Source: Mycolicibacterium sp. MU0050 (GTDB lineage Bacteria; Actinomycetota; Actinomycetes; Mycobacteriales; Mycobacteriaceae). Taken from it: DNA of 64,000 nucleotides. The translations under genes and the position numbers were made by a program. Every line of letters begins with the position of its first letter. Position 1 is the first letter of the stretch. Positions 1-64,000 of this stretch are shown here, in pieces. The notes under the pieces were generated by a model. It was not told the origin of the DNA and did not search any database. It saw only the letters and a program-made list of their open reading frames with translations. The stretch covers positions 3,348,001-3,412,000 of the forward strand of contig NZ_OY726395.1 in assembly GCF_963378085.1 (NCBI RefSeq), in the 5' to 3' direction.

Positions 1-339
1 CGAATCGACCATGGCGACAACGTCATTGGCGGCCAGCACCTCCAGCGCCGAGGTCCACGCCGGTTCGGACAGGCCGTGGGTGTCGCGGCCCAGGAACAAC
101 GGACCCGTGGTGCCTTGGGCGGCGCGGTACTCCACGATGGCCTGCGTGGTGGCCAGGATGTGCGCCTCGTTGAACGCCGCGTCCAGGCTGGACCCGCGGT
201 GCCCCGACGTGCCGAACGCCACCTGCTGCGCAACGTCGTCGGGGTCCGGCGCCACGCTGTAGTAAGCGGTCACCAGTTGGGCCATGTCGATCAGGTCTTC
301 GGGTTGCGCCGGTTGCCCGGCGCGGGGATGGGCGGCCAT
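1..339 (-). CDS. pgm: Phosphoglucomutase, alpha-D-glucose-phosphate-specific (5' part; runs off the window)
   Basis: Interconverts glucose 1-phosphate and glucose 6-phosphate in the cytoplasm, supplying glycogen, trehalose and cell-wall sugar precursors. Only the N-terminal 113 codons are inside the window. The translation from ATG at 339 begins MAAHPRAGQPAQPEDL and contains FGTSGHRGSSLDAAFNEAHI at about residues 39-58, the typical N-terminal signature of bacterial Pgm. The catalytic phosphoserine motif lies beyond the window edge. The start matches the N-terminus of M. tuberculosis Rv3068c as I remember it. It is divergent from the exporter at 467, with 127 bases between them that hold both 5' regions. 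Confidence 0.9.
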   Translation of the reverse strand, partial: MAAHPRAGQPAQPEDLIDMAQLVTAYYSVAPDPDDVAQQVAFGTSGHRGSSLDAAFNEAHILATTQAIVEYRAAQGTTGPLFLGRDTHGLSEPAWTSALEVLAANDVVAMVDS

Positions 340-466
340 GCCCGCAATTGTGCCCCGCCGCGGCCCCGGCCGTCGGGCCACGACGACGGCGCAGGCGCGA
401 TTACCGGTTCTGTCGGATCCACACCAGACTGGTCGGCATGCAGTGCGAGCGGAGAGCGGCCGGTTG

Positions 467-1882
467 GTGAAACTTCGACACGACCCGCGCACGGCGGTGT
501 TGATCGCGCTGATCCTCACGATGGCCCTGGTGGCCATGGACACCACCATCCTGGCGACCGCCGTCCCGCAGGTGGTCGGCGACCTCGGCGGCTTCGACCA
601 GGTCGGCTGGGTGTTCTCGATCTACCTGCTGGCGCAGACCGTGACCATCCCGATCTACGGCAAACTCACCGACCTGTACGGGCGCAAGCCGATCCTGGTG
701 ATCGGGGTCGCCGTGTTCCTGCTCGGCTCGGCGCTGTCCGCGGGCGCCTGGAACATGGTGTCCTTGATCGCATTTCGCGCGGTCCAGGGCATCGGCGCGG
801 GCGCGATCGGCAGCACGGTGCAAACCGTCGCCGGCGACCTCTACACGGTGGCCGAACGCGGCCGGATCCAGGGCTATCTGGCCAGCGTGTGGGGCATCTC
901 GGCGGTGATCGCGCCGGCGCTGGGCGGCCTGTTCGCCCAGTACCTGTCGTGGCGCTGGATCTTCCTGGTGAACATCCCCATCGGGGTGTTCGCGCTGTAT
1001 CTGATCCTGCGCGACCTGCACGACGACGTCGAACGCCGGCCGCACCGCATCGACTACCTGGGCTCCATGCTGGTCCTGATTGCCGCGGGGGCGCTGATCC
1101 TGGGGCTGCTCCAAGGCGGCACCACCTGGTCCTGGGGCTCGCCGGCCAGCATCGCCGTGTTCACCGTCGCGGTGGTCGCCGGTGTCGCCCTGCTCTTCGC
1201 CGAACGTCGCGCAGCCGAACCGATTCTCCCGTCGTGGCTGTGGCGCCGACGGCACACCGCGGCGTCGATGGCGGCCACCGCCACCGCCGGGATGATGGTC
1301 ATCGGCCTGTCGGTGTACCTGCCCAACTGGGGGCAGGTGGTGCTGGGTTTGTCCCCGGTGGCGGCGGGGTTCGTGCTGGCCGCGATGAGCATCACCTGGC
1401 CCCTGGCCTCCGGCATCTCCGCCCGGATCTACCTGCGGATCGGTTTCCGCAACACCGCGCTGCTCGGCGGGGTCACCGCCGTGGCCGCCGCGGCCGGGTT
1501 CACGCTGCTGGGCCCCGACGCGCCGGTGTGGCAGCCGGTGGCCTGCACCGCCGTGATGGGTGCGGGCATGGGGTGGTTGTTCTCGCCGCTGATCGTCGGG
1601 CTGCAGAACACCGTCGGCTGGGGACAGCGCGGCACCATCACCGGCGGGCTGATGTTCTCCCGGTTCTTGGGGCAGAGCCTGGGCGCCGCCGGTTTCGGCG
1701 CCGTCGCCAACACCGTGCTGCGCCACCAGCACGACCAACCCGACGCCGTGGCCATGCACGCCGCCACCCACGCCGTCTTCGTCGGCTTGCTGGTCGCCGG
1801 CGCGGTCAGCGTGCTGCTGCTGTTGTTCGTGCCGCGGCGGTTTCCCGTCCACACCCCGACCCCCGACGAACCCGCGACCTAG
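467..1882 (+). CDS. MFS drug exporter, DHA2 (EmrB/QacA-like) family
   Basis: Predicted proton-driven multidrug exporter of 471 residues. The frame is hydrophobic throughout with about 14 predicted membrane segments, as in DHA2 transporters. It carries the loop 2-3 signature near YGKLTDLYGRKPILVIG and the motif-C-like stretch GISAVIAPALGGLFAQ. The open frame extends back to 284, but that part is arginine-rich and unlike the family. GTG at 467 is preferred: GGAGAG at 451-456 sits 10 bases upstream and the protein then starts just before the first helix; TTG at 464 is the alternative. The substrate cannot be told from the sequence. Confidence 0.85.
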   Translation: MKLRHDPRTAVLIALILTMALVAMDTTILATAVPQVVGDLGGFDQVGWVFSIYLLAQTVTIPIYGKLTDLYGRKPILVIGVAVFLLGSALSAGAWNMVSLIAFRAVQGIGAGAIGSTVQTVAGDLYTVAERGRIQGYLASVWGISAVIAPALGGLFAQYLSWRWIFLVNIPIGVFALYLILRDLHDDVERRPHRIDYLGSMLVLIAAGALILGLLQGGTTWSWGSPASIAVFTVAVVAGVALLFAERRAAEPILPSWLWRRRHTAASMAATATAGMMVIGLSVYLPNWGQVVLGLSPVAAGFVLAAMSITWPLASGISARIYLRIGFRNTALLGGVTAVAAAAGFTLLGPDAPVWQPVACTAVMGAGMGWLFSPLIVGLQNTVGWGQRGTITGGLMFSRFLGQSLGAAGFGAVANTVLRHQHDQPDAVAMHAATHAVFVGLLVAGAVSVLLLLFVPRRFPVHTPTPDEPAT

Positions 1883-1901
1883 CTGCGCCCCCGGGTACTC
1901 C

Positions 1902-1907
1902 TAGGCT
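1902..1907 (+). promoter_or_regulatory. Putative -10 hexamer (TAGGCT) for leaderless expression
   Basis: TAGGCT fits the mycobacterial TANNNT -10 pattern. It is followed by exactly six bases and then the ATG at 1914, the spacing expected for a transcript that begins at the start codon. No ribosome binding site is visible in the gap. Confidence 0.45.
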
Positions 1908-1913
1908 CGATCC

Positions 1914-2918
1914 ATGGCAGCGGGCAGCTGGTGGTCGCGACGGGGCTCGCAGCTGTCGGCCCGGTTCGACGCGATCCCGATGGCCCTGCTGCGGTTCAGC
2001 ATCGCCGTGTTCAACCGGGCGCCGCGACCGGTGCGCCAGGCCTGGCGGCTGGTGCTGCGCACCGTTCGGGGTGCCGTGCACGACCGGGTGGCCGGCCTGG
2101 CCGCCGAGGCCGCACTGTTCTCCCTGATCTCGCTGCCGGCGTTGCTGCTGGCGATCCTCGGGTCGTTGGGGTTCATTGCCGAGGCCCTGGGCCCGGCGGG
2201 CACCGAGGGGTTGCGGCAGCTGGTGCTCGAGGTGCCCGAGGCGTTCCTGTCGGAACAAACCTTCACCGCCTACGCACAGACCGTGGAGGCCATGCTGGCC
2301 CAGCGGCGCGGCAGCGTGATCTCCATCGGCATCGTGTTGAGCCTGTGGACGGGTTCCCGGGCGATCCACCGCTACCTGGAGACCATCGCCATCGCCTACG
2401 GGGTCGGTCCGCGGCCGCTGGGGCCGCGGCGGTTGCTGGCGCTCGGGCTGACCGTGGCCGGCCTGCTCGGGGCGGTGGCGCTGCTGCCGCCGCTGGTCCT
2501 GGGGCCGGGGGTCATCGAAGCGGTGGCCTCGCCGACGGTCGCCGCGCTGACCCTGCGGGTTCTCGATCTGCTGTTCTGGCCGGCGGTGGCCGTGTTGGTT
2601 CTGGTGGGGTTGGCCACGCTGTATCACCTTGGGGCGCCGTGGCATACGCCGTGGCGGCGCGATCTGCCGGGCGCGGCGCTGGCGATGGTGCTGTGGCTGG
2701 CCGCCGCCGCGGGACTGCGCGCCTACCTGGAGTTCAGCGTGCAGGACGACGCGGCCTACAGCCAGTTGGCGGTGCCGATCGCGGTGGTGTTGTGGTTGTA
2801 CGTCACCGCCCTGGCGGTGCTGCTCGGCGCGGAGGTCAACGCGGCCATCGAGAAGATCTGGCCGCACGAACGCCATCCGTGGCGGCTGCGCAGGCCGGCC
2901 GCCGAAGATTCGCCCTAG
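1914..2918 (+). CDS. YihY/BrkB family integral membrane protein
   Basis: A 334-residue membrane protein of the YihY/BrkB (UPF0761) family, whose function is not established. After a basic N-terminus it shows the family pattern: LAAEAALFSLISLPALLLAI near residue 62, a long amphipathic middle, then four or five hydrophobic helices, and a C-terminal YSQLAVPIAVVLWLYVTALAVLLGAEVNAAIE segment typical of the family. The ATG at 1914 lies six bases after a -10-like hexamer, so translation is probably leaderless. It stands between the exporter and crcB with 31-33 base gaps. Confidence 0.85.
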   Translation: MAAGSWWSRRGSQLSARFDAIPMALLRFSIAVFNRAPRPVRQAWRLVLRTVRGAVHDRVAGLAAEAALFSLISLPALLLAILGSLGFIAEALGPAGTEGLRQLVLEVPEAFLSEQTFTAYAQTVEAMLAQRRGSVISIGIVLSLWTGSRAIHRYLETIAIAYGVGPRPLGPRRLLALGLTVAGLLGAVALLPPLVLGPGVIEAVASPTVAALTLRVLDLLFWPAVAVLVLVGLATLYHLGAPWHTPWRRDLPGAALAMVLWLAAAAGLRAYLEFSVQDDAAYSQLAVPIAVVLWLYVTALAVLLGAEVNAAIEKIWPHERHPWRLRRPAAEDSP

Positions 2919-2951
2919 GTATCGACGGGGGCCGCGGTCATACTTTGCGAC

Positions 2952-3323
2952 GTGTTGGGTCATGACAAGCGCGCGCTGGCAGCGGTGTTCGTCGGCGGCG
3001 CGATCGGCACGCTGGCCCGCGCGGGACTGGCCGAGTTCGCGGTGCACGACCCGGCGCGCTGGCCGTGGCCGACGTTCGTGGCGAACATCGCCGGCGCGTT
3101 CCTGCTCGGCTACCTGAGCGCGCGGCTGCCGCCGATGAGCCATCGGCGGCGGATGTGGGGCACGGGGTTCTGCGGCGGGTTGACCACGTTCTCCACCATG
3201 CACGTGGAGACCCTGCGGATGCTCGAACACCACCACTACGCCCTGGCGCTGGGTTATATCGCGATCAGCGTGGCGGCCGGACTTGCGGCGGTGCAGCTGG
3301 GAAGCGCACTGGTGCGCCGATGA
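2952..3323 (+). CDS. crcB: Fluoride channel subunit CrcB/Fluc (first of pair)
   Basis: A 123-residue fluoride exporter subunit with four membrane helices. It shows the Fluc signatures [14 protein letters not shown] near residue 15, [11 protein letters not shown] near 40, and [15 protein letters not shown] near 72, which includes the TTFS break that lines the pore. GTG at 2952 is the start; no ATG lies in frame nearby. Its stop overlaps the ATG of the second crcB by four bases, so the two subunits are translationally coupled and probably form a heterodimer, as in other actinobacteria with paired genes (Rv3069/Rv3070 in M. tuberculosis). Confidence 0.92.
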
Positions 3324-3703
3324 GCGCGCTGTTGTGGGTGGCGGTCGCCGTGCTCGGCGGCCTCGGCGCGGTCGCCCGCTACCTGTTGGACCACGCGGTC
3401 ACCCGCCGGGTGGGCCGAGCCTTTCCGTACGGGACCATGGCGGTCAACGTCAGCGGGGCGCTGCTGCTCGGTTTCCTCGGCGGGTTGGCGTTGGGCCCGC
3501 ACGCGGCGCTGCTCGCGGGCACGGCCTTCGTGGGCGCCTACACGACGTTTTCGACGTGGATGTTGGAGACCCGGCTGCTGGGCGAGAACCGACGCTATTG
3601 GCCGGCGGTGGCCAACATCGTGGTCAGTGTGGGGCTGGGGCTGGCCGCGGCCTGGCTGGGACAGACGATCGCGGGCCTCACCGGGGGGGTAAGCCTAGCC
3701 TAG
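3320..3703 (+). CDS. crcB: Fluoride channel subunit CrcB/Fluc (second of pair)
   Basis: A 127-residue partner of the preceding subunit with four membrane helices. It carries [26 protein letters not shown] and [17 protein letters not shown]; the TTFS motif is the pore element of Fluc channels. The ATG at 3320 overlaps the upstream stop in an ATGA junction. The stop codon (TAG, 3701-3703) lies inside the 27-base iron-box palindrome that precedes mbtL, so the end of this gene and the mbt control site share the same bases. Confidence 0.92.
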
Positions 3704-3712
3704 GCTTACCCC
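3686..3712. promoter_or_regulatory. IdeR-like iron box: 27-base perfect palindrome upstream of mbtL
   Basis: Arms GGGGTAAGCCTAG (3686-3698) and CTAGGCTTACCCC (3700-3712) are exact reverse complements around one central C. The inner 19 bases (3690-3708) match the IdeR/DtxR consensus TTAGGTTAGGCTAACCTAA at about 13 positions. A -10-like TAGCGT at 3719-3724 precedes the mbtL ATG, so the box would cover the -35 region, which fits iron-dependent repression of mbtLMN. It could also act as a terminator hairpin for crcB, but no T tract follows it. Confidence 0.75.
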
Positions 3713-3732
3713 GCCGTGTAGCGTCGCACGCC

Positions 3733-3993
3733 ATGGAAACGTCTCACCCGGAAGCGGTCAGTGCTGCCCTCGAGGAGATCCTGCGCGACGATCTCAGCGT
3801 CGACATCAGCCGTGTCACGCGTGATTCGCGACTGATCGACGACGTGGGCCTGGACTCGGTGGCGTTCGCCGTCGGCATGGTCGCCATCGAGGACAAGCTC
3901 GGCGCCGCGCTGACCGAAGAGGACCTGCTCAGCTGCGAGACCGTCGGGGACCTCGAAAAGGCCATCCTGGCCAAGGTTCCCGCCGCCAAGTGA
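3733..3993 (+). CDS. mbtL: Mycobactin acyl carrier protein MbtL
   Basis: An 86-residue acyl carrier protein that holds the lipid chain while MbtM loads it and MbtN desaturates it, before transfer to the mycobactin lysine. The phosphopantetheine attachment serine is Ser42 in DVGLDSVAF, where the usual DSL is DSV. Helices flank it as in ACPs and the length is normal. The ATG at 3733 begins [17 protein letters not shown]. It is the first gene after the iron box and is coupled to mbtM by a GTGA overlap. The gene order equals Rv1344-Rv1345-Rv1346-Rv1347c. Confidence 0.88.
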
Positions 3994-5567
3994 ACGTGCT
4001 GACGTCCGCGCTGACGCGGGCGATGACCGAGACCGACAAGGACCTGGTGGTCCTGCACCGCGACACCGGCGAGTGGATCCGGCACCCCTGGGCCGAGGTC
4101 CACGCCCGCGCCGAGAACGTCGCCGAACGCATCGGCAACAGTCCGGCCGGCGCCGTGGGTTTGGTCGGTGAGGTCACGGTCGAATTCGTCGCGGCCCTGC
4201 AGGGCGCGTGGCTGGCCGGGCGGGCGGTCTCCATCCTGCCCTCCCCGATCCGCGGCGCCGACCCCGCGCAATGGGCCCAGGCCACGCTCACCCGCTTCGC
4301 CGGGATCGGGGCCACCACCGTGTGCTCGGCGGGCGCCGACCTGGACCTGCTGCGCGACGCCGGGTCCCCGACCACGTTGCTGGACCTGCCCGCCGTCGGC
4401 CACACCCGGCGCTCCGGCACCTTCAGCCCGGCGCCCGACGACGGCGGCTACGCCGTGTTGCAGGGCACCGCGGGTTCCACCGGCACCCCGCGCACCGCCG
4501 CGCTGCGCCCCGAGGCGGTGTTCAACAACGTCAGCGGCCTGTTGCAGCACACCGGAATCGACCGCAGCGTCGACGTCGGCTGCTCCTGGCTGCCGGTGTA
4601 TCACGACATGGGCCTGACCTTCCTGCTCAGCGGCGCGCTCGGCGGCTGCGAGCTGTGGCTGGCCCCCACCGCGGCCTTCTCGGCGTCGCCGTTCCGGTGG
4701 CTGAGCTGGCTCTCGGACAGCCGCGCAACGCTGACCGCCGCACCGAATTTCGCGTACAACGTCATCGGCAAGTACGCCCGACGGGTCCCCGAGGTCGACC
4801 TGTCGGCGCTGCGCTTCGCCATCAACGGCGGCGAACCGGTCGACACCGAAGGATTCGCCCGCTTCCTGAGCGAGCTGGGCCGCTACGGCCTGGACCCGGG
4901 CGCCGCCGCGCCGTCCTACGGTCTGGCCGAGGCCACCTGCGCGGTCACCGCACCGATGCCGGGCACCGGCCTGCTCGCCGACGAACTGTGGGACCCGGTC
5001 ACCGAGTCCGTGCAGCGCCACGCGGTCCTGGGCCACCCGATCCCGGGGATGGAACTGCGCATCGTCGCCTCCGAGGAGCACTCGGCGGACTCCGGCAAGG
5101 AGATCGGCGAGGTCGAGATCCGGGGCACCTCGATGATGTCGGGCTACCTCGGCGCCGAAACCGTGGCCGACGGCGAGTGGTTCAAGACCGGCGACATCGG
5201 CTATCAGGTCGACGGCGGGCTGGTGGTGTGTGGCCGCGCGAAGGAGCTGATCACCGTGGCGGGCCGCAACGTCTTCCCCACCGAGGTCGAGCGAGTGGCC
5301 GCCCAGGTGCGCGGCGTCCGCGAGGGCGCGGTGGTCGCCGTCGGCACCGAGCCCGGCGCGCCGCGGCCCGGACTGGTGATCGCCGCCGAGTTCCGCGGTC
5401 CCAACCCGGAAGCCGCGCGCAGCGAACTGATTTCGCGGGTCGCCTCCGAATGCGGTGTGGTGCCCGCCGACGTCATCTTTGTCACGCCCGGCTCGTTGCC
5501 CCGCACCTCGTCGGGCAAGCTGCGGCGACTCGAAGTACGAAGCAATCTGGAGGCGGTTCGGACATGA
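3990..5567 (+). CDS. mbtM: Long-chain fatty acyl-AMP ligase MbtM (FadD33)
   Basis: A 525-residue adenylating enzyme that activates a fatty acid and loads it on MbtL for mycobactin acylation. Motifs of the ANL superfamily are present in order: [16 protein letters not shown] near residue 155, [10 protein letters not shown] near 310, TGDIGY near 398, [20 protein letters not shown] near 413, and the C-terminal SGKLRRLE with the adenylation lysine. GTG at 3990 is used: it overlaps the mbtL stop and gives the N-terminus [12 protein letters not shown]. The gene overlaps mbtN by four bases. No inactivating change is seen. Confidence 0.9.
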
Positions 5568-6721
5568 CCACGGCAGTCGAAACTTCGGTCGACGAGTATC
5601 GGGATCTGCTCGAGGGCGTGTTCGACGACCGGGTGGTCGCCTGGACCGCCGAGGCCGAACAAACCGAGCGCTTCCCCCGCAAGCTCATCGAATACCTGGG
5701 CTCTGCAGGCGTTTTCACCGCGAAGTGGGGCCAGGCGCAGCAACCACACGTCGGCAAGCTGCTCGAATTGGCCTACCAGCTGGGCGATCTGGGCTCGGCC
5801 GGGATCGCCGTCGGCGTCAGCCTGCACGACTCCGCGATCGCCACGCTGCGGCGCTTCGCCAAGTCCGACTACCTCAAGGACATCTGCGAGCAGGCGATCC
5901 GCGGCGAAGCCGTGCTCTGCCTTGGCGCCTCCGAGGAGTCCGGCGGCTCCGATCTGCAGATCTGCGAGACCGAGGTCCGTTCGGCGCGTGGCGGTTTCGA
6001 GATCCGCGGCATCAAGAAGTTCGTGTCGCTGTCCCCCATCGCCGACCACATCCTGGTGGTTGCCCGCAGCGTCGACCACGACCAGAACAGCCGGCACGGC
6101 AACGTGCTGCTGATCGCCGTGCCCACCGCGCAGACCGAGATCCAGACGCCCTACCGCAAGGTGGGCGCGGGACCACTGGACACCGCCGCGGTGCACATCG
6201 ACACCTGGGTCCCCGAGGACGCGCTGATCGCCCGGGCCGGCACCGGCCTGGCCGCGGTGTCCTGGGGCCTGGCCCACGAGCGGATGTCGATCGCCGGGCA
6301 GGTGGCGTCCTCCTGCCAGCGGGTGCTCGGCATCACGCACGCCCGGATGGTCAACCGGCGCCAGTTCGGCTCCACGCTGTTCGAGCATCAGGCGCTGCGC
6401 CTGCGGATGGCCGACCTGCAGGCCCGGGTGGATCTACTTCGGCACGGCCTCAACGGGATTGCCGCCACCGGCAAGCTCGATCTGCGGGCCGCAGCAGCGG
6501 TGAAGGTGACCGCGGCGCGCCTCGGCGAGGAAGTGCTCTCCGAGTGCATGCACATCTTCGGCGGGTCCGGTTACCTGGTCGACGAGACCCCGTTGGGCCG
6601 GTGGTGGCGCGACATGAAACTGGCCCGCGTGGGCGGCGGCACCGACGAGGTGCTCTGGGAGCTGGTGGCCGCGGCGATGAAGCCCGACCACGACGGCTAC
6701 GCCGCCCTGATGGGCGGCTGA
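5564..6721 (+). CDS. mbtN: Acyl-ACP dehydrogenase MbtN (FadE14)
   Basis: A 385-residue flavoprotein of the acyl-CoA dehydrogenase fold that introduces the double bond into the MbtL-bound acyl chain of mycobactin. It shows the FAD-binding [12 protein letters not shown] segment near residue 126, the middle beta domain, and the C-terminal helical part with [32 protein letters not shown]. The ATG at 5564 overlaps the mbtM stop and follows a good GGAGG (5550-5554). It ends 10 bases before the convergent mbtK stop, as in M. tuberculosis. Confidence 0.9.
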
Positions 6722-6731
6722 GGCCCGGCCG

Positions 6732-7385
6732 TCAGGCCGCCGGCCGGTGCAGCGCGTAGAGCGCCATGCGGCGGTTGGCCATGTCGTGCTCGCCGAGGAA
6801 TTCGCAGCCGGCGAACTCGCAGAGCCGGCGGGCACCGGTGTTGCGGTGATCGGGGTCGAACATGATTCGGCCGCAACGCGGTTCGAGTTCGAACAGGCTC
6901 TTGGTGACACGGGGCAGCAGCAGCGGACCGAATCCGCGGTTGACGATCCGAAGATCGGCGATCGCGGCGTGCAGACCCAGGTCGTAGGGGTCCGCGTCGT
7001 AGCGCGGGGCGATCGAGTCCTTCGCGGCCCGGTAGACCTCGAGATAGCCGAGATCCTCACCGTGGCGGCTGCACACCAGCGGCCGGGAGTAGCTGCCGGC
7101 GCGTTGGGCGGCCAGGTAGCCGCGCCAGCGGTCCTCCAGCCAGTCCGACTCCCACGCCTCGACCAGATGCGGACGGTTCATCCACTCCGAGATCATTGCG
7201 GCGTCGGACTCCGGGTCGGCCAGCCTGATCCCGTAGGGCTCGCCGATCGACGGCAACGGGGGCGCCGGGACCGCCCGCACCTCCGCGGAGATCTCCGTCA
7301 GTTCCCGGGGAAGGACGGGCAGTGCCTCCGGCGTGGCGGTGCAGGAACCGTTGGGCGAGGCATTCCGCGGCGCTGACTCAGTCAT
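6732..7385 (-). CDS. mbtK: Mycobactin lysine N-epsilon-acyltransferase MbtK
   Basis: A 217-residue GNAT-fold acyltransferase that moves the long acyl chain to the lysine N6 of mycobactin. The C-terminal GNAT domain carries [25 protein letters not shown], including the histidine used in MbtK/IucB enzymes, and [15 protein letters not shown] with the catalytic aspartate. The first 45 residues are low-complexity and variable in the family, so a shorter start is possible, but ATG at 7385 is the only ATG near the front. It is convergent with mbtN and has an iron box 26 bases upstream of its start. Confidence 0.88.
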
Positions 7386-7410
7386 CGAGCGGTGAGCCTA
7401 CCGGAGGGAG

Positions 7411-7433
7411 GAAGGCTAGGTTTACCTACCTTG
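7411..7433 (-). promoter_or_regulatory. IdeR-like iron box upstream of mbtK
   Basis: Read on the minus strand, AAGGTAGGT and ACCTAGCCTT form an imperfect palindrome around AA. The 19 bases 7411-7429 match the IdeR consensus at about 13 positions. The site ends 26 bases before the mbtK start and points to iron-dependent repression that matches the box before mbtL. Confidence 0.65.
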
Positions 7434-7444
7434 CCCGGCTTGAC

Positions 7445-7807
7445 TCAGCCGTGCTGGGTCTTGAGCACCGTCAACAGAACCGCCGAATCCTCCACGGCGG
7501 CCAGCGAATGCCGCACCGGCGGAATGACCACGAAATCGCCCGTCGAGCACTCGCAGGAGTCCTCGCCGGCGACCAGGCGGACCTTGCCGCGCAGCACCTG
7601 CAGGGTGGCCTCGCCCGGGCTCTCGTGCTCGGCCAGTTCCTGGCCGGCGGCCAGGGCGATCACCGTCTCACGCAGGGAATGATCATGGCCGCCGCGCACG
7701 GTGTGGGCCGAACGTCCCGCCCGCGCGCCCCGGGCCGCCTCCAGCTGCTCGTCAACGACCGTAGTCAGCGATATCGGTTGCACTGTCACTCCTCTTTTCG
7801 CAGTCAT
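7445..7807 (-). CDS. Small cupin-domain protein
   Basis: A 120-residue single-domain cupin of unknown substrate. The barrel motifs are visible as HESPGEATLQVLRGKVRLVAGED and CECSTGDFVVIPPVRHSLAAVEDSAVLLTVLK. Such small cupins often bind a metal and act as sensors or small-molecule enzymes; nothing here identifies the ligand. The ATG at 7807 overlaps the stop of the membrane protein upstream (ATGA), so the two are coupled. An internal start at GTG further down is possible. Confidence 0.75.
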   Translation of the reverse strand: MTAKRGVTVQPISLTTVVDEQLEAARGARAGRSAHTVRGGHDHSLRETVIALAAGQELAEHESPGEATLQVLRGKVRLVAGEDSCECSTGDFVVIPPVRHSLAAVEDSAVLLTVLKTQHG

Positions 7808-8241
7808 CAGGTAAGCAGCAGGACGCCGGTCGTCAGCAGAGCGAGCACTTTGACCGCTTCCAGCACCACATAAGCGTAGTGAACCCGCGACCGGGACTGC
7901 CCGGAACCTGCGGAACCACCAGCCAGCACGGCGTTGGACCGGCGCATCAACGCCGGCCGCACCACCGCCAACTGCACGATGAGCGCGCCCAACGCGACGC
8001 CGAAACCGCCCATCGCGGCCGTCGACGGGGTGGCGAGGATCATGCCCACCAGGATCACCGCCGCCAGCACCGCCTCGCAGCCGTTGAGGGCGCGAAACAC
8101 CAGTCGGCCGATGCCGAGCCCGATGGGCAACGTCACCCCCGGCGCCCGGAACTTCAGCGGCGCCTCCAGGAACGAGATCGCCAACACCATGCCCAACCAC
8201 ACGAAAACCGCTGCCGCAGCGGCGGATCCACCAGCGCTCAT
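7807..8241 (-). CDS. Conserved integral membrane protein (four helices)
   Basis: A 144-residue protein with about four membrane helices and no domain I can name. The stretch SFLEAPLKFRAPGVTLPIGLGIGRLVFRALN between helices 1 and 2 looks conserved and could be functional. The start at 8241 follows a strong purine-rich ribosome binding site (GGGGGAGGAGGAG on the minus strand). It is coupled to the cupin downstream, which suggests a joint role that cannot be assigned. Confidence 0.75.
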   Translation of the reverse strand: MSAGGSAAAAAVFVWLGMVLAISFLEAPLKFRAPGVTLPIGLGIGRLVFRALNGCEAVLAAVILVGMILATPSTAAMGGFGVALGALIVQLAVVRPALMRRSNAVLAGGSAGSGQSRSRVHYAYVVLEAVKVLALLTTGVLLLT

Positions 8242-8347
8242 GACTCCTCCTCCCCCGAGTCAACACGATCGTCGCGCCCAGGTTGAGGCCTTTGGTCGCC
8301 GATACCGAGGGTAAAGGTCCCTTGGGCTGCCCGCTTCGGTCCGCAGG

Positions 8348-9217
8348 TCAGTGCCGCGGCCCGATCCACTGCCCGGCCAGCTCGCCCACCCAGGCTTCGG
8401 CCGCGATGGGGTCGAAGGGCGGGCTCGCCACCAGCACCATCTCGTCGAAACCGGCGTCGGCCAGCCGTCGGGCATCACCGGGCATCGGCGCGCGCAGCGA
8501 CGCACACAGCCGCAGGTCGCCGGGTTCCCGACCGGCGGCGCGCAGCCGTGCACGCAGGGCCGAAGCCGCCGCGGCGGCCTCCTCCACGTCGGCCAGCGCG
8601 AAGCCGTACCAGCCGTCGGCCCACTGCGCGGCCTGCTCCAGCGCGCTCTCGCTGTTGCCGCCCAGCACGATGGGCAGCGTGCGATTGCGCGGTTTCGGGT
8701 TGACCCGCACGTCGTGGAACTGCACGAATTCGCCGTCGAACGAGGCCACGTCCGAGCGCCACAATTCGCGCATGGCCGCCACGTACTCCGCGGTGCGGGC
8801 CGCTCGCCGCGCGAAGGGCACGCCGATGGCGTCGAACTCCTCTCGCACCCAGCCGAATCCGACCCCGAGGGCCAGCCGCCCGGCACACAGCTTGTCCAGC
8901 GACGCCGCCCGCTTGGCGATCGCCACCGGATTGTGTTCGGGCAGCACCAGCACGCCGGTCGCCAGCCCGATGCGGGTGGTGGCCGCGGCCGCGAAGCTCA
9001 GCGTGATGAACGGGTCCAGCCAGTCGGTGTCGACGGGCACCGGGCCCACTCCGTCGTCCGAATAGGGGTACCGGGACGCGAATTCGTCGACCATCACCAC
9101 CCGTTCGCCGGACCACAGCGTGGAAAAACCGGCGCGCTCGGCCGCGGCGGCCACCGCGTCGATCACGGTGCGCTCAGCGCCCGAACCGACGCCCAGCGCG
9201 TGCAGGCCCACGTCCAT
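8348..9217 (-). CDS. LLM-class (F420-dependent type) oxidoreductase
   Basis: A 289-residue luciferase-like TIM-barrel oxidoreductase. Family features are ERAGFSTLWSGERV near residue 28, TTRIGLATGVLVLPEHNPVAIAKRAASLDKLCAGRLALGVGFGWVREEF near 80-130, and LPIVLGGNSESALEQAAQWADGWY near 182. In mycobacteria most relatives use cofactor F420, so F420 is the likely partner, but the substrate is unknown. The ATG at 9217 is 10 bases from the divergent small gene at 9227. Confidence 0.85.
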   Translation of the reverse strand: MDVGLHALGVGSGAERTVIDAVAAAAERAGFSTLWSGERVVMVDEFASRYPYSDDGVGPVPVDTDWLDPFITLSFAAAATTRIGLATGVLVLPEHNPVAIAKRAASLDKLCAGRLALGVGFGWVREEFDAIGVPFARRAARTAEYVAAMRELWRSDVASFDGEFVQFHDVRVNPKPRNRTLPIVLGGNSESALEQAAQWADGWYGFALADVEEAAAAASALRARLRAAGREPGDLRLCASLRAPMPGDARRLADAGFDEMVLVASPPFDPIAAEAWVGELAGQWIGPRH

Positions 9218-9226
9218 GCGGCGATC

Positions 9227-9442
9227 ATGTCAGGCACAATCATCGATGTGAGCGACGATCCGGTTGCGGTACTGCAACGTTGGGAGGACGCCGGCGCCGT
9301 ATGGCGGGTGCTGCATCGCAACGACGCGTCCGTGACCGTCGGCCTGTTCACCTGCGACGGCGGCGAAGAGGTCGACCGCGTCACCTCCGACGCCGCCGCG
9401 CTGCTCGCGTTCATCGGTGCGCGCACCAGCAATCTGGACTGA
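9227..9442 (+). CDS. Small conserved protein of unknown function
   Basis: A 71-residue soluble protein; I do not recognise a named domain. The core DDPVAVLQRWEDAGAVWRVLHRN followed by TVGLFTCDGGEEVDRVTS looks like a short alpha-beta fold. ATG at 9227 is listed; GTG at 9248 would give MSDDPVAVLQRW and may be the true start, since the first seven residues add little and no ribosome binding site favours 9227. It is divergent from the LLM oxidoreductase. Confidence 0.6.
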   Translation: MSGTIIDVSDDPVAVLQRWEDAGAVWRVLHRNDASVTVGLFTCDGGEEVDRVTSDAAALLAFIGARTSNLD

Positions 9443-9535
9443 CGCCGTCGGCCCGCGGGTAAAGGGTCAGTAACGAGGGTGCGTCAAAGCGGCCATGGTC
9501 GTGGTCTTCTGCGCGGTGTGCGGGGGCCGCCTCGC

Positions 9536-9541
9536 TAGGTT
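9536..9541 (+). promoter_or_regulatory. Putative -10 hexamer (TAGGTT) for leaderless lipoprotein gene
   Basis: TAGGTT fits TANNNT and ends six bases before the ATG at 9548. That is the spacing of mycobacterial leaderless promoters. No clear -35 element is visible. The rest of the 105-base gap from 9443 shows nothing else. Confidence 0.45.
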
Positions 9542-9547
9542 CCGGGC

Positions 9548-10366
9548 ATGGCGATCAGCAGATCGGTGCGCGCCGCGGCCGCCGCAGCGATCGCGATCGT
9601 TGCCGCCGGCTGCTCGGCGGCCCAGCCACCGGCCGGTGCCATCGACGCCGGATCCGCCGAACCCGCCCCGACCATCTCGGGCGCGCTCGACACCTGGCAG
9701 GACGCGGTGTGTCAGCCCGCCACCCCCGACGGCACCGACAGCTGCACCCCGCTCGACGGCGACGGCAGCATCAACTTCGACCACTTCGACTCGCAGGAGG
9801 CCATGGACGCGCAGCTGTCCTGGGCCGGTTCGCACTACGCGGCCCACACCGTCGTCGATAACCGGCCGCTGGTGATCTGGACGCCCGCCGAGCACGGGGA
9901 AGACGACCTGCATCCGCTGCGGGACTTCGGCTTCGCCCTGACCTCCTACGAGCAGCCCTCGACGTTCGCGGCCCGTCCCGCCGACGCGGGCCCGGCGGCG
10001 CTGCCCATCGCCGGGGCCGCCGTCCCCATCCCGGTCAACCCGTACGGCTACGCCGGCGTGCAGACCGCGTCCGGCGAGCTGCAATGCATGATCCAGGCCG
10101 CGTTCGTCGGCTGCCAGAGCATTGGCATGACCTGGCCGGTGCACCTCGACGGCAGCGGGCCGTACCACGGCGTGAAGATCAATCCCGACGGCAGCCTGAC
10201 CTGGATCGACGGCAACCTGGGCGCCGAGGCCTCCACCACCTTGGACCATCAGACCTACCGGGCGCTGGGTTGGACCGTCGTCGCCGGCGCGGACGGGGTG
10301 CAGTTCCGCAACGACCGCACCGGGCACGGCGCGATCGTCAGCGTCAGCCGGGTCCAGCAGTTCTGA
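9548..10366 (+). CDS. Secreted lipoprotein of unknown function
   Basis: A 272-residue exported protein. It has a basic N-terminus, a hydrophobic helix and a lipobox-like AIVAAGC at about residues 17-23, so it is probably lipid-anchored at the cell envelope. The mature part has several cysteines (QDAVCQP, SCTPLD, LQCMIQAAFVGCQS) that could form disulfides outside the membrane. No catalytic motif was recognised; the segment VNPYGYAGVQTASGELQCMI resembles mycobacterial secreted proteins of unknown function. It probably has a leaderless start at the ATG. Confidence 0.75.
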   Translation: MAISRSVRAAAAAAIAIVAAGCSAAQPPAGAIDAGSAEPAPTISGALDTWQDAVCQPATPDGTDSCTPLDGDGSINFDHFDSQEAMDAQLSWAGSHYAAHTVVDNRPLVIWTPAEHGEDDLHPLRDFGFALTSYEQPSTFAARPADAGPAALPIAGAAVPIPVNPYGYAGVQTASGELQCMIQAAFVGCQSIGMTWPVHLDGSGPYHGVKINPDGSLTWIDGNLGAEASTTLDHQTYRALGWTVVAGADGVQFRNDRTGHGAIVSVSRVQQF

Positions 10367-10478
10367 GCCGCCGTGAACGGTTCGGGATGATTTATTGACT
10401 CGACGGTGTTGGAACGGCCGGTATGATGAACAGTCCCGTCGAAGGTCGGCGGGGACAGTGCGAAGTTTTCACAGACAA

Positions 10479-10846
10479 GGGGCTGAACGGTTTCGACTTC
10501 GCGCATCGAATCAAGGGAAGCGTGCCGGTGCAGGCAAGAGACCACCGTAAGCGTCGTTGCAACCAATTAAGCGCCGATACCAATCAGCGCGACTACGCTC
10601 TCGCTGCCTAAGCGAAGCTAGTCCGTCAGACCGGGAAAGCCCTCGACCCGGACCCTGGCGTCATCTAGAGGGATCAACCGATGAGTTCGGTCGCGGGACT
10701 CATCGGGACACCAAACAGCGACTGGGATCGTCATCTCGGCTTGTTCGCGTGACCGAGAGATCCGAGTAGAGACACAGCGAACTGCGCACGGAGAAGCCTC
10801 GAGGGAATGCCGTAGGACCCGGGTTCGATTCCCGGCAGCTCCACCA
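10479..10846 (+). ncRNA. ssrA: Transfer-messenger RNA (tmRNA, SsrA)
   Basis: Rescues stalled ribosomes together with SmpB, which is encoded at 16814. The 368-base RNA begins GGGGCTGAACGG and ends with the tRNA-like half GGGTTCGATTCCC and CAGCTCC-ACCA. The 5' and 3' ends pair as an acceptor stem with the G3:U wobble used by alanyl-tRNA synthetase. The tag frame resumes at GCC 10573 and encodes ADTNQRDYALAA, with TAA at 10609-10611. The terminal ALAA is the protease-recognition end. A TATGAT at 10422-10427 may be the -10 element, giving a 5' leader of roughly 45 bases that would need processing. Confidence 0.95.
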
Positions 10847-10850
10847 ATGG

Positions 10851-10882
10851 AAAGGCCCCCTACCTGCGGGTAGGGGGCCTTT
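10851..10882 (+). terminator. Strong hairpin terminator after ssrA
   Basis: AAAGGCCCCCTACC (10851-10864) and GGTAGGGGGCCTTT (10869-10882) form a perfect 14-base-pair stem around a TGCG loop. It starts five bases after the tmRNA CCA and ends in a short T run, so it fits an intrinsic terminator. Confidence 0.85.
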
Positions 10883-10951
10883 ACCGTGGTTCGAAGGCCC
10901 GCCCACCGACGTGTCGGCCTGCACCGCACGACAACCGACGGGAGTGCACCA

Positions 10952-12175
10952 ATGAGCGATGCCGGCGCAGCCGAAAACGCGGTCGGCGCGGCGGCCGGCG
11001 CTCCCGCGGAGCGGCGCACCCCGTGGGTCGCCATCGTGGCGTTGGCGCTGGGCATCTTCGTGATGATCACCATCGAGCAGTTGCCGATCGGCGTGCTCAC
11101 CCTCATCGGTGGCGACCTGGGGGTCAGCAGCGGGATGGTGGGACTGGCCGTCACCATCCCCGGAATTCTCGCCGGCGCCGTCGCCGTGTTCACCCCGACA
11201 CTCATCGGCCGCCTCGACCGCAGGCTTGCCCTGGTGCTTGCGCTGCTCCTGGTCTTTCTGTCCGCCGTAACCTCGGCCATTGCGCCGAACCTGGTCGCGT
11301 TGCTGGCATTCCGGCTGTTCGCCGGTGTCTCCATCGGGATCTTCTGGGCGCTGTTGGCGGTCGTGACCGCCCGCGTGGCGCATCCCGCCGACCTCGCCAA
11401 GGCGCTGACGGTGGCGTACGGCGGGGTCTCGATGGCCATCGTCATAGGAGTCCCGTTCGCGGCCTGGATCGGCGCGATGTTGGGGTGGCGCTGGGCCTTC
11501 GTCCTCGTCGGCGCGCTGGGACTGATGGTTGCCGGCGCTCTGTTCGTGCTCCTGCCGCCGGTCACGGTGCAGGAGCGCTCGTCGCTGCGGCAACTCGGGG
11601 CCGTGTGGTCCATCTCGACGGTCCGCCTGGGGGTGATGCTGACGTTGGTTCTGGTCACCTTCCACTTCACGGCCTACACCTACGCGAGCCCGGTGCTGCA
11701 GGACCGCATCCACATCACCATCGACGGCGTCGGGCCGATGCTGTTCGTGTTCGGCATCGCCGGCTTCATCGGCAACTTCGTCGCGGGCCCACTGCTGCGA
11801 CGTTCACCCCGAGGCACGTTCGTCGCCCTGCCCATCGGCGTGCTCGTCGGTGTGCTGGTGCTGGGACTGCTGGCCGGTGGGGTCGCCGACGGCGCCGCGG
11901 CGATGGCGTTGTGGGGACTGTTCGGCGGAGCCATCAGCGTGGTGACCCAGGCCTGGATCCTGCACACCGCCAGCGACCTGTCCGAGCCGGCGACGGCCCT
12001 GAACAGCGGCGCATTCAACATCGCCATCGCCTTCGGCGCGCTCGTGGGCGGCCGGGCCTATGACGGCGGCGGCGCCCTGGCGGTCACCGTATCCGCCGCC
12101 GCCGGTCTGGCGCTGGCCGCGGTGTTGGCGGGCTGGGCCGCGGTGCGGGATCGGAAGAGCTCGGTAGGCGCGTAG
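10952..12175 (+). CDS. MFS transporter, DHA1-like (arabinose-efflux type)
   Basis: A 407-residue transporter with about 12 membrane helices after a 24-residue soluble leader. The loop 2-3 region TPTLIGRLDRRLALVLALLLVFLSAVTSAIAPN and the RLFAGVSIGIFWALLAVVTARVAHPADLAKALTVAYGGVSMAIVIGVPFAAWIG stretch are typical of the YdhP/AraJ-like DHA1 group. The ATG at 10952 has GGGAG (10940-10944) eight bases before it. The open frame reaches back over the ssrA terminator, which is not coding. The substrate is unknown; drug or sugar efflux are the usual guesses. Confidence 0.85.
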   Translation: MSDAGAAENAVGAAAGAPAERRTPWVAIVALALGIFVMITIEQLPIGVLTLIGGDLGVSSGMVGLAVTIPGILAGAVAVFTPTLIGRLDRRLALVLALLLVFLSAVTSAIAPNLVALLAFRLFAGVSIGIFWALLAVVTARVAHPADLAKALTVAYGGVSMAIVIGVPFAAWIGAMLGWRWAFVLVGALGLMVAGALFVLLPPVTVQERSSLRQLGAVWSISTVRLGVMLTLVLVTFHFTAYTYASPVLQDRIHITIDGVGPMLFVFGIAGFIGNFVAGPLLRRSPRGTFVALPIGVLVGVLVLGLLAGGVADGAAAMALWGLFGGAISVVTQAWILHTASDLSEPATALNSGAFNIAIAFGALVGGRAYDGGGALAVTVSAAAGLALAAVLAGWAAVRDRKSSVGA

Positions 12176-12298
12176 GCGGGCGGTGCGGGCTCGGCTTGCG
12201 CGCCGAGATTGTCGTGAGGGTCGTGGATCGCGGAAGGCCACAGCCCTGGTGATGTTTTCGCGCCGGGTATCGCCGAATTCGCCACGATCCCCTCGCGC

Positions 12299-13273
12299 TC
12301 ACCGCCCCGCGGTAGTCGGCGCGGGCTGCGCCTCGCGGGCGCGGTATTCCGCCACCGGCACCGGCGCCGTCTCCGCGTAGCCGATCGGCAGCAGCACATC
12401 GCCGGCGGTGGTCACGTAGTAGACGTCCCACCGGTGGTAGGCGTGAAACGCGGTCGGTTCGGTGGCCATCACCGCGGCGTAGGCGTTGACCGCCCGCACG
12501 TACCGGTCGGAGTTGTTGTACCGGAACAGCGCATTGTCGCGGTCGACGGCGAAACCCTGCGCGGCCAGGAACCGACCGGCAGCCAGGATGCTGTCGCGCG
12601 GTGACCGGATATCCCCGCCGGCGCCGTATTGCTCCCAGGTACCCGGCATGAACTGCATGGGTCCCTGCGCGCCGGCGGTACTGGTGCCCTCGATGCGCCC
12701 GAACCCGGTCTCGATCAGGTTGATCGCTGCCAGATGCGCCCACGGCACACCCGAGGCGGCCTCCGCCTCGCGGAAGTACCCCAGCAGCTCCTCGGCGGGC
12801 GCGGGCGCGACAATCCGCCAGGCCGGCACGGTGTCGCGCAACCCGGAGCTCTCCCCCAGCGCCGTGAGGTCGCGGCGCGCGGTGATGTTGCGGTCGTAGT
12901 TATCAAGCAGCTCCGGCGGAATCCGCGGCCGGACAACCGGATCCCACTCCGGATGACGGCCCAGCACCCGGTAGGCCGCCTGCTGTCGGTGCGCGGCGGC
13001 AGCCAACATCGCCTCCGGCGACGACGGGTCGCGCAGCACCCGCTCGTCGTGCACCAGGTCGTCGGCGAGTCGGGCGGGGTCCGACGCCAGGTCCCGACTC
13101 GGTGTCGGCGGCGCCGGGACCGGGACACTCACCGACGGCGTCGGGGCCGGTTCGGGTTCGGGTTGGCTCGCACACCCGGTGAGCGCCAGCGCGACGAGCA
13201 GCGCCGAACTCGCGCGGCGCACCGACGCCGCCTTCGCAGCGGGCATACCTGGATCGGCTTCGGGCTTCGACAT
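12299..13273 (-). CDS. Lytic transglycosylase lipoprotein (SLT domain)
   Basis: A 324-residue exported peptidoglycan-cleaving enzyme. The signal peptide ends in the lipobox ALTGC at about residues 30-34, then a proline-rich linker leads to the enzyme domain. The lysozyme-like core has INLIETGFGRIEGTSTAGAQGPMQFMPGTWEQYGAGGDI at about residues 186-224; the glutamate of IETGFGR is the expected catalytic acid. The later GRFLAAQGFAVDRDNALFRYNNSDRYVRAVNAYA is also typical of SLT enzymes. The ATG at 13273 is 33 bases from the divergent proteasome-like gene. The 123 bases between its end and the MFS gene hold nothing recognisable. Confidence 0.85.
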   Translation of the reverse strand: MSKPEADPGMPAAKAASVRRASSALLVALALTGCASQPEPEPAPTPSVSVPVPAPPTPSRDLASDPARLADDLVHDERVLRDPSSPEAMLAAAAHRQQAAYRVLGRHPEWDPVVRPRIPPELLDNYDRNITARRDLTALGESSGLRDTVPAWRIVAPAPAEELLGYFREAEAASGVPWAHLAAINLIETGFGRIEGTSTAGAQGPMQFMPGTWEQYGAGGDIRSPRDSILAAGRFLAAQGFAVDRDNALFRYNNSDRYVRAVNAYAAVMATEPTAFHAYHRWDVYYVTTAGDVLLPIGYAETAPVPVAEYRAREAQPAPTTAGR

Positions 13274-13306
13274 GTCTGCCGCCGACCCTATGGCAGCATC
13301 GAAACG

Positions 13307-14005
13307 ATGACAGTCGTAATCGCGTTGCGCTGCGTCGACGGCGTGGTGATGGGATCGGATTCGCAGATCACCGACCCGGGCCGCGGGTTGACCTACCCCG
13401 ACCAGAAGCTGCATCCGCTGGGAAAGCGCGCGGCCTGGGGTGGCAGCGGGTCCCGGGCGGTGCTGTACGACCTGGAGCAACTCTTCGGCGCCGAACCCGA
13501 ATCCATTCTCGAGGCCGACGACGTGGGCCGGGCGCTGCAGGCGCGGGCCGTGCCGGTGCTCAACCATCACTACGAGAACTTCATCGAGAAGGTCCCGGCC
13601 CAGGAATCCAGCGGCGCCACCCCGGCGACCTACCTGCTGGCGGCCGGCTACACCCGCGATCAGCCCTTCATCGTCGACATAGACCCGCACGGGCTCATCG
13701 GGCATCACGAGGACACCGGGTTTCAGGCCATCGGCAGCGGCGCCCCCATGGCGCAGCAGGCCTACACGCTGATGGAGAACTTCAACATGTCCGATCGCGA
13801 GGTGAACTACGGACTGCTGGGCGTGCTGCGGGTGCTGGATGCGCTGGCAGTCGCCTCACCGAGCGTCGGCGGCCCGATGGATCTGTGCCGCATCACCCCC
13901 GACGGGGCGCATCACCTCAGCCCCGACGAGGTCGCCGAGGTCCGCGATCAGGTGAGCCGCTGGAAGGACCGCGAGCAACGGGCACTCGACGGCCTCTTCG
14001 ACTAA
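13307..14005 (+). CDS. Free-standing proteasome-beta-like Ntn-hydrolase
   Basis: A 232-residue protein with the proteasome beta-subunit fold signature. The residue after the initiator Met is Thr, and numbering from it gives Asp17 (in GVVMGSDSQ), Lys33 (in PDQKLHPLG) and Gly47 (in GGSGSRAVLYDLEQLF). These are the positions used for catalysis in 20S beta subunits. It lacks a propeptide, so Met removal alone would expose Thr1, as in HslV. It is not next to the pup-prcBA locus. I cannot tell whether it is related to Anbu or to another minor group, and its substrate is unknown. It is divergent from the lytic transglycosylase and convergent with the M15-like gene (4-base overlap). Confidence 0.75.
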   Translation: MTVVIALRCVDGVVMGSDSQITDPGRGLTYPDQKLHPLGKRAAWGGSGSRAVLYDLEQLFGAEPESILEADDVGRALQARAVPVLNHHYENFIEKVPAQESSGATPATYLLAAGYTRDQPFIVDIDPHGLIGHHEDTGFQAIGSGAPMAQQAYTLMENFNMSDREVNYGLLGVLRVLDALAVASPSVGGPMDLCRITPDGAHHLSPDEVAEVRDQVSRWKDREQRALDGLFD

Positions 14006-14679
14006 CTTTTCGGCGCCGGGTCCATCGACGCCAGGAAGTAGGTTTCGTCCCCGCTGGGGTAGCCACCGCCGTCGGTGGCGATGTGCACGTGGTCGTAGTG
14101 GTTGAGCGTTTCCGAACCGTAGTCCGCGGTCCAACTCGGCGCGCCGATGCCCGGGTAGTAGCCCTGCCGCCAGATCACGTGCAGCACACCCCAGCGTTCG
14201 GCGTTGGCCAGCGCCAGGCCCGCGATCTGGTTGCCCAGTTCAATGCCCTTGTCGCTGTTGTGATTCGGGATCATCACATCGATCGCCAGCCCGTTGGGAT
14301 GCCACTTCAACGGATCCTGCCGGTAGCCGCCGATGGTGGTGATCTCCGGGAACATCACGCTGATGGCGCGCGCCACCCAGATGGTCTTGACCTGCAGTCC
14401 GGACTCCGGGGCCACCCCGGCGGGCAGCTCGAATTGGAAGTCGCGGGCCGCGGCGACCGGCGAACTGGCCGCCAACAGATCCGCTTCGGCGGGCGTCGCG
14501 ATCCGCGGCGCGTCCGGCGCCGGGCCGACGGGACCGGCCGCGGCCGCGGCCGCCGTCGGCTCCGCAACGCGCTGCACAGGCGCCGTTCCCTGCGCGTAGA
14601 GCATCCCGCCGGAGAGCGCCACCGACACCGCCAGGACGAACAACCGTCCCCGGTGGCTGGCTAACAGGTTCCTCCCCAC
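14002..14679 (-). CDS. Exported M15-like (VanY/D-Ala-D-Ala carboxypeptidase-fold) protein
   Basis: A 225-residue protein with an N-terminal hydrophobic segment (RLFVLAVSVALSGGMLYAQG), an Ala/Pro-rich linker and a C-terminal domain of about 130 residues. The motifs WHPNGLAIDVMIPN and LNHYDHVHIATDGGG supply the His, Asp and His-x-His ligands expected for a zinc site of the M15/ARB-07466-like type, so peptidoglycan is a plausible target. GTG at 14679 is chosen because AAGG lies about nine bases upstream on the minus strand; the frame is open to an ATG at 14748, but that part looks non-coding. Confidence 0.75.
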   Translation of the reverse strand: MGRNLLASHRGRLFVLAVSVALSGGMLYAQGTAPVQRVAEPTAAAAAAGPVGPAPDAPRIATPAEADLLAASSPVAAARDFQFELPAGVAPESGLQVKTIWVARAISVMFPEITTIGGYRQDPLKWHPNGLAIDVMIPNHNSDKGIELGNQIAGLALANAERWGVLHVIWRQGYYPGIGAPSWTADYGSETLNHYDHVHIATDGGGYPSGDETYFLASMDPAPKS

Positions 14680-14801
14680 GCAGAGCACCTTACTGCCATC
14701 GCGGCTGTGGGTATGGCGATCCCCGTCAGCCGAGTTGACCCCGTGCACCGGGTCTGGTTTGGTGGCCGGTTCCAGGGTTGCTTCGGTTGGAGTGATGCGC
14801 A

Positions 14802-14984
14802 GTGAGCGGGGCAGTCAGTCGGCGGACGCCGACCCGTCAGCCGGCAGATTTGAAAGACCTGACCTTGTTGGTCACCGTCCCGAACGACCCGCAGGCGGTG
14901 CGGGCGTTCACCGACGCCGAAAGCGAGGCCGCCAAGGCCTACGCCGAGGAGAAGGGCGGGGTGGTGACCCGACTGCCGCGGTGA
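14802..14984 (+). CDS. Small hypothetical protein
   Basis: A possible 60-residue protein; I do not recognise it. The C-terminal half DLKDLTLLVTVPNDPQAVRAFTDAESEAAKAYAEEKGGVVTRLP reads like a real alpha-beta protein with an amphipathic helix, whereas the first 16 residues are arginine-rich. TTG at 14850 would start at the conserved-looking part. It fills the space between two minus-strand genes and has no overlap with either. Confidence 0.45.
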   Translation: MSGAVSRRTPTRQPADLKDLTLLVTVPNDPQAVRAFTDAESEAAKAYAEEKGGVVTRLPR

Positions 14985-14993
14985 CGCCCCGAC

Positions 14994-15839
14994 TCAGATC
15001 ACGTAGTTGAGGTTGTCCACCACGCGCTGACCGACCTGCGCGTCACCGTCGAACTCGATGGCGCTGGGTCGCGACCCGCACAGCGGGCGACCGCCACACA
15101 GCCGGGTGAACTGCAGACCGTCGAGACGGATCACCGTGGTGGGTTCGGCGTCGAACTCCTCGACCACGGCCGCGCGCCCGTCGACGGCCACCCGGATGGT
15201 GCGCGCCAGTGGCCCGGTCAACTCGAAGGCGACGCGGGAGCCCGCCGGTGCCTTGCCGAGCTTGCCGACGACGAAGCCCATGCTGGCGGCGATCTCGTCG
15301 AGCGCCTGGCGGGCCGCCGGCCCGGTCAGCTCCTCGTCGGTCGACGGCCGGCCCAGCGCCTGCCGGATGTCCTGCTCGTGGATCCAGCAGTCGAAGATCC
15401 GGATCCGCATGAACCGGCCGTAGCTGTCGGGTCCGGCCGGCGTCGCGGTGACCGCGTTCCACTCCTCGGCGCTCAGCTGCGGCAGGGTGGCGCGGCGCCG
15501 CGCGATGACCTCGCGGTAGCGGCCCAGCATGGCCTCGGCGGTCTCGTCGCGCAGGGTGACGATCCAGTGCTCGTTCAACTCCCCGATGGGGTTGCGCACG
15601 TGGTCGAGCGCCGCCACGTCGACGCCGGACTCCGGTGTCGGCGTCCCGGCCAGCATCGATTCGGTGCCGATGATGTGCGCGACGACGTCGTGGATCGACC
15701 ATCCCGGCAACGCGGTCGGTCGCCGCCAGTCGGCCGCGGGCACCGTCGCCAGCAGTCGTTCGATGTCGTCCCAGACGGCGAAAAGGGCGTCGAGTACTTC
15801 AGTTTGGTTCAGTTCCAGAACCGGGCGAGGGCTGCTCAC
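14994..15839 (-). CDS. Mycothiol-dependent maleylpyruvate isomerase family protein (DinB fold)
   Basis: A 281-residue protein of the mycothiol-dependent DinB/MPI family. The metal-site pattern is visible: WSIHDVVAHIIG near residue 46 gives the first His, and FDCWIHEQDIRQALG near 150 gives the second His next to an acidic residue. A C-terminal SCP2-like segment follows. It equals Rv3099c in position and approximate length. The function is unknown; thiol transfer to an electrophile is the family expectation. GTG at 15839 is used, which overlaps the polymerase gene by 41 bases. Confidence 0.8.
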   Translation of the reverse strand: MSSPRPVLELNQTEVLDALFAVWDDIERLLATVPAADWRRPTALPGWSIHDVVAHIIGTESMLAGTPTPESGVDVAALDHVRNPIGELNEHWIVTLRDETAEAMLGRYREVIARRRATLPQLSAEEWNAVTATPAGPDSYGRFMRIRIFDCWIHEQDIRQALGRPSTDEELTGPAARQALDEIAASMGFVVGKLGKAPAGSRVAFELTGPLARTIRVAVDGRAAVVEEFDAEPTTVIRLDGLQFTRLCGGRPLCGSRPSAIEFDGDAQVGQRVVDNLNYVI

Positions 15840-16806
15840 CAGCCGACGGTACCGCGTTGTCCCGCCGGGCGCGGGCACGGCGCTTACCTTCGTGCATCGC
15901 GGCCACCCGGGCCACCGGAATGGTGTGACCCTGTTCGATCACGTCGCGCGGCAACGCCTGCGCAGGGGGCATCGCCTCGGCCCACGGATCGCGGCCGCCC
16001 AGCGCGTCGAGCGCGGTGTGCAGCGTGAAATCCCCCGGCCTCACGCGGTCCAGGTCCGACCACGCCACCGGGAACGACACCGGCATGCCCGGGCGCAGCC
16101 GAGGGCTGTAGGCGGCGGCCACCGTCGCCCCGCCCGCGCGGGTCGCATCCACGAATACCTTGCCCGCGCGGTCCTCGACGATGAACGCCGTCGTCGCAAT
16201 GTCGGGATCGAGGGCCTCGGCCCGGGCGGCCAAGGCGCGGGTGGCCGCGGCGACGTCCTCGACCGGAGCGCTGTCATCGACGGGCACGAAGATGTGCAGG
16301 CCCCGGGAGCCGCTGGTCTTCACCGCGCCGGCCAGGCCGGCGTCGGCCAACGCGCGGCGCACCAGCTGCGCCACGGCCACCACCGCGGCGAAGTCCGCAC
16401 CGGTCGGCGGGTCCAGGTCGAGCACCAGGTGGGTGGGTCGATAGATGTTGGCGGCGAGCCCCAGCGTGGGGTGATATTCGATGGCCCGCTGGTTGGCGAA
16501 CCACAGCAGGGTGCGCCGGTCGTTGCACAGCGCATAGTGGATCTCACGCCGGGACGACTCCGCCCAGATCGCCACGGTGGCCACCCAGTCCGGGGTGTAC
16601 TTCGGGACGTTCTTCTGCATGAACGGCGCCCGGCCCCGCAGCGCCCGCAACACCGTCAGCGGCCGGTCGATCAGGCCCGGCAGCAGCCGGTCCGCGACGG
16701 CATCGAGGTAGTCGACGAGGTCCCGCTTCGTGGCGGCGGCCTCCGGGCCCAGCGGCTGATCCAGATTGGTCAGGTCGACCCCGGCGCGCTGCTCCCCTGC
16801 GGCCAT
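15799..16806 (-). CDS. polD1: LigD-like polymerase/primase domain protein (PolD1-like)
   Basis: A 335-residue stand-alone member of the archaeo-eukaryotic primase superfamily, like the polymerase module of LigD without ligase or nuclease domains. Motif I is THLVLDLDPP near residue 127 (two metal-binding Asp), motif II is KTSGSRGLHIFVPV near 163, and motif III is the Asp in FPVAWSDLDRV near 248. An N-terminal FMQKNVPKYTPDWV segment is typical of these enzymes. In M. smegmatis I recall a PolD1 at the same locus near smpB, able to add ribo- or deoxynucleotides; the symbol rests on that memory. It likely acts in gap filling or end joining. Confidence 0.8.
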   Translation of the reverse strand: MAAGEQRAGVDLTNLDQPLGPEAAATKRDLVDYLDAVADRLLPGLIDRPLTVLRALRGRAPFMQKNVPKYTPDWVATVAIWAESSRREIHYALCNDRRTLLWFANQRAIEYHPTLGLAANIYRPTHLVLDLDPPTGADFAAVVAVAQLVRRALADAGLAGAVKTSGSRGLHIFVPVDDSAPVEDVAAATRALAARAEALDPDIATTAFIVEDRAGKVFVDATRAGGATVAAAYSPRLRPGMPVSFPVAWSDLDRVRPGDFTLHTALDALGGRDPWAEAMPPAQALPRDVIEQGHTIPVARVAAMHEGKRRARARRDNAVPSAGEQPSPGSGTEPN

Positions 16807-16813
16807 GGCAGCG

Positions 16814-17314
16814 TCAGGACATTCCCTTGGCGCGCCGACCCATCTCCCGGATGATCTCGCGGTCGGCGTCGCGCTTCGCCAGATCCTGGCGCTTGTCGTG
16901 GGCCTGCTTACCGCGCGCCAGCGCCAGTTCCACCTTGACCTTGCCGTCGAGGAAGTACAGCGACAGCGGCACCAGCGTGAGGTTGCCGTCGCGGATCTTG
17001 CCCACCAGCGTGTCGATCTGCCGGCGGTGCAGCAGCAGCTTGCGGTTGCGCCGCGGGGCGTGGTTGGTCCAGGTCCCCTGCACGTACTCGGGGATGTGCA
17101 GATTGCGCAGCCAGATCTCGCCGTCGTCGACGGTCGCGAACGCGTCGGCCAGCGACGCCTGTCCCTCCCGCAGGCTCTTCACCTCGGTGCCCTGCAGCAC
17201 CACGCCGGCCTCGTAGGTGTCGAGGATCGCGTAGTTGTGCCGCGCCTTGCGGTTCGTCGCGACGACCTTGCGGCCGGGTGTGGCGGCGGCATTGCCCTTC
17301 TTGGATTTGGCCAT
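16814..17314 (-). CDS. smpB: SsrA-binding protein SmpB
   Basis: A 166-residue RNA-binding protein that delivers tmRNA to stalled ribosomes; its RNA partner is encoded at 10479. The family core is complete: [38 protein letters not shown], then [21 protein letters not shown] segment, [29 protein letters not shown] and the basic C-terminal tail that reaches the decoding centre. A 20-residue lysine-rich N-terminal extension precedes it. The ATG at 17314 lies two bases after the ftsX stop, so it is probably in one transcript with ftsEX. Confidence 0.96.
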
Positions 17315-17316
17315 CG

Positions 17317-18213
17317 CTACCTTCGGATGTACAGCCGCAAGGTCAGGTACGCCGTGATGCCCGACATCGCCAAGCCCAGACCGAGCATCCAGGGCACGCA
17401 GTAATACAGGATGTCCAGGAAGTCGATCGGCGCAATCAGATTGGCCCGATAGAACTGGTCCAGCGTGGCGTCGAGGAACAGGCTGCGCACCAGGATCAGG
17501 CCGATGATGGCGAGCACCACGCCGATCAACGCCGCCAGCATCGCCTCCAGCAGGAACGGCAGCTGGGTGTACCAGCGGGTGGCACCGACGAGTCGCATGA
17601 TGCCGATCTCGGTGCGCCGCGTATACGCGGCGACCTGAACCATGTTGGCGATCAACAACACTGCGCCGATCGCCTGCACCAGCGCCACCGCGAACGCGAT
17701 GTTGGACAGCCCATTGAGCACCGAGAACAGCCGGTCGATCAGCTCCTTCTGGTTCATCACCTCGCGCACACCGGGTTGACCCCGCATCGCCTCTTCGAAC
17801 ACGGCGTGCTGCTCCGGGTCGCTGAGTTTGACGATGAACGACGCCGGAAACGCGTTTTCGCTGGCGATCTCGGCCAGCTGCGGCATCTTCTCGGCGGCGT
17901 CCTGGTAGGCGTCCTGCTGGTTGAGGAACCGCACCGACCGGACGTCGTCGAGGTCTTCGATGGTCGCCCGCAGCGCCATGCAGGTCTCGGAGTTGCACGT
18001 CGGATCGTTGGCGGAGATGTCCTCGGTGAGGAACACCTGGCTCTCGACCCGGTCGAGGTAGATCGCGCGGGACTGGTCGGCCAGCCGCACCACCAGCATC
18101 CCGCCGCCGAACAGGCCGATCGAGATGGCGGTCGTCAGGATCATCGCGACCGTCATCGTCACGTTGCGACGAAGCCCCGTCAGGACCTCGTTGATCAGGA
18201 AGCCAGAACGCAC
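17317..18213 (-). CDS. ftsX: Cell division ABC permease FtsX
   Basis: A 298-residue membrane partner of FtsE that regulates peptidoglycan hydrolases at the septum. One N-terminal helix ([23 protein letters not shown]) is followed by an extracellular domain of about 120 residues holding the cysteine pair PTCNSETC, then three C-terminal helices. The start is GTG at 18213, immediately after the ftsE stop. The length and the first residues [17 protein letters not shown] match mycobacterial FtsX (Rv3101c). Confidence 0.95.
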
Positions 18214-18903
18214 TTATCGATCCATTCCGTAGACACCGCGCTGCTCATCGCGGACCAGGCGGCCCAACGACAGTTCGACAACGCGCTGGCGCATCGCGTC
18301 GACAATATGGTGGTCGTGGGTGGCCATCAGCACCGTGGTCCCGGTCCGGTTGATGCGCTCCAACAGGTCCATGACGTCCTTGCTGGTCTCCGGGTCCAGG
18401 TTGCCGGTCGGCTCGTCGGCCAGCAGGACCAGCGGCCGGTTGACGAAGGCGCGGGCGATCGCCACCCGCTGCTGCTCACCACCGGAAAGCTCGCCGGGCA
18501 GCCGGTTGGCCTTGCCGGACAACCCGACCATCTCCAAGACATCGGGCACAACCCGATTGATCGTCTCGGGCCGTTTGCCGATCACCTCGAGCGCGAACGC
18601 GACGTTCTCGAACACCGTCTTCTGCTGCAGCAGCCGGAAATCCTGGAACACACAGCCGATCACCTGCCGAAGGCTGGGGATGTGCCGGCCGGGCAGCTTG
18701 TTGACGTGGAACTTCGACACCCGGATGTCCCCCGAGTTCGGCGTCTCCTCGCCGAGCAGCAGCCGCATGAACGTCGATTTGCCCGAACCCGAAGGGCCGA
18801 TGAGGAAGACGAACTCACCCTTGCCGATCGTCAGGCTCACATCGTCCAGCGCGGGACGCGCGGACTGCTTGTACTGCTTGGTGACTCGGTCAAGGGTGAT
18901 CAT
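18214..18903 (-). CDS. ftsE: Cell division ATP-binding protein FtsE
   Basis: A 229-residue ABC ATPase that powers FtsX. Walker A is GPSGSGKS near residue 36, the Q-loop is in [10 protein letters not shown], the ABC signature is [14 protein letters not shown] near 135, and Walker B is [13 protein letters not shown] near 155, followed by the H-loop ATHDH. ATG at 18903 gives [13 protein letters not shown], which matches Rv3102c; a GTG directly before it is not needed. TACACT on the minus strand (18915-18920) may be a -10 element for ftsE-ftsX-smpB. Confidence 0.96.
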
Positions 18904-18943
18904 CACGGCACGCCAGTGTAGCGGGGTCCGGCGGCAGTCCCGG

Positions 18944-19450
18944 CTACGGCGCGGTGCCCGGCGCTTCCGGACCGGGTGCCGGCGTTCCCGCCGGCGCCGG
19001 CGGGAACAGATTGGGGAACAGCGGTGCGGGCGGCGGCGGGGTCGGCGCCGTCGTCGTTTCCGGGCCGCCCGGCGGCAGCATGAGGTCTCCCGGCGCCGGT
19101 TCGGTGGTCGTGGTCGCCGTGGTGTCCTGCGGGTCGGGTGACTCCGGGGCGGTGGTTCCCGTCGTCGTCGTGGGGGTCGTCGTCGTGGGGGTCGTCGTCG
19201 TAGGGGTCACGGTGGGCTGCGGCGTACGCACCCGGGTCCGCGGCACCCAGGTGTACTCCGGATCCGGCACGTACCCCGGCGGCACCACCTGTGTGGCGGG
19301 GTCCGGCGGCGGCGCCGGCGCATAGGTGTAGTAGGTCCACCACGTCGCGAAGAACGCGATCAGCAGCACCACGGTGGACGTGCGCATCCGCCCGCCGAAC
19401 AGGTGCGACGGCACCTTGATCCGCGGCCGGCCCGATTCCTGGTCAGTCAC
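18944..19450 (-). CDS. Proline/threonine-rich membrane protein (Rv3103c-like)
   Basis: A 168-residue protein with a single membrane helix ([19 protein letters not shown]) near residue 25 and a long extracytoplasmic tail rich in Pro and Thr, including a TTTTP tandem repeat. It has no enzyme motif; such tails often span the cell wall. GTG at 19450 gives [20 protein letters not shown] and overlaps the end of the MscS gene by eight bases, so the two are coupled. It corresponds to Rv3103c in M. tuberculosis by position and composition. Confidence 0.8.
19161..19208 (-). repeat. 15-base tandem repeat in coding sequence (TTTTP units)
   Basis: About three copies of a 15-base unit (GGGGTCGTCGTCGTG on the plus strand) encode consecutive PTTTT units in the proline-rich membrane protein. 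The copies are nearly identical, so copy number could vary by slippage without shifting the frame. Confidence 0.75.
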
Positions 19451-20405
19451 CGCCGGCACCCCGCTTCCCCTCCGAAGCGGTCGACGGCAGCGTGTCCACC
19501 ATCGGCCCGTTGCCGCTGGCCGTGACCACACCGGCCTGGCCCAGGGCGCGCACGACGAGGGCGCGCAGGCGCCGGCCGGCCTCGTACTGCTTGCCCGGCA
19601 GGGTCCGCGCCACCATCCGCAGGTTGACGTTGTCGATGCCGATGCTCTCCACGCCCATCAGCGACGGCTGGTCCAGCAGCAGGTCCTTGAGCAGGCGGTC
19701 CTCCATCGAGGAGTTGCCGACCTCCTGGAGCACCTCGTTGACCCGGTTCAGGTCGGCCGTCACAGGGATCGGGATGTCCACCACCGCGCGGGCCCAATCC
19801 TTGGACATGTTCAGGGACCGGACGATGTTGCCGTTGGGAACCGTGAAGACCTCGCCGTCGGAGGTGCGCAGCTTGGTCACCCGCAGCGTGACCTCCTCGA
19901 CCGTGCCGACCGATCCGTCCGGTGCGCCGATCATGTTCAGCTCCACCAGGTCGCCGAAGCCGTATTGGCGCTCGGTGATGATGAAGAACCCGGCCAGCAG
20001 GTCCTGGACCACCTTCTGGGCGCCGAAGCCGATCGCGGCGCCCAACACCGCCGCGGGCGCCACCAGGGAGCCGATCGGGATGTCGAGGACGTTGGTGATC
20101 TGCACGGCCACGATCACGCTGAGCATGACGATCGCCACCCACGAGATCACCGAGGCCACCGCCTGGCGGTGCTTGGAGGCCTCCGAGCGGACCAGCGCGT
20201 CGCCGGCCTGGAAACCCTGCTCCAGGCGGCGGGTCACCTTGCGCGACCCCCAGCCGATGAAGCGCGCCGCCAGGGCCGCCCCCAACAGCAGCAGCAGGAT
20301 CTGCAGGCCGCTGGTCAGGATCCACTGGCCCACGGTGCCGTGCCAGAAGTTGTGCCACTTCTGGGCCCAGTCGAAGGCCAGCACGCTGACCGTGGTGTCA
20401 GTCAT
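19443..20405 (-). CDS. Small-conductance mechanosensitive channel family protein (MscS)
   Basis: A 320-residue MscS-type channel that should open on membrane tension. Three N-terminal helices are followed by the pore-lining TM3 region [45 protein letters not shown] near residues 112-156, then the beta domain with [28 protein letters not shown], the strongest family signature. ATG at 20405 is chosen; it overlaps the prfB stop by eight bases and avoids the non-conserved extension from 20459. Position equals Rv3104c. Confidence 0.9.
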
Positions 20406-21513
20406 CGTCTTTCCGGTTGCGCCATCGGATGCCGGCCTCCAGGAAACCGTCGATGTCACCGTCGAGCACGGACGCCGGGTTACCCACCTCGTACTCGGTG
20501 CGCAGATCCTTCACCATCTGATACGGGTGCAGGACGTAGGAGCGCATCTGGTTGCCCCACGAGCTGCCGCCGTCGCCCTTGAGCGCGTCCATCTCGGCGC
20601 GCTCCTCCAACCGCTTGCGCTCCAACAGCTTTGCCTGCAGCACGCGCATGGCCGCCACCTTGTTCTGCAGCTGCGACTTCTCGTTTTGGCAGGTGACGAC
20701 GATGCCGGTGGGTATGTGAGTCAGGCGCACCGCGGAGTCGGTGGTGTTGACCGACTGCCCGCCGGGGCCGCTGGAGCGGTAGACGTCCACGCGCACGTCA
20801 CCCTCGGGGATCTCGATGTGGTCGGTGGTGTCCACCACGGGCAGCACCTCGACGTCGGCAAACGAGGTCTGCCGTCGGCTCTGGTTGTCGAACGGGCTGA
20901 TCCGCACCAACCGGTGGGTGCCCTGCTCCACCGACAGCGTGCCGTAGGCGAAGGGGGCGTGCACGGCGAACGTCGCGCTCTTGATCCCGGCCTCCTCGGC
21001 GTAGGACGTGTCGAACACCTCGACGGGGTAATTGTGCTGCTCCGCCCAGCGGATGTACATCCGCATCAGCATTTCGGCCCAGTCGGCGGCGTCGACACCG
21101 CCGGCCCCGGCGCGGATGGTCACCACCGCTTCGCGCTCGTCATACTCACCGGAGAGCAGCGTGCGGACCTCCATGGCCGCGATGTCCTCGCGCAGCGTCG
21201 CCAGTTCGGCGTCCGCCTCGGCCGCGGCTGACTCGGCGGCCGCGCCCTCCTCCTCGGCGGCCAGCTCGTAGAGGACCGGCAGGTCTTCCAGGCGCTGGCG
21301 GAGCTCCTCGACGCGGCGCAACTCGCCCTGGGCGTAGGACAGATCGCTGGTCACTTTCTGGCCGCGCGCCTGGTCATCCCAGAGGCTCGGGTCGGAGGCT
21401 TCCTGCTCGAGTGTTTCGATGCGCTGCCGGAGGCCATCGACGTCGAGCACCCGCTCCACGGTGGTCAGAGTGGTGTCCAGCGCGGCGATATCGGATTGAC
21501 GGTCGAGGTCCAC
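20398..21513 (-). CDS. prfB: Peptide chain release factor 2
   Basis: A 371-residue class I release factor for UGA and UAA codons. The tripeptide-type recognition motif SPF is in VRISPFDNQ and the peptidyl-hydrolase motif GGQ is in [18 protein letters not shown]. The N-terminus [32 protein letters not shown] from GTG 21513 runs in one frame, so the programmed +1 frameshift of E. coli prfB is absent. It heads the minus-strand block, 226 bases from the divergent fprA; that gap shows a TAACCT hexamer eight bases before the GTG and no other clear element. Confidence 0.96.
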
Positions 21514-21739
21514 GGCTGTTCAGGTTACCGGCGCGCCGGTTCTGCCCTGACCACCGGCGGCAATTGGACAGCACGTTTACCATCAGACCCGTAAACACCT
21601 TTGGTAGCGCACGACCCCGAGCCCTCGCCGGTCCAGCCCAAGCACCGGCAACGGTCGCCCGCGCCGCAAAGATTCCGCCCCGCCTGCGCGCGACAGCCCC
21701 CTTGCGCGCGGCATGGTATCGACAGAAGGTTCCGTCTAC

Positions 21740-23113
21740 ATGTCTCAGATGCGCCCCTATCATGTGGCGATCGTCGGCTCTGGCCCCTCCGGATATTTCG
21801 CCGCCGCGGCGCTGCTGAAGCAGGCCGACAACGGCGGCGCGGACGTCCGGATCGATATGTTGGAAATGCTGCCCACGCCCTGGGGGCTGGTGCGCTCCGG
21901 GGTCGCCCCCGACCACCCGAAGATCAAGACCATCAGCGCCCAGTTCGAGAAGACCGCCGCCGACCCGCGGTTCCGGTTCTTCGGCAACATCACCGCCGGC
22001 GAGCACGTGCAGGCCGACGAACTCGCCGAACGCTACGACGCGGTGATCTACGCGATCGGCGCGCAGGCCGACCGGCCGCTGGGCATCCCCGGCGAGGAAC
22101 TGCCCGGCAGTGTCGCCGCCGTCGACTTCGTCGGTTGGTACAACGCGCACCCGCACTTCGAGCACATGGCCCCGGACCTGGCCGGGCGCCGCGCGGTGGT
22201 GGTGGGCAACGGCAACGTCGCGCTGGACGTGGCGCGCATCCTGGTCACCGATCCGGACGTGCTCGGGGCCACCGACATTGCCGACCACGCCCTGGAATCG
22301 CTGGGGCCCCGCGGCGTCGAAGAGGTCGTGGTGCTGGGCCGGCGCGGCCCCCTGCAGGCGACGTTCACCACGCTGGAACTGCGCGAACTGGCCGACCTGG
22401 AGGGTCTGGCCGATGTCGACATCGTCCTGGATCCCGCGGACTTCGCCGACATCAGCGACGAGGACCTGGAGGCCGCCGGCAAGACGGTCAAGCAGAACAT
22501 CAAGGTCCTGCGCAGCTACCTCGATCATGAGCGCACTCCCGGCAACCGGCGCATTGTGTTCCGCTTCCGCACGTCGCCCATCGAGATCAAGGGCGACGAG
22601 CGGGTGGAGTCGATCGTGTTGGGCCGCAACGAACTTGTCGCCGACGACAGCGGCCGCATCGTCGCCAAGGACACCGGTATCCGCGAGGAGTTGCCCGCGC
22701 GGCTGGTGGTGCGCGCCGTCGGGTACCGCGGCCGGCCGGTCCCGGGTCTGCCCTTCGACGACCGCAGCGGCACCATCCCCAACACCGACGGGCAGGTGGA
22801 CGGCCGCTCCAACGAGTTCGTGGTCGGCTGGATCAAGCGCGGCCCGTCGGGCGTGATCGGCAGTAACAAGAAGGATTCCGCGGCCACCGTCGACCGGCTG
22901 CTGGCCGCCCTGGCCGGGACCGAACTGCCCGAGGTGGGCGCGGACTACGCCGAGGAGTTGCAGCAGTGGCTGTTGTCGCGGCAACCGAAGCTGATCACCG
23001 GGGAGCACTGGAAGGCCATCGACGCGCACGAGCGCGGCCGCGGTGAACCCACCGGGCGCCCGCGGGTGAAGCTGGCCAGCGTGGCGGACCTGCTGCGGGT
23101 GGGCCACGAGTAG
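21740..23113 (+). CDS. fprA: NADPH-ferredoxin reductase FprA
   Basis: A 457-residue FAD enzyme of the adrenodoxin-reductase type that passes electrons from NADPH to ferredoxins, for example for cytochromes P450. The FAD-binding GSGPSGYFAAAALL is near residue 13, the family block MLEMLPTPWGLVRSGVAPDHPKIK near 40, the NADP-binding VVGNGNVALDVARIL near 158, and GWIKRGPSGVIGSNKKDS near 365. ATG at 21740 gives MSQMRPYHVAIVGSGP; ATG at 21749 (MRPYHV) would match the M. tuberculosis start and is also possible. Confidence 0.95.
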   Translation: MSQMRPYHVAIVGSGPSGYFAAAALLKQADNGGADVRIDMLEMLPTPWGLVRSGVAPDHPKIKTISAQFEKTAADPRFRFFGNITAGEHVQADELAERYDAVIYAIGAQADRPLGIPGEELPGSVAAVDFVGWYNAHPHFEHMAPDLAGRRAVVVGNGNVALDVARILVTDPDVLGATDIADHALESLGPRGVEEVVVLGRRGPLQATFTTLELRELADLEGLADVDIVLDPADFADISDEDLEAAGKTVKQNIKVLRSYLDHERTPGNRRIVFRFRTSPIEIKGDERVESIVLGRNELVADDSGRIVAKDTGIREELPARLVVRAVGYRGRPVPGLPFDDRSGTIPNTDGQVDGRSNEFVVGWIKRGPSGVIGSNKKDSAATVDRLLAALAGTELPEVGADYAEELQQWLLSRQPKLITGEHWKAIDAHERGRGEPTGRPRVKLASVADLLRVGHE

Positions 23114-23164
23114 TCGCGGGTTCGTGCGATAGCCCGCGAGCGGCCACCTGGGTACCCGCCGCTC
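23114..23164. terminator. Two stem-loops between convergent fprA and the small membrane gene
   Basis: TCGCGGG (23114-23120) pairs with CCCGCGA (23133-23139), and GAGCGGC (23138-23144) pairs with GCCGCTC (23158-23164). They lie directly after the fprA stop in a convergent gap and have no T tract, so they could end transcription from either side or act as a repeat. The rest of the gap holds the 12-mer TGAGCGCTCGCG (23184-23195). Confidence 0.45.
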
Positions 23165-23208
23165 GGCGTGTCGCGTACCTGAGTGAGCGCTCGCGCCCCG
23201 GAACGGGG

Positions 23209-23541
23209 TCAGCCCGCTTGCTCGGGCTGACCGAAGCGCCAGTTGTCAGGGTTCTTCGGCGAATACACCACGGGGATCAGTTGCCCCATCGTCGGCCAGC
23301 TGTCCACGTCGACCACCATCCGCTGGTACACCACATGTTCTTGGACGGTCGGCCCGTTGATCACGCCGCTGATGGTGACGTACTGCTCGCCGATCTCGTC
23401 GGGCCGCGGGCTCACCCCGGTCACCAGCAGCGTGCCGTGCGCCATGTCCGAGCCCGGCCGTGGGCCACGCTTCATGAATCGGGGTCCGATCAACAGGACC
23501 AAGGCGCCAACGATCAGGAGCAGCACACCGATTTCCCACAC
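23209..23541 (-). CDS. Small membrane-anchored protein of unknown function
   Basis: A 110-residue protein with one N-terminal membrane helix ([22 protein letters not shown]) and a soluble beta-rich tail containing [66 protein letters not shown]. The tail looks like a small OB- or DUF3592-like barrel, but I do not recognise it. The GTG start at 23541 is only 23 bases from the divergent hisN. Confidence 0.7.
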
Positions 23542-23564
23542 GCACTCATGGTAGGACTCCTGTC

Positions 23565-24353
23565 ATGAGTGACCGCGACGTTCACGACGATCTGCAGCTT
23601 GCCCTCACGCTGGCCGACCAGGCCGACGCCATCACGCTGGACCGCTTCGGCGCGCTTGACCTGCGCATCGACACCAAGCCGGACCTGAGCCCGGTCACCG
23701 ATGCTGACGAGTCCGCCGAGAACGCCCTGCGCGGCGCGTTGACCCGCGAGCGTCCCGCCGACGCGATCTTCGGCGAGGAGTTCGGCGGCGCGCCGCTGCG
23801 CAGCGGCCGGCAGTGGGTCATCGACCCGATCGACGGCACCAAGAACTTCGTGCGCGGGGTCCCGGTGTGGTGCACGTTGCTCGCGCTGCTCGACGACGGC
23901 GTGCCGGTGGTCGGCGTGGTCAGCGCGCCGGCGCTGGGCCGGCGGTGGTGGGCCGCCCGGGGCGAGGGCGCCTACAGCTCCTTCAACGGCCGCACCCGGC
24001 GACTGTCGGTGTCCGGGGTCACCGAACTGAGCGCCGCCAGCCTGTCCTACTCGGACCTGACCACCGGCTGGGAGGACCGCCGGGAGCGGTTCGTGGCGCT
24101 CACCGACGAGGTCTGGCGTGTACGGGCGTACGGCGATTTCTGGTCCTACTGCCTGGTGGCCGAAGGCGCGGTCGACATCGCCGTCGAACCCGAGGTCAAG
24201 CTGTGGGATCTGGCCCCGCTCGACATCATCGTGCGGGAGGCCGGCGGCCGCTTCACCAGCGTCGACGGGGATTCCGGCCCGCACGGCGGCAGTGCTCTGG
24301 CCACCAACGGTCTGCTGCACGAGCAGGTGGTGGACCGCCTCAAAACGGTGTGA
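23565..24353 (+). CDS. hisN: Histidinol-phosphatase HisN (inositol monophosphatase family)
   Basis: A 262-residue metal-dependent phosphatase that removes phosphate from histidinol phosphate in histidine synthesis. Family motifs are in order: IFGEEFGG near residue 67 (metal-binding Glu), [19 protein letters not shown] near 84 (metal-binding Asp residues), and [15 protein letters not shown] near 213. The position before fadE24 equals Rv3137, shown to be the histidinol phosphatase in M. tuberculosis. Other members of the family act on inositol phosphate, so the substrate assignment depends on synteny. The stop codon overlaps a CRP-like site. Confidence 0.88.
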
Positions 24354-24364
24354 ATTAGCTTACA
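24349..24364. promoter_or_regulatory. CRP-like site before fadE24
   Basis: TGTGAATTAGCTTACA matches the mycobacterial CRP pattern TGTGA-N6-TCACA with one mismatch in the right half. It overlaps the hisN stop and precedes the fadE24 operator by six bases. Confidence 0.35.
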
Positions 24365-24370
24365 AAAGAG

Positions 24371-24398
24371 CCGTACCTTACTTTGGAGTAAGATACGG
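24371..24398. promoter_or_regulatory. 28-base operator-like palindrome before fadE24
   Basis: CCGTACCTTACT (24371-24382) and AGTAAGATACGG (24387-24398) are reverse complements except at one position, separated by TTGG. The inner CTTACT/AGTAAG is perfect. A TAAGAT (24389-24394) that could serve as -10 lies inside the right arm, so a bound repressor would block the fadE24-fadE23 promoter. TetR-type regulators use sites of this size; no TetR gene is adjacent. Confidence 0.65.
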
Positions 24399-24441
24399 TT
24401 GTTCACACCTGCTTCCCAACCCCCTCTGAGGCTGCTGACAC

Positions 24442-25824
24442 ATGACCACCAATTCCATTCGCCACGAGAGCGCTGTCGGTCTGCAGAAGCACAAGCGCAC
24501 CGCCACCGACATCGGGCTGGCCCTGATCACCCCGATCGTCGGTCAGGAGTTCCTCGACAAGTACAACCTGCGTGACCCGCTGAACCGCGGACTGCGCTAC
24601 GGCGTCAAGACGGCGTTCTCCGCGGCGGGCGCCTCCACCCGTCAGTTCAAGCGCGTCCAGGGCCTCGGCAAGGCCCCCACCCGGCTGGAAACCAATGGCG
24701 CACAGAAGGGTTCGGACTACTTCGACCTGACCCCCGATGACGATCAGCAGATGATCGTCGACACGGTCCGCGAATTCGCCGAAGAGATCCTGCGTCCGGC
24801 CGCCCTCGACGCCGACGAGGCCGCCACCTATCCGCCCGAGCTGCTCGCCAAGGCCGCCGAACTGGGTGTCACCGCGATCAACATTCCCGAAGACTTCGAC
24901 GGCATCGCCGAGCACCGCTCGACGGTCACCAACGCGCTGGTCGCCGAGGCGCTGGCGTACGGCGACATGGGGCTGGCGCTGCCCATCCTGGCCCCCGGCG
25001 GCGTCGCGTCGGCCCTGACCCACTGGGGCAGCGCCGACCAGCAGGCCACCTACCTCAAGGAGTTCGCCGGCGAGAACGTGCCGCAGGCCTGCCTGGCGAT
25101 CGCCGAGCCGCTCCCGCTGTTCGACCCCACCACGCTGAAGACCACCGCGGTGCGCACCCCCAGCGGGTACCGCCTCGACGGGGTGAAGTCGCTGGTGCCC
25201 GCGGCTGCCGATGCCGAAATGTTCATCATTGCAGCACAACTCAACGGCAAGCCCACGCTGTTCATCGTGGAGGCCGACACCACGGGGCTGACCGTCAAGG
25301 CCGACCCCAGCATGGGCATCCGCGCCGCCGCACTCGGCCAGGTCGAGCTGGAGAAGGTCTCCGTGCCGCTGTCCGCCCGGCTCGGCGAGGACGTCGCCGA
25401 GGCCGAGCACGACCGCACCTACTCCGAGGCCATCGCACTGTCCCGGTTGGGCTGGGCGGCGCTGGCCGTGGGCACCTCGCACGCGGTGCTCGACTACGTC
25501 ATCCCCTACGTCAAGGAGCGCGAGGCGTTCGGCGAACCCATCGCCCACCGTCAGTCGGTGGCCTTCATGTGCGCCAACATCGCCATCGAGCTCGACGGCC
25601 TGCGCCTGATCACCTGGCGCGGCGCCTCCCGCGCCGAGCAGGGCCTGCCGTTCGCCCGCGAGGCGGCGCTGGCGCGCAAGCTCGGCGCCGACAAGGGCAT
25701 GCAGATCGGCCTGGACGGCGTCCAACTGCTCGGTGGTCACGGCTACACCAAGGAACACCCGGTCGAGCGCTGGTACCGCGATCTGCGGGCCATCGGCGTC
25801 GCGGAGGGTGTGGTCGTCCTCTAG
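24442..25824 (+). CDS. fadE24: Acyl-CoA dehydrogenase FadE24
   Basis: A 460-residue acyl-CoA dehydrogenase-like flavoprotein. An unusual N-terminal part of about 90 residues precedes the ACAD domain, which begins near LTPDDDQQMIVDTVREFAEEIL. The C-terminal helix bundle holds LGADKGMQIGLDGVQLLGGHGYTKEHPVERWYRDLRAIGVAEG; the Glu of AEG is where the catalytic base normally sits. It forms a pair with fadE23 29 bases downstream, like Rv3139-Rv3140, and ACADs of this kind often work as alpha2beta2 heteromers. In M. tuberculosis these genes respond to isoniazid, as I recall. It is probably controlled by the palindrome at 24371. Confidence 0.9.
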   Translation: MTTNSIRHESAVGLQKHKRTATDIGLALITPIVGQEFLDKYNLRDPLNRGLRYGVKTAFSAAGASTRQFKRVQGLGKAPTRLETNGAQKGSDYFDLTPDDDQQMIVDTVREFAEEILRPAALDADEAATYPPELLAKAAELGVTAINIPEDFDGIAEHRSTVTNALVAEALAYGDMGLALPILAPGGVASALTHWGSADQQATYLKEFAGENVPQACLAIAEPLPLFDPTTLKTTAVRTPSGYRLDGVKSLVPAAADAEMFIIAAQLNGKPTLFIVEADTTGLTVKADPSMGIRAAALGQVELEKVSVPLSARLGEDVAEAEHDRTYSEAIALSRLGWAALAVGTSHAVLDYVIPYVKEREAFGEPIAHRQSVAFMCANIAIELDGLRLITWRGASRAEQGLPFAREAALARKLGADKGMQIGLDGVQLLGGHGYTKEHPVERWYRDLRAIGVAEGVVVL

Positions 25825-25853
25825 GGGCGTCCGCGAGGAAGGGACACAAGAAC

Positions 25854-27071
25854 ATGGCAATCAATCTGGAAATGCCCAAGAAGCTGCAGGCCGTCATCGA
25901 GAAGGGCCACCAGGGCGCGGCCGAGATGCTGCGACCGATCTCGCGCAAGTACGACGTCAAGGAGCATGCCTACCCGGTCGAGCTGGACACCCTGGCCGAC
26001 CTGTTCGAGGGCATCTCGGAGGCCAAGACCATCTCGTTCGCCGGGGCGGAGGCCTTCGCCGACAGCGGCCACGACGGCAAGAAGTCGAATATCAACGGCG
26101 CCAACATGTCTGCGTTGCTCAACGCGCTGGAGATCAGCTGGGGCGACGTGGCGCTGCTGCTGTCGGTGCCGCGGCAGGGCCTGGGCAACGCGGCGATCTC
26201 GTCGGTGGCCACCCCCGAGCAGTTGGAGCGGCTCGGCAAGGACGTCTGGGCGGCCATGGCGATCACCGAACCGGGCTTCGGTTCGGACTCCGCGGCCGTG
26301 ACCACCACCGCAACGCTCGACGGCGACGAGTACGTCATCAACGGCGAGAAGATCTTCGTGACGGCCGGTTCCCGCGCGTCGCACATCGTGGTGTGGGCGA
26401 CGCTGGACAAGTCGAAGGGCCGCGCGGCCATCAAGTCGTTCATCGTGCCCCGCGAACACCCCGGGGTCATCGTCGAACGGCTCGAACGCAAGCTGGGCAT
26501 CAAGGCCTCCGACACCGCGGTGATCCGGTTCGACAATGCCCGCATCCCGAAGGACAACCTGCTGGGCGACCCGGAAATCCACGTGGAGAAGGGTTTTGCC
26601 GGGGTCATGGAGACCTTCGACAACACCCGGCCGATCGTGGCGGCGATGGCCGTCGGCGTGGCCCGGGCCGCGCTGGAGGATCTGCGCAAGATCCTCACCG
26701 ACGCGGGCATCGAGATCTCCTATGACAAGCCCGCTCACGCACAGAGCGCACCCGCGGCCGAGTTCCTGCGCATGGAGGCCGACTGGGAGGCCGGTTACCT
26801 GCTGACGGTGCGGTCGGCCTGGCAGGCCGACAACCGGATCCCCAACTCCAAGGAAGCCTCGATGGGCAAGGCCAAGGCCGCCCGGGTGGCCAGCGACATC
26901 ACCCTCAAGGCCGTCGAAATGGCCGGCACCGTCGGCTATTCCGAGAAGACGCTGCTGGAGAAGTGGGCCCGGGACTCTAAGATCCTGGACATCTTCGAGG
27001 GCACCCAGCAGATCCAGCAGCTGGTGGTGGCGCGGCGGCTGCTGGGCCTGTCGTCGGCCGAACTCAAGTAG
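25854..27071 (+). CDS. fadE23: Acyl-CoA dehydrogenase FadE23
   Basis: A 405-residue acyl-CoA dehydrogenase, partner of FadE24. The FAD/substrate segment AMAITEPGFGSDSAAVTTTATLDGDEYVINGEKIFVTAGSRA is near residues 139-180 and the C-terminal active-site loop ILDIFEGTQQIQQLVVARRLLG contains the usual catalytic Glu (FEGT). The ATG at 25854 follows GAGGAAGGG (25834-25842). A terminator hairpin follows the stop, so the operon is most likely just these two genes. The acyl substrate is unknown. Confidence 0.92.
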   Translation: MAINLEMPKKLQAVIEKGHQGAAEMLRPISRKYDVKEHAYPVELDTLADLFEGISEAKTISFAGAEAFADSGHDGKKSNINGANMSALLNALEISWGDVALLLSVPRQGLGNAAISSVATPEQLERLGKDVWAAMAITEPGFGSDSAAVTTTATLDGDEYVINGEKIFVTAGSRASHIVVWATLDKSKGRAAIKSFIVPREHPGVIVERLERKLGIKASDTAVIRFDNARIPKDNLLGDPEIHVEKGFAGVMETFDNTRPIVAAMAVGVARAALEDLRKILTDAGIEISYDKPAHAQSAPAAEFLRMEADWEAGYLLTVRSAWQADNRIPNSKEASMGKAKAARVASDITLKAVEMAGTVGYSEKTLLEKWARDSKILDIFEGTQQIQQLVVARRLLGLSSAELK

Positions 27072-27084
27072 CCGCAGTCGGTAG

Positions 27085-27124
27085 GTGCCCGCCGAGTCAA
27101 AGTTCGGCGGGCACTTTCTCTTTC
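27085..27124 (+). terminator. Intrinsic terminator after fadE23
   Basis: GTGCCCGCCGA (27085-27095) and TCGGCGGGCAC (27104-27114) form a perfect 11-base-pair stem with an 8-base loop, followed by TTTCTCTTT. It is 13 bases after the fadE23 stop. The rest of the 186-base gap up to 27257 shows no further gene. Confidence 0.8.
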
Positions 27125-27257
27125 GCAACCCGGTGCTCCCGCAGCGCCGGATCCCGCCGGCGCCGACCAGCGACACCGGTCGCATATCGCGCCGTCGGCG
27201 GTGCGGGTGTGGCATCGTGATCGGCGACCAGTGGTGCGACGACAGGATGGCGGTTCG

Positions 27258-29660
27258 GTGGACTCGAAGACCACGACAGCACAGACATCGGTACCGGAAC
27301 CGGCCCCCGCGCCCGCATCGCCCCTGGCCCGTCATCATCTCCCGATCCCGGACCCCACGCACGTGGGCCTGACGACCTACGACGCCAAGGATCCCAATAC
27401 CGAGTACCCGCCGATCCAGGAGCTGCGACCTCCGAAGGGCGCACCGAATGTGCTGATCATCCTGCTCGACGACGTCGGCTTCGGCGCCTCCTCGGCCTTC
27501 GGCGGGCCCTGCCAGATGCGCGTCGCCGAGCGCCTGGCCGCCGACGGCGTGAAGCTCAACAGGTTTCACACCACCGCGCTGTGCTCCCCCACCCGCCAAG
27601 CGATGTTGACCGGCCGCAACCATCACTCGGTCGGGATGGGCGCCATCACCGAGATGGCCACGTCGGCACCGGGCAACAACAGCATCCGGCCCAAGGACAA
27701 GGCCCCGGTCGCCGAGACGTTGAAACTCAACGGTTATTCCACGGCACAGTTCGGCAAGTGTCACGAGGTGCCGGTGTGGGAGGTCTCCCCGGTGGGCCCC
27801 TTCCACCAGTGGCCCACCGGGTCCGGCTTCGAATACTTCTACGGGTTCGTCGGCGGCGAGGCCAACCAGTACTACCCCGGGCTGTACGAGGGCACCACCC
27901 CCGTCGAACCGCCGAAGACCCCGGAAGAGGGGTACACCCTCACCGACGACCTGGCGGACCGCGCCATCACCTGGGTCCGCCAGCAGCAGGCGTTGCTACC
28001 GGACAAGCCGTTCTTCATGTACTGGGCCCCCGGCGCCACCCACGCACCGCACCATGTGCCCGAGCAGTGGTCCGCCAAGTACCGCGGTAAGTTCGATGAC
28101 GGCTGGGATGCGCTGCGCGAACGGATATTTTCTCACCAGCGCAAGCTCGGGGTGGTACCGGAGGATGCCGAGTTGACGGCCCGCCACGACGAGATCCCCG
28201 CCTGGGACGACATGCCGGCCGCACTCAAACCCGTGCTGGCCAGGCAGATGGAGATCTACGCGGGGTTCCTCGAGCAGGCCGATCACGCGGCCGGACGCGT
28301 CATCGACGCCATCGCCGACCTCGGCGTCCTCGACAACACCCTGATCTACTACATCATCGGCGACAACGGCGCCTCGGCCGAAGGGACCGTCAACGGTTGC
28401 TTCAACGAGATGACCACCCTCAACGGCATGCCCGGGATCGAGACCACCGAGTTTCTGCTGTCCAAGATCGACGACTTCGGCACCGCGGCGGCCTACAACC
28501 ATTACGCGGTGGGATGGGCGCACGCGCTGTGCACGCCGTACCAATGGACCAAACAGGTGGCCTCGCACTGGGGCGGGACGCGCAATGGCACCATCGTGCA
28601 CTGGCCGAAAGGGTTGCCCGACAAGGGCACCACGCGCAATCAGTTCCACCATGTGATCGACGTCGTCCCCACCATTCTGGCCGCCGCCGGAGTGCCGGCG
28701 CCGCACTCGGTCAACGGCATCGCCCAGGCGCCGCTGGAGGGCGTCAGCATGCTGGACACCCTGCGCGATGCCGCCGCGCCGGAGACCCATCAGGTCCAGT
28801 ACTTCGAGATGATGGGTAACCGCGGCATCTATTTCCAGGGCTGGACCGCGGTGACCAAACACCGCACTCCCTGGAAGGCGGAAACACCCCCGGCCTTCGA
28901 CGACGACGTCTGGGAACTGTACGGACCCGACGACTGGACTCAGGCCCACGACCTGGCGGCCGAGAACCCCGCCAAACTCGCCGAGCTGCAACGCCTCTGG
29001 CTGATCGAGGCGACGAAGTACAACGTCGTGCCGCTCGATGACCGCGGGTTCGAACGGATCAATCCCGACATTGCCGGACGCCCACAGCTGATCAAGGGCA
29101 ACACCCAACGGCTGTTCTCCGGTATGCGGGTCGCCGAGGGGTGCGTTCTGTCGCTGACGAACAAGTCGCATGCGGTGACGGCGAACATCGAGGTGCCGGC
29201 GTCCGGTGCCAACGGTGTGATCGTCACCCAGGGCGGCAGCGCCGGCGGCTGGGCACTCTATGCGCACGAAGGCCGGTTGAAGTACTGCTACAACTTCTTC
29301 GGCATCGAGTACTACCCGGTGACCGCGAGCACCGAGATTCCCGCCGGCAGGCATCAGGTTCGGATGGAATTCGCCTACGAGGGAGGCGGTCTGGCCAAGG
29401 GCGGCGACGTCACCTTGTATTACGACGGCAAGCCGGTGGGCACCGGACGCGTCGCGCAGACGCAGCCCATGGCATTCTCGGCGGACGAGGCCTGCGACGT
29501 CGGTCGTGACACGGGGTCACCGGCCTCGACGGACTATGGGCCTACCGGCAACGCCTTCACCGGGACCATCGATTGGGTGCAGATCGACATCGGCGAGGAC
29601 AGCCACGATCATCTGGTCACCCCTGAAGATCGCTTCAACATCGCCATGGCCAAGCAGTAG
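27258..29660 (+). CDS. Arylsulfatase (type I, formylglycine-dependent)
   Basis: An 800-residue sulfatase that hydrolyses sulfate esters. The metal-binding block PNVLIILLDDVGFGASSAFGG is near residues 63-83 and the modification motif CSPTRQAMLTGRN starts at Cys109, which would be turned into formylglycine. Further sulfatase residues are in YSTAQFGKCHE and IIGDNGASAEG. A C-terminal beta domain of about 150 residues ends the protein. It resembles the long mycobacterial arylsulfatases (AtsD/AtsA type). No signal peptide is seen. GTG at 27258 is chosen, with AGGAT upstream; the frame opens earlier at 27201. A TetR gene follows after seven bases. Confidence 0.88.
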   Translation: MDSKTTTAQTSVPEPAPAPASPLARHHLPIPDPTHVGLTTYDAKDPNTEYPPIQELRPPKGAPNVLIILLDDVGFGASSAFGGPCQMRVAERLAADGVKLNRFHTTALCSPTRQAMLTGRNHHSVGMGAITEMATSAPGNNSIRPKDKAPVAETLKLNGYSTAQFGKCHEVPVWEVSPVGPFHQWPTGSGFEYFYGFVGGEANQYYPGLYEGTTPVEPPKTPEEGYTLTDDLADRAITWVRQQQALLPDKPFFMYWAPGATHAPHHVPEQWSAKYRGKFDDGWDALRERIFSHQRKLGVVPEDAELTARHDEIPAWDDMPAALKPVLARQMEIYAGFLEQADHAAGRVIDAIADLGVLDNTLIYYIIGDNGASAEGTVNGCFNEMTTLNGMPGIETTEFLLSKIDDFGTAAAYNHYAVGWAHALCTPYQWTKQVASHWGGTRNGTIVHWPKGLPDKGTTRNQFHHVIDVVPTILAAAGVPAPHSVNGIAQAPLEGVSMLDTLRDAAAPETHQVQYFEMMGNRGIYFQGWTAVTKHRTPWKAETPPAFDDDVWELYGPDDWTQAHDLAAENPAKLAELQRLWLIEATKYNVVPLDDRGFERINPDIAGRPQLIKGNTQRLFSGMRVAEGCVLSLTNKSHAVTANIEVPASGANGVIVTQGGSAGGWALYAHEGRLKYCYNFFGIEYYPVTASTEIPAGRHQVRMEFAYEGGGLAKGGDVTLYYDGKPVGTGRVAQTQPMAFSADEACDVGRDTGSPASTDYGPTGNAFTGTIDWVQIDIGEDSHDHLVTPEDRFNIAMAKQ

Positions 29661-29667
29661 GGCACGG

Positions 29668-30231
29668 ATGGCAGGGCGTGACTCCCGAAGCAGCCGACTC
29701 TCCGTCGACGACTGGCTGCAGGCGGGCTACACCATCCTCGCCGAGGACGGTTTGCAGGCTCTCAAGATCGACCGGCTCTGCGCCCGCCTGGGCGTCACCA
29801 AGGGCAGCTTCTACTGGCATTTCACCGACATGGCCAGCTACCGCAACGCGCTGCTGGAGTCCTGGGCCGAACAGCGCGGCGGCGAGCACGCGGTCTACCA
29901 GCAGATCCGCGACCGCCCGCCCGCGGAGCGGTTGTCGATGCTGATCGCCGCACTGGTCAGCCCGCGACATTGGCGCCTCGAGCGGGCCATGCGGGAGTGG
30001 GCGCGCACCGACCCCAGCGTCGCGGCCAGCGTGGAGGCCGCCGACCGCCGGGTGATCCGGACCGTGCGGCAGGCGTTCGTCGACCTCGACTTCGAACCCG
30101 AGGAGGCCGACCTGCGCGCGCGCACCACCTTTGCCGCGGGCATCGGGTTCCTGCAGATCGCCGGCAGCAAGACCAACCCGCTGACCGCCGCGCAGCGCGA
30201 GCGCTTCCTGCAGTTCATGCTGCGCCCCTGA
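29668..30231 (+). CDS. TetR-family regulator (downstream of arylsulfatase)
   Basis: A 187-residue regulator. The DNA-binding domain at residues 10-55 contains YTILAEDGLQALKIDRLCARLGVTKGSFYWHFTDMASYRNALLESW, a standard TetR helix-turn-helix with the YWHF signature. The ligand-binding part has no recognisable relative. It starts seven bases after the sulfatase stop and is probably cotranscribed with it, so it may regulate the sulfatase, the operon at 30358, or both. It ends 126 bases before the dioxygenase gene. Confidence 0.85.
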   Translation: MAGRDSRSSRLSVDDWLQAGYTILAEDGLQALKIDRLCARLGVTKGSFYWHFTDMASYRNALLESWAEQRGGEHAVYQQIRDRPPAERLSMLIAALVSPRHWRLERAMREWARTDPSVAASVEAADRRVIRTVRQAFVDLDFEPEEADLRARTTFAAGIGFLQIAGSKTNPLTAAQRERFLQFMLRP

Positions 30232-30315
30232 CTGATTTGGGCGTGATTCCGCACGGTGACCGTGGTTGGGTGATCACGCCGAAATCGCCGGGGGGTTGAC
30301 GGGCAACAGAGCTAA

Positions 30316-30335
30316 AAGTAAAGTCAGTTTCACTT
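30316..30335. promoter_or_regulatory. Imperfect palindrome upstream of the dioxygenase operon
   Basis: AAGTAAAGTC and AGTTTCACTT are reverse complements at 7 of 10 positions. The site lies 22 bases before the ATG at 30358, in an AT-richer patch, and is where an operator for one of the two nearby TetR proteins could be. GAGGAG (30345-30350) after it is the ribosome binding site. Confidence 0.45.
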
Positions 30336-30357
30336 CTGCTGACCGAGGAGCACATCC

Positions 30358-31473
30358 ATGGAATCCTTCGTTCACCTGCGCAAAGGCAGGACGCCCAAGC
30401 GCGTCCACGCCGATCTCGACGGCCTCAAGGACGACGAACTCGGCCGCGGCGGCTTCGTGGGCCGGACCGCCAACATGTACCGGCGCAACGACCCCACCGC
30501 CTACCGGACCGTCGGCCCGCTGCGCCCCACCGACGTGCTCAGCTCGGAGCTGAAGCCCTCCGACGCCACCGACCCCCAGGGCGCACCCCTGCTGATGTTC
30601 TCCAACGAGGACTGCCTGGTGCTGCTGAGCCGCCGCAGCGAGGAGATGCCGTTCTTCGCGCGCTACGTCGACGGCGATCTGCTGTCCTTCGTGCACCGCG
30701 GCTCGGGACGCCTGGAAACCGAACTCGGCCCGCTGGACTACCGCGAGGGCGACTGGGTGTACATCCCGAAAGCCTGTACCTGGCGCCAGATCCCGGCCGA
30801 GGAAACCACGATGCTGATGATCCAGGCCACCGACGAGTTCCGGGTACCCCCGCCGGGCACGCTGGGTCGCCACTTCCCGTTCGACCCCGCGCAGGCCACC
30901 ATCCCGGATCCGCAGCCCATCGACGACGGCGAGGGTCCGCACGTCGACGGCGAGTACGAGGTCCGGCTCATGCACGCCCCGATCGACGGGGTGGGCACCA
31001 CAAGCCTGTTCTACCAACATCATCCGCTCGACGTGGAGGGGTGGCGCGGGGACAACTTCCCGTTCACCTTCAACATCGAGGACTACACCGTCATCACCTC
31101 CGACAGCGTGCACCTGCCGCCCACGGTCCACCTGTTCATGCAGGCCACCGGCGTCTACATCATGAACTTCCTGCCCAAGCCCGCCGAAACCGTCCCCGGC
31201 ACCGAGCGCACCCCGTGGTACCACCGCAACGTCGACTACGACGAGATCGCGTTCTTCCACGGCGGCTCGCTGTACGGCATCCCGATGCCGCCCGGACTGG
31301 TGTCGCATGCGCCGCAGGGCGTCCACCACGGCGCGCCCGAGAAGGCCCGCGAGCGCGCCCGCCGCAAGTTCGACGACTATGACCGGGTGGACTGGTCGGT
31401 GATCGCGATCGACACCCGCCGCCGCCTGGTTCCCTCCGCCGAAATCCTCGCCAACGATCTGGGGCAACACTGA
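30358..31473 (+). CDS. Homogentisate 1,2-dioxygenase-like cupin enzyme
   Basis: A 371-residue double-cupin protein related to homogentisate dioxygenase, which opens aromatic rings with Fe(II) and O2. The likely iron ligands are His289 (in WYHRNVDYDE), Glu296 and His323 or His324 (in HAPQGVHHGAPE). Canonical HGDs have about 430-450 residues, so this one is short and may use another substrate. It begins a nine-gene run; the next gene starts one base after its stop. No maleylacetoacetate isomerase or fumarylacetoacetase gene is nearby, which argues against a simple homogentisate pathway. Confidence 0.78.
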   Translation: MESFVHLRKGRTPKRVHADLDGLKDDELGRGGFVGRTANMYRRNDPTAYRTVGPLRPTDVLSSELKPSDATDPQGAPLLMFSNEDCLVLLSRRSEEMPFFARYVDGDLLSFVHRGSGRLETELGPLDYREGDWVYIPKACTWRQIPAEETTMLMIQATDEFRVPPPGTLGRHFPFDPAQATIPDPQPIDDGEGPHVDGEYEVRLMHAPIDGVGTTSLFYQHHPLDVEGWRGDNFPFTFNIEDYTVITSDSVHLPPTVHLFMQATGVYIMNFLPKPAETVPGTERTPWYHRNVDYDEIAFFHGGSLYGIPMPPGLVSHAPQGVHHGAPEKARERARRKFDDYDRVDWSVIAIDTRRRLVPSAEILANDLGQH

Positions 31474-31474
31474 G

Positions 31475-32689
31475 ATGACGAGCACCGATACGAAAACCGC
31501 TGCGACCCCCGCCAAGTTCGAGTATGACCGCATCCCGTATCTGGTCGCCTACCAGAACAATTCGGGCGTGCGCGACGTGTACGGCGGGGTCGCCGAGTTG
31601 GTGGTGCTGGAGAGCTATCTGCTCAAGCCCAAGGACCGCCCGTCCGACACGGTGCTGATCTTCATGCACCCCATCGGGGGTGGGGCCTACCTGCCGATGA
31701 TCAACGGGTTGGCCCGCGCCGGGCACCACGTCATCTACTGCAACAGCCGCTTCCGGGGCACCGATTCGGCGTTGCTGATGGAGAAGGTGGTCGAGGACCT
31801 CGGCGAGTGCATCAAGGACGCCAAGAACCGCCTCGGCTACGACAAGGTGGTGCTGGCGGGCTGGAGCGGCGGCGGTTCGCTGTCGGTGTTCTACCAGCAG
31901 CAGGCGCAGAACCCGACCGTGACCGCCAGCCCGTCCGGCGACGGGCCGGACCTCACCAAGCTGGGCCTGATCCCCGCCGACGCCATCATGCTGCTCGCGG
32001 CCCACGTCAGCCGGCACGGGACCATGACCGAATGGCTGGACGCCTCGATCCTCGACGAGTCCGACCCGAGCAAGCGCGACCCGGAGCTGGATCTCTACAA
32101 CCCGGACAATCCGAATCAGCCGCCCTACTCCCCCGAGTTCCTGGACCGCTATCGCGAGGCCCAGATCGCCCGAAACCGCCGAATCACCAAGTGGGTGAAG
32201 GAGAAGCTCGCCGAGCTCGAGGCCGCCGGCCGCCCGGACGACGAGTTCGCCTTCGTGGTGCACGGCACCATGGCCGATCCCCGCTGGCTGGACCCGACCG
32301 TCGATCCCAACGACCGCAAACCCGGAACCTGCTACCTGGGTGACCCCCAGGTGGTCAACAACTCGCCGGTCGGTCTGGCCCGGTTCTGCACCCTGCGCAG
32401 CTGGCTGTCGCAGTGGAGCTACGACGACGCCAACGGCGACGCGGTCAAGGCCGGGCCCGACATCAAGATCCCCGCGCTGGTGATCGGCAACCTGGCCGAC
32501 GACGCATGCACCCCAAGCCACACCCGCCGGCTGTTCGAGGCGATCGGGCACCCCGACAAGGAGATGCACGAAATCGCCGGGGCCAACCACTATTACGCGG
32601 GTCCCGACCAACGCGACACGCTGCGGGAGGCCGTCGGCATCTGCACCGACTGGCTGCACCGCCACGGTCTGTCCCTGGAGACGGCGTGA
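31475..32689 (+). CDS. Alpha/beta hydrolase
   Basis: A 404-residue alpha/beta-hydrolase-fold enzyme. The nucleophile is Ser131 in LAGWSGGGS, the oxyanion region is FMHPIGGGAYLPMINGLA, a likely acid is in NLADDACTPSHT, and the catalytic His is in GANHYYAG near residue 375. An insert of about 130 residues lies between strands 6 and 7 and probably forms a cap. Following a ring-cleaving dioxygenase, it could hydrolyse the cleavage product or an ester or lactone. It overlaps the CoA-transferase gene by four bases. Confidence 0.8.
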   Translation: MTSTDTKTAATPAKFEYDRIPYLVAYQNNSGVRDVYGGVAELVVLESYLLKPKDRPSDTVLIFMHPIGGGAYLPMINGLARAGHHVIYCNSRFRGTDSALLMEKVVEDLGECIKDAKNRLGYDKVVLAGWSGGGSLSVFYQQQAQNPTVTASPSGDGPDLTKLGLIPADAIMLLAAHVSRHGTMTEWLDASILDESDPSKRDPELDLYNPDNPNQPPYSPEFLDRYREAQIARNRRITKWVKEKLAELEAAGRPDDEFAFVVHGTMADPRWLDPTVDPNDRKPGTCYLGDPQVVNNSPVGLARFCTLRSWLSQWSYDDANGDAVKAGPDIKIPALVIGNLADDACTPSHTRRLFEAIGHPDKEMHEIAGANHYYAGPDQRDTLREAVGICTDWLHRHGLSLETA

Positions 32690-33891
32690 CCCCCACCGGG
32701 CCGCTGGACGGCATCCGCGTCATCGAGGTCGGCACGCTGATCTCCGGGCCGTTCGCGGGCCGGCTACTGGGCGACATGGGCGCCGAGGTCATCAAGATCG
32801 AACCCCCCGGCGCCCCGGACCCGCTGCGCACCTGGGGGCAGGCCGAACTCGACGGCGAACACTTCTTCTGGACCGTGCACGCCCGCAACAAGAAGGCCGT
32901 CACGCTGAATCTGCGGGAGCCGCAGGGCCGGGAGCTGTTCCTGGAGCTGGTGGACAACTCCGACATCATCGTCGAGAACTTCCGCCCGGGCACGCTGGAG
33001 AAGTGGAACCTGGGCTACGACGTTCTGGCGCAGCGCAATCCGGGCATCATCCTGGTGCGGGTGTCGGGCTACGGCCAGACCGGCCCGGAGGCCCACAAGG
33101 CCGGCTACGCGTCGGTGGCCGAGGCCGCCAGCGGGCTGCGGCACATGAACGGCTTCCCCGGTGGGCCGCCGCCGCGGCTCGCGCTGTCGCTCGGCGACAG
33201 CCTGGCGGGCATGTTCGCCGCGCAAGGCGCGCTGGCGGCGCTGTATCGCCGGACGGTCACCGGCACCGGGCAGATCGTCGACGCCGCGCTCACCGAATCG
33301 TGTCTGGCCATCCAGGAATCCACCATCCCGGACTACGACATCGGCGGCGTCGTGCGCGGCCCGTCGGGCACCCGACTGGAGGGCATCGCACCGTCGAACA
33401 TCTACCGCAGCTCCGACGGCAGCTGGGTGGTGATCGCCGCCAACCAGGACACCGTCTTCCGCCGCCTCTGCGAGGCAATGGGCCGCCCGGAGCTGGCCAC
33501 CGACGACCGCTTTGTCAATCACGTTGCGCGGGGCCGCAATCAGGACGAGCTCGACAAGATCATCGGCGAGTGGGCCGCCCAGCGTCCGCCGGCCGAGATC
33601 ATCGACACGCTCTCGAAGGCCGGCGTGATCTCCGGACCCATCAACACCGTGGCCGAGGTGGTCGCCGACCCGCAACTCAACGCCCGCGGGATGATCGCCG
33701 ATCACTTCGACGAGCGGATCGGCCGCAACGTCAAGGGTCCGGGCGTGGTCCCGGTCCTCTCCGAATCCCCGGGCACCATCCGGTCCGCGGGGCCGGCCCG
33801 CCCCGGGCAGCACAACGACGAGGTCTACCGCGGACTGCTCGGCCGCAGCGCGGCCGACCTCGAACGGTTGCAGGCCGAAGGAGTGTTATGA
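32686..33891 (+). CDS. Class III CoA-transferase (CaiB/BaiF family)
   Basis: A 401-residue CoA-transferase that moves CoA from a donor acyl-CoA to a carboxylic acid. The N-terminal block PLDGIRVIEVGTLISGPFAGRLLGDMGAEVIKIEPPGAPDPLR and HARNKKAVTLNLREPQGRELF are diagnostic. The catalytic aspartate is expected at Asp171 in SLGDSLAG. The start is GTG at 32686, overlapping the hydrolase stop as GTGA. In the operon it would activate the acid made by the dioxygenase and hydrolase so that the later CoA-dependent steps can proceed. Confidence 0.88.
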   Translation: MTPTGPLDGIRVIEVGTLISGPFAGRLLGDMGAEVIKIEPPGAPDPLRTWGQAELDGEHFFWTVHARNKKAVTLNLREPQGRELFLELVDNSDIIVENFRPGTLEKWNLGYDVLAQRNPGIILVRVSGYGQTGPEAHKAGYASVAEAASGLRHMNGFPGGPPPRLALSLGDSLAGMFAAQGALAALYRRTVTGTGQIVDAALTESCLAIQESTIPDYDIGGVVRGPSGTRLEGIAPSNIYRSSDGSWVVIAANQDTVFRRLCEAMGRPELATDDRFVNHVARGRNQDELDKIIGEWAAQRPPAEIIDTLSKAGVISGPINTVAEVVADPQLNARGMIADHFDERIGRNVKGPGVVPVLSESPGTIRSAGPARPGQHNDEVYRGLLGRSAADLERLQAEGVL

Positions 33892-34805
33892 GCGAGCTAC
33901 CCGCCCAGGTCACCATCCGCGAGGTCGCGCTGCGCGACGGCCTGCAGATCGAAGAGCCGATCTCGTTGGACGCCAAGGTCGAACTGCTCGAGGCCGTGGT
34001 CGCCACCGGGGTCCGCGAGGTCGAGGCCACCGCTTTCGTCTCGCCGTCGAAGGTGCCGGCCCTGGCCGACGCCGAGCAGTTCGCGACCGAGCTGAAGCGG
34101 TTCACCGGCCCCGAGTACGACGTGGAGTTCTCCGCGCTGGTCGCCAGCCCGAACGGCGCGCGCCGGGCGCTCGCCGCCGGGCTCAACTCAATCGAGTACG
34201 TGGTGTCGGCCGCGGATTCGCACAGCCGCGCCAACGTGGGCCGCGGCACCGACGAGGCCACCGTCGCGATCGCCGATGTACTGGGCATCGCCCGCGACCA
34301 CGGCGCCACCCTGGAGGTCATCGTCGCGACGGCCTGGGACTGCCCGTTCGACGGCCCGACACCCCCGCAGCGCGTCCTCGACATCGTCAGCGCGGCTTGC
34401 GATCTCGGAGTGGACCGCATCGCCATTGCCGACACCATCGGGACCGCCACCCCGCGGCGGGCCGGTGACCTGCTGACCCGGGTACGGCAGATCATCGGCG
34501 ACACCCCGCTGGGTGCACACTTCCACAACACCCGCGGGGCAGGTCTGGCCAGCGCGTACGCGGCCGTGCAGGCGGGCGTGACCCGCCTCGACGCGTCGGT
34601 CGGCGGTCTCGGCGGCTGCCCGTTCGCCCCCGGGGCCAGCGGCAACATCGCCACCGAGGACCTGGTGTATCTGCTGCGCGACAGCGGCGTCGATACCGGT
34701 CTCGACCTGCCGCGGACCATCGAGGCCGCGGCCGTGGCGCAGCGCCTCGTCGGCCACGAACTGCCCAGTTCGCTACTGCGAGCCGGTGACCGGATCGGCG
34801 GCTAG
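33888..34805 (+). CDS. Hydroxymethylglutaryl-CoA lyase-like enzyme
   Basis: A 305-residue member of the HMG-CoA lyase/DRE-TIM metallolyase family. It has the metal-binding REVALRDGLQ at residues 11-20, HFHNTRGAGLASAY near 207 (metal His pair), and the mobile loop GGLGGCPFAPGASGN near 238 with the catalytic Cys. It therefore carries all residues of a working retro-aldol lyase on a 3-hydroxy-3-alkyl-acyl-CoA. The ATG at 33888 overlaps the CoA-transferase stop. It could act on HMG-CoA from leucine or on a related product of this operon. Confidence 0.85.
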   Translation: MSELPAQVTIREVALRDGLQIEEPISLDAKVELLEAVVATGVREVEATAFVSPSKVPALADAEQFATELKRFTGPEYDVEFSALVASPNGARRALAAGLNSIEYVVSAADSHSRANVGRGTDEATVAIADVLGIARDHGATLEVIVATAWDCPFDGPTPPQRVLDIVSAACDLGVDRIAIADTIGTATPRRAGDLLTRVRQIIGDTPLGAHFHNTRGAGLASAYAAVQAGVTRLDASVGGLGGCPFAPGASGNIATEDLVYLLRDSGVDTGLDLPRTIEAAAVAQRLVGHELPSSLLRAGDRIGG

Positions 34806-35423
34806 ATGACGCCGCGCACGCTATCCAGCAAGGGCCAGCAGACCCGGGACGCCATCGAGCAGGCGGCCCGGAAACTGTTTGCCGAGCGTGGTTTTCACGG
34901 CACCACGCTGGCCGACATCACCTCAGCGGCGGGCAAGTCCTCGGCGGCGTTCTACCGCTACTTCGACGACAAGGAAGACCTGCTGGCGGCGCTGGCCCAG
35001 AGCTTCCTGCAGGACATCGTGGCGCCGTCGGGCACCGATCTGCGCTGGCCCCGATCCCCCGAGGACACCGAGTTCTTCACCGCGGCTGTCACCGGCTACT
35101 GGAACATGTTCAAGCAGAACTTCGGCATCATGGTGGCCGTCGCCCAACTCGGCGCGGGCCAGCCGCGATTCGCCGAGGTGCAGAACGCGTTTCGCCGCTT
35201 CGGGATGGACATCGTGCGCGCTTCGGTGCACGCCGCCCGCGAGCAGGGGTACGCCGAAGATCTGGACCCCGACCACCTGGCCCTGGCGATCGCGTTGATG
35301 TTCGAACAGTTCACCACGGTGTACCTGCGCCCGGACGCCGCGGCGCTGGGCGTCCGCACCACCGACGACGATGCCGTACACACCCTTGCGACCATCTGGC
35401 GAAAGACGCTGTACGGTCGCTAA
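34806..35423 (+). CDS. TetR-family regulator inside the catabolic operon
   Basis: A 205-residue regulator whose ATG follows the lyase stop directly. The N-terminal QQTRDAIEQAARKLFAERGFHGTTLADITSAAGKSSAAFYRYFDDKEDLLAALA is a textbook TetR helix-turn-helix. The C-terminal domain is generic. Its place in the operon suggests autoregulation and control by a pathway intermediate. The palindrome at 30316 is a candidate binding site. Confidence 0.88.
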   Translation: MTPRTLSSKGQQTRDAIEQAARKLFAERGFHGTTLADITSAAGKSSAAFYRYFDDKEDLLAALAQSFLQDIVAPSGTDLRWPRSPEDTEFFTAAVTGYWNMFKQNFGIMVAVAQLGAGQPRFAEVQNAFRRFGMDIVRASVHAAREQGYAEDLDPDHLALAIALMFEQFTTVYLRPDAAALGVRTTDDDAVHTLATIWRKTLYGR

Positions 35424-35447
35424 CCAGAGCTACCCGAGGAGTCAATC

Positions 35448-36686
35448 GTGGATTTCACCCTGCCGGATCACCTGCCCGGCCTGCTCGCCGAGATGGACGC
35501 CTTCATCGAGGCCGAGATCAAGCCGCTGGAACGCGAGAACATGCAGTACTTCGATCGGCGCCGGGAGTTCGCCCGCACCGATCTGAACAACGGCGGCATC
35601 CCCAATCGGGAGTGGGAGGACCTGCTCGACGAGATGCGCCGGCGCGCCGACAAGGCGGGCTGGCTGCGCTACGGCCTGCCGTCGGAGTTCGGCGGCCGCG
35701 ACGGCAGCAACCTCGACATGGCCGTCATCCGAGAACATCTGGCGCACAAGGGTCTTGGGCTGCACAACGACCTGCAGGACGAGTCGTCGATCGTCGGGAA
35801 CTTCCCGCAGGTGATCATGATGTCGCGGTTCGGCACCGAGGCCCAGAAGAATGACTGGTGCGAGGCGCTGATCACCGGCGAGAAGTCCATGGCGTTCGGG
35901 TTGAGCGAACCCAACCACGGCAGCGACGCCACCTGGCTGGAGACCCGCGCCGTGCGCGACGGCGACAGCTGGGTCATCAACGGCACCAAGCGCTGGAACA
36001 CCGGCGTGCACCGCGCCACCCATGACCTCATCTTCGCCCGCACCTCCGGGGAGCCCGGCCAGGCCACCGGCATCACGGCGTTTCTGGTGCCCTGTGACTC
36101 CGAGGGCTTCGAGGTCCCCTATTACTGGTGGACGTTCAACATGCCCAGCGACCACGCGGAGGTGGAACTCAAGGACGTCCGGGTGCCGGCGGACGCGGTG
36201 CTCGGCGAGGTGGACCGCGGCCTCGAGGTGGGCCAGACGTTCCTGCACGAGAACCGGATTCGGCAGGCCGCCAGCAGCCTGGGCGCCGCACAGTACTGCA
36301 TCGACCGGGCCGCGGACTACGCCGCCGAGCGGATCGTCTTCGGCAAGCCGTTGTCGGTGAACCAGGCCGTCCAGTGGCCCCTGGCCGAACTGCAGACCGA
36401 CGCGCAGATGGTGCGACTGCTGGTGTACTACGCGGCCTGGCATCTGGACCGCGACCACCACATGGAGGTCTCCGACAAGGTCTCGATGGCCAACTACCGC
36501 GCCAACCGGCTGGTGTGCGAGGCCGCCGACCGCGCCATGCAGATCCACGGCGGTCTGGGCTACAGCCGCCACGAACCGTTCGAGCACATCTACCGGCACC
36601 ACCGTCGTTACCGCATCACCGAGGGCACCGAGGAGATCCAGATCCGCCGGGTCGCCCAGCGGATGCTCAAGTTCGGCCGCAAATGA
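35448..36686 (+). CDS. Acyl-CoA dehydrogenase (LvaC/ACAD11-like context)
   Basis: A 412-residue acyl-CoA dehydrogenase. FAD and substrate segments are FGLSEPNHGSDATWLETRAVRDGDSWVINGTKRWNTG near residues 148-184, and the C-terminal region is MQIHGGLGYSRHEPFEHIYRHHRRYRITEGTEEIQIRRVAQRML, with Glu in TEGT. The RHHRRYRITEGTEEIQ pattern resembles ACAD10/11. The start is GTG at 35448. It is coupled by overlap to the APH-like kinase and DUF6285 genes, the same trio found in P. putida levulinate degradation (LvaC, LvaA, LvaB), where it helps convert 4-phospho-acyl-CoA to an enoyl-CoA. Confidence 0.85.
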   Translation: MDFTLPDHLPGLLAEMDAFIEAEIKPLERENMQYFDRRREFARTDLNNGGIPNREWEDLLDEMRRRADKAGWLRYGLPSEFGGRDGSNLDMAVIREHLAHKGLGLHNDLQDESSIVGNFPQVIMMSRFGTEAQKNDWCEALITGEKSMAFGLSEPNHGSDATWLETRAVRDGDSWVINGTKRWNTGVHRATHDLIFARTSGEPGQATGITAFLVPCDSEGFEVPYYWWTFNMPSDHAEVELKDVRVPADAVLGEVDRGLEVGQTFLHENRIRQAASSLGAAQYCIDRAADYAAERIVFGKPLSVNQAVQWPLAELQTDAQMVRLLVYYAAWHLDRDHHMEVSDKVSMANYRANRLVCEAADRAMQIHGGLGYSRHEPFEHIYRHHRRYRITEGTEEIQIRRVAQRMLKFGRK

Positions 36687-37645
36687 CCGACTTCACCGAG
36701 GCGCTCACGGCGGTGCTGCGGCCCGTCCTCGGGGAGACGGTGACGGTCACCGACCTGACCCGGCTCACCGGTGGCGCCAGCCGCACCACCTGGTCGTTCA
36801 CCGCGAACACCGACACCGGGCCGCGGGCGTTGATCCTGCGCACCGGGCCACCGGACGAGGTGCACGCCAGCATGGAACTCGAGGCCCGGGTGCAGGCGCT
36901 GGCCGCCGAACAGGGTGCCGCGGTACCCGAGATCATCACCGCGTCGAACTCCGTTGAACCGCTGGGCAATCCGTACCTGATCTGCACCGCGATCGCCGGG
37001 GAGACCATCGTCCGGCGGATCTACCGCGGCCTCGACGACCAACGCCGGGCGAACCTGCTGCGGCAGTGCGCCGAGGCCCTGGTGCACATCCACCGGATCG
37101 ATCCGGCGCGGGCCGACCTCACCGTCGAGGACCCGGTGGCGCAGCTGCGCGCCCAACTCGACGGCACCGGGGACACCACCGCCACCTTCGAGTTCGCGTT
37201 CCGGTGGCTCGACCGGAATCGGCCCGCCACGGCCACCCCCACCCTGGTGCACGGAGACTTCCGGATGGGGAACCTGATCGTCGACGAATCCGGGCTGGCC
37301 GCGGTGCTGGACTGGGAGTTGGTGCACGCCGGCGACCCGGTGGAGGACCTCGCCTGGTTCTGCATCCGGGCCTGGCGGTTCGGGGCGCCGCGCAGCCTCG
37401 AGGCGGGTGGGCTGGGCAGCGTCGAGGACTTGCTGGCCGCCTATCACGACGCCGGCGGCGCCGCCGTCGACCGCGACGCGTTCCGCTGGTGGCTGGTGCT
37501 GTCGACGTTGAAGTGGGGCGTCATCTGCCGCTTCCAGGCCGAGCGCCACCTGTCCGGGCAGACCCCGTCGGTGGAGTTGGCGACCATCGGGCGCCGGGTC
37601 TGCGAGACGGAATGGGACCTGCTGAACCTGCTGGAGGAGCGATGA
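36683..37645 (+). CDS. APH-family kinase, LvaA/ACAD10-11-like (acyl-CoA 4-hydroxyl kinase predicted)
   Basis: A 320-residue kinase-fold protein of the aminoglycoside phosphotransferase family. The catalytic loop is TLVHGDFRMGNLIVDE near residue 189 and the metal-binding Asp is in AAVLDWELVHAGDPVEDLAWFC near 208; the N-terminal lobe has RLTGGASRTTWSF. Enzymes of this subgroup phosphorylate the 4-hydroxyl of acyl-CoAs rather than drugs. The four-base overlaps with the acyl-CoA dehydrogenase before it and the DUF6285 gene after it support that role. An antibiotic-resistance role is unlikely in this setting. Confidence 0.82.
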   Translation: MTDFTEALTAVLRPVLGETVTVTDLTRLTGGASRTTWSFTANTDTGPRALILRTGPPDEVHASMELEARVQALAAEQGAAVPEIITASNSVEPLGNPYLICTAIAGETIVRRIYRGLDDQRRANLLRQCAEALVHIHRIDPARADLTVEDPVAQLRAQLDGTGDTTATFEFAFRWLDRNRPATATPTLVHGDFRMGNLIVDESGLAAVLDWELVHAGDPVEDLAWFCIRAWRFGAPRSLEAGGLGSVEDLLAAYHDAGGAAVDRDAFRWWLVLSTLKWGVICRFQAERHLSGQTPSVELATIGRRVCETEWDLLNLLEER

Positions 37646-37980
37646 CCGCCTTGCATGGCCGGCCGACCGCCGCCGAACTGGTGGCCGCCGTCGCCGATTT
37701 CCTGGACCAGGACGTCCGCGCCGCCACCGAGGGGCAGGTGAACTTCCACGCCCGCGTCGCCGCCAATGCCCTGCGGATGGTGCAGCGGGAGTTGACCGCG
37801 ACCGGCGCCGCCGAGGTGAACCAGGTGCTCGCCGGGCTGGGGGCCACCGACGAGGCGCAGTTGGCGGCCGCGATCCGGAACGGCGACTTCGACGAACGCG
37901 CCGACGAATTGCTGCCCGGGCTCCGGGTGCTGGTCGGCCACCGGCTGGCCGCCGCCCATCCGGGTTACACCGAGGAGTGA
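37642..37980 (+). CDS. DUF6285 protein (LvaB-like kinase partner)
   Basis: A 112-residue helical protein with the DUF6285 pattern: RPTAAELVAAVADFLDQDVRAATEGQVNFHARVAANALRMVQREL, then a variable segment and LRVLVGHRLAAAHPGY. In P. putida the similar LvaB is needed together with the kinase LvaA. The gene is sandwiched by overlaps between the kinase and the SnoaL-like gene, which supports a protein complex. GGAGGAGCG precedes the ATG. Confidence 0.8.
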   Translation: MTALHGRPTAAELVAAVADFLDQDVRAATEGQVNFHARVAANALRMVQRELTATGAAEVNQVLAGLGATDEAQLAAAIRNGDFDERADELLPGLRVLVGHRLAAAHPGYTEE

Positions 37981-38366
37981 GCGTGGCCATCGACCGGGCG
38001 AGCATCCTCGACGTCGCCGACCGCCTGTTCGCGGCGATAGAACGCGCCGACACCGACACCATCGAGGCGTTGTTCGACGCCGACATCCTGGTCTGGCACA
38101 GCGGCGACGCCGCCGACAACGAACGCGCCCGCGCGCTGCGGGTGATCAAGTGGTTCATCGACCGCACCAGCACCCGCCGCTACGAGATCTTCGACCGGCA
38201 GGTCTTCGAGTCCGGCTTTGTCCAGCAGCACATCCTGCACGCCGCCGGCGCCGACGGCGCGAGGATCGCGTTGCGCGTGGGCATCGTGATCAAGCTGGCC
38301 GATAACGGCCTGATCAGTCGGATCGACGAGTACTTCGACCCCAGGGACATGGCCCCGTTGCTGTAG
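37977..38366 (+). CDS. SnoaL-like (NTF2-fold) protein
   Basis: A 129-residue protein of the NTF2/SnoaL-like fold: an N-terminal helix ILDVADRLFAAIERADTDTIEALFDADILVWHSGDA, then curved-sheet strands and RISRIDEYFDP-type end. Such proteins act as small isomerases, dehydratases or hydrolases. The start is GTG at 37977, overlapping the DUF6285 stop, so it closes the operon. The substrate is unknown. Confidence 0.78.
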   Translation: MSVAIDRASILDVADRLFAAIERADTDTIEALFDADILVWHSGDAADNERARALRVIKWFIDRTSTRRYEIFDRQVFESGFVQQHILHAAGADGARIALRVGIVIKLADNGLISRIDEYFDPRDMAPLL

Positions 38367-38415
38367 CGGGGGGACCCGCGCAACCAAAAGCGGCCAGGCC
38401 GAACGAATGTGGCCG

Positions 38416-38421
38416 TAGCAT
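38416..38421 (+). promoter_or_regulatory. Putative -10 hexamer (TAGCAT) for the receiver protein gene
   Basis: TAGCAT fits TANNNT and ends seven bases before the GTG at 38429, the layout of a leaderless mycobacterial promoter. This suggests that the response-regulator gene is transcribed separately from the catabolic operon. Confidence 0.45.
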
Positions 38422-38428
38422 CGGCGTC

Positions 38429-38836
38429 GTGGCCGACACTTCCGTGCGCGTGCTGGTGTACAGCGACAACCCCCGCACCCGCGAGCAGGTCTTGCTGGCG
38501 CTGGGCAAGCGGGTGCATCCCGACCTGCCCGACCTGGACTATCTCGAGGTCGCCACGGAGCCCGTCGTGATTCAGCAGATGGACGCCGGGGGCATCGACC
38601 TGGCCATCCTCGACGGGGAGGCCACGCCGGCGGGCGGGATGGGGATCGCCAAGCAACTCAAGGACGAGCTGGCGGTGTGCCCGCCGATCCTGGTGCTGAC
38701 CGGCCGCCGCGACGACGCCTGGCTGGCGAAATGGTCCCGCGCAGAGGCCGCGGTGCCGCATCCGATCGACCCCATCGAGCTGGGTGAGGCCGTGGTCCGC
38801 CTACTGCGCGCGACCCGCCCCGAAACACGCGCCTGA
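38429..38836 (+). CDS. Atypical single-domain response regulator (Rv3143-like)
   Basis: A 135-residue receiver-fold protein without an output domain. The phospho-acceptor candidate is Asp62 in LAILDGEATPAGG and the Thr of VLTGR is kept. The acidic pair at the N-terminus is reduced to one Asp (YSDNPR), and the conserved Lys of strand 5 is replaced (VPHPIDP). Phosphorylation may therefore be weak or absent. Its place directly before nuoA equals Rv3143; I recall a report that this protein touches the Nuo complex, which I cannot verify here. No sensor kinase is nearby. Confidence 0.85.
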   Translation: MADTSVRVLVYSDNPRTREQVLLALGKRVHPDLPDLDYLEVATEPVVIQQMDAGGIDLAILDGEATPAGGMGIAKQLKDELAVCPPILVLTGRRDDAWLAKWSRAEAAVPHPIDPIELGEAVVRLLRATRPETRA

Positions 38837-38970
38837 ACCGGCGCAATCGCCGCGCGAAATATTTTGCCGCCCTTACTCATTCACAGGATCTGAGACTTTC
38901 TGGGCGTTTCCTGCGCGGTTGTGTCGATCCTAGCCAAAACGCGTCGGGGCGACGGTCAAGATCGCTAGGC

Positions 38971-38986
38971 TGTGTGCTAGCTCACA
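38971..38986. promoter_or_regulatory. CRP-like site upstream of nuoA
   Basis: TGTGTGCTAGCTCACA matches TGTGA-N6-TCACA with one mismatch and ends 34 bases before the nuoA ATG. The 184-base gap from 38837 otherwise contains only candidate promoter bases, such as TAGGCT at 38966-38971, which overlaps the site. Confidence 0.45.
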
Positions 38987-39020
38987 TCGACAGCCCGAGC
39001 GAGGGAGCGCAGCAGTACCC

Positions 39021-39370
39021 ATGGAGCTCTACACGCCCATCCTGGTTCTGGGGGCCATCGCGACCGCCTTCGCGGTCGGTTCGGTCGGCATAGCGCTGGT
39101 GATCGGCCCCCGCCGCTTCAATCGCGCCAAGGTCATGGCCTACGAATGCGGGGTGGAGCCCGCGGCGCAAGACGCCGGCAGCGGCCGGTTCCCCATCAAG
39201 TTCTACCTGGTGGCCATGTCGTTCATCATCTTCGACATCGAGATCGTCTTCCTCTACCCGTGGGCCGTGGCGTTCGACAACCTCGGGTTGTTCGGGGTGA
39301 TCGCCGTGGCGCTGTTCATCTTCAACGTGTCGGTCGCCTACGCGTACGAGTGGCGGCGGGGAGGCTTGAA

Positions 39371-39380
<10 letters not shown>
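39021..39380 (+). CDS. nuoA: NADH-quinone oxidoreductase subunit A
   Basis: A 119-residue membrane subunit of complex I with three helices. The loop [48 protein letters not shown] is the family signature, with the YECG quinone-site loop and the acidic helix. It is the first gene of a complete nuoA-N operon that pumps protons while passing electrons from NADH to menaquinone. It overlaps nuoB by 10 bases. Confidence 0.97.
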
Positions 39381-39921
<541 letters not shown>

Positions 39922-39925
<4 letters not shown>

Positions 39926-40596
39926 GCCCGCACGACCCGGCCGAACCCGAGGTCATCGACGTCCGCACCGGCATGTTCGGCGCCGAGGGCACCGGCGACA
40001 CCTCCGGCTACGGGCGGCTGGTGCGCGAGGTGGCGCTGCCCGGCAGCAGCCCGCGGCCCTACGGCGGCTACTTCGACGAGGTCGTCGACCGCCTTGCCGA
40101 CGTGCTCGGAGCCGACTTCCGCGCGGCCGTGGAGCGCGTCGTGGTCCACCGCGATCAGCTGACACTGGAGATCCGCCGTGAGCAGTTGCCGTCGGTGGCC
40201 CGCGCGCTGCGCGACGACGAGGCGTTGCGGTTCGAGCTGTGCGCCGGGGTCTCCGGAGTGCACTACCCCGGCGACGAGGGCCGCGAACTGCACGCGGTGT
40301 ACCCGCTGATGTCGATCACCCACAATCGGCGCATCCAGCTCGAGACCACCTGCCCGGACGCCGACCCCCATGTGCCGTCGCTGTTTTCGGTCTACCCCAC
40401 CGTCGACTGGCACGAACGGGAAACCTATGACTTCTTCGGGATCATCTTCGACGGCCATCCCGCGCTGACCCGCATCGAGATGCCCGACGACTGGGTCGGG
40501 CATCCGCAGCGCAAGGACTATCCCCTCGGTGGTGTGCCCGTGGAATACCACGGCGCGCAGATCCCGCCGCCCGACGAACGCAGGGCGTATCACTGA
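39922..40596 (+). CDS. nuoC: NADH-quinone oxidoreductase subunit C
   Basis: A 224-residue subunit of the peripheral arm, encoded separately from nuoD as in other actinobacteria. The 30-kDa signature is [41 protein letters not shown] near residues 156-196. The N-terminal 60 residues are a lineage-specific extension. The start is GTG at 39922, coupled to the nuoB stop (GTGA). Confidence 0.96.
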
Positions 40597-40597
40597 C

Positions 40598-41908
40598 ATG
40601 ACCGACACCACGGAACGCACCGTCACCCTCGGCGGCCAGGACTGGGACGAGATCGTCGCACTGGCCCGGGAATCCGCGCACGGCTCCGCCGGCGAACGCA
40701 TCGTGGTCAACATGGGGCCGCAGCACCCGTCGACCCACGGGGTGTTGCGACTGATCCTCGAGATCGAGGGTGAGACCGTCGTCCAGGCGCGCTGCGGAAT
40801 CGGCTACCTGCACACCGGGATCGAGAAGAACCTCGAGTACCGGAACTGGACCCAGGGCGTCACGTTCGTCACCCGGATGGACTACCTGTCCCCGTTCTTC
40901 AACGAGACCGCGTACTGCCTCGGTGTCGAGAAGCTGCTGGGGATCACCGACCAGATCCCCGAACGCGCCAGCGTCATCCGGGTGATGCTGATGGAACTCA
41001 ACCGGATCTCCAGCCACCTGGTGGCGCTGGCCACCGGGGGCATGGAACTCGGCGCCATGAGCGCGATGTTCTACGGCTTCCGCGAGCGCGAAGAGGTGCT
41101 CACGGTGTTCGAGGCCATCACCGGGCTGCGGATGAACCACGCCTACATCCGGCCCGGCGGACTGGCGGCCGACCTGCCCGACGGCGGTGTCGAGAAGGTG
41201 GCCGCGCTGCTGAAGCTGCTGCCGGGCCGGCTCGGCGAGTTCGAGGCGTTGCTGCGCGAGAACCCGATCTGGAAGGCGCGCAACGTCGGAATCGGGTTCC
41301 TGGACCTGACCGGCTGCATGGCGCTCGGCGTCACCGGGCCGGTGCTGCGCGCCACCGGACTCCCGCACGATCTGCGCAAGGCGCAGCCGTACTGCGGTTA
41401 CGAGACCTACGAATTCGACGTCATCACCGGCTCCCACTGCGACTGCTATGACCGCTACGTCATCCGGGTCGAGGAGATGAAACAGTCGCTGAAGATCGTC
41501 GAGCAATGCCTCGACCGGCTGCGGCCCGGCCCGGTGATGATCGAGGACAAGAAGCTGGCCTGGCCGGCGGACCTGACGCTGGGTCCCGACGGACTGGGCA
41601 ACAGCCCCGCCCACATCGCCCGGATCATGGGCCAGTCGATGGAGGGTCTGATCCATCACTTCAAGCTGGTGACCGAGGGGTTCCGGGTGCCCGCCGGCCA
41701 GTGCTACGTCGCGGTCGAGTCCCCGCGCGGCGAACTCGGCGTGCACATGGTCTCCGACGGCGGCACCCGCCCGTACCGGGTGCACTACCGCGACCCGTCG
41801 TTCACGAATCTGCAAGCGGTGGCCGCGATGTGCGAGGGCGGCATGGTCGCCGACCTGATCTCCGCGGTCGCCTCCATCGATCCCGTCATGGGCGGGGTGG
41901 ATCGATGA
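40598..41908 (+). CDS. nuoD: NADH-quinone oxidoreductase subunit D
   Basis: A 436-residue 49-kDa-type subunit that forms the quinone cavity with Nuo[14 protein letters not shown] contains the quinone-binding His, followed by [30 protein letters not shown] and [11 protein letters not shown]. The C-terminus has the family end [14 protein letters not shown]. The ATG at 40598 comes one base after the nuoC stop, and the gene overlaps nuoE by four bases. Confidence 0.97.
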
Positions 41909-42657
41909 CCGACGGCCAGCAGATCAACAACCGCACCGTCGACCTCACGCTGGGCCCCCGCCCCGACGAACCCGGGCCACCCATCGGTGGCCCGCTGACC
42001 TACCCGGCGGAGGTCGCGGAGCGATTGGCCACCGACGCCGCGGTGATCATCGCCCGCTATCCGCAGTCGCGCTCGGCTCTGTTGCCCCTGCTACACCTGG
42101 TCCAGGCCGAGGACGGCTACCTGACCGCCGCCGGAATCTCCTTCTGCGCAGCACAACTCGGACTGACCGACGCCGAGGTCACCGCGGTGGCGACGTTCTA
42201 CTCGATGTACCGCCGCACCCCCACCGGCAAGTATCTGGTGGGCGTGTGCACCAACACGCTGTGCGCGATCATGGGCGGCGACGCGATTCTCGAGACCCTC
42301 GAGCAGCACCTCGACGTGCAACCGGGGCAGACCACCGAGGACGACCGGATCACCCTCGAACACCTCGAATGCAACGCCGCCTGCGACTACGCGCCGGTGA
42401 TCATGGTGAACTGGGAGTTCTTCGACAACCAAACCCCTTCCAGCGCCCGTGATCTCGTCGACCGGCTGCGCGCGGAGAAGCCCGTGATCGCCACCCGCGG
42501 CGGCCGGATCTGCTCGTTCGCCGAAACCGCGCGCACCCTGGCCGGATTGCCCGACCCGGACCGGCCACCGGACCAATCCGGCCCGGGCGCGGCCACACTC
42601 GCCGGGCTGCGGGTGGCCCAGGCGCTGGGCATGACCGCGAGCGAGGGAGAGCAGTGA
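41905..42657 (+). CDS. nuoE: NADH-quinone oxidoreductase subunit E
   Basis: A 250-residue 24-kDa-type subunit that holds the N1a [2Fe-2S] cluster. The four ligands are in [13 protein letters not shown] and [17 protein letters not shown]- and C-terminal extensions of about 40 and 60 residues are typical of mycobacteria; the C-terminal one is Pro- and Ala-rich. Four-base overlaps exist at both ends with nuoD and nuoF. Confidence 0.96.
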
Positions 42658-43970
42658 CCGCGCTGAGTCCGGTGTTGAGCCGGTTCTGGGACGAAGAGCA
42701 GCCCTGGTCGCTGGCGACCTATCGGCGCCACGACGGTTACCGCGCCCTGGACAAGGCGCTCTCGATGCCGCCCGACGACATCATCGCGCTGATCAAGGAG
42801 TCCGGCCTGCGGGGCCGCGGCGGCGCGGGGTTCCCCACCGGGACCAAGTGGTCGTTCATTCCGCAGGACGCGACCGGCCCGGGCGTCAAGCCGCATTACC
42901 TGGTGGTCAACGCCGACGAGTCCGAACCCGGTACCTGCAAAGACATCCCGCTGATGTTGACCACCCCGCACTTCCTCGTCGAGGGGGCGATCATCGCGGC
43001 GTACGCCATCCGGGCCAACCACGCCTTCATCTACCTGCGCGGCGAGGTCGTCCCGGTGCTGCGGCGACTGCAGGCCGCCGTCGCCGAGGCCTACGAGGCC
43101 GGCTATCTGGGCCGCGACATCGGCGGGTCCGGGTTCGACCTGGAACTGATCGTGCACGCCGGCGCGGGCGCCTACATCTGCGGCGAGGAGACCGCCCTGC
43201 TGGACTCGCTGGAGGGCCGTCGCGGCCAACCCCGGCTGCGTCCCCCGTTCCCGGCGGTGGCCGGGCTGTACGCCTGCCCGACGGTGGTCAACAACGTCGA
43301 ATCCATTGCGTCGGTGCCGCCGGTGGTGCTGAACGGGGTCGACTGGTTCAAGTCGATGGGGTCCGAGAAGTCCCCCGGGTTCACGCTGTACTCGCTGTCC
43401 GGGCACGTCACCACCCCCGGGCAGTACGAGGCCCCGCTGGGCATCACGCTGCGCGAGCTGCTGTCCTACGCCGGCGGGGTGCGCCCGGGTCACGAGCTGA
43501 AGTTCTGGACCCCGGGCGGCTCCTCGACGCCGCTGCTCACCGCCGAGCACCTCGACATCCCGCTGGACTACGAGGGCGTGGCCGGGGCGGGATCGATGCT
43601 GGGCACCAAGGCATTACAGATCTTCGACGAGACCACGTGCGTGGTGCGGGCGGTGGCGCGCTGGACCGACTTCTACGCCCACGAGTCCTGCGGCAAGTGC
43701 ACCCCCTGCCGGGAGGGCACCTTCTGGCTCAAGCAGATCTACCACCGCCTGGAGAACGGCCAGGGCACCGCCGAAGACCTCGACAAGCTGCTCGACATCT
43801 CCGACATCGTGCTCGGAAAGTCGTTCTGCGCGCTCGGGGACGGGGCCGCGATGCCCATCCAGTCGTCGCTGAAGTACTTCCGCGCCGAGTACGAGGCCCA
43901 TCTGAGCGGCGGGTGCCCGTTCGACCCGCGCGCCTCGATGCTCGTCGCACCGGAGGAGGTGGACGCATGA
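42654..43970 (+). CDS. nuoF: NADH-quinone oxidoreductase subunit F
   Basis: A 438-residue subunit where NADH is oxidised. The NADH and FMN sites are [18 protein letters not shown] and [14 protein letters not shown] with [19 protein letters not shown]; the N3 cluster ligands are in [11 protein letters not shown] and a later Cys in [11 protein letters not shown]. The start is GTG at 42654. Its stop forms an ATGA junction with a 34-codon frame inside the inserted repeat rather than with nuoG, which begins 97 bases further on. Confidence 0.97.
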
Positions 43971-44067
43971 CGACCGGTCCGATCTCCCGCGAGCGCTCAC
44001 CGTTGTACAGCTTCGACCCCGTTTTCCGTACCAGGATGAGCGCTCGCGCAGCAGTGGAGGTGGATGC
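43967..44067 (+). repeat. MIRU-like 101-base insertion at the nuoF-nuoG junction
   Basis: An 18-base direct repeat (43955-43972 and 44056-44073, one mismatch) contains the stop/start ATGA of the junction and brackets the unit. The copies are 101 bases apart. Inside, 12-base inverted repeats CGCGAGCGCTCA (43988-43999) and TGAGCGCTCGCG (44037-44048) enclose a 37-base loop. Insertion at an ATGA coupling site, this size and an open frame joining both neighbours are the hallmarks described for mycobacterial interspersed repetitive units. Confidence 0.7.
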
Positions 44068-44071
44068 ATGA
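43967..44071 (+). CDS. 34-codon frame of the MIRU-like element
   Basis: The frame starts with the ATG overlapping the nuoF stop (ATGA) and ends in a TGA overlapping the nuoG ATG. It would encode [20 protein letters not shown] followed by a short basic tail ending in EVDA, the same last residues as NuoF because of the direct repeat. A stable product is doubtful; the likely purpose is to keep ribosomes moving from nuoF to nuoG. Confidence 0.35.
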
Positions 44072-46428
44072 CGCTGGCCGAGCACCACCACGACGCCCCG
44101 CCGGTGGAGATGGTCACCCTGACCATCGACGACGTCGAGGTCTCGGTTCCCAAGGGCACGCTGGTGATCCGGGCGGCCGAGCTGATGGGCGTGCAGATCC
44201 CGAGGTTCTGCGACCATCCGCTGCTGGAACCCGTCGGCGCCTGCCGGCAGTGCATCGTCGAGATCGAGGGACAGCGCAAGCCGGTCGCGTCCTGCACCAC
44301 GCCGGTGGCGCCCGACATGGTGGTGCGCACCCAGCACACCAGCGCCGAGGCCGACAAGGCGCAGCACGGCGTCATGGAGTTGCTGCTGATCAACCACCCG
44401 CTGGACTGCCCGGTGTGCGACAAGGGCGGCGAATGCCCGCTGCAGAACCAGGCGATGTCCAACGGTCGGCCCGAGACCAGGTTCACCGACGACGTCAAGC
44501 GCACGTTCCCCAAGCCCATCCACCTGTCCAGCCAGGTGCTGCTGGACCGGGAGCGGTGTGTGCTGTGCGCGCGGTGTACCCGCTTCTCCAACCAGATCGC
44601 CGGCGACCCGTTCATCGAGTTGCTGGAGCGCGGCGCGTTGCAGCAGGTCGGGATCGCCCCCGGCGAGGCGTTCGACTCGTACTTCTCCGGCAACAGCGTG
44701 CAGATCTGCCCCGTCGGGGCGCTCACCGGCACCGCCTACCGGTTCCGGGCGCGGCCCTTCGACCTGGTGTCCTCGCCCAGCGTGTGCGAGCACTGCGCGG
44801 CCGGGTGTGCGCAGCGCACCGACCACCGGCGCGGCAAGGTGATGCGCCGGCTGGCCGGGGACGACCCGGAGGTCAACGAGGAGTGGAACTGCGACAAGGG
44901 CCGCTGGGCGTTCACCTACGCCACCCAGGGCGACCGCATCCACACCCCGCTGCTGCGCGAACCCGACGGCGCGCTGCGCCCCGCCTCCTGGTCGGAGGCC
45001 ATCAGCGTGGCCGGCGCCGGGCTGACCGCGGCGGTGGGCCGCGCCGGGGTGCTGGTCGGTGGCCGGGTCAGCGCGCGGGACGCGTTGGGCTACAGCAGGT
45101 TTGCCCGCATGGTGTTGGACACCAACGACATCGACTTCCGGGCCCGCCCGCACAGCGAGGAGGAAGCCGAGTTCCTGGCCGCCCGGATCGCCGGCCGGCG
45201 GATGACCGTCACCTACGCCGACCTGGAGGCCGCGCCGGCGGTGCTGCTGGTCGGCTTCGAACCCGAAGAGGAATGCCCCATCGTGTTCCTGCGGCTGCGC
45301 AAGGCCGTCCGCAAGAACGGGCTGTCGGTGCTGTCGGTCGCGCCGTTCGCCTCCCTCGGGCTGACCAAGCTCGACGGCCGGCTGGTGATGACCGTGCCCG
45401 GCGGCGAGGCCGAGGCCCTCGACGGGCTCGCCGCGGAACTGCCCGCCGGTTCGATCATCATGGTCGGCGAGCGGCTGGCGACCAGTCCCGGCGCCTTCTC
45501 GGCGGTGGGCCGGTTGGCCGACCGCACCGGGGCCCGGCTGGCCTGGGTGCCGCGGCGCGCCGGTGAGCGCGGCGCCCTGGAGGCCGGCTGCCTGCCCAAC
45601 CTGTTGTCCGGCGGCCATCCGGTCGCCGACCCCGGCGCGCGCGCGACCATCGCCGCCGCCTGGCACAGCACCGAACTCCCCGCCACCGCCGGCCGGGACA
45701 CCGCGGGGATCCTGGCCGCCGCCGGCGCCGGCGACCTGGGTGCGCTGCTGATCGGTGGGGTCGAACTCGCCGACCTGCCGGACCCGGTCGCCGCCCGGGT
45801 CGCCCTGGCCGCCGCGCCGTTCGTCATCAGCCTCGAGGTGCGGCACAGTGAGGTCACCGCCCTGGCCGACGTGGTGTTCCCGGTGGCGCCGGTGGTCGAG
45901 AAGGCCGACGCGTACCTGAACTGGGAGGGGCGGGCCCGGCCGTTCGAGGCCGCACTGCTGGGCAATGCCACCCCGGACGCGCGGGTGCTGCAGACCCTGG
46001 CCGACGAGTTGGGTGTCGACCTCGGCCTGCGCGACATCGAAGACCCGAGCTGGCAGGGCGAGCCCGCGGCGGGCCCCGCGCACCCGGCCCGGAAGGTGGA
46101 CACCATGTCGGGCCAGGCCGTGCTGGCCACCTGGCGAATGCTGTTGGACGCCGGTCGGTTACAGGACGGTGAGCCGCACCTGGCCGGCACCGCGCGTGCG
46201 CCGGTGGCGCGGCTGTCGGCGACCACGGCCGCCGAGGTCGGCGTCGCCGAAGGCGAGTTGCTCACCGTCCGCACCGACCGGGGTGCGATCACGCTGCCCC
46301 TGGTGTGCACCGAGATGCCCGACCGGGTGGTATGGCTGCCGATGAACTCACCCGGCAGCGCCGTCGGCAACTCACTGGGTGCGACGTCCGGCGACGTGGT
46401 GCGCATCGAACGGGCCGATGCGCCGTGA
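44068..46428 (+). CDS. nuoG: NADH-quinone oxidoreductase subunit G
   Basis: A 786-residue 75-kDa-type subunit with several iron-sulfur clusters. The [2Fe-2S] ligands are in [23 protein letters not shown] and VASC, the His-Cys3 cluster is near [19 protein letters not shown], a further cluster near [14 protein letters not shown] and VQICPVGAL, and an extra one at [11 protein letters not shown]. The rest is a molybdopterin-oxidoreductase-like domain without cofactor. It is translated after the MIRU-like frame and overlaps nuoH by four bases. Confidence 0.97.
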
Positions 46429-47657
46429 CCCACCCCGACGCCAGCGTCTTCGGCCATGACCCGCTGTGGCTGATCCTGCTCAAGGCCGTGGCGGTCTTCG
46501 CCTTCCTGGTGCTGACCGTCCTGGTCGCGATCCTGGTGGAACGAAAGATCCTGGGCCGCATGCAGATGCGCTACGGCCCGAACCGGGTGGGACCGTGGGG
46601 GCTGCTGCAATCGTTGGCCGACGGGGTGAAACTGGCCCTCAAGGAGGGTTTCATCCCGGCCGGCGCCGACAAGCCCATCTACCTGATGGCGCCGGTGATC
46701 GCCGTCATCCCCGCCATCCTGGCGTTCGCGGTGATCCCGATGGGTCCGGTGGTCTCGGTCTTCGGCCACCAGACGCCGCTGCAGCTCACCGACTTCCCCG
46801 TCGCGGTGCTCTACGTGCTGGCCGTCACCTCGATCGGCGTGTACGGAATCGTGTTGGCGGGCTGGTCGTCTGGATCCACCTACCCGCTGCTCGGCGGGCT
46901 GCGTTCGTCGGCCCAGGTGATCTCCTACGAGATCGCGATGGCGCTGTCGTTCGTGGCGGTGTTCATCTACGCCGGCACCATGTCGACCTCCGGCATCGTC
47001 GCCGCCCAGGACCACACCTGGTACATCTTCCTGCTGCTGCCGTCGTTCGCGGTCTACCTGGTGGCCATGGTCGGCGAGACCAACCGGGCGCCGTTCGACC
47101 TGCCCGAGGCCGAGGGCGAGTTGGTCGGTGGCTTCCACACCGAGTACTCGTCGCTGAAGTTCGCCATGTTCATGCTGGCCGAGTACATCAACATGACCAC
47201 CGTCTCCGCGCTGGCCGCCACGATGTTCCTCGGCGGCTGGCACGCGCCGTGGCCCGTCAGCCTGATCGACGGGGCCAACACCGGTTGGTGGCCGCTGATC
47301 TGGTTCGTGGCCAAGGTGTGGGGCTTCCTGTTCTTCTACATCTGGCTGCGGGCCACCCTGCCCAGGCTGCGCTACGACCAGTTCATGGTGCTGGGCTGGA
47401 AGGTGATGATCCCGCTGTCGCTGGCCTGGATCATGACGGTGGCGGTCGCCAAGACGCTGCGCAACGACGGGGCCGGCCCGTGGGTGACCGTCGCCATCTA
47501 CCTCGGGTTCGCCGCGCTCGTCGGCGTCACGTTGGCGGCGTGGAACCGCGGGCGTCGCCGCCGCCGCGCGGCCCTGGCGCCGCCGCTGCCCGACACCGCG
47601 GACAGTAGTTACTTCCCGGTCCCGCCGATCCCCAGCAAGGAGGAGGTTCGTGGCTAA
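46425..47657 (+). CDS. nuoH: NADH-quinone oxidoreductase subunit H
   Basis: A 410-residue membrane subunit that links the quinone site to the proton channels. Signatures are [33 protein letters not shown] and [38 protein letters not shown], which line the quinone entry. About eight helices are present, plus a basic cytoplasmic tail. The start is GTG at 46425, in an overlap with nuoG. Confidence 0.97.
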
Positions 47658-48153
47658 ATTGCTCGACGCACTCGCCGGTTTCGGGGTGACGTTGTCGACG
47701 ATGTTCAAGAAGCCGACCACCGAGCAGTACCCCGACGAGAAGATCCCCACCGAGCCCCGCTACCACGGCCGCCATCAGTTGAACCGGTACGCCGACGGGT
47801 TGGAGAAGTGCATCGGTTGCGAACTGTGCGCCTGGGCCTGCCCCGCCGACGCGATCTACGTCGAGGGCGCCGACAACACCGAAGCGCAACGGTATTCGCC
47901 GGGCGAACGCTACGGGCGGGTGTATCAGATCAACTACCTGCGGTGCATCGGCTGCGGGCTGTGCATCGAGGCGTGCCCCACCCGGGCCCTGACCATGACC
48001 AACGACTACGAGATGGCCGACGACAACCGGTCGGACCTGATCTACGGCAAGGACAAGCTGCTCGCACCGCTGGAACCCGGCATGACCGCTCCCCCGCACG
48101 CCATGGCCGAGGGCGCCACCGACGACGACTACTACCTGGGCAACGTCACATGA
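47650..48153 (+). CDS. nuoI: NADH-quinone oxidoreductase subunit I
   Basis: A 167-residue ferredoxin-like subunit with two [4Fe-4S] clusters (N6a, N6b). Both binding motifs are complete: [20 protein letters not shown] and [22 protein letters not shown] at 47650 follows AGGAGG (47640-47645) closely and overlaps nuoH by eight bases; the N-terminus [12 protein letters not shown] is short and amphipathic. Confidence 0.96.
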
Positions 48154-48866
48154 CCGCCGAGGCCGTCGCGTTCTGGGTGCTGGCCACCATCGCGGTGGTC
48201 GGCGCGCTGGGTGTCGTGGCCGCGCCGAAGGCGGTGTACTCGGCGATCTTCCTGGCCGCCACCATGATCAGCCTGGCGGCGCTCTATGTGGCGCAGGGGG
48301 CGTTGTTCCTGGGCGTGGTGCAGGTGGTGGTCTACACCGGCGCCGTGATGATGCTGTTCCTGTTCGTGGTGATGCTCATCGGGGTGGACTCCGCGGAGTC
48401 GCTGGTGGAAACCCTTCGCGGACAACGCATCGCCGCCGCGGCCGCGGGCCTGGGCTTCGGAGTGCTGCTGATCGCCGGCATCGGAACCGCCTCGGTCGCC
48501 GGCTGGACCCCTACCGTCGGCCCCGACCCGGCCTACAACGTCGAGGATCTGGCGGCGCTGATCTTTACGCGCTACCTGTGGGCGTTCGAACTGACCGGCG
48601 TGCTGCTCATCATCGCGTCGCTGGGCGCCATGGTGCTGGCGCACCGGGAACGACTGGGCCGGCGCAAGACTCAGCGCGAGTTGTCCCAGGAACGCTTCCG
48701 CGGCCATGGCCATCCCACCACGTTGCCGAGTTCCGGGGTGTACGCCCGGCACAACGCGGTCGACATGCCCGCGCGGCTGCCCGACGGATCGCCGGCCGAC
48801 CTTTCGGTCAGCGACGTTCTGGTGCCGCGCGGATTCGAGGACAGGGGCGTCGATGAACCCCGATAG
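48150..48866 (+). CDS. nuoJ: NADH-quinone oxidoreductase subunit J
   Basis: A 238-residue membrane subunit with five helices. The TM3 region [23 protein letters not shown] contains the conserved pi-bulge area. A soluble C-terminal tail of about 70 residues (from [18 protein letters not shown]) is usual in mycobacteria. Overlaps join it to nuoI (four bases) and nuoK (14 bases). Confidence 0.95.
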
Positions 48867-49152
48867 CTACCTCTACCTCTCGGCGCTGCTGTTCACCATC
48901 GGCGCCGCCGGAGTGCTGTTGCGGCGCAACGCGATCATCATGTTCATGTGTGTGGAGTTGATGTTGAACGCCTGCAATCTCGCCTTCGTCAGCTTCTCCC
49001 GGATGCACGGGCACCTCGACGGTCAGGTGGTGGCGTTTTTCACCATGGTGGTCGCCGCCTGTGAGGTGGTGGTGGGCCTTGCGATCATCATGGCCATCTA
49101 CCGCACCAGGAAGTCCGCCAACGTCGACGACGCCCACCTGCTGAGGCATTGA
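48853..49152 (+). CDS. nuoK: NADH-quinone oxidoreductase subunit K
   Basis: A 99-residue three-helix subunit. The two conserved membrane glutamates of the proton pathway are in [15 protein letters not shown] and [17 protein letters not shown]. The ATG at 48853 lies inside nuoJ. The length is normal for the family. Confidence 0.96.
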
Positions 49153-49156
49153 TCAG

Positions 49157-51058
49157 GTGGCTACGGGAGTGACCATGTTGTGGCCGTTGATCGCGCTGCC
49201 GCTGGCCGGGGCCGGCGTGCTGTTGCTCGGTGGCCGACGCACCAACGGGTGGGGACACCTGCTGGGGTGCCTCACCGTGCTGGCGTCGTTCGCCTGGGCC
49301 GCCGCGCTTTTCGCGGATCTGCTGGGCCGCGATCCGGAATCCCGGGTGATCGGCGAGCGACTGTTCTCCTGGGTGCCGGTCGCCGGTCTGCGGGTCGACT
49401 TCGGTCTGCAACTCGACGCGCTGAGCGTGTGCTTCGTTCTGCTGATCACCGGCGTCGGCGCGCTCATCCACCTCTACTCGATCGGCTACATGGCCGGCGA
49501 TCCGGGTCGGCGGCGGTTCTTCGGCTACCTCAACCTGTTCGTCGCCGCGATGCTGCTGTTGGTGTTGGCGGACAACTACCTGGGCCTCTACGTCGGCTGG
49601 GAGGGCGTGGGCCTGGCGTCCTATCTGCTCATCGGGTTCTGGTCGCACAAGCCGTCCGCGGCGACGGCGGCCAAGAAGGCGTTCGTGGTCAACCGGGTCG
49701 GCGACGTCGGACTGGCCATCGCGATGTTCGTGATGTTCGCCCAGTTCGGAACCCTGTCGTATGCGGGCGTTTTCGCCGGCGCGCCCGAGGCCTCCACGGG
49801 CGCGCTGACCGCCGTCGGTCTGCTGCTGTTGCTCGCCGCCTGCGGCAAGAGCGCCCAGGTGCCGCTGCAGTCCTGGCTCGGCGACGCGATGGAGGGCCCC
49901 ACGCCGGTCTCCGCGCTGATCCACGCCGCCACCATGGTCACCGCCGGGGTGTATTTGATCGTGCGCTCGGGTCCGGTGTTCAACCTGGCCCCGCACGCGC
50001 AGACCGCCGTGGTGGTCGTCGGCGCGGTCACCCTGCTGTTCGGCGCCGTCATCGGGTGCGCCAAGGACGACATCAAGAAGGCGTTGGCCGCCTCGACGAT
50101 GAGCCAGATCGGGTACATGGTGCTCGCCGCCGGGCTGGGCCCGGTCGGTTACGCCGTGGCGATCATGCACCTGCTGACCCACGGATTCTTCAAGGCCGGA
50201 CTGTTCCTCGGTGCCGGGTCGGTGATGCACGGCATGAACGACGAGACCGACATCCGCCGGTACGGCGGGCTGCGCGCCCTGATGCCGATCACCTTCGTGA
50301 CGTTCGGGCTGGGCTATCTCGCCATCATCGGTGTGCCGCCGTTCGCCGGCTTCTTCTCCAAGGACGCCATCATCGAAACCGCCTTCGCCGCAGGCGGTCT
50401 GCGCGGCTGGCTGCTGGGCGGCGCCGCCCTGCTCGGCGCCGGGATCACGGCGTTCTACATGACCCGGGTGATGATCCTGACGTTCTTCGGCCCACGACGC
50501 TGGGCGCCGGACACCCACCCGCACGAATCCCCACCGAGCATGACGCTGCCGATGGTGGTGCTGGCCGTCGGTTCGATCGGCGCCGGCGCGCTGCTGGCCC
50601 TCGGCGGCCGGCTGGCGCACTGGCTCGAGCCCGTCGTCAACCCCGACGGCGTGCACGCTCACCACGTGGTGCCGGTCTGGGTGATGTCGGTGATCACGCT
50701 GTCGGTGGTGGCCGTCGGTGTCGTCGTCGCCTACCGCGCCTACGCGCGCCGACCGGTGCCGCAGACCGCGCCGACCGACGTGTCGGCGCTGACCCGCGCG
50801 GCCCGCCGCGACCTCTACGGCGACGCTTTCAACGAGGCGGTGTTCATGCGGCCCGGACAACAGCTCACCGCCGAACTGGTGCGCGTCGACGACCACGCCA
50901 TCGAGGGTGTCGGCGGCGGGCTGGCGACGCTGGTGGGCCGCGCCTCCGATGCGCTGCGCCGGACCCAGACCGGCTTCGCCCGCTCCTACGCCCTGACGAT
51001 CCTCGCGGGTGCCGTCCTGATGGTGGCCGCCGTCGTGCTGACGGGAGTGTGGCGGTGA
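49157..51058 (+). CDS. nuoL: NADH-quinone oxidoreductase subunit L
   Basis: A 633-residue antiporter-like proton-pumping subunit. The key Glu is in [19 protein letters not shown] and the conserved Lys in [33 protein letters not shown]. The long amphipathic C-terminal helix that runs along the membrane arm is present. The start is GTG at 49157, four bases after nuoK. Confidence 0.96.
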
Positions 51059-52632
51059 CCGACTTCCCCATCCTCACCGTGCTGTGGGCCGTGCCCATGG
51101 TCGGCGCCGCGCTGATCATCGTGCTGCCCGCGCAGCTGCAACGCTTCGCCAAGCTGGCCGGGGTGGCGGTGTCGCTGGCGGTGCTGGCGATCGCGGTGCT
51201 GCTGGTCGTGCAGTTCGATCCGGCCGGTGCGCAGTATCAGTTCGTCGAACAGATGGCGTGGATCCCGTCGTTCGGCACGGGCTACATCCTCGGTCTCGAC
51301 GGCATCGCGCTGGCGTTGGTGGTGCTGACGGCGGTCCTGGTGCCGCTGCTGCTGCTGGCCGGTTGGACCGACGCCGACGACACCCCGCGGCTGTTGTCCG
51401 GCCGCGCCCCGCACGCCTACGTGGCCCTGACGCTGGCCGTCGAGGGCATGGTGCTGATCGCGTTGAGCGCGCTGGACGTGCTGCTGTTCTACGTGTTCTT
51501 CGAGGCCATGCTGATCCCGCTGTACTTCCTCATCGGCGGGTTCGGCGGCGCCGGCCGGTCCCGGGCGGCCGTGAAGTTCCTGCTGTACAACCTGTTCGGC
51601 GGGCTGATCATGCTCGCCGCGATCATCGGCCTGTACGTGGTGACCGCCGGCAGCGACGCCTTCGACGGCGGAACGTTCGACTTCCGCGCCATCGTCGCCG
51701 CGGTGTCCTCCGGCGAGTTGGCGGTCAACCCGGCGGTGATGCACGCACTGTTCCTGGGGTTCATGCTGGCGTTCGCGATCAAGGCGCCGCTGTGGCCGTT
51801 CCACCGCTGGCTGCCCGACGCCGCAGTGGAATCCAAACCCGCCACCGCGGTGCTGATGATGGCGGTGGTCGACAAGGTCGGCACGTTCGGCATGCTGCGG
51901 TACTGCCTGCCGATGTTCCCGGACTCGGCCTCGCTGTTCGGCCCGGTGATCATGGCGCTGGCGGTCATCAGCATCGTCTACGGCGCGGTGCTGGCCTTCG
52001 GGCAGACCGACTTCATGCGGCTGATCGCCTACACCTCGATCTCGCATTTCGGCTTCATCATTTTGGGCATCTTCGTGATGACCAGCCAGGGCCAATCCGG
52101 CTCCACGCTGTACATGATCAACCACGGGCTGTCGACCGCGGCGCTGTTCCTGATCGCCGGGTTCCTGGTGTCGCGCCGGGGATCCCGCGTGATCGCCGAC
52201 TACGGCGGGGTGCAGACCGTGGCGCCGGTGCTGGCCGGGACGTTCCTGGTGGCGGGCCTGGCCACCCTGTCGCTGCCCGGGTTGGCGCCGTTCATCAGTG
52301 AATTCCTGGTCCTCATCGGCACGTTCACCCGATATCCGGTGCTGGCGGTGATCGCGTCGTCGGCGCTGGTGCTCTCGGCCATCTATGTGCTGTGGATGTA
52401 CCAGCGCATGATGACCGGCCCCGTCGCCGACGGCAGCGAGAAGGTGCGCGACCTGGTTCCCCGCGAACTGGCCGTCGTCGCGCCCCTGATCGCGCTGCTG
52501 CTGGTGCTCGGCATCTATCCCAAACCCGCGCTGGACGTGATCAATCCGGCCGTCGAGCACACCCTGACCACCATCGGTCACACCGACCCGGCCCCGGCCG
52601 TCCCGGTGGTCGCGGAAGGAGTAGCGGAATGA
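51055..52632 (+). CDS. nuoM: NADH-quinone oxidoreductase subunit M
   Basis: A 525-residue antiporter-like subunit with about 14 helices. The conserved Glu is in [21 protein letters not shown], and the Lys-containing segment is [43 protein letters not shown] and [16 protein letters not shown] are also typical. The start is GTG at 51055, overlapping nuoL. Confidence 0.96.
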
Positions 52633-54218
52633 CCACGCTGCTTGCCCTGGACGTGCCGTCCGTGGAGTACGCCCAACTCTCGCCGATGCTGATCGTCGTC
52701 GGCGTCGCGGTGGCCGGCGTGCTGGTCGAGGCGTTCTTCCCCCGCGGCATGCGGTACCGGACCCAGCTGGTGTTGAGCCTCGGCGGCTTGACCGCCGCAT
52801 TGGTCGCGGTGGTGTTGCTGCTGCGCGATCTCGTTGGCGGCCCGGGCAATTCGGCGATGGTCGGTTCGGTGGCCATCGATGCACCCGCCCTGTTCCTGCA
52901 GGCCACCGTGTTGGTCATCGCCGTCCTCGGAGTGCTGCTGATCGCCGAGCGCCACGTCCCCCCACCCGAGAACGACGGCAACCCGGGCGGTTTGGACGGT
53001 TTCACGCCGCAGGCCGCAGCAGTGCCCGGCAGCGTGGCCGAGAAGGAGGCCACCCGCGCCGGCTCCATGCAGACCGAGGTCTTCCCCATCACGATGTTCG
53101 CGGTCACCGGGATGCTGCTGTTCGGCGCCTCCGACGACCTGCTGACGATGTTCGTGGCGCTGGAAGTGCTCTCCCTGCCGCTGTATCTGCTGTGCGGGCT
53201 GGCCCGGCACCGCCGACTGCTGTCCCAGGAAGCCGCCCTGAAATACTTTCTGCTGGGCGCGTTCTCGTCGGCGTTCTTCCTGTACGGCATCGCGTTGCTG
53301 TACGGCTACAGCGGAACCTTCGAGCTGGCCGGGATCGCCGAGGCGGTGGCCGAGCCCACCGGGCGATCGTCGACGATGGCGTTGATCGGGCTCGGACTGG
53401 TCGCCGTCGGGCTGCTGTTCAAGGTCGGGGCGGTGCCGTTCCACTCCTGGATCCCCGACGTGTACCAGGGTGCCCCCACCCCCATCACCGCGTTCATGGC
53501 CGCGGCCACCAAGGTCGCGGCCTTCGGCGCCATGCTGCGGGTCTTCTACGTCGCGGTGCCGGGTCTGGCGAGCGGGTGGCGGCCGATGATGTGGGCGGTG
53601 GCCATCGTGACCATGGTGATCGGCACCGTCGTCGCGGTGCGCCAGACCAACGTCAAGCGCCTGTTGGCATATTCGGCGATCTCGCACGCCGGCTTCATCC
53701 TGACGGGGGTGATCGCGCTGACCGACAGCGGGATCTCCAGCACGCTGTTCTATCTGTTCGCCTACGGCTTCTCCACGCTCGGGGCGTTCGCCGTGGTCGG
53801 GCTGGTCCGCGACCGCACCGGCGCCGAGGATTCCGACATGGTGCGCTGGGCCGGCCTGGGCCGCCGTTATCCGCTGGTGGGCGTGGTGTTTTCGCTGTTT
53901 CTGCTGGCATTCGCGGGCATCCCGTTGACCAGCGGGTTCGTCAGCAAGTTCGCCGTTTTCAAGGCCGCCGGCGAGGGCGGGGCCATGCCGCTGGTGGTGG
54001 TCGGTGTCGTCGCCAGCGCGATCGCCGCCTACTTCTACGTCCGGGTGATCGTGTGGATGTTCTTCACCGACCCGCCCGCGGATGCGCCCGTCGTGGTCGC
54101 GCCGAGCTGGACCGGCAAGGCGACCGTAGCCGTGACCGCGGGAGTCACGGTGGTGCTCGGTGCCCTGCCGCAGCCGCTGCTGGACCTGGCGAACAACTCG
54201 ACGCAGTTCCTGCGCTAG
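52629..54218 (+). CDS. nuoN: NADH-quinone oxidoreductase subunit N
   Basis: A 529-residue antiporter-like subunit and the last gene of the operon. The Glu is in MFVALEVLSLPLYLLCGLARHRR and the Lys segment is LFKVGAVPFHSWIPDVYQGAPTPITAFMAAATKVAAFG. A soluble loop of about 60 residues between helices 3 and 4 (rich in Pro and Gly) is characteristic of actinobacteria. It overlaps nuoM by four bases. The gap to the next gene is nine bases. Confidence 0.96.
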   Translation: MTTLLALDVPSVEYAQLSPMLIVVGVAVAGVLVEAFFPRGMRYRTQLVLSLGGLTAALVAVVLLLRDLVGGPGNSAMVGSVAIDAPALFLQATVLVIAVLGVLLIAERHVPPPENDGNPGGLDGFTPQAAAVPGSVAEKEATRAGSMQTEVFPITMFAVTGMLLFGASDDLLTMFVALEVLSLPLYLLCGLARHRRLLSQEAALKYFLLGAFSSAFFLYGIALLYGYSGTFELAGIAEAVAEPTGRSSTMALIGLGLVAVGLLFKVGAVPFHSWIPDVYQGAPTPITAFMAAATKVAAFGAMLRVFYVAVPGLASGWRPMMWAVAIVTMVIGTVVAVRQTNVKRLLAYSAISHAGFILTGVIALTDSGISSTLFYLFAYGFSTLGAFAVVGLVRDRTGAEDSDMVRWAGLGRRYPLVGVVFSLFLLAFAGIPLTSGFVSKFAVFKAAGEGGAMPLVVVGVVASAIAAYFYVRVIVWMFFTDPPADAPVVVAPSWTGKATVAVTAGVTVVLGALPQPLLDLANNSTQFLR

Positions 54219-54227
54219 CGTCGAACC

Positions 54228-54992
54228 ATGGCTGTCGTCACCACCACCGACCATGGCGCGGTCCGCGTCGTCACCATGAACCGGCCCGGGGCGCGAAACG
54301 CGTTGGGACAGGAGCTCATCGAGGCGCTGTTCGCGGCGCTGAGCGAGGCCGACGCCGATCCGGCGGTGCGGGTGGCCGTGCTCACCGGCACCGACCCGGC
54401 GTTCTGCGCCGGAGTCGATCTCAAGGAGGCCCAGCAGCTCGGCAAGGAGTACTTCGCCCGCTTCCGCAGCCACAACTGCATCGCGAAACCGGCCGAGATG
54501 GCCATCCCGGTGATCGGCGCGGTCAACGGCCCGGTGTTCACCGGCGGGCTCGAGATGGCGCTGGCGTGTGACTTCCTGATCGCCTCCGAACGCGCGGTGT
54601 TCGCCGATACGCACGCGCGGGTGGGGATCCTGCCCGGCGGCGGGATGACGGCCCGGCTGCCGCAGCGGGTCGGCGCCGGAATGGCCCGCCGGCTGTCGAT
54701 GACCGGTGAGGTGGTCGACGCCGCCCGCGCCGAACGCATCGGCCTGGTCACCGAGGTGGTGGCGCACGAGCGGCTGCTGCCGCGGGCGGTGGAGCTGGCC
54801 GCACAGGTCGCCGAGGTGGATGCGCCGACGATGGCCGGCCTCAAGGAGATCTACCGTCAGGGCTGGGCGGGGGTCACCGACCCGGCGCTGGACGCCGAGC
54901 GGCAGATCTCCGGCGCCCAGGAGCTCGACGCCGCCGGCCTGGCGCAACGCCGGGCCGAGGTGACCGCCCGCAACAAGAGCCAGATACTGTAA
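54228..54992 (+). CDS. Enoyl-CoA hydratase/isomerase family protein
   Basis: A 254-residue crotonase-fold protein. The CoA-binding and oxyanion region is FCAGVDLKEA and GAVNGPVFTGGLEMALACDFLIAS. Glu109 corresponds to the first catalytic Glu (144 in the rat enzyme). By count, the second Glu (164) falls at His129 in FADTHARVGILPGGG. It is therefore unlikely to be a standard hydratase and may act as an isomerase, hydrolase or lyase. It follows nuoN by nine bases but has no functional tie to complex I. It could be cotranscribed with the thioesterase gene 35 bases downstream. Confidence 0.85.
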   Translation: MAVVTTTDHGAVRVVTMNRPGARNALGQELIEALFAALSEADADPAVRVAVLTGTDPAFCAGVDLKEAQQLGKEYFARFRSHNCIAKPAEMAIPVIGAVNGPVFTGGLEMALACDFLIASERAVFADTHARVGILPGGGMTARLPQRVGAGMARRLSMTGEVVDAARAERIGLVTEVVAHERLLPRAVELAAQVAEVDAPTMAGLKEIYRQGWAGVTDPALDAERQISGAQELDAAGLAQRRAEVTARNKSQIL

Positions 54993-55027
54993 GGACCTCC
55001 GTAAGACCCTTTCAGCGAGGACGGCAC

Positions 55028-55846
55028 ATGCAGAAGGCGACCCTGACCCCCTACTTCGAGGCGGACGGCGACGCGTTCAAGCCCAACGCCATCGCGCAGG
55101 GCGGCTGGGGCCCGACGCTGGGCGGGCACGTCATCGGCGGATTGCTGGCCCGGGCCATCGACGCCCAGCGCACCGACCCCGATCTGCTGCCGGTCCGGCT
55201 GACCGTCGACATGCTGCGCCGGGTGGCCACCGAGCCGGTGCAGGCGCACGCCGAGGTGCTCCGCATCGGCAGCCGCATGCAGGCCACCGACGGCACCCTC
55301 ACCCAGAACGGCGAGGTGGTGGCCCGCGCGTCGGCGCTGTATCTGCGCCGCGGCGAACAGCCCGGCGAGGCCGCCTGGAGCACGCCCATCGAGATGCCGC
55401 CGCTGCCCACCGAACCCGCGGAGTTCGACGACGCGATGCCGATGTTCGTCAAGCCCTACGGGCGGGACCCGGGAGTCGGCGAGGGCATGGTCTGGCAGCA
55501 CGACGGGCCGCGCTACGGCTGGGTGCGCGAGGTGCGGGAGTTGGTCGCCGGCGAGCCGAACAGCCCCTTCGTCCAGGCCGCCCTGGCGGTCGACGTCACC
55601 GCGTCGCTCACCGGGTTCTCCACGACCGGACTGGGATTCATCAACGCCGACTACACGCTGACGCTGTGCCGCCTGCCGGAAGGCCCGTACATCGGGATGG
55701 CGGCGCTGTCGCACTACAGCGAGGCCGGTCTGGCCACCGGGACGGCCAGCCTGTTCGACACCCGCGGACCGATCGGCACCGGGGTGACGACGGCGATCGC
55801 CAATCCGCACTTCGGCAAGCGGAGCTTCGTCAGGTCCTCGGAGTGA
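55028..55846 (+). CDS. Thioesterase family protein (double hotdog, 4HBT_3 type)
   Basis: A 272-residue acyl-CoA thioesterase-like protein made of two hotdog domains. The N-terminal domain has AIAQGGWGPTLGGHVIGGLLARAID and LTVDMLRRVATEPVQAHAEVLR; the C-terminal domain ends with GFINADYTLTLCRLPEGPYIGMAALSHYSEAGLATGTASLFDTRGPIGTGVTTAIANP, the usual product-release signature. GCGAGGACGG precedes the ATG at 55028. It overlaps the convergent secreted-protein gene by 17 bases. Confidence 0.85.
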   Translation: MQKATLTPYFEADGDAFKPNAIAQGGWGPTLGGHVIGGLLARAIDAQRTDPDLLPVRLTVDMLRRVATEPVQAHAEVLRIGSRMQATDGTLTQNGEVVARASALYLRRGEQPGEAAWSTPIEMPPLPTEPAEFDDAMPMFVKPYGRDPGVGEGMVWQHDGPRYGWVREVRELVAGEPNSPFVQAALAVDVTASLTGFSTTGLGFINADYTLTLCRLPEGPYIGMAALSHYSEAGLATGTASLFDTRGPIGTGVTTAIANPHFGKRSFVRSSE

Positions 55847-56324
55847 GGGTGAACGGCAGCCAGTAGGTACCGGGACCGTCCCCGGGACAGCCCGGCGCGG
55901 ATACGGTGAAAGTCCGCTCCCCCGAGAAACTTCCGCCACCGGTGGGCCGCAGGAAGTCGGTCCGGAAGGTGGTCACGGTGCCGCCGTCGTCGCAATGGAA
56001 CGGGTACTCGCCGCTGGATTCCCAACGGTCGCCGTTCCATCGGTAGTCGAACAGCACCGGGGCGTCCGGGTTGTCCTCCAACTCGGTGAGCAGCAACCAG
56101 TTCGCGACACAGCCGTCGGGACCGCACCGGGTGGTGAAGCTGGCCGACTGAACGGACGGGTCGGAGACGTCGGGCCGGCCGTTGAAGGTCTGCCGGGAAT
56201 GGTCCAGGTAGGTGTCGTAGGCACCGTAGAGCGGCACCGGTTCAGCGCGATCGGCGTGCGCCGCCGGACTGACCGTCAGAGCGGTTGCCGCCGTCGCGAC
56301 GGCGACACAGGTGTTGCGCAACAT
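55830..56324 (-). CDS. Secreted protein of unknown function
   Basis: A 164-residue exported protein. A signal peptide (MLRNTCVAVATAATALTVSPAAHA) with an Ala-x-Ala-like cleavage site near residue 24 precedes a mature domain with four cysteines (CGPDGC, FHCDDGG, APGCPG) that probably form two disulfides. It has conserved aromatic segments NWLLLTELEDNPDAPVLFDYRWNGDRWESSGEYPFHC and resembles mycobacterial secreted proteins of unknown function. Its end overlaps the thioesterase gene. Confidence 0.8.
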   Translation of the reverse strand: MLRNTCVAVATAATALTVSPAAHADRAEPVPLYGAYDTYLDHSRQTFNGRPDVSDPSVQSASFTTRCGPDGCVANWLLLTELEDNPDAPVLFDYRWNGDRWESSGEYPFHCDDGGTVTTFRTDFLRPTGGGSFSGERTFTVSAPGCPGDGPGTYWLPFTLTPRT

Positions 56325-56351
56325 GGCTCTGCATAGCAGATGCGCGCGCAG

Positions 56352-57221
56352 CTAGGGGGCGAAAGACGCAAATGTCCCGTCCAGCACCTCGCGGTGCCCG
56401 ATGGTGCGTCCGGTGACCTGGGCGGGATCCACCAGGGCCAGGCGAACCACCGCCTCGGCGAAATCCGCCTCGGACCCGATGTCGTCGAAATCCGTGCGGT
56501 AGTAGGACAATCCCGGCGTCATCATCGCCTGCGACGGGGACAGCGCGTTCACCGAGATGTTGCGGCGCTGCAGCTCATAGGCCGCGGAGCTGGTCAGGTG
56601 TTCCAGCGCGGCCTTCGACCCGCCGTAGCCGGGCAGGATGCCGCCGCTGAAATCCTCGAAGGGCCCCTCGCCCGGGATGCGCGAGGCGATCGAGCTGATG
56701 TTGATGATCGCGCCGCGGCCGGCGGCGATCATGTCCCGGGCCGCGAGCTGCATCAGCTCGTAGGCGGCGAACACCCCGATTTCGAAATGCCGCCGGAAGG
56801 CGTGGATGGGGGTGCCGACGAACGGCGGCCAATCCGCGGCCTCGGGCGTCGCCGCCGGCCGGTCCCGCTTGGGCTTCGGCGCCTCGCCCTCCTTCGGCGG
56901 CCGGCCGGGTGCGGTGAACGCGGCGTTGTTGACCAGGATCGTCGCCGGCCCCAGCGCGGCCCGGGCCTCGTCGACCAGGCGGGTCAGATCCTCGCGGACG
57001 GTCAGGTCGGCGCGGATCGCGACGGCGCGGCCGCCGGCGGCCTCGATCTCGGCGACCGTCTCACCGATGGTGCCGGGCAGCTTGTCGTTCCAGACCTGCT
57101 CGGTGCGCGCCACCACCGCGACCCCGGCCCCCTCGGCGGCCAAGGCCAGCGCGATCGCGCGACCCAGTCCGCGGCTGGCTCCGGTGACGATTGCCGAGTG
57201 TCCGTCCAGTCGTGCTGTCAT
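56352..57221 (-). CDS. Short-chain dehydrogenase/reductase
   Basis: A 289-residue NAD(P)-dependent oxidoreductase of the SDR family. The cofactor motif is TGASRGLGRAIA at residues 13-24, the NNAAF motif is near 96, the catalytic Ser is in INISSIASR and the catalytic Tyr-Lys pair is in GYGGSKAALEHL. An insert of about 30 residues rich in Pro and Lys (PGRPPKEGEAPKPKRDRP) follows the NNA motif. The gene overlaps the TetR gene stop by four bases, so the pair is cotranscribed. Confidence 0.87.
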   Translation of the reverse strand: MTARLDGHSAIVTGASRGLGRAIALALAAEGAGVAVVARTEQVWNDKLPGTIGETVAEIEAAGGRAVAIRADLTVREDLTRLVDEARAALGPATILVNNAAFTAPGRPPKEGEAPKPKRDRPAATPEAADWPPFVGTPIHAFRRHFEIGVFAAYELMQLAARDMIAAGRGAIINISSIASRIPGEGPFEDFSGGILPGYGGSKAALEHLTSSAAYELQRRNISVNALSPSQAMMTPGLSYYRTDFDDIGSEADFAEAVVRLALVDPAQVTGRTIGHREVLDGTFASFAP

Positions 57222-57826
57222 TGCGGCCTCCTCACGCCGTGTACGACGATAGCCGCGGTCTGATCCACCCAGTCTTCGCCCAGTGGGGTGGCGGGATCCA
57301 GCAGCAGTCGCAGCATCGTGGTACCGCCGATGACCTCCACGAGTCGGTCCGGGTCGACGTCCGGATGCACGTCGCCGCGCGACACCCCTTCGACCACCCG
57401 GGTGCGCACCGCCGCGAACAACGCGACGAACCGCGCCATGACGCGGGCGTTGAGTTGGTCGTCGGCGGTCATGTCGGCGATGAGGCCGGGCAGCGCGGCG
57501 CGGACGACCGGTGTGGTGAAGACATCGCGAGCCGCGGCGACCATGGCCCGGATGTCCGCGGCGATGTCGCCCGGCGGGATCTCCAGAGCGGTGGGCACCG
57601 CGGGGAACGCGGCCTCGTGCACGAGTTCGGCCTTACTGCCCCAGCGTCGGTAGACCGCGGTCTTGGTGGTTCCCGCGCGCTCGGCGATCGCGGCCATGGT
57701 GACGTTCGGGTAGCCGATCTCGACGAGCAATTCCGCGGTGGCGGCCAGGATGGCGGCGTCCAGGCGCGGGTCCCGAGGCCGGCCCGGGGTCGCGGTCTTG
57801 TCAACCGGAGACGAGTCTGCTTTCAT
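57218..57826 (-). CDS. TetR-family regulator (Rv3167c-like)
   Basis: A 202-residue repressor-type protein. The helix-turn-helix part is LDAAILAATAELLVEIGYPNVTMAAIAERAGTTKTAVYRRWGSKAELVHEA, and the C-terminal domain is of the common TetR_C type. It is divergent from the kinase gene, with a 23-base palindrome at its own start codon. It therefore likely represses both sides. Position and neighbours equal Rv3167c-Rv3168-Rv3169. Confidence 0.88.
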   Translation of the reverse strand: MKADSSPVDKTATPGRPRDPRLDAAILAATAELLVEIGYPNVTMAAIAERAGTTKTAVYRRWGSKAELVHEAAFPAVPTALEIPPGDIAADIRAMVAAARDVFTTPVVRAALPGLIADMTADDQLNARVMARFVALFAAVRTRVVEGVSRGDVHPDVDPDRLVEVIGGTTMLRLLLDPATPLGEDWVDQTAAIVVHGVRRPQ

Positions 57827-57848
57827 AACGCTACCGAGAGTATCGTAA
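57826..57848. promoter_or_regulatory. Operator-like palindrome between TetR and kinase genes
   Basis: TAACGCTAC (57826-57834) and GTATCGTAA (57840-57848) are reverse complements at 7 of 9 positions around CGAGA. It sits in the 52-base divergent gap and touches the TetR start codon, the usual place for an autoregulated TetR operator. Confidence 0.6.
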
Positions 57849-59029
<1,181 letters not shown>

Positions 59030-59030
<1 letters not shown>

Positions 59031-60145
59031 TGCTCGGCCCCATGGACGAATTCCCAGTACACCAACTGCCGCAACCCATCGCGTGGCCGGGCTCCAGCGA
59101 CCGCAACTTCTACGACCGGTCCTACTTCAACGCCCATGACCGCACCGGCGACATCTTCGTGGTCACCGGGATCGGCTACTACCCGAACCTCGGGGTCAAG
59201 GACGCGTTCCTACTGGTCCGCCGGGGCGACGTGCAGACCGCGGTGCACCTGTCGGATGCCATCGACCAGGACCGCCTCAATCAGCGCGTCGGCAACTACC
59301 GCGTGGAGGTCGACGAACCGCTACACAAGCTGCGCATCGTCCTCGAGGAGACCGAGGGCATCGCGGCCGACCTGAGGTGGAACAGCCTGTTCGACGCCGT
59401 GCAGGAGCAGCGCCATGTGTTGCGCACCGGCACCCGGGTCACCCTGGACGCCCAGCGGTTCGCCCAATTGGGTTCGTGGAGCGGACATCTGGAGATCGAC
59501 GGGCAGAGGATCGCGGTCGACCCCGACATCTGGATCGGCAGCCGCGACCGGTCCTGGGGCATCCGGCCCGTCGGCGAGGCCGAGCCGGCCGGACGGCCCG
59601 CGGACCCGCCGTTCGAGGGCATGTGGTGGCTCTACGTGCCGATGGCGTTCGAAGAGTTCTCCATCGTGCTGATCATCCAGGAGGAGCCCGACGGCTACCG
59701 CTCGCTCAACGATTGCACCCGGATCTGGAAGGACGGCCGCATCGAGCAACTGGGCTGGCCGCGCATCAAGATCCACTACACCTCCGGCACCCGGATCCCC
59801 ACCGGCGCCGACATCGAGGCCACCGCGGCCGACGGCTCCGCGCTGCACTTCGAGGTGGAGTCCAAGCTGGCCTGCCCGATCCACGTGGGCGGGGGCTACG
59901 GCGGCGACTCGGACTGGCTGCACGGGCAGTGGAAGGGCGAGAACTTCACCGAGCGGCTCAGCTACGACATGACCGACCCGGCAATCGTGGGCCGCGCCGG
60001 CTTCGGGGTGATCGACCATGTCGGGCGGGCGGTCTGTCACGCCGCCGACGGCACCACCAGCGAAGGCTGGGGGCTCTTCGAGCACGGCGCGCTGGGCCGG
60101 CACGACCCCTCCGGGTTCGCCGACTGGCTGACCGTCGCCCCCTGA
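59030..60145 (+). CDS. AttH/CrtC-like lipocalin-fold protein (Rv3169-like)
   Basis: A 371-residue protein of unknown function, coupled to the kinase. The motif WIGSRDRSWGIRPVG near residue 167 resembles the DHSWG element of hydroxyneurosporene synthase/AttH proteins, which have two lipocalin-like barrels that bind hydrophobic ligands. The sequence is beta-rich throughout and lacks a signal peptide. GGAAGG precedes the ATG at 59030. A joint role with the kinase on a lipid-like substrate is an inference from the coupling. Confidence 0.75.
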
Positions 60146-60154
60146 CCGGCGGGG

Positions 60155-60919
60155 TCAACGTCCCGTCAGCGCCGCCCGTCGTGCGAGCGTCACGCCGAGG
60201 GCCGCCGCGGCCGCGCGAATGGCATCGACATGCGCCTCGGGGCGGAACCGCGGGACCGGGCCCGTCACGCTGATGGCGGCTATCGCGTTGTCGTCCGGGC
60301 CGAAGACCGGCGCGGCGACGCAGGTGATTCCCAGGGACGACTCCTCGCGCTCGAACGCGACTCCCGTCGCGAGAACCCCATCGAGCTGGCGGCGCAACAA
60401 CCCCGGTGCGACGACCGTGTGCGGGGTGCGCCGCGGCAGCGGTCTCCGCAACACGTCTGCACGCACCTCCTCGGGCGCGTGCGCCAGCAACACCTTGCCG
60501 ATGCCGGTGCAATGCATCGGCATCCGGCCACCGACCCGCGACGGGCTGCGCGCCTGGCGGTGGCCACCGATCTTCGCGATGTACACGACGTCGCTGCCCT
60601 CCTGCACCCCGAGGTGGACGATCTCCCGGGTGCGCCCATAGAGGTCTTGCAAGAACGGCATGGCCAGCTCCAGCAGTCCGCGCTCGACCGAAGCGCGCAT
60701 GCCGAGTTCGAACAAGCCCGAACTCAGGCGGTAACCCGCCGCCGTCTTGTCGAGGAGTCTGAGGCCGGTGAGTTCCCCACAGAGCCGGTGAACCGTGGCC
60801 TTGTGCAGGCCCGTCCGACGAACCAGCTCGGCGAGCGATACCGCCTGATCGTCCATCGTGAACGCCCGCAGAATCGTCACCGCCTTGCCGAGGACGGTCT
60901 CGGTCTTGATTGCCACCAC
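60155..60919 (-). CDS. IclR-family regulator
   Basis: A 254-residue IclR-type regulator. The winged helix is VLGKAVTILRAFTMDDQAVSLAELVRRTGLHKATVHRLCGELTGLRLL at residues 9-56, and the effector domain has the family block MPMHCTGIGKVLLAHAPEEV near 132 and SSLGITCVAAPVFGPDDNAIAAISVTGP near 195. It is divergent from the hydratase operon with 69 bases between, where a 23-base palindrome lies. IclR proteins often activate or repress aromatic-degradation operons. Confidence 0.88.
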   Translation of the reverse strand: MVAIKTETVLGKAVTILRAFTMDDQAVSLAELVRRTGLHKATVHRLCGELTGLRLLDKTAAGYRLSSGLFELGMRASVERGLLELAMPFLQDLYGRTREIVHLGVQEGSDVVYIAKIGGHRQARSPSRVGGRMPMHCTGIGKVLLAHAPEEVRADVLRRPLPRRTPHTVVAPGLLRRQLDGVLATGVAFEREESSLGITCVAAPVFGPDDNAIAAISVTGPVPRFRPEAHVDAIRAAAAALGVTLARRAALTGR

Positions 60920-60925
60920 GCGACG

Positions 60926-60948
60926 AGCGTATCGCTCAGTGAGACGCT
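60926..60948. promoter_or_regulatory. Operator-like palindrome for the IclR regulator
   Basis: The 23-base site begins AGCGT and ends ACGCT; the two halves are reverse complements at 9 of 11 positions. It lies seven bases from the IclR start and 41 bases before the hydratase ATG. Confidence 0.5.
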
Positions 60949-60959
60949 TTCATTTGCCT

Positions 60960-60976
60960 GGCTGCGAGTCGCAGCC
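60960..60976. promoter_or_regulatory. Perfect 17-base palindrome before the hydratase gene
   Basis: GGCTGCGA (60960-60967) and TCGCAGCC (60969-60976) are exact reverse complements around one G. It ends 12 bases before the ATG at 60989, in the untranslated leader, so it could be an operator or an RNA hairpin over the initiation region. Confidence 0.5.
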
Positions 60977-60988
60977 ATCCTTACCGGC

Positions 60989-61795
60989 ATGAACGTGACC
61001 GCACCCGAACAGGCAGTCTTGCGCGCAGCCGAGGTTCTCGTCGAGGCCGCCGAGACCCAGGTCCCCTGCCCACCCGTCCGTGATCTGATCGGCGCCGACG
61101 ACCTCGTCGCCGCCTACGCGGTCCAGGAGCGTGTCACCGCGGCCCGCATCGCGAACGGCGCCACCGTCGTCGGCCGCAAGATCGGTTTGACCTCGGCCGC
61201 GGTCCAGCAGCAAATCGGCGTCGACACACCGGACTTCGGCGTCCTGTTCGACGACATGCAGTTTCACGACGGCGACACCATCCCCGCCGACGCGGTGTTG
61301 CAGCCGCGGGCCGAAGCGGAGATCGCATTCGTACTGGCAAAGGACCTCGTCGAGGGCGACCTCGGATACGACGACGTGCGTTCGGCCATCGCCTACGCCG
61401 TGGCCGCGATCGAGGTGTGCGGCAGCCGGATTGCCAACTGGGACATCAGCTTCGGTGACACCGTCGCCGACAACGCCTCCGCCGGCGTTTACGTGCTGGG
61501 CACCGAGCGGCGCACGCTCGATCAGTTCGAGCCGAGGGACGTGACCATGTCGATGACCGTCGACGGCGTGGAGGTCTCCACCGGGACCGGCGCCGCCTGT
61601 CTCGACGACCCCGTCAACGCCGTGGTGTGGCTGGCCCGCCAGGCGCGCGAGTTCGGGGAGCCCCTGCGCGCCGGACAGGTCATCCTTTCGGGCGCGCTGG
61701 GCCCGATGCAGCCGATCACGTCCGGCAATACCGTCCGCAGCACCGTATCCAGCCTTGGCTCCGTCTCTTTCACCGTGGGCGGTGGCCAGTCGTGA
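60989..61795 (+). CDS. 2-keto-4-pentenoate hydratase (MhpD/HsaE family)
   Basis: A 268-residue hydratase that adds water to 2-hydroxypenta-2,4-dienoate-type products, giving 4-hydroxy-2-oxovalerate in lower meta-cleavage pathways. Family motifs are [31 protein letters not shown] near residue 50, [13 protein letters not shown] near 104 (metal-binding Glu) and [24 protein letters not shown] near 145. The ATG at 60989 is chosen because the frame upstream is antisense to the IclR gene. It overlaps the aldehyde dehydrogenase by four bases. Confidence 0.9.
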
Positions 61796-62760
61796 CCGCA
61801 GAGAACGGGCGATCCAAGGTCGCCATCATCGGGTCGGGCAACATCGGAACCGATCTGATGATCAAGGTGATGCGCACCAGCCGGCACCTCGAGATGGGCG
61901 CGATGGTCGGCATCGACCCGGAATCCGACGGCCTCGCGCGGGCCAAACGGTTCGGCTTCGCGACGACCCATGACGGCGTCGACGGGCTGATCGCACTGCC
62001 GGAGTTCGACGACATCGAGATCGTCTTCGACGCCACCTCCGCGCAGGCGCACGAGGTCAACGCCGCCAAGCTGCAACCACTGGGCAAGCGACTGATCGAC
62101 CTCACTCCCGCGGCCATCGGCCCCTACGTCGTCCCGGCGGTCAACCTCGACGAGCACCTGGACGCGCCGAACCTCAACATGGTCACCTGCGGCGGCCAGG
62201 CCACCATCCCCATCGTGGCCGCCATCGCGCGGGTCGTGCCCGTGGCGTACGCCGAGATCATCGCCTCCATCGCCTCGAAGTCGGCCGGCCCGGGCACCCG
62301 GGCCAACATCGACGAGTTCACCGAGACCACCTCGGCGGCCATCACCCAGGTCGCGGGTGCTGCGCGCGGCAAGGCGATCGTCGTCCTCAATCCGGCCGAG
62401 CCGCCGCTGATCATGCGCGACACCGTGTTCGCGTTGGTCAGTGCGTCCGACGATGCGACACACCAGCAGATCACGCAGTCGGTCGAGTCGATGGTCGCCG
62501 ACGTCGCCGCCTATGTGCCCGGCTACCGGCTCAAACAGCGCGTGCAGGTGACCGAGATCCCGGCCGACCAACCGGTCCAGACGCTGCTGGCCGAGGGCAC
62601 CGCGCGCCCCACCCACCAGGTGTCGGTCTTCCTCGAGGTCGAGGGCGCCGCCCACTACCTGCCGGCCTACGCGGGCAACCTCGACATCATGACCGCGGCC
62701 GCACTGCAGGTGGCCGAGCGCATCGCCGCCGCCGCGAAGACCAAGGAGGCCGCTCGATGA
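61792..62760 (+). CDS. Acetaldehyde dehydrogenase, acylating (MhpF/HsaG family)
   Basis: A 322-residue enzyme that turns acetaldehyde or propanal into acyl-CoA with NAD+ and CoA. The NAD-binding motif is [17 protein letters not shown] at residues 12-28 and the catalytic Cys is in [14 protein letters not shown] near 127. [19 protein letters not shown] is diagnostic. It works in a channelled complex with the aldolase encoded next. The start is GTG at 61792, coupled to the hydratase stop. Confidence 0.93.
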
Positions 62761-63782
62761 GCAACTCGATCTTTGTCCAAGACGTCACCCTGCGCGACGG
62801 CATGCACGCTGTGCGACACCGGATCTCGCCGCGCGACGTCCAACGCATCGTCACCGCACTCGATGCGGCCGGCGTCGACGCCATCGAGGTGGCCCACGGG
62901 GACGGCCTGGCCGGATCATCGGTGAACTACGGCCCCGGCTCCCACACCGACTGGGAGTGGATCGAGGCCGCGGCCGAGGTCCTCGAGCGCGCCCGGTTGA
63001 CCACGCTGCTGCTGCCGGGCGTTGGCACCATCCACGAGCTGAAGACGGCGTACGCGCTGGGTGTCCGCTCGGTCCGGGTCGCCACCCACTGCACCGAGGC
63101 CGACATCTCCGCCCAACACATCGCGGCGGCGCGGGAGATCGGCATGGACGTCTCCGGTTTCCTGATGCTCTCGCACATGGCCCCGCCGGAGCACCTGGCC
63201 CAGCAGGCCAAGTTGATGGAGTCCTATGGCGCACACTGCGTCTACGTCACCGACTCCGGCGGTCGTCTCACCATGAACGACGTCGCCGCGCGGGTACGCG
63301 CCTATCGGGACATCCTCGACCCCGCGACCGAGATCGGCATCCACGCCCACGAGAACCTGTCGCTCTCGGTGGCCAATTCGATTGTCGCGGTGGAGAACGG
63401 TGTCTACCGGGTCGACGCCTCCCTGGCCGGCCACGGTGCCGGCGCGGGCAACTGTCCGATCGAGGCGTTCATCGCGGTCGCCGACCTCTCCGGCCTCGAG
63501 CACGGCTGCGACGTGTTCAAGCTGCAGGACGCCGCCGACGACATCGTCCGGCCACTGCAGGACCGGCCGGTCCGCGTGGACCGCGAGACCCTGACCCTGG
63601 GCTATGCCGGCGTTTACTCCTCGTTTCTGCGCCACGCCGAAATCGCGGCGCAGCGTTACGGTGTCGACGTCCGCGACCTGCTGATGGAGTGCGGCCGCCG
63701 TCGTCTGGTCGGCGGTCAGGAGGACATGATCTACGACATCGCCCTCACCCAGGTCGCCGAGCGCGAGACCGCGGACGCCTGA
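62757..63782 (+). CDS. 4-hydroxy-2-oxovalerate aldolase (DmpG/HsaF family)
   Basis: A 341-residue DRE-TIM aldolase that splits 4-hydroxy-2-oxo acids into pyruvate and an aldehyde, which passes to the dehydrogenase. The N-terminal [15 protein letters not shown] holds the metal-binding Asp and catalytic Arg; [14 protein letters not shown] gives the two metal His residues; [17 protein letters not shown] and the communication domain follow. It overlaps the dehydrogenase by four bases. M. tuberculosis HsaF and Pseudomonas DmpG are the closest families I know. Confidence 0.93.
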
Positions 63783-63861
63783 GATCGCGTATCAGCGGTT
63801 CGCCTCAGATCCATGCCGGTACCGAGCGGGAGCCCACCGCCGGTACCCACGCCCAAGTCGC

Positions 63862-63867
63862 TAGGGT
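63862..63867 (+). promoter_or_regulatory. Putative -10 hexamer (TAGGGT) for the fadB4-like gene
   Basis: TAGGGT fits TANNNT and ends seven bases before the ATG at 63875, a leaderless arrangement. Upstream, GCCGGTACC occurs twice as a direct repeat within about 35 bases. The remainder of the 92-base gap is unremarkable. Confidence 0.4.
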
Positions 63868-63874
63868 GCGGGGT

Positions 63875-64000
63875 ATGCGTGCAGTCCAGATCACCTCACT
63901 CGATGGGCCCGAAGCGGTCCAGCTCAACGACGTTGCCGAACCGGTTGCCACCGAGGACGCGGTGGTCATCGACGTCCACGCCGCCGGGGTCGCCTTCCCC
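63875..64000 (+). CDS. Zinc-type alcohol dehydrogenase/quinone oxidoreductase (FadB4-like, 5' part)
   Basis: The first 42 codons of a medium-chain dehydrogenase/reductase; the gene runs off the window. MRAVQITSLDGPEAVQLNDVAEP and VVIDVHAAGVAFP are the typical N-terminus of the NADPH:quinone oxidoreductase group. In particular it resembles M. tuberculosis FadB4 (Rv3141), which in that species follows fadE23 instead. The catalytic and cofactor motifs are outside the window, so the assignment rests on this short part. Confidence 0.7.
   Translation, partial: MRAVQITSLDGPEAVQLNDVAEPVATEDAVVIDVHAAGVAFP

Follow-up and report, generated by a model that had tools for sequence, protein, structure and literature searches.

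An operon common in Mycobacterium joins a homogentisate dioxygenase-like cupin to CoA-linked acid-processing genes and may encode an undescribed catabolic route

The HsaA-HsaD steroid module places an aromatic hydroxylase, a ring-cleaving dioxygenase, and an alpha/beta hydrolase in series. In the homogentisate pathway of tyrosine catabolism, the dioxygenase HmgA/HGD works with fumarylacetoacetase (FAH). The CoA-linked systems of interest here are the succinate-hydroxymethylglutarate CoA-transferase SUGCT, HMG-CoA lyase, and the enzymes LvaABC and ACAD10-ACAD11. PMC12440821 characterizes LvaC and ACAD11 by a fingerprint composed of a catalytic Asp and of Arg/His/Arg phosphate-binding residues. 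We analyzed an operon with genes related to these systems, located in a window (the whole stretch of DNA analyzed) of 64,000 nucleotides from Mycolicibacterium sp. MU0050. Searches of the open-licence PMC literature, several of them on single parts, listed no paper describing this operon and gave nothing useful on the bacterial breakdown of tocopherol or quinones.

The operon comprises nine genes, all present in the window on the plus strand between positions 30358 and 38366. The initial annotation described them as coupled, with overlaps or gaps of at most 24 bases, and the gene coordinates bear this out: five of the eight junctions are overlaps of 4 bp, and the remaining ones are gaps of 0, 1, and 24 bp. 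A simple gene caller favoured a start of the SnoaL-like gene at 37983, which makes its junction with the DUF6285 gene a gap of 2. The family names given earlier also agree with Pfam, with the exception of the cupin, which is just under the gathering score of HgmA_N (19.0 vs. 20.2). No quinol-forming hydroxylase was identified by Pfam among the nine genes, which counts against the reading preferred below. The features of the locus are the following.

30296..30324, plus strand: sigma-70-like promoter, TTGACG - 17 - TAAAGT (promoter-site scan and alignment of relatives)
30315..30336, no strand assigned: putative palindromic operator of 22 bp, overlapping the -10 box (conservation, genome scan, and shuffles)
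30358..31473, plus strand: HGD-fold cupin dioxygenase, 371 aa, with base His252 and Fe ligands His289, Glu296, and His324
31475..32689, plus strand: alpha/beta hydrolase with invariant Ser131, Asp342, and His372 (Pfam, 20-sequence alignment, nearest folds)
32686..33891, plus strand: class III CoA-transferase, closest solved relative human SUGCT (PF02515, 411 bits; 9br7, 224 bits)
33888..34805, plus strand: enzyme of the HMG-CoA lyase subfamily, HMGL (NF004283, 280.4 bits, cut-off 246)
34806..35423, plus strand: TetR repressor within the operon (PF00440)
35448..36686, plus strand: acyl-CoA dehydrogenase of the ordinary Glu-base type, not of the LvaC type (Pfam; fingerprint missing)
36683..37645, plus strand: APH-like kinase of the LvaA/ACAD11 kinase type (PF01636; best solved match ACAD11)
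37642..37980, plus strand: DUF6285 protein, likely kinase partner (PF19802, 76.2 bits)
37977..38366, plus strand: SnoaL-like protein, the less constant member (PF12680)

Our preferred reading, to which we give about an even chance, is that of a repressor-controlled catabolic operon made of two modules, one for ring cleavage and another that handles a branched or 4-hydroxy acid through CoA-linked steps. The gene families, the gene order, the cupin fold, the conserved residues, the palindrome, and the separability of the two modules are observed; the reactions, their order, and the ligand of TetR we infer as follows. In the upper module, the HGD-fold Fe(II) dioxygenase would open an aromatic ring of the hydroquinone (1,4-dihydroxy) type; its constant partner, the serine hydrolase, would cleave the ring-fission product, in the role that fumarylacetoacetase has in the homogentisate pathway. 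In the lower module, the SUGCT-like class III CoA-transferase would put CoA on the released branched or dicarboxylic acid, the LvaA-type kinase and its DUF6285 partner would phosphorylate the 4-hydroxyacyl-CoA, the acyl-CoA dehydrogenase (ordinary Glu-type in Mycobacterium) would act on the chain, and the HMG-CoA lyase would make the last C-C cut, giving acetyl-CoA and a ketoacid. TetR would keep the operon off until a ring-side compound binds. Our best guess for the substrates is the acids of alkyl or prenyl hydroquinones.

The first eight genes are found in the same order in 85 of the 93 Mycobacterium loci, which is far beyond chance. Of the other eight, seven run off their contig and one is interrupted by an additional kinase-DUF6285 pair. 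The SnoaL-like gene is present in 63 of the 93. This set is skewed to close relatives, since 80 of its loci are the best 80 of 273 matches; at least two entries are contigs counted twice, and a few are metagenome-assembled genomes titled only Mycobacteriaceae or Actinomycetes. The operon is common to most of the mycobacteria examined, among them Mycolicibacterium neoaurum ATCC 25795 and M. aurum (L080 and L068), while its chemistry and food source appear to be undescribed. The linkage that the initial annotation proposed to check across actinobacteria, and whose absence in relatives would have refuted it, holds inside Mycobacterium; outside the genus it is partly absent, as the cupin-hydrolase pair is frequently accompanied by only some of the lower genes, or by none. 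One locus has only the pair (L148), another only the pair and the CoA-transferase (L141), and a third is without CoA-transferase and kinase (L142). In L145, where the cupin is close to the contig end, no hydrolase was found in 12 kb. This inconstancy counts against the two-module reading.

The promoter at 30296-30324 is the only promoter-like site between 29900 and 39200 (mean of 0.4 in shuffled sequences), and its TTG-C and AAAA-TAA block is conserved among the aligned relatives. Of the 16 specified positions of the 22-bp palindrome, 92 of the 93 Mycobacterium loci match 14 or more, and the remaining one matches 13. For comparison, one shuffle per upstream region gave at most 12 matching positions, and the 11 non-Mycobacterium loci and three second-copy cupins at most 11. 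The palindrome was absent from 100 shuffles of the window, and with at most one mismatch the operon's site is the single one in the genome. Given this conservation and uniqueness, TetR is probably a local repressor, which would bind the palindrome at 30315-30336. A wider TetR regulon was considered and rejected, as two mismatches add one further site, which lacks the operator core. Allowing up to three mismatches results in 16 matches, against 10 a strand for a control pattern, so that most can be put down to chance, and several resemble another, KstR-like inverted repeat.

The cupin has the HGD fold and the base and metal-ligand residues of this family, which are invariant, and the aligned portion of its model is 20-21% identical to solved HGDs. 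It scores 37.8 bits against the TIGR01015 equivalog cut-off of 510.75, a threshold that is not decisive alone because the FAH-linked short HGDs of L049 and L050 also miss it (62-65 bits). In the tree, the cupin falls outside the FAH-linked HGDs, with long branches at that split. In each of the seven loci L048, L049, L050, and L157-L160, FAH is encoded no more than about 1 kb from the short HGD-like gene, and the only FAH match among the loci of the window's clade is a weak one (27%, 5 kb away, in L057). No HGD, FAH, or HPPD over the curated cut-offs was found in the genome. The initial annotation would have been refuted by a cupin grouping with true homogentisate dioxygenases in a strain with the complete pathway; neither is what we observe, and we rate a true homogentisate pathway low. 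One might still propose that a homogentisate, gentisate, or simple hydroquinone pathway has been rewired, with the serine hydrolase in place of fumarylacetoacetase. The fold and active-site residues of the cupin fit it, and so does the naming of orthologues, since most of those that come with a name from their source are annotated as homogentisate 1,2-dioxygenase (among the best 120 of 747 matches). Yet, it must face the missing HPPD and FAH and the position of the cupin in the tree, and it leaves the CoA, kinase, and lyase genes without a role, which makes it quite improbable in our opinion.

The nearest folds of the predicted hydrolase model are esterases and lipases, closely tied, and the model shows no special likeness to C-C hydrolases, a membership that we considered without finding support for it. 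Fifteen genomes that lack the cupin carry more distant relatives of the hydrolase (E up to 1e-40), and a 41% paralogue lies elsewhere in the genome beside a TetR and a dehydrogenase, also without a cupin. These observations weigh against our preferred reading. The esterase-like partner and the low identity to solved HGDs would suit a cupin that is another kind of enzyme (isomerase, decarboxylase, or C-C lyase) and whose substrate is a keto or lactone acid without an aromatic ring. We find this very unlikely: the HGD base and metal ligands are invariant, and directly upstream of the cupin-hydrolase pair L142 and L143 encode a dehydrogenase together with an HpaB-type hydroxylase.

Turning to the lower module of the proposed two-module operon, the CoA-transferase scores 248.2 bits against the NF052585 equivalog cut-off of 750. 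The HMGL passes the PRK05692 subfamily cut-off and is the sole enzyme over it among five matches in the genome. The kinase has the APH-type motifs HGD....N and D (HGDFRMGN at 190, DWE at 210), and is 42% identical to the kinase of a Cryptosporangium cluster and 37% to that of Thermus. The DUF6285 protein, the only match in the genome, is likely the partner of the kinase because the two are fused in Cryptosporangium and Jatrophihabitans. The last trio had been likened to LvaC/A/B. The gene order supports this, but the dehydrogenase does not: at the fingerprint positions it has Phe/Gln/Ser and Glu, and the Glu is found in all 87 Mycobacterium orthologues reaching that stretch (89 examined). We thus rejected the LvaC assignment, and the elimination at C4 previously ascribed to this dehydrogenase is not indicated, because it has the catalytic Glu and misses the phosphate-binding residues. 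Phosphate elimination in Mycobacterium would then need an LvaC-type enzyme encoded elsewhere in the genome, where such enzymes are indeed present. The pairing of an HGD-like cupin with an LvaC-type set, as the initial annotation had envisaged, does exist in Cryptosporangium and Jatrophihabitans, whose clusters combine cupin and hydrolase with kinase-DUF6285 and a dehydrogenase that is truly of the LvaC type.

Three Mycobacterium genomes have lost the cupin, the hydrolase, and TetR and keep the genes from CoA-transferase to DUF6285 intact and contiguous. This suggests that the second half is of use independently of ring cleavage and need not act on its products, which weakens the earlier proposal of a single linear pathway. 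It also fits two separate pathways under one promoter, with the cupin and hydrolase acting on an aromatic compound and the co-induced lower genes forming a general route for HMG-type or 4-hydroxy acids (e.g., from lactones, leucine, or isoprenoids). The presence of a single HMGL over the cut-off in the genome points the same way, and so does Thermus, where the 9 kb inspected contain dehydrogenase, kinase, and DUF6285 as a trio but no annotated cupin. However, the eight genes remain together in the large majority of Mycobacterium loci, and Cryptosporangium and Jatrophihabitans also join kinase-DUF6285 to the cupin-hydrolase pair. We therefore regard such independence as a tentative, rather unlikely explanation.

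A more specific form of the two-module reading concerns tocopheronic-type acids, which have a hydroquinone ring and a 4-hydroxy-4-methyl side chain. The operon could be a widely shared mycobacterial route for meroterpenoid hydroquinones (such as chain-shortened vitamin E or plastoquinone), where the HGD-type enzyme and the hydrolase would open and cut the ring, the kinase would assist removal of the 4-hydroxyl, and the HMG-CoA lyase would finish the methyl-branched tail. This is speculative and, we think, improbable as stated. An operon that keeps its order in much of Mycobacterium, has an operator-like site of its own, and goes by a misleading enzyme name (the first gene frequently bears the label of an enzyme of tyrosine breakdown) represents a metabolic gap in a heavily studied genus. 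If the proposed mechanism is true, HGD-type ring cleavage would extend beyond tyrosine catabolism and be joined to the recently described 4-hydroxyacyl-CoA phosphorylation route, revealing a carbon source common to many environmental mycobacteria. Since some genomes have naturally lost one module and kept the other, the order of the steps can be tested directly.

Compared with known systems, the upper module shares with the HmgA/HGD and FAH tyrosine pathway the fold, the catalytic base, the metal-ligand pattern, and presumably the opening of a 1,4-dihydroxy ring. In the alignment, its cupin shows 31-33% identity with the short HGDs linked to FAH in L157, L049, and L050 but, unlike them, is partnered by a serine hydrolase and followed by CoA chemistry. 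The HsaA-HsaD module, as generally described, resembles it in the series of ring cleavage and hydrolase and, in other genera, in the CoA-linked side-chain genes that lie close by, whereas its dioxygenase is of the VOC type and that of the window is a cupin of the HGD type. In the lower module, the overlapping CoA-transferase and lyase genes recall SUGCT and HMG-CoA lyase, but the transferase is far under the succinate-glutarate CoA-transferase cut-off and is set in a ring-cleavage operon. Finally, the dehydrogenase-kinase-DUF6285 order, shared with Thermus, the kinase motif, and the best solved match relate the operon to LvaABC and ACAD10-ACAD11; the dehydrogenase differs in lacking the catalytic Asp and the Arg/His/Arg residues, and DUF6285, which lies beside the kinase or is fused with it, is a candidate counterpart of LvaB.

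The nine plus-strand genes that the initial annotation placed at 30358-38366 are all found at those positions, and they form a genuine and conserved operon. Their family names match Pfam and NCBIfam, with the cupin of homogentisate dioxygenase (HGD) fold falling just below the Pfam gathering score. The eight gene junctions comprise five overlaps of 4 bp, gaps of 0 and 1 bp, and one gap of 24 bp. In this 5.22 Mb Mycobacterium genome, the operon is preceded by two acyl-CoA dehydrogenase genes, a sulfatase, and a further TetR. The main features are the following:

30296-30324, single sigma-70-like promoter 5' of the cupin gene
30315-30336, palindrome containing the -10 box of this promoter
30358-38366, plus strand, operon: cupin, hydrolase, CoA-transferase, HMGL, TetR, dehydrogenase, kinase, DUF6285, SnoaL-like
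34806, TetR gene within the operon
38444-38836, 130-aa protein separating the operon from nuoA, conserved (about 69-88% identity in the Mycobacterium loci where it is found) and without Pfam match
39021, start of the complex I operon

To assess linkage, 16 query proteins were compared with 93 Mycobacterium loci, among which close relatives are overweighted, since 80 are the best 80 of 273 hits and at least two are contigs fetched twice. The order from the cupin to DUF6285 (eight genes) was kept in 85 of the 93. Of the remaining eight, seven are cut off by the end of the contig and show the same order as far as they go; in the eighth (L105), a second kinase-DUF6285 pair has been inserted ahead of the dehydrogenase. 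This extra pair, from M. intermedium (L105:15124-16447), follows the TetR and is 43-46% identical to the window's own. The SnoaL-like gene is present in 63 of the 93 loci. Among 117 genomes of the genus, the cupin match was strong in 100 (a few split or partial), weak in 2, and missing in 15.

A 16-position half-site model of the palindrome scored at least 14 in 92 of the 93 loci and 13 in the other; as the model was built from the loci it scores, the fair comparison is with shuffled upstream regions (one each), which scored at most 12, and with the upstream regions of 11 loci from outside Mycobacterium and 3 second-copy cupins, which scored at most 11. A stricter pattern matched 78 of the 93 loci. 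No further site with at most one mismatch was found in the window genome, and none in shuffles of the window.

Natural deletions reveal that the operon can be separated into two parts. Among 16 Mycobacterium genomes where the cupin match is weak or missing, DUF6285 is kept in 7, against 15 of 15 cupin-bearing genomes given for comparison; we read six of these seven loci (L197-L202). In L198, L200, and L201, the CoA-transferase, HMGL, dehydrogenase, kinase, and DUF6285 genes are contiguous, while the cupin, the hydrolase, and the internal TetR are lost. Remnants of the cupin start persist in L200 and L201, where the palindrome scores 12 (worn) and 15 of 16, respectively; L198 has none. The CoA-transferase genes of L200 and L201 are 93.6% identical in DNA, and that of L198 is more distant (84-85%). 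As for the others, the operon genes are present in L199 except that the cupin is partial, L197 has only the dehydrogenase, kinase, and DUF6285 with a fragmentary match to SnoaL, and the operon of L202 is decaying. The three genomes having the lower genes without the upper pair show that the lower module is useful by itself, which makes the single linear route initially proposed doubtful. Since the internal TetR was lost along with the cupin and hydrolase, it belongs with the upper module. Its constancy in the operon and its absence from these three genomes suggest that it binds the palindrome.

The cupin and its partner hydrolase travel together. In a set of 394 class members, 33 genomes have the cupin (E up to 1e-60) and 33 the close hydrolase (above 370 bits, a line set after seeing the scores); 32 of the 34 genomes with either have both. 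With the limit loosened to E 1e-40, 47 genomes have a hydrolase relative, and the cupin is missing from 15 of these. Across 20 sequences, Ser131, Asp342, and His372 of the hydrolase do not vary. The nearest folds to its model (pLDDT 83) are esterases, lipases, and a dienelactone hydrolase, closely tied, so that the bond cut may be C-C, ester, or lactone. A paralogue of the hydrolase (41% identity) lies elsewhere in the window genome without a cupin (L191:11241-16157, G000:C1 at about 4347-4352 kb), with a TetR 31% identical to that of the operon, and then a 329-aa protein and a 736-aa dehydrogenase. Such paralogues (about 39-43% identity) occur in all 26 Mycobacterium genomes of the comparison, including the cupin-less G028.

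The best reading is a two-module operon. Its gene families, order, fold, residues, palindrome, and separability are established, and every reaction is putative. The dioxygenase and hydrolase would open, then cut, a hydroquinone-type ring. The transferase, whose nearest solved relative is SUGCT, would activate the acid released, a 4-hydroxyacyl-CoA would be the substrate of the kinase and DUF6285, and HMGL, the only one over the cut-off in the window genome, would make the last cut. Because this reading combines a hydroquinone ring with a 4-hydroxy acid and an HMG-type tail, we guess that the substrates are prenyl-hydroquinone catabolites. Searches of an open-licence library listed no description of the operon, which does not prove absence.

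Clusters in other lineages strengthen the broad proposal that ring cleavage is coupled to CoA chemistry. In L142 and L143, an HpaB-type hydroxylase and a dehydrogenase lie directly 5' of the cupin-hydrolase pair, and L143 also has a CoA ligase, dehydrogenases, a thiolase, an SDR, an enoyl-CoA hydratase, and HMGL. The Jatrophihabitans loci (L041/L152) have a thiolase, SDRs, a CoA ligase, a CoA-transferase (other strand), the pair, a hydratase, an LvaC-type dehydrogenase, a kinase fused to DUF6285, an ABC importer, and HMGL. In Cryptosporangium (L039, L040, L042, L043), the pair is followed by an LvaC-type dehydrogenase and a kinase, which is a fusion with DUF6285 in those proteins that were read. 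In contrast, L141 has only the cupin, hydrolase, and CoA-transferase, and L148 has nothing but the pair. About 8 kb separates cupin from hydrolase in L144, L146, and L147; the distant cupin of L144 (51% relative) lies with two P450s, a CoA ligase, and dehydrogenases, and the same locus encodes a 782-aa fusion of two acyl-CoA dehydrogenases (L144:1949-4297). Two further cupin relatives are on plasmids. One (48%) is within a large cluster of M. avium pP7a (248000-289626; L155, L176) with P450s, aldehyde dehydrogenases, limonene-epoxide-hydrolase-like proteins, CoA ligases, and a phosphotransferase. The other (39%; L156:7986-9161), on Streptomyces clavuligerus plasmids, is near genes for tyrosinase and its cofactor, with no hydrolase annotated nearby.

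According to PMC11342911 and PMC12440821, enzymes acting on 4-phosphoacyl-CoA are recognised by an Arg/His/Arg set and by an Asp that replaces the catalytic Glu. The full fingerprint is found in the Cryptosporangium enzymes (4 of 4), in Jatrophihabitans, and in Thermus, and at least five enzymes elsewhere in the window genome have it (five aligned). The dehydrogenase of the operon has Glu and Phe/Gln/Ser at these positions, which rules it out as an LvaC-type enzyme; likening it to LvaC was therefore wrong. Glu is present in all 87 Mycobacterium orthologues reaching the catalytic site (89 examined). The kinase and DUF6285 match in kind their counterparts in the Cryptosporangium, Jatrophihabitans, and Thermus clusters, and in Thermus the order of dehydrogenase, kinase, and DUF6285 is identical to that of the window operon. 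A kinase step in the operon is therefore plausible, but either the eliminating enzyme would act in trans or the chemistry would differ.
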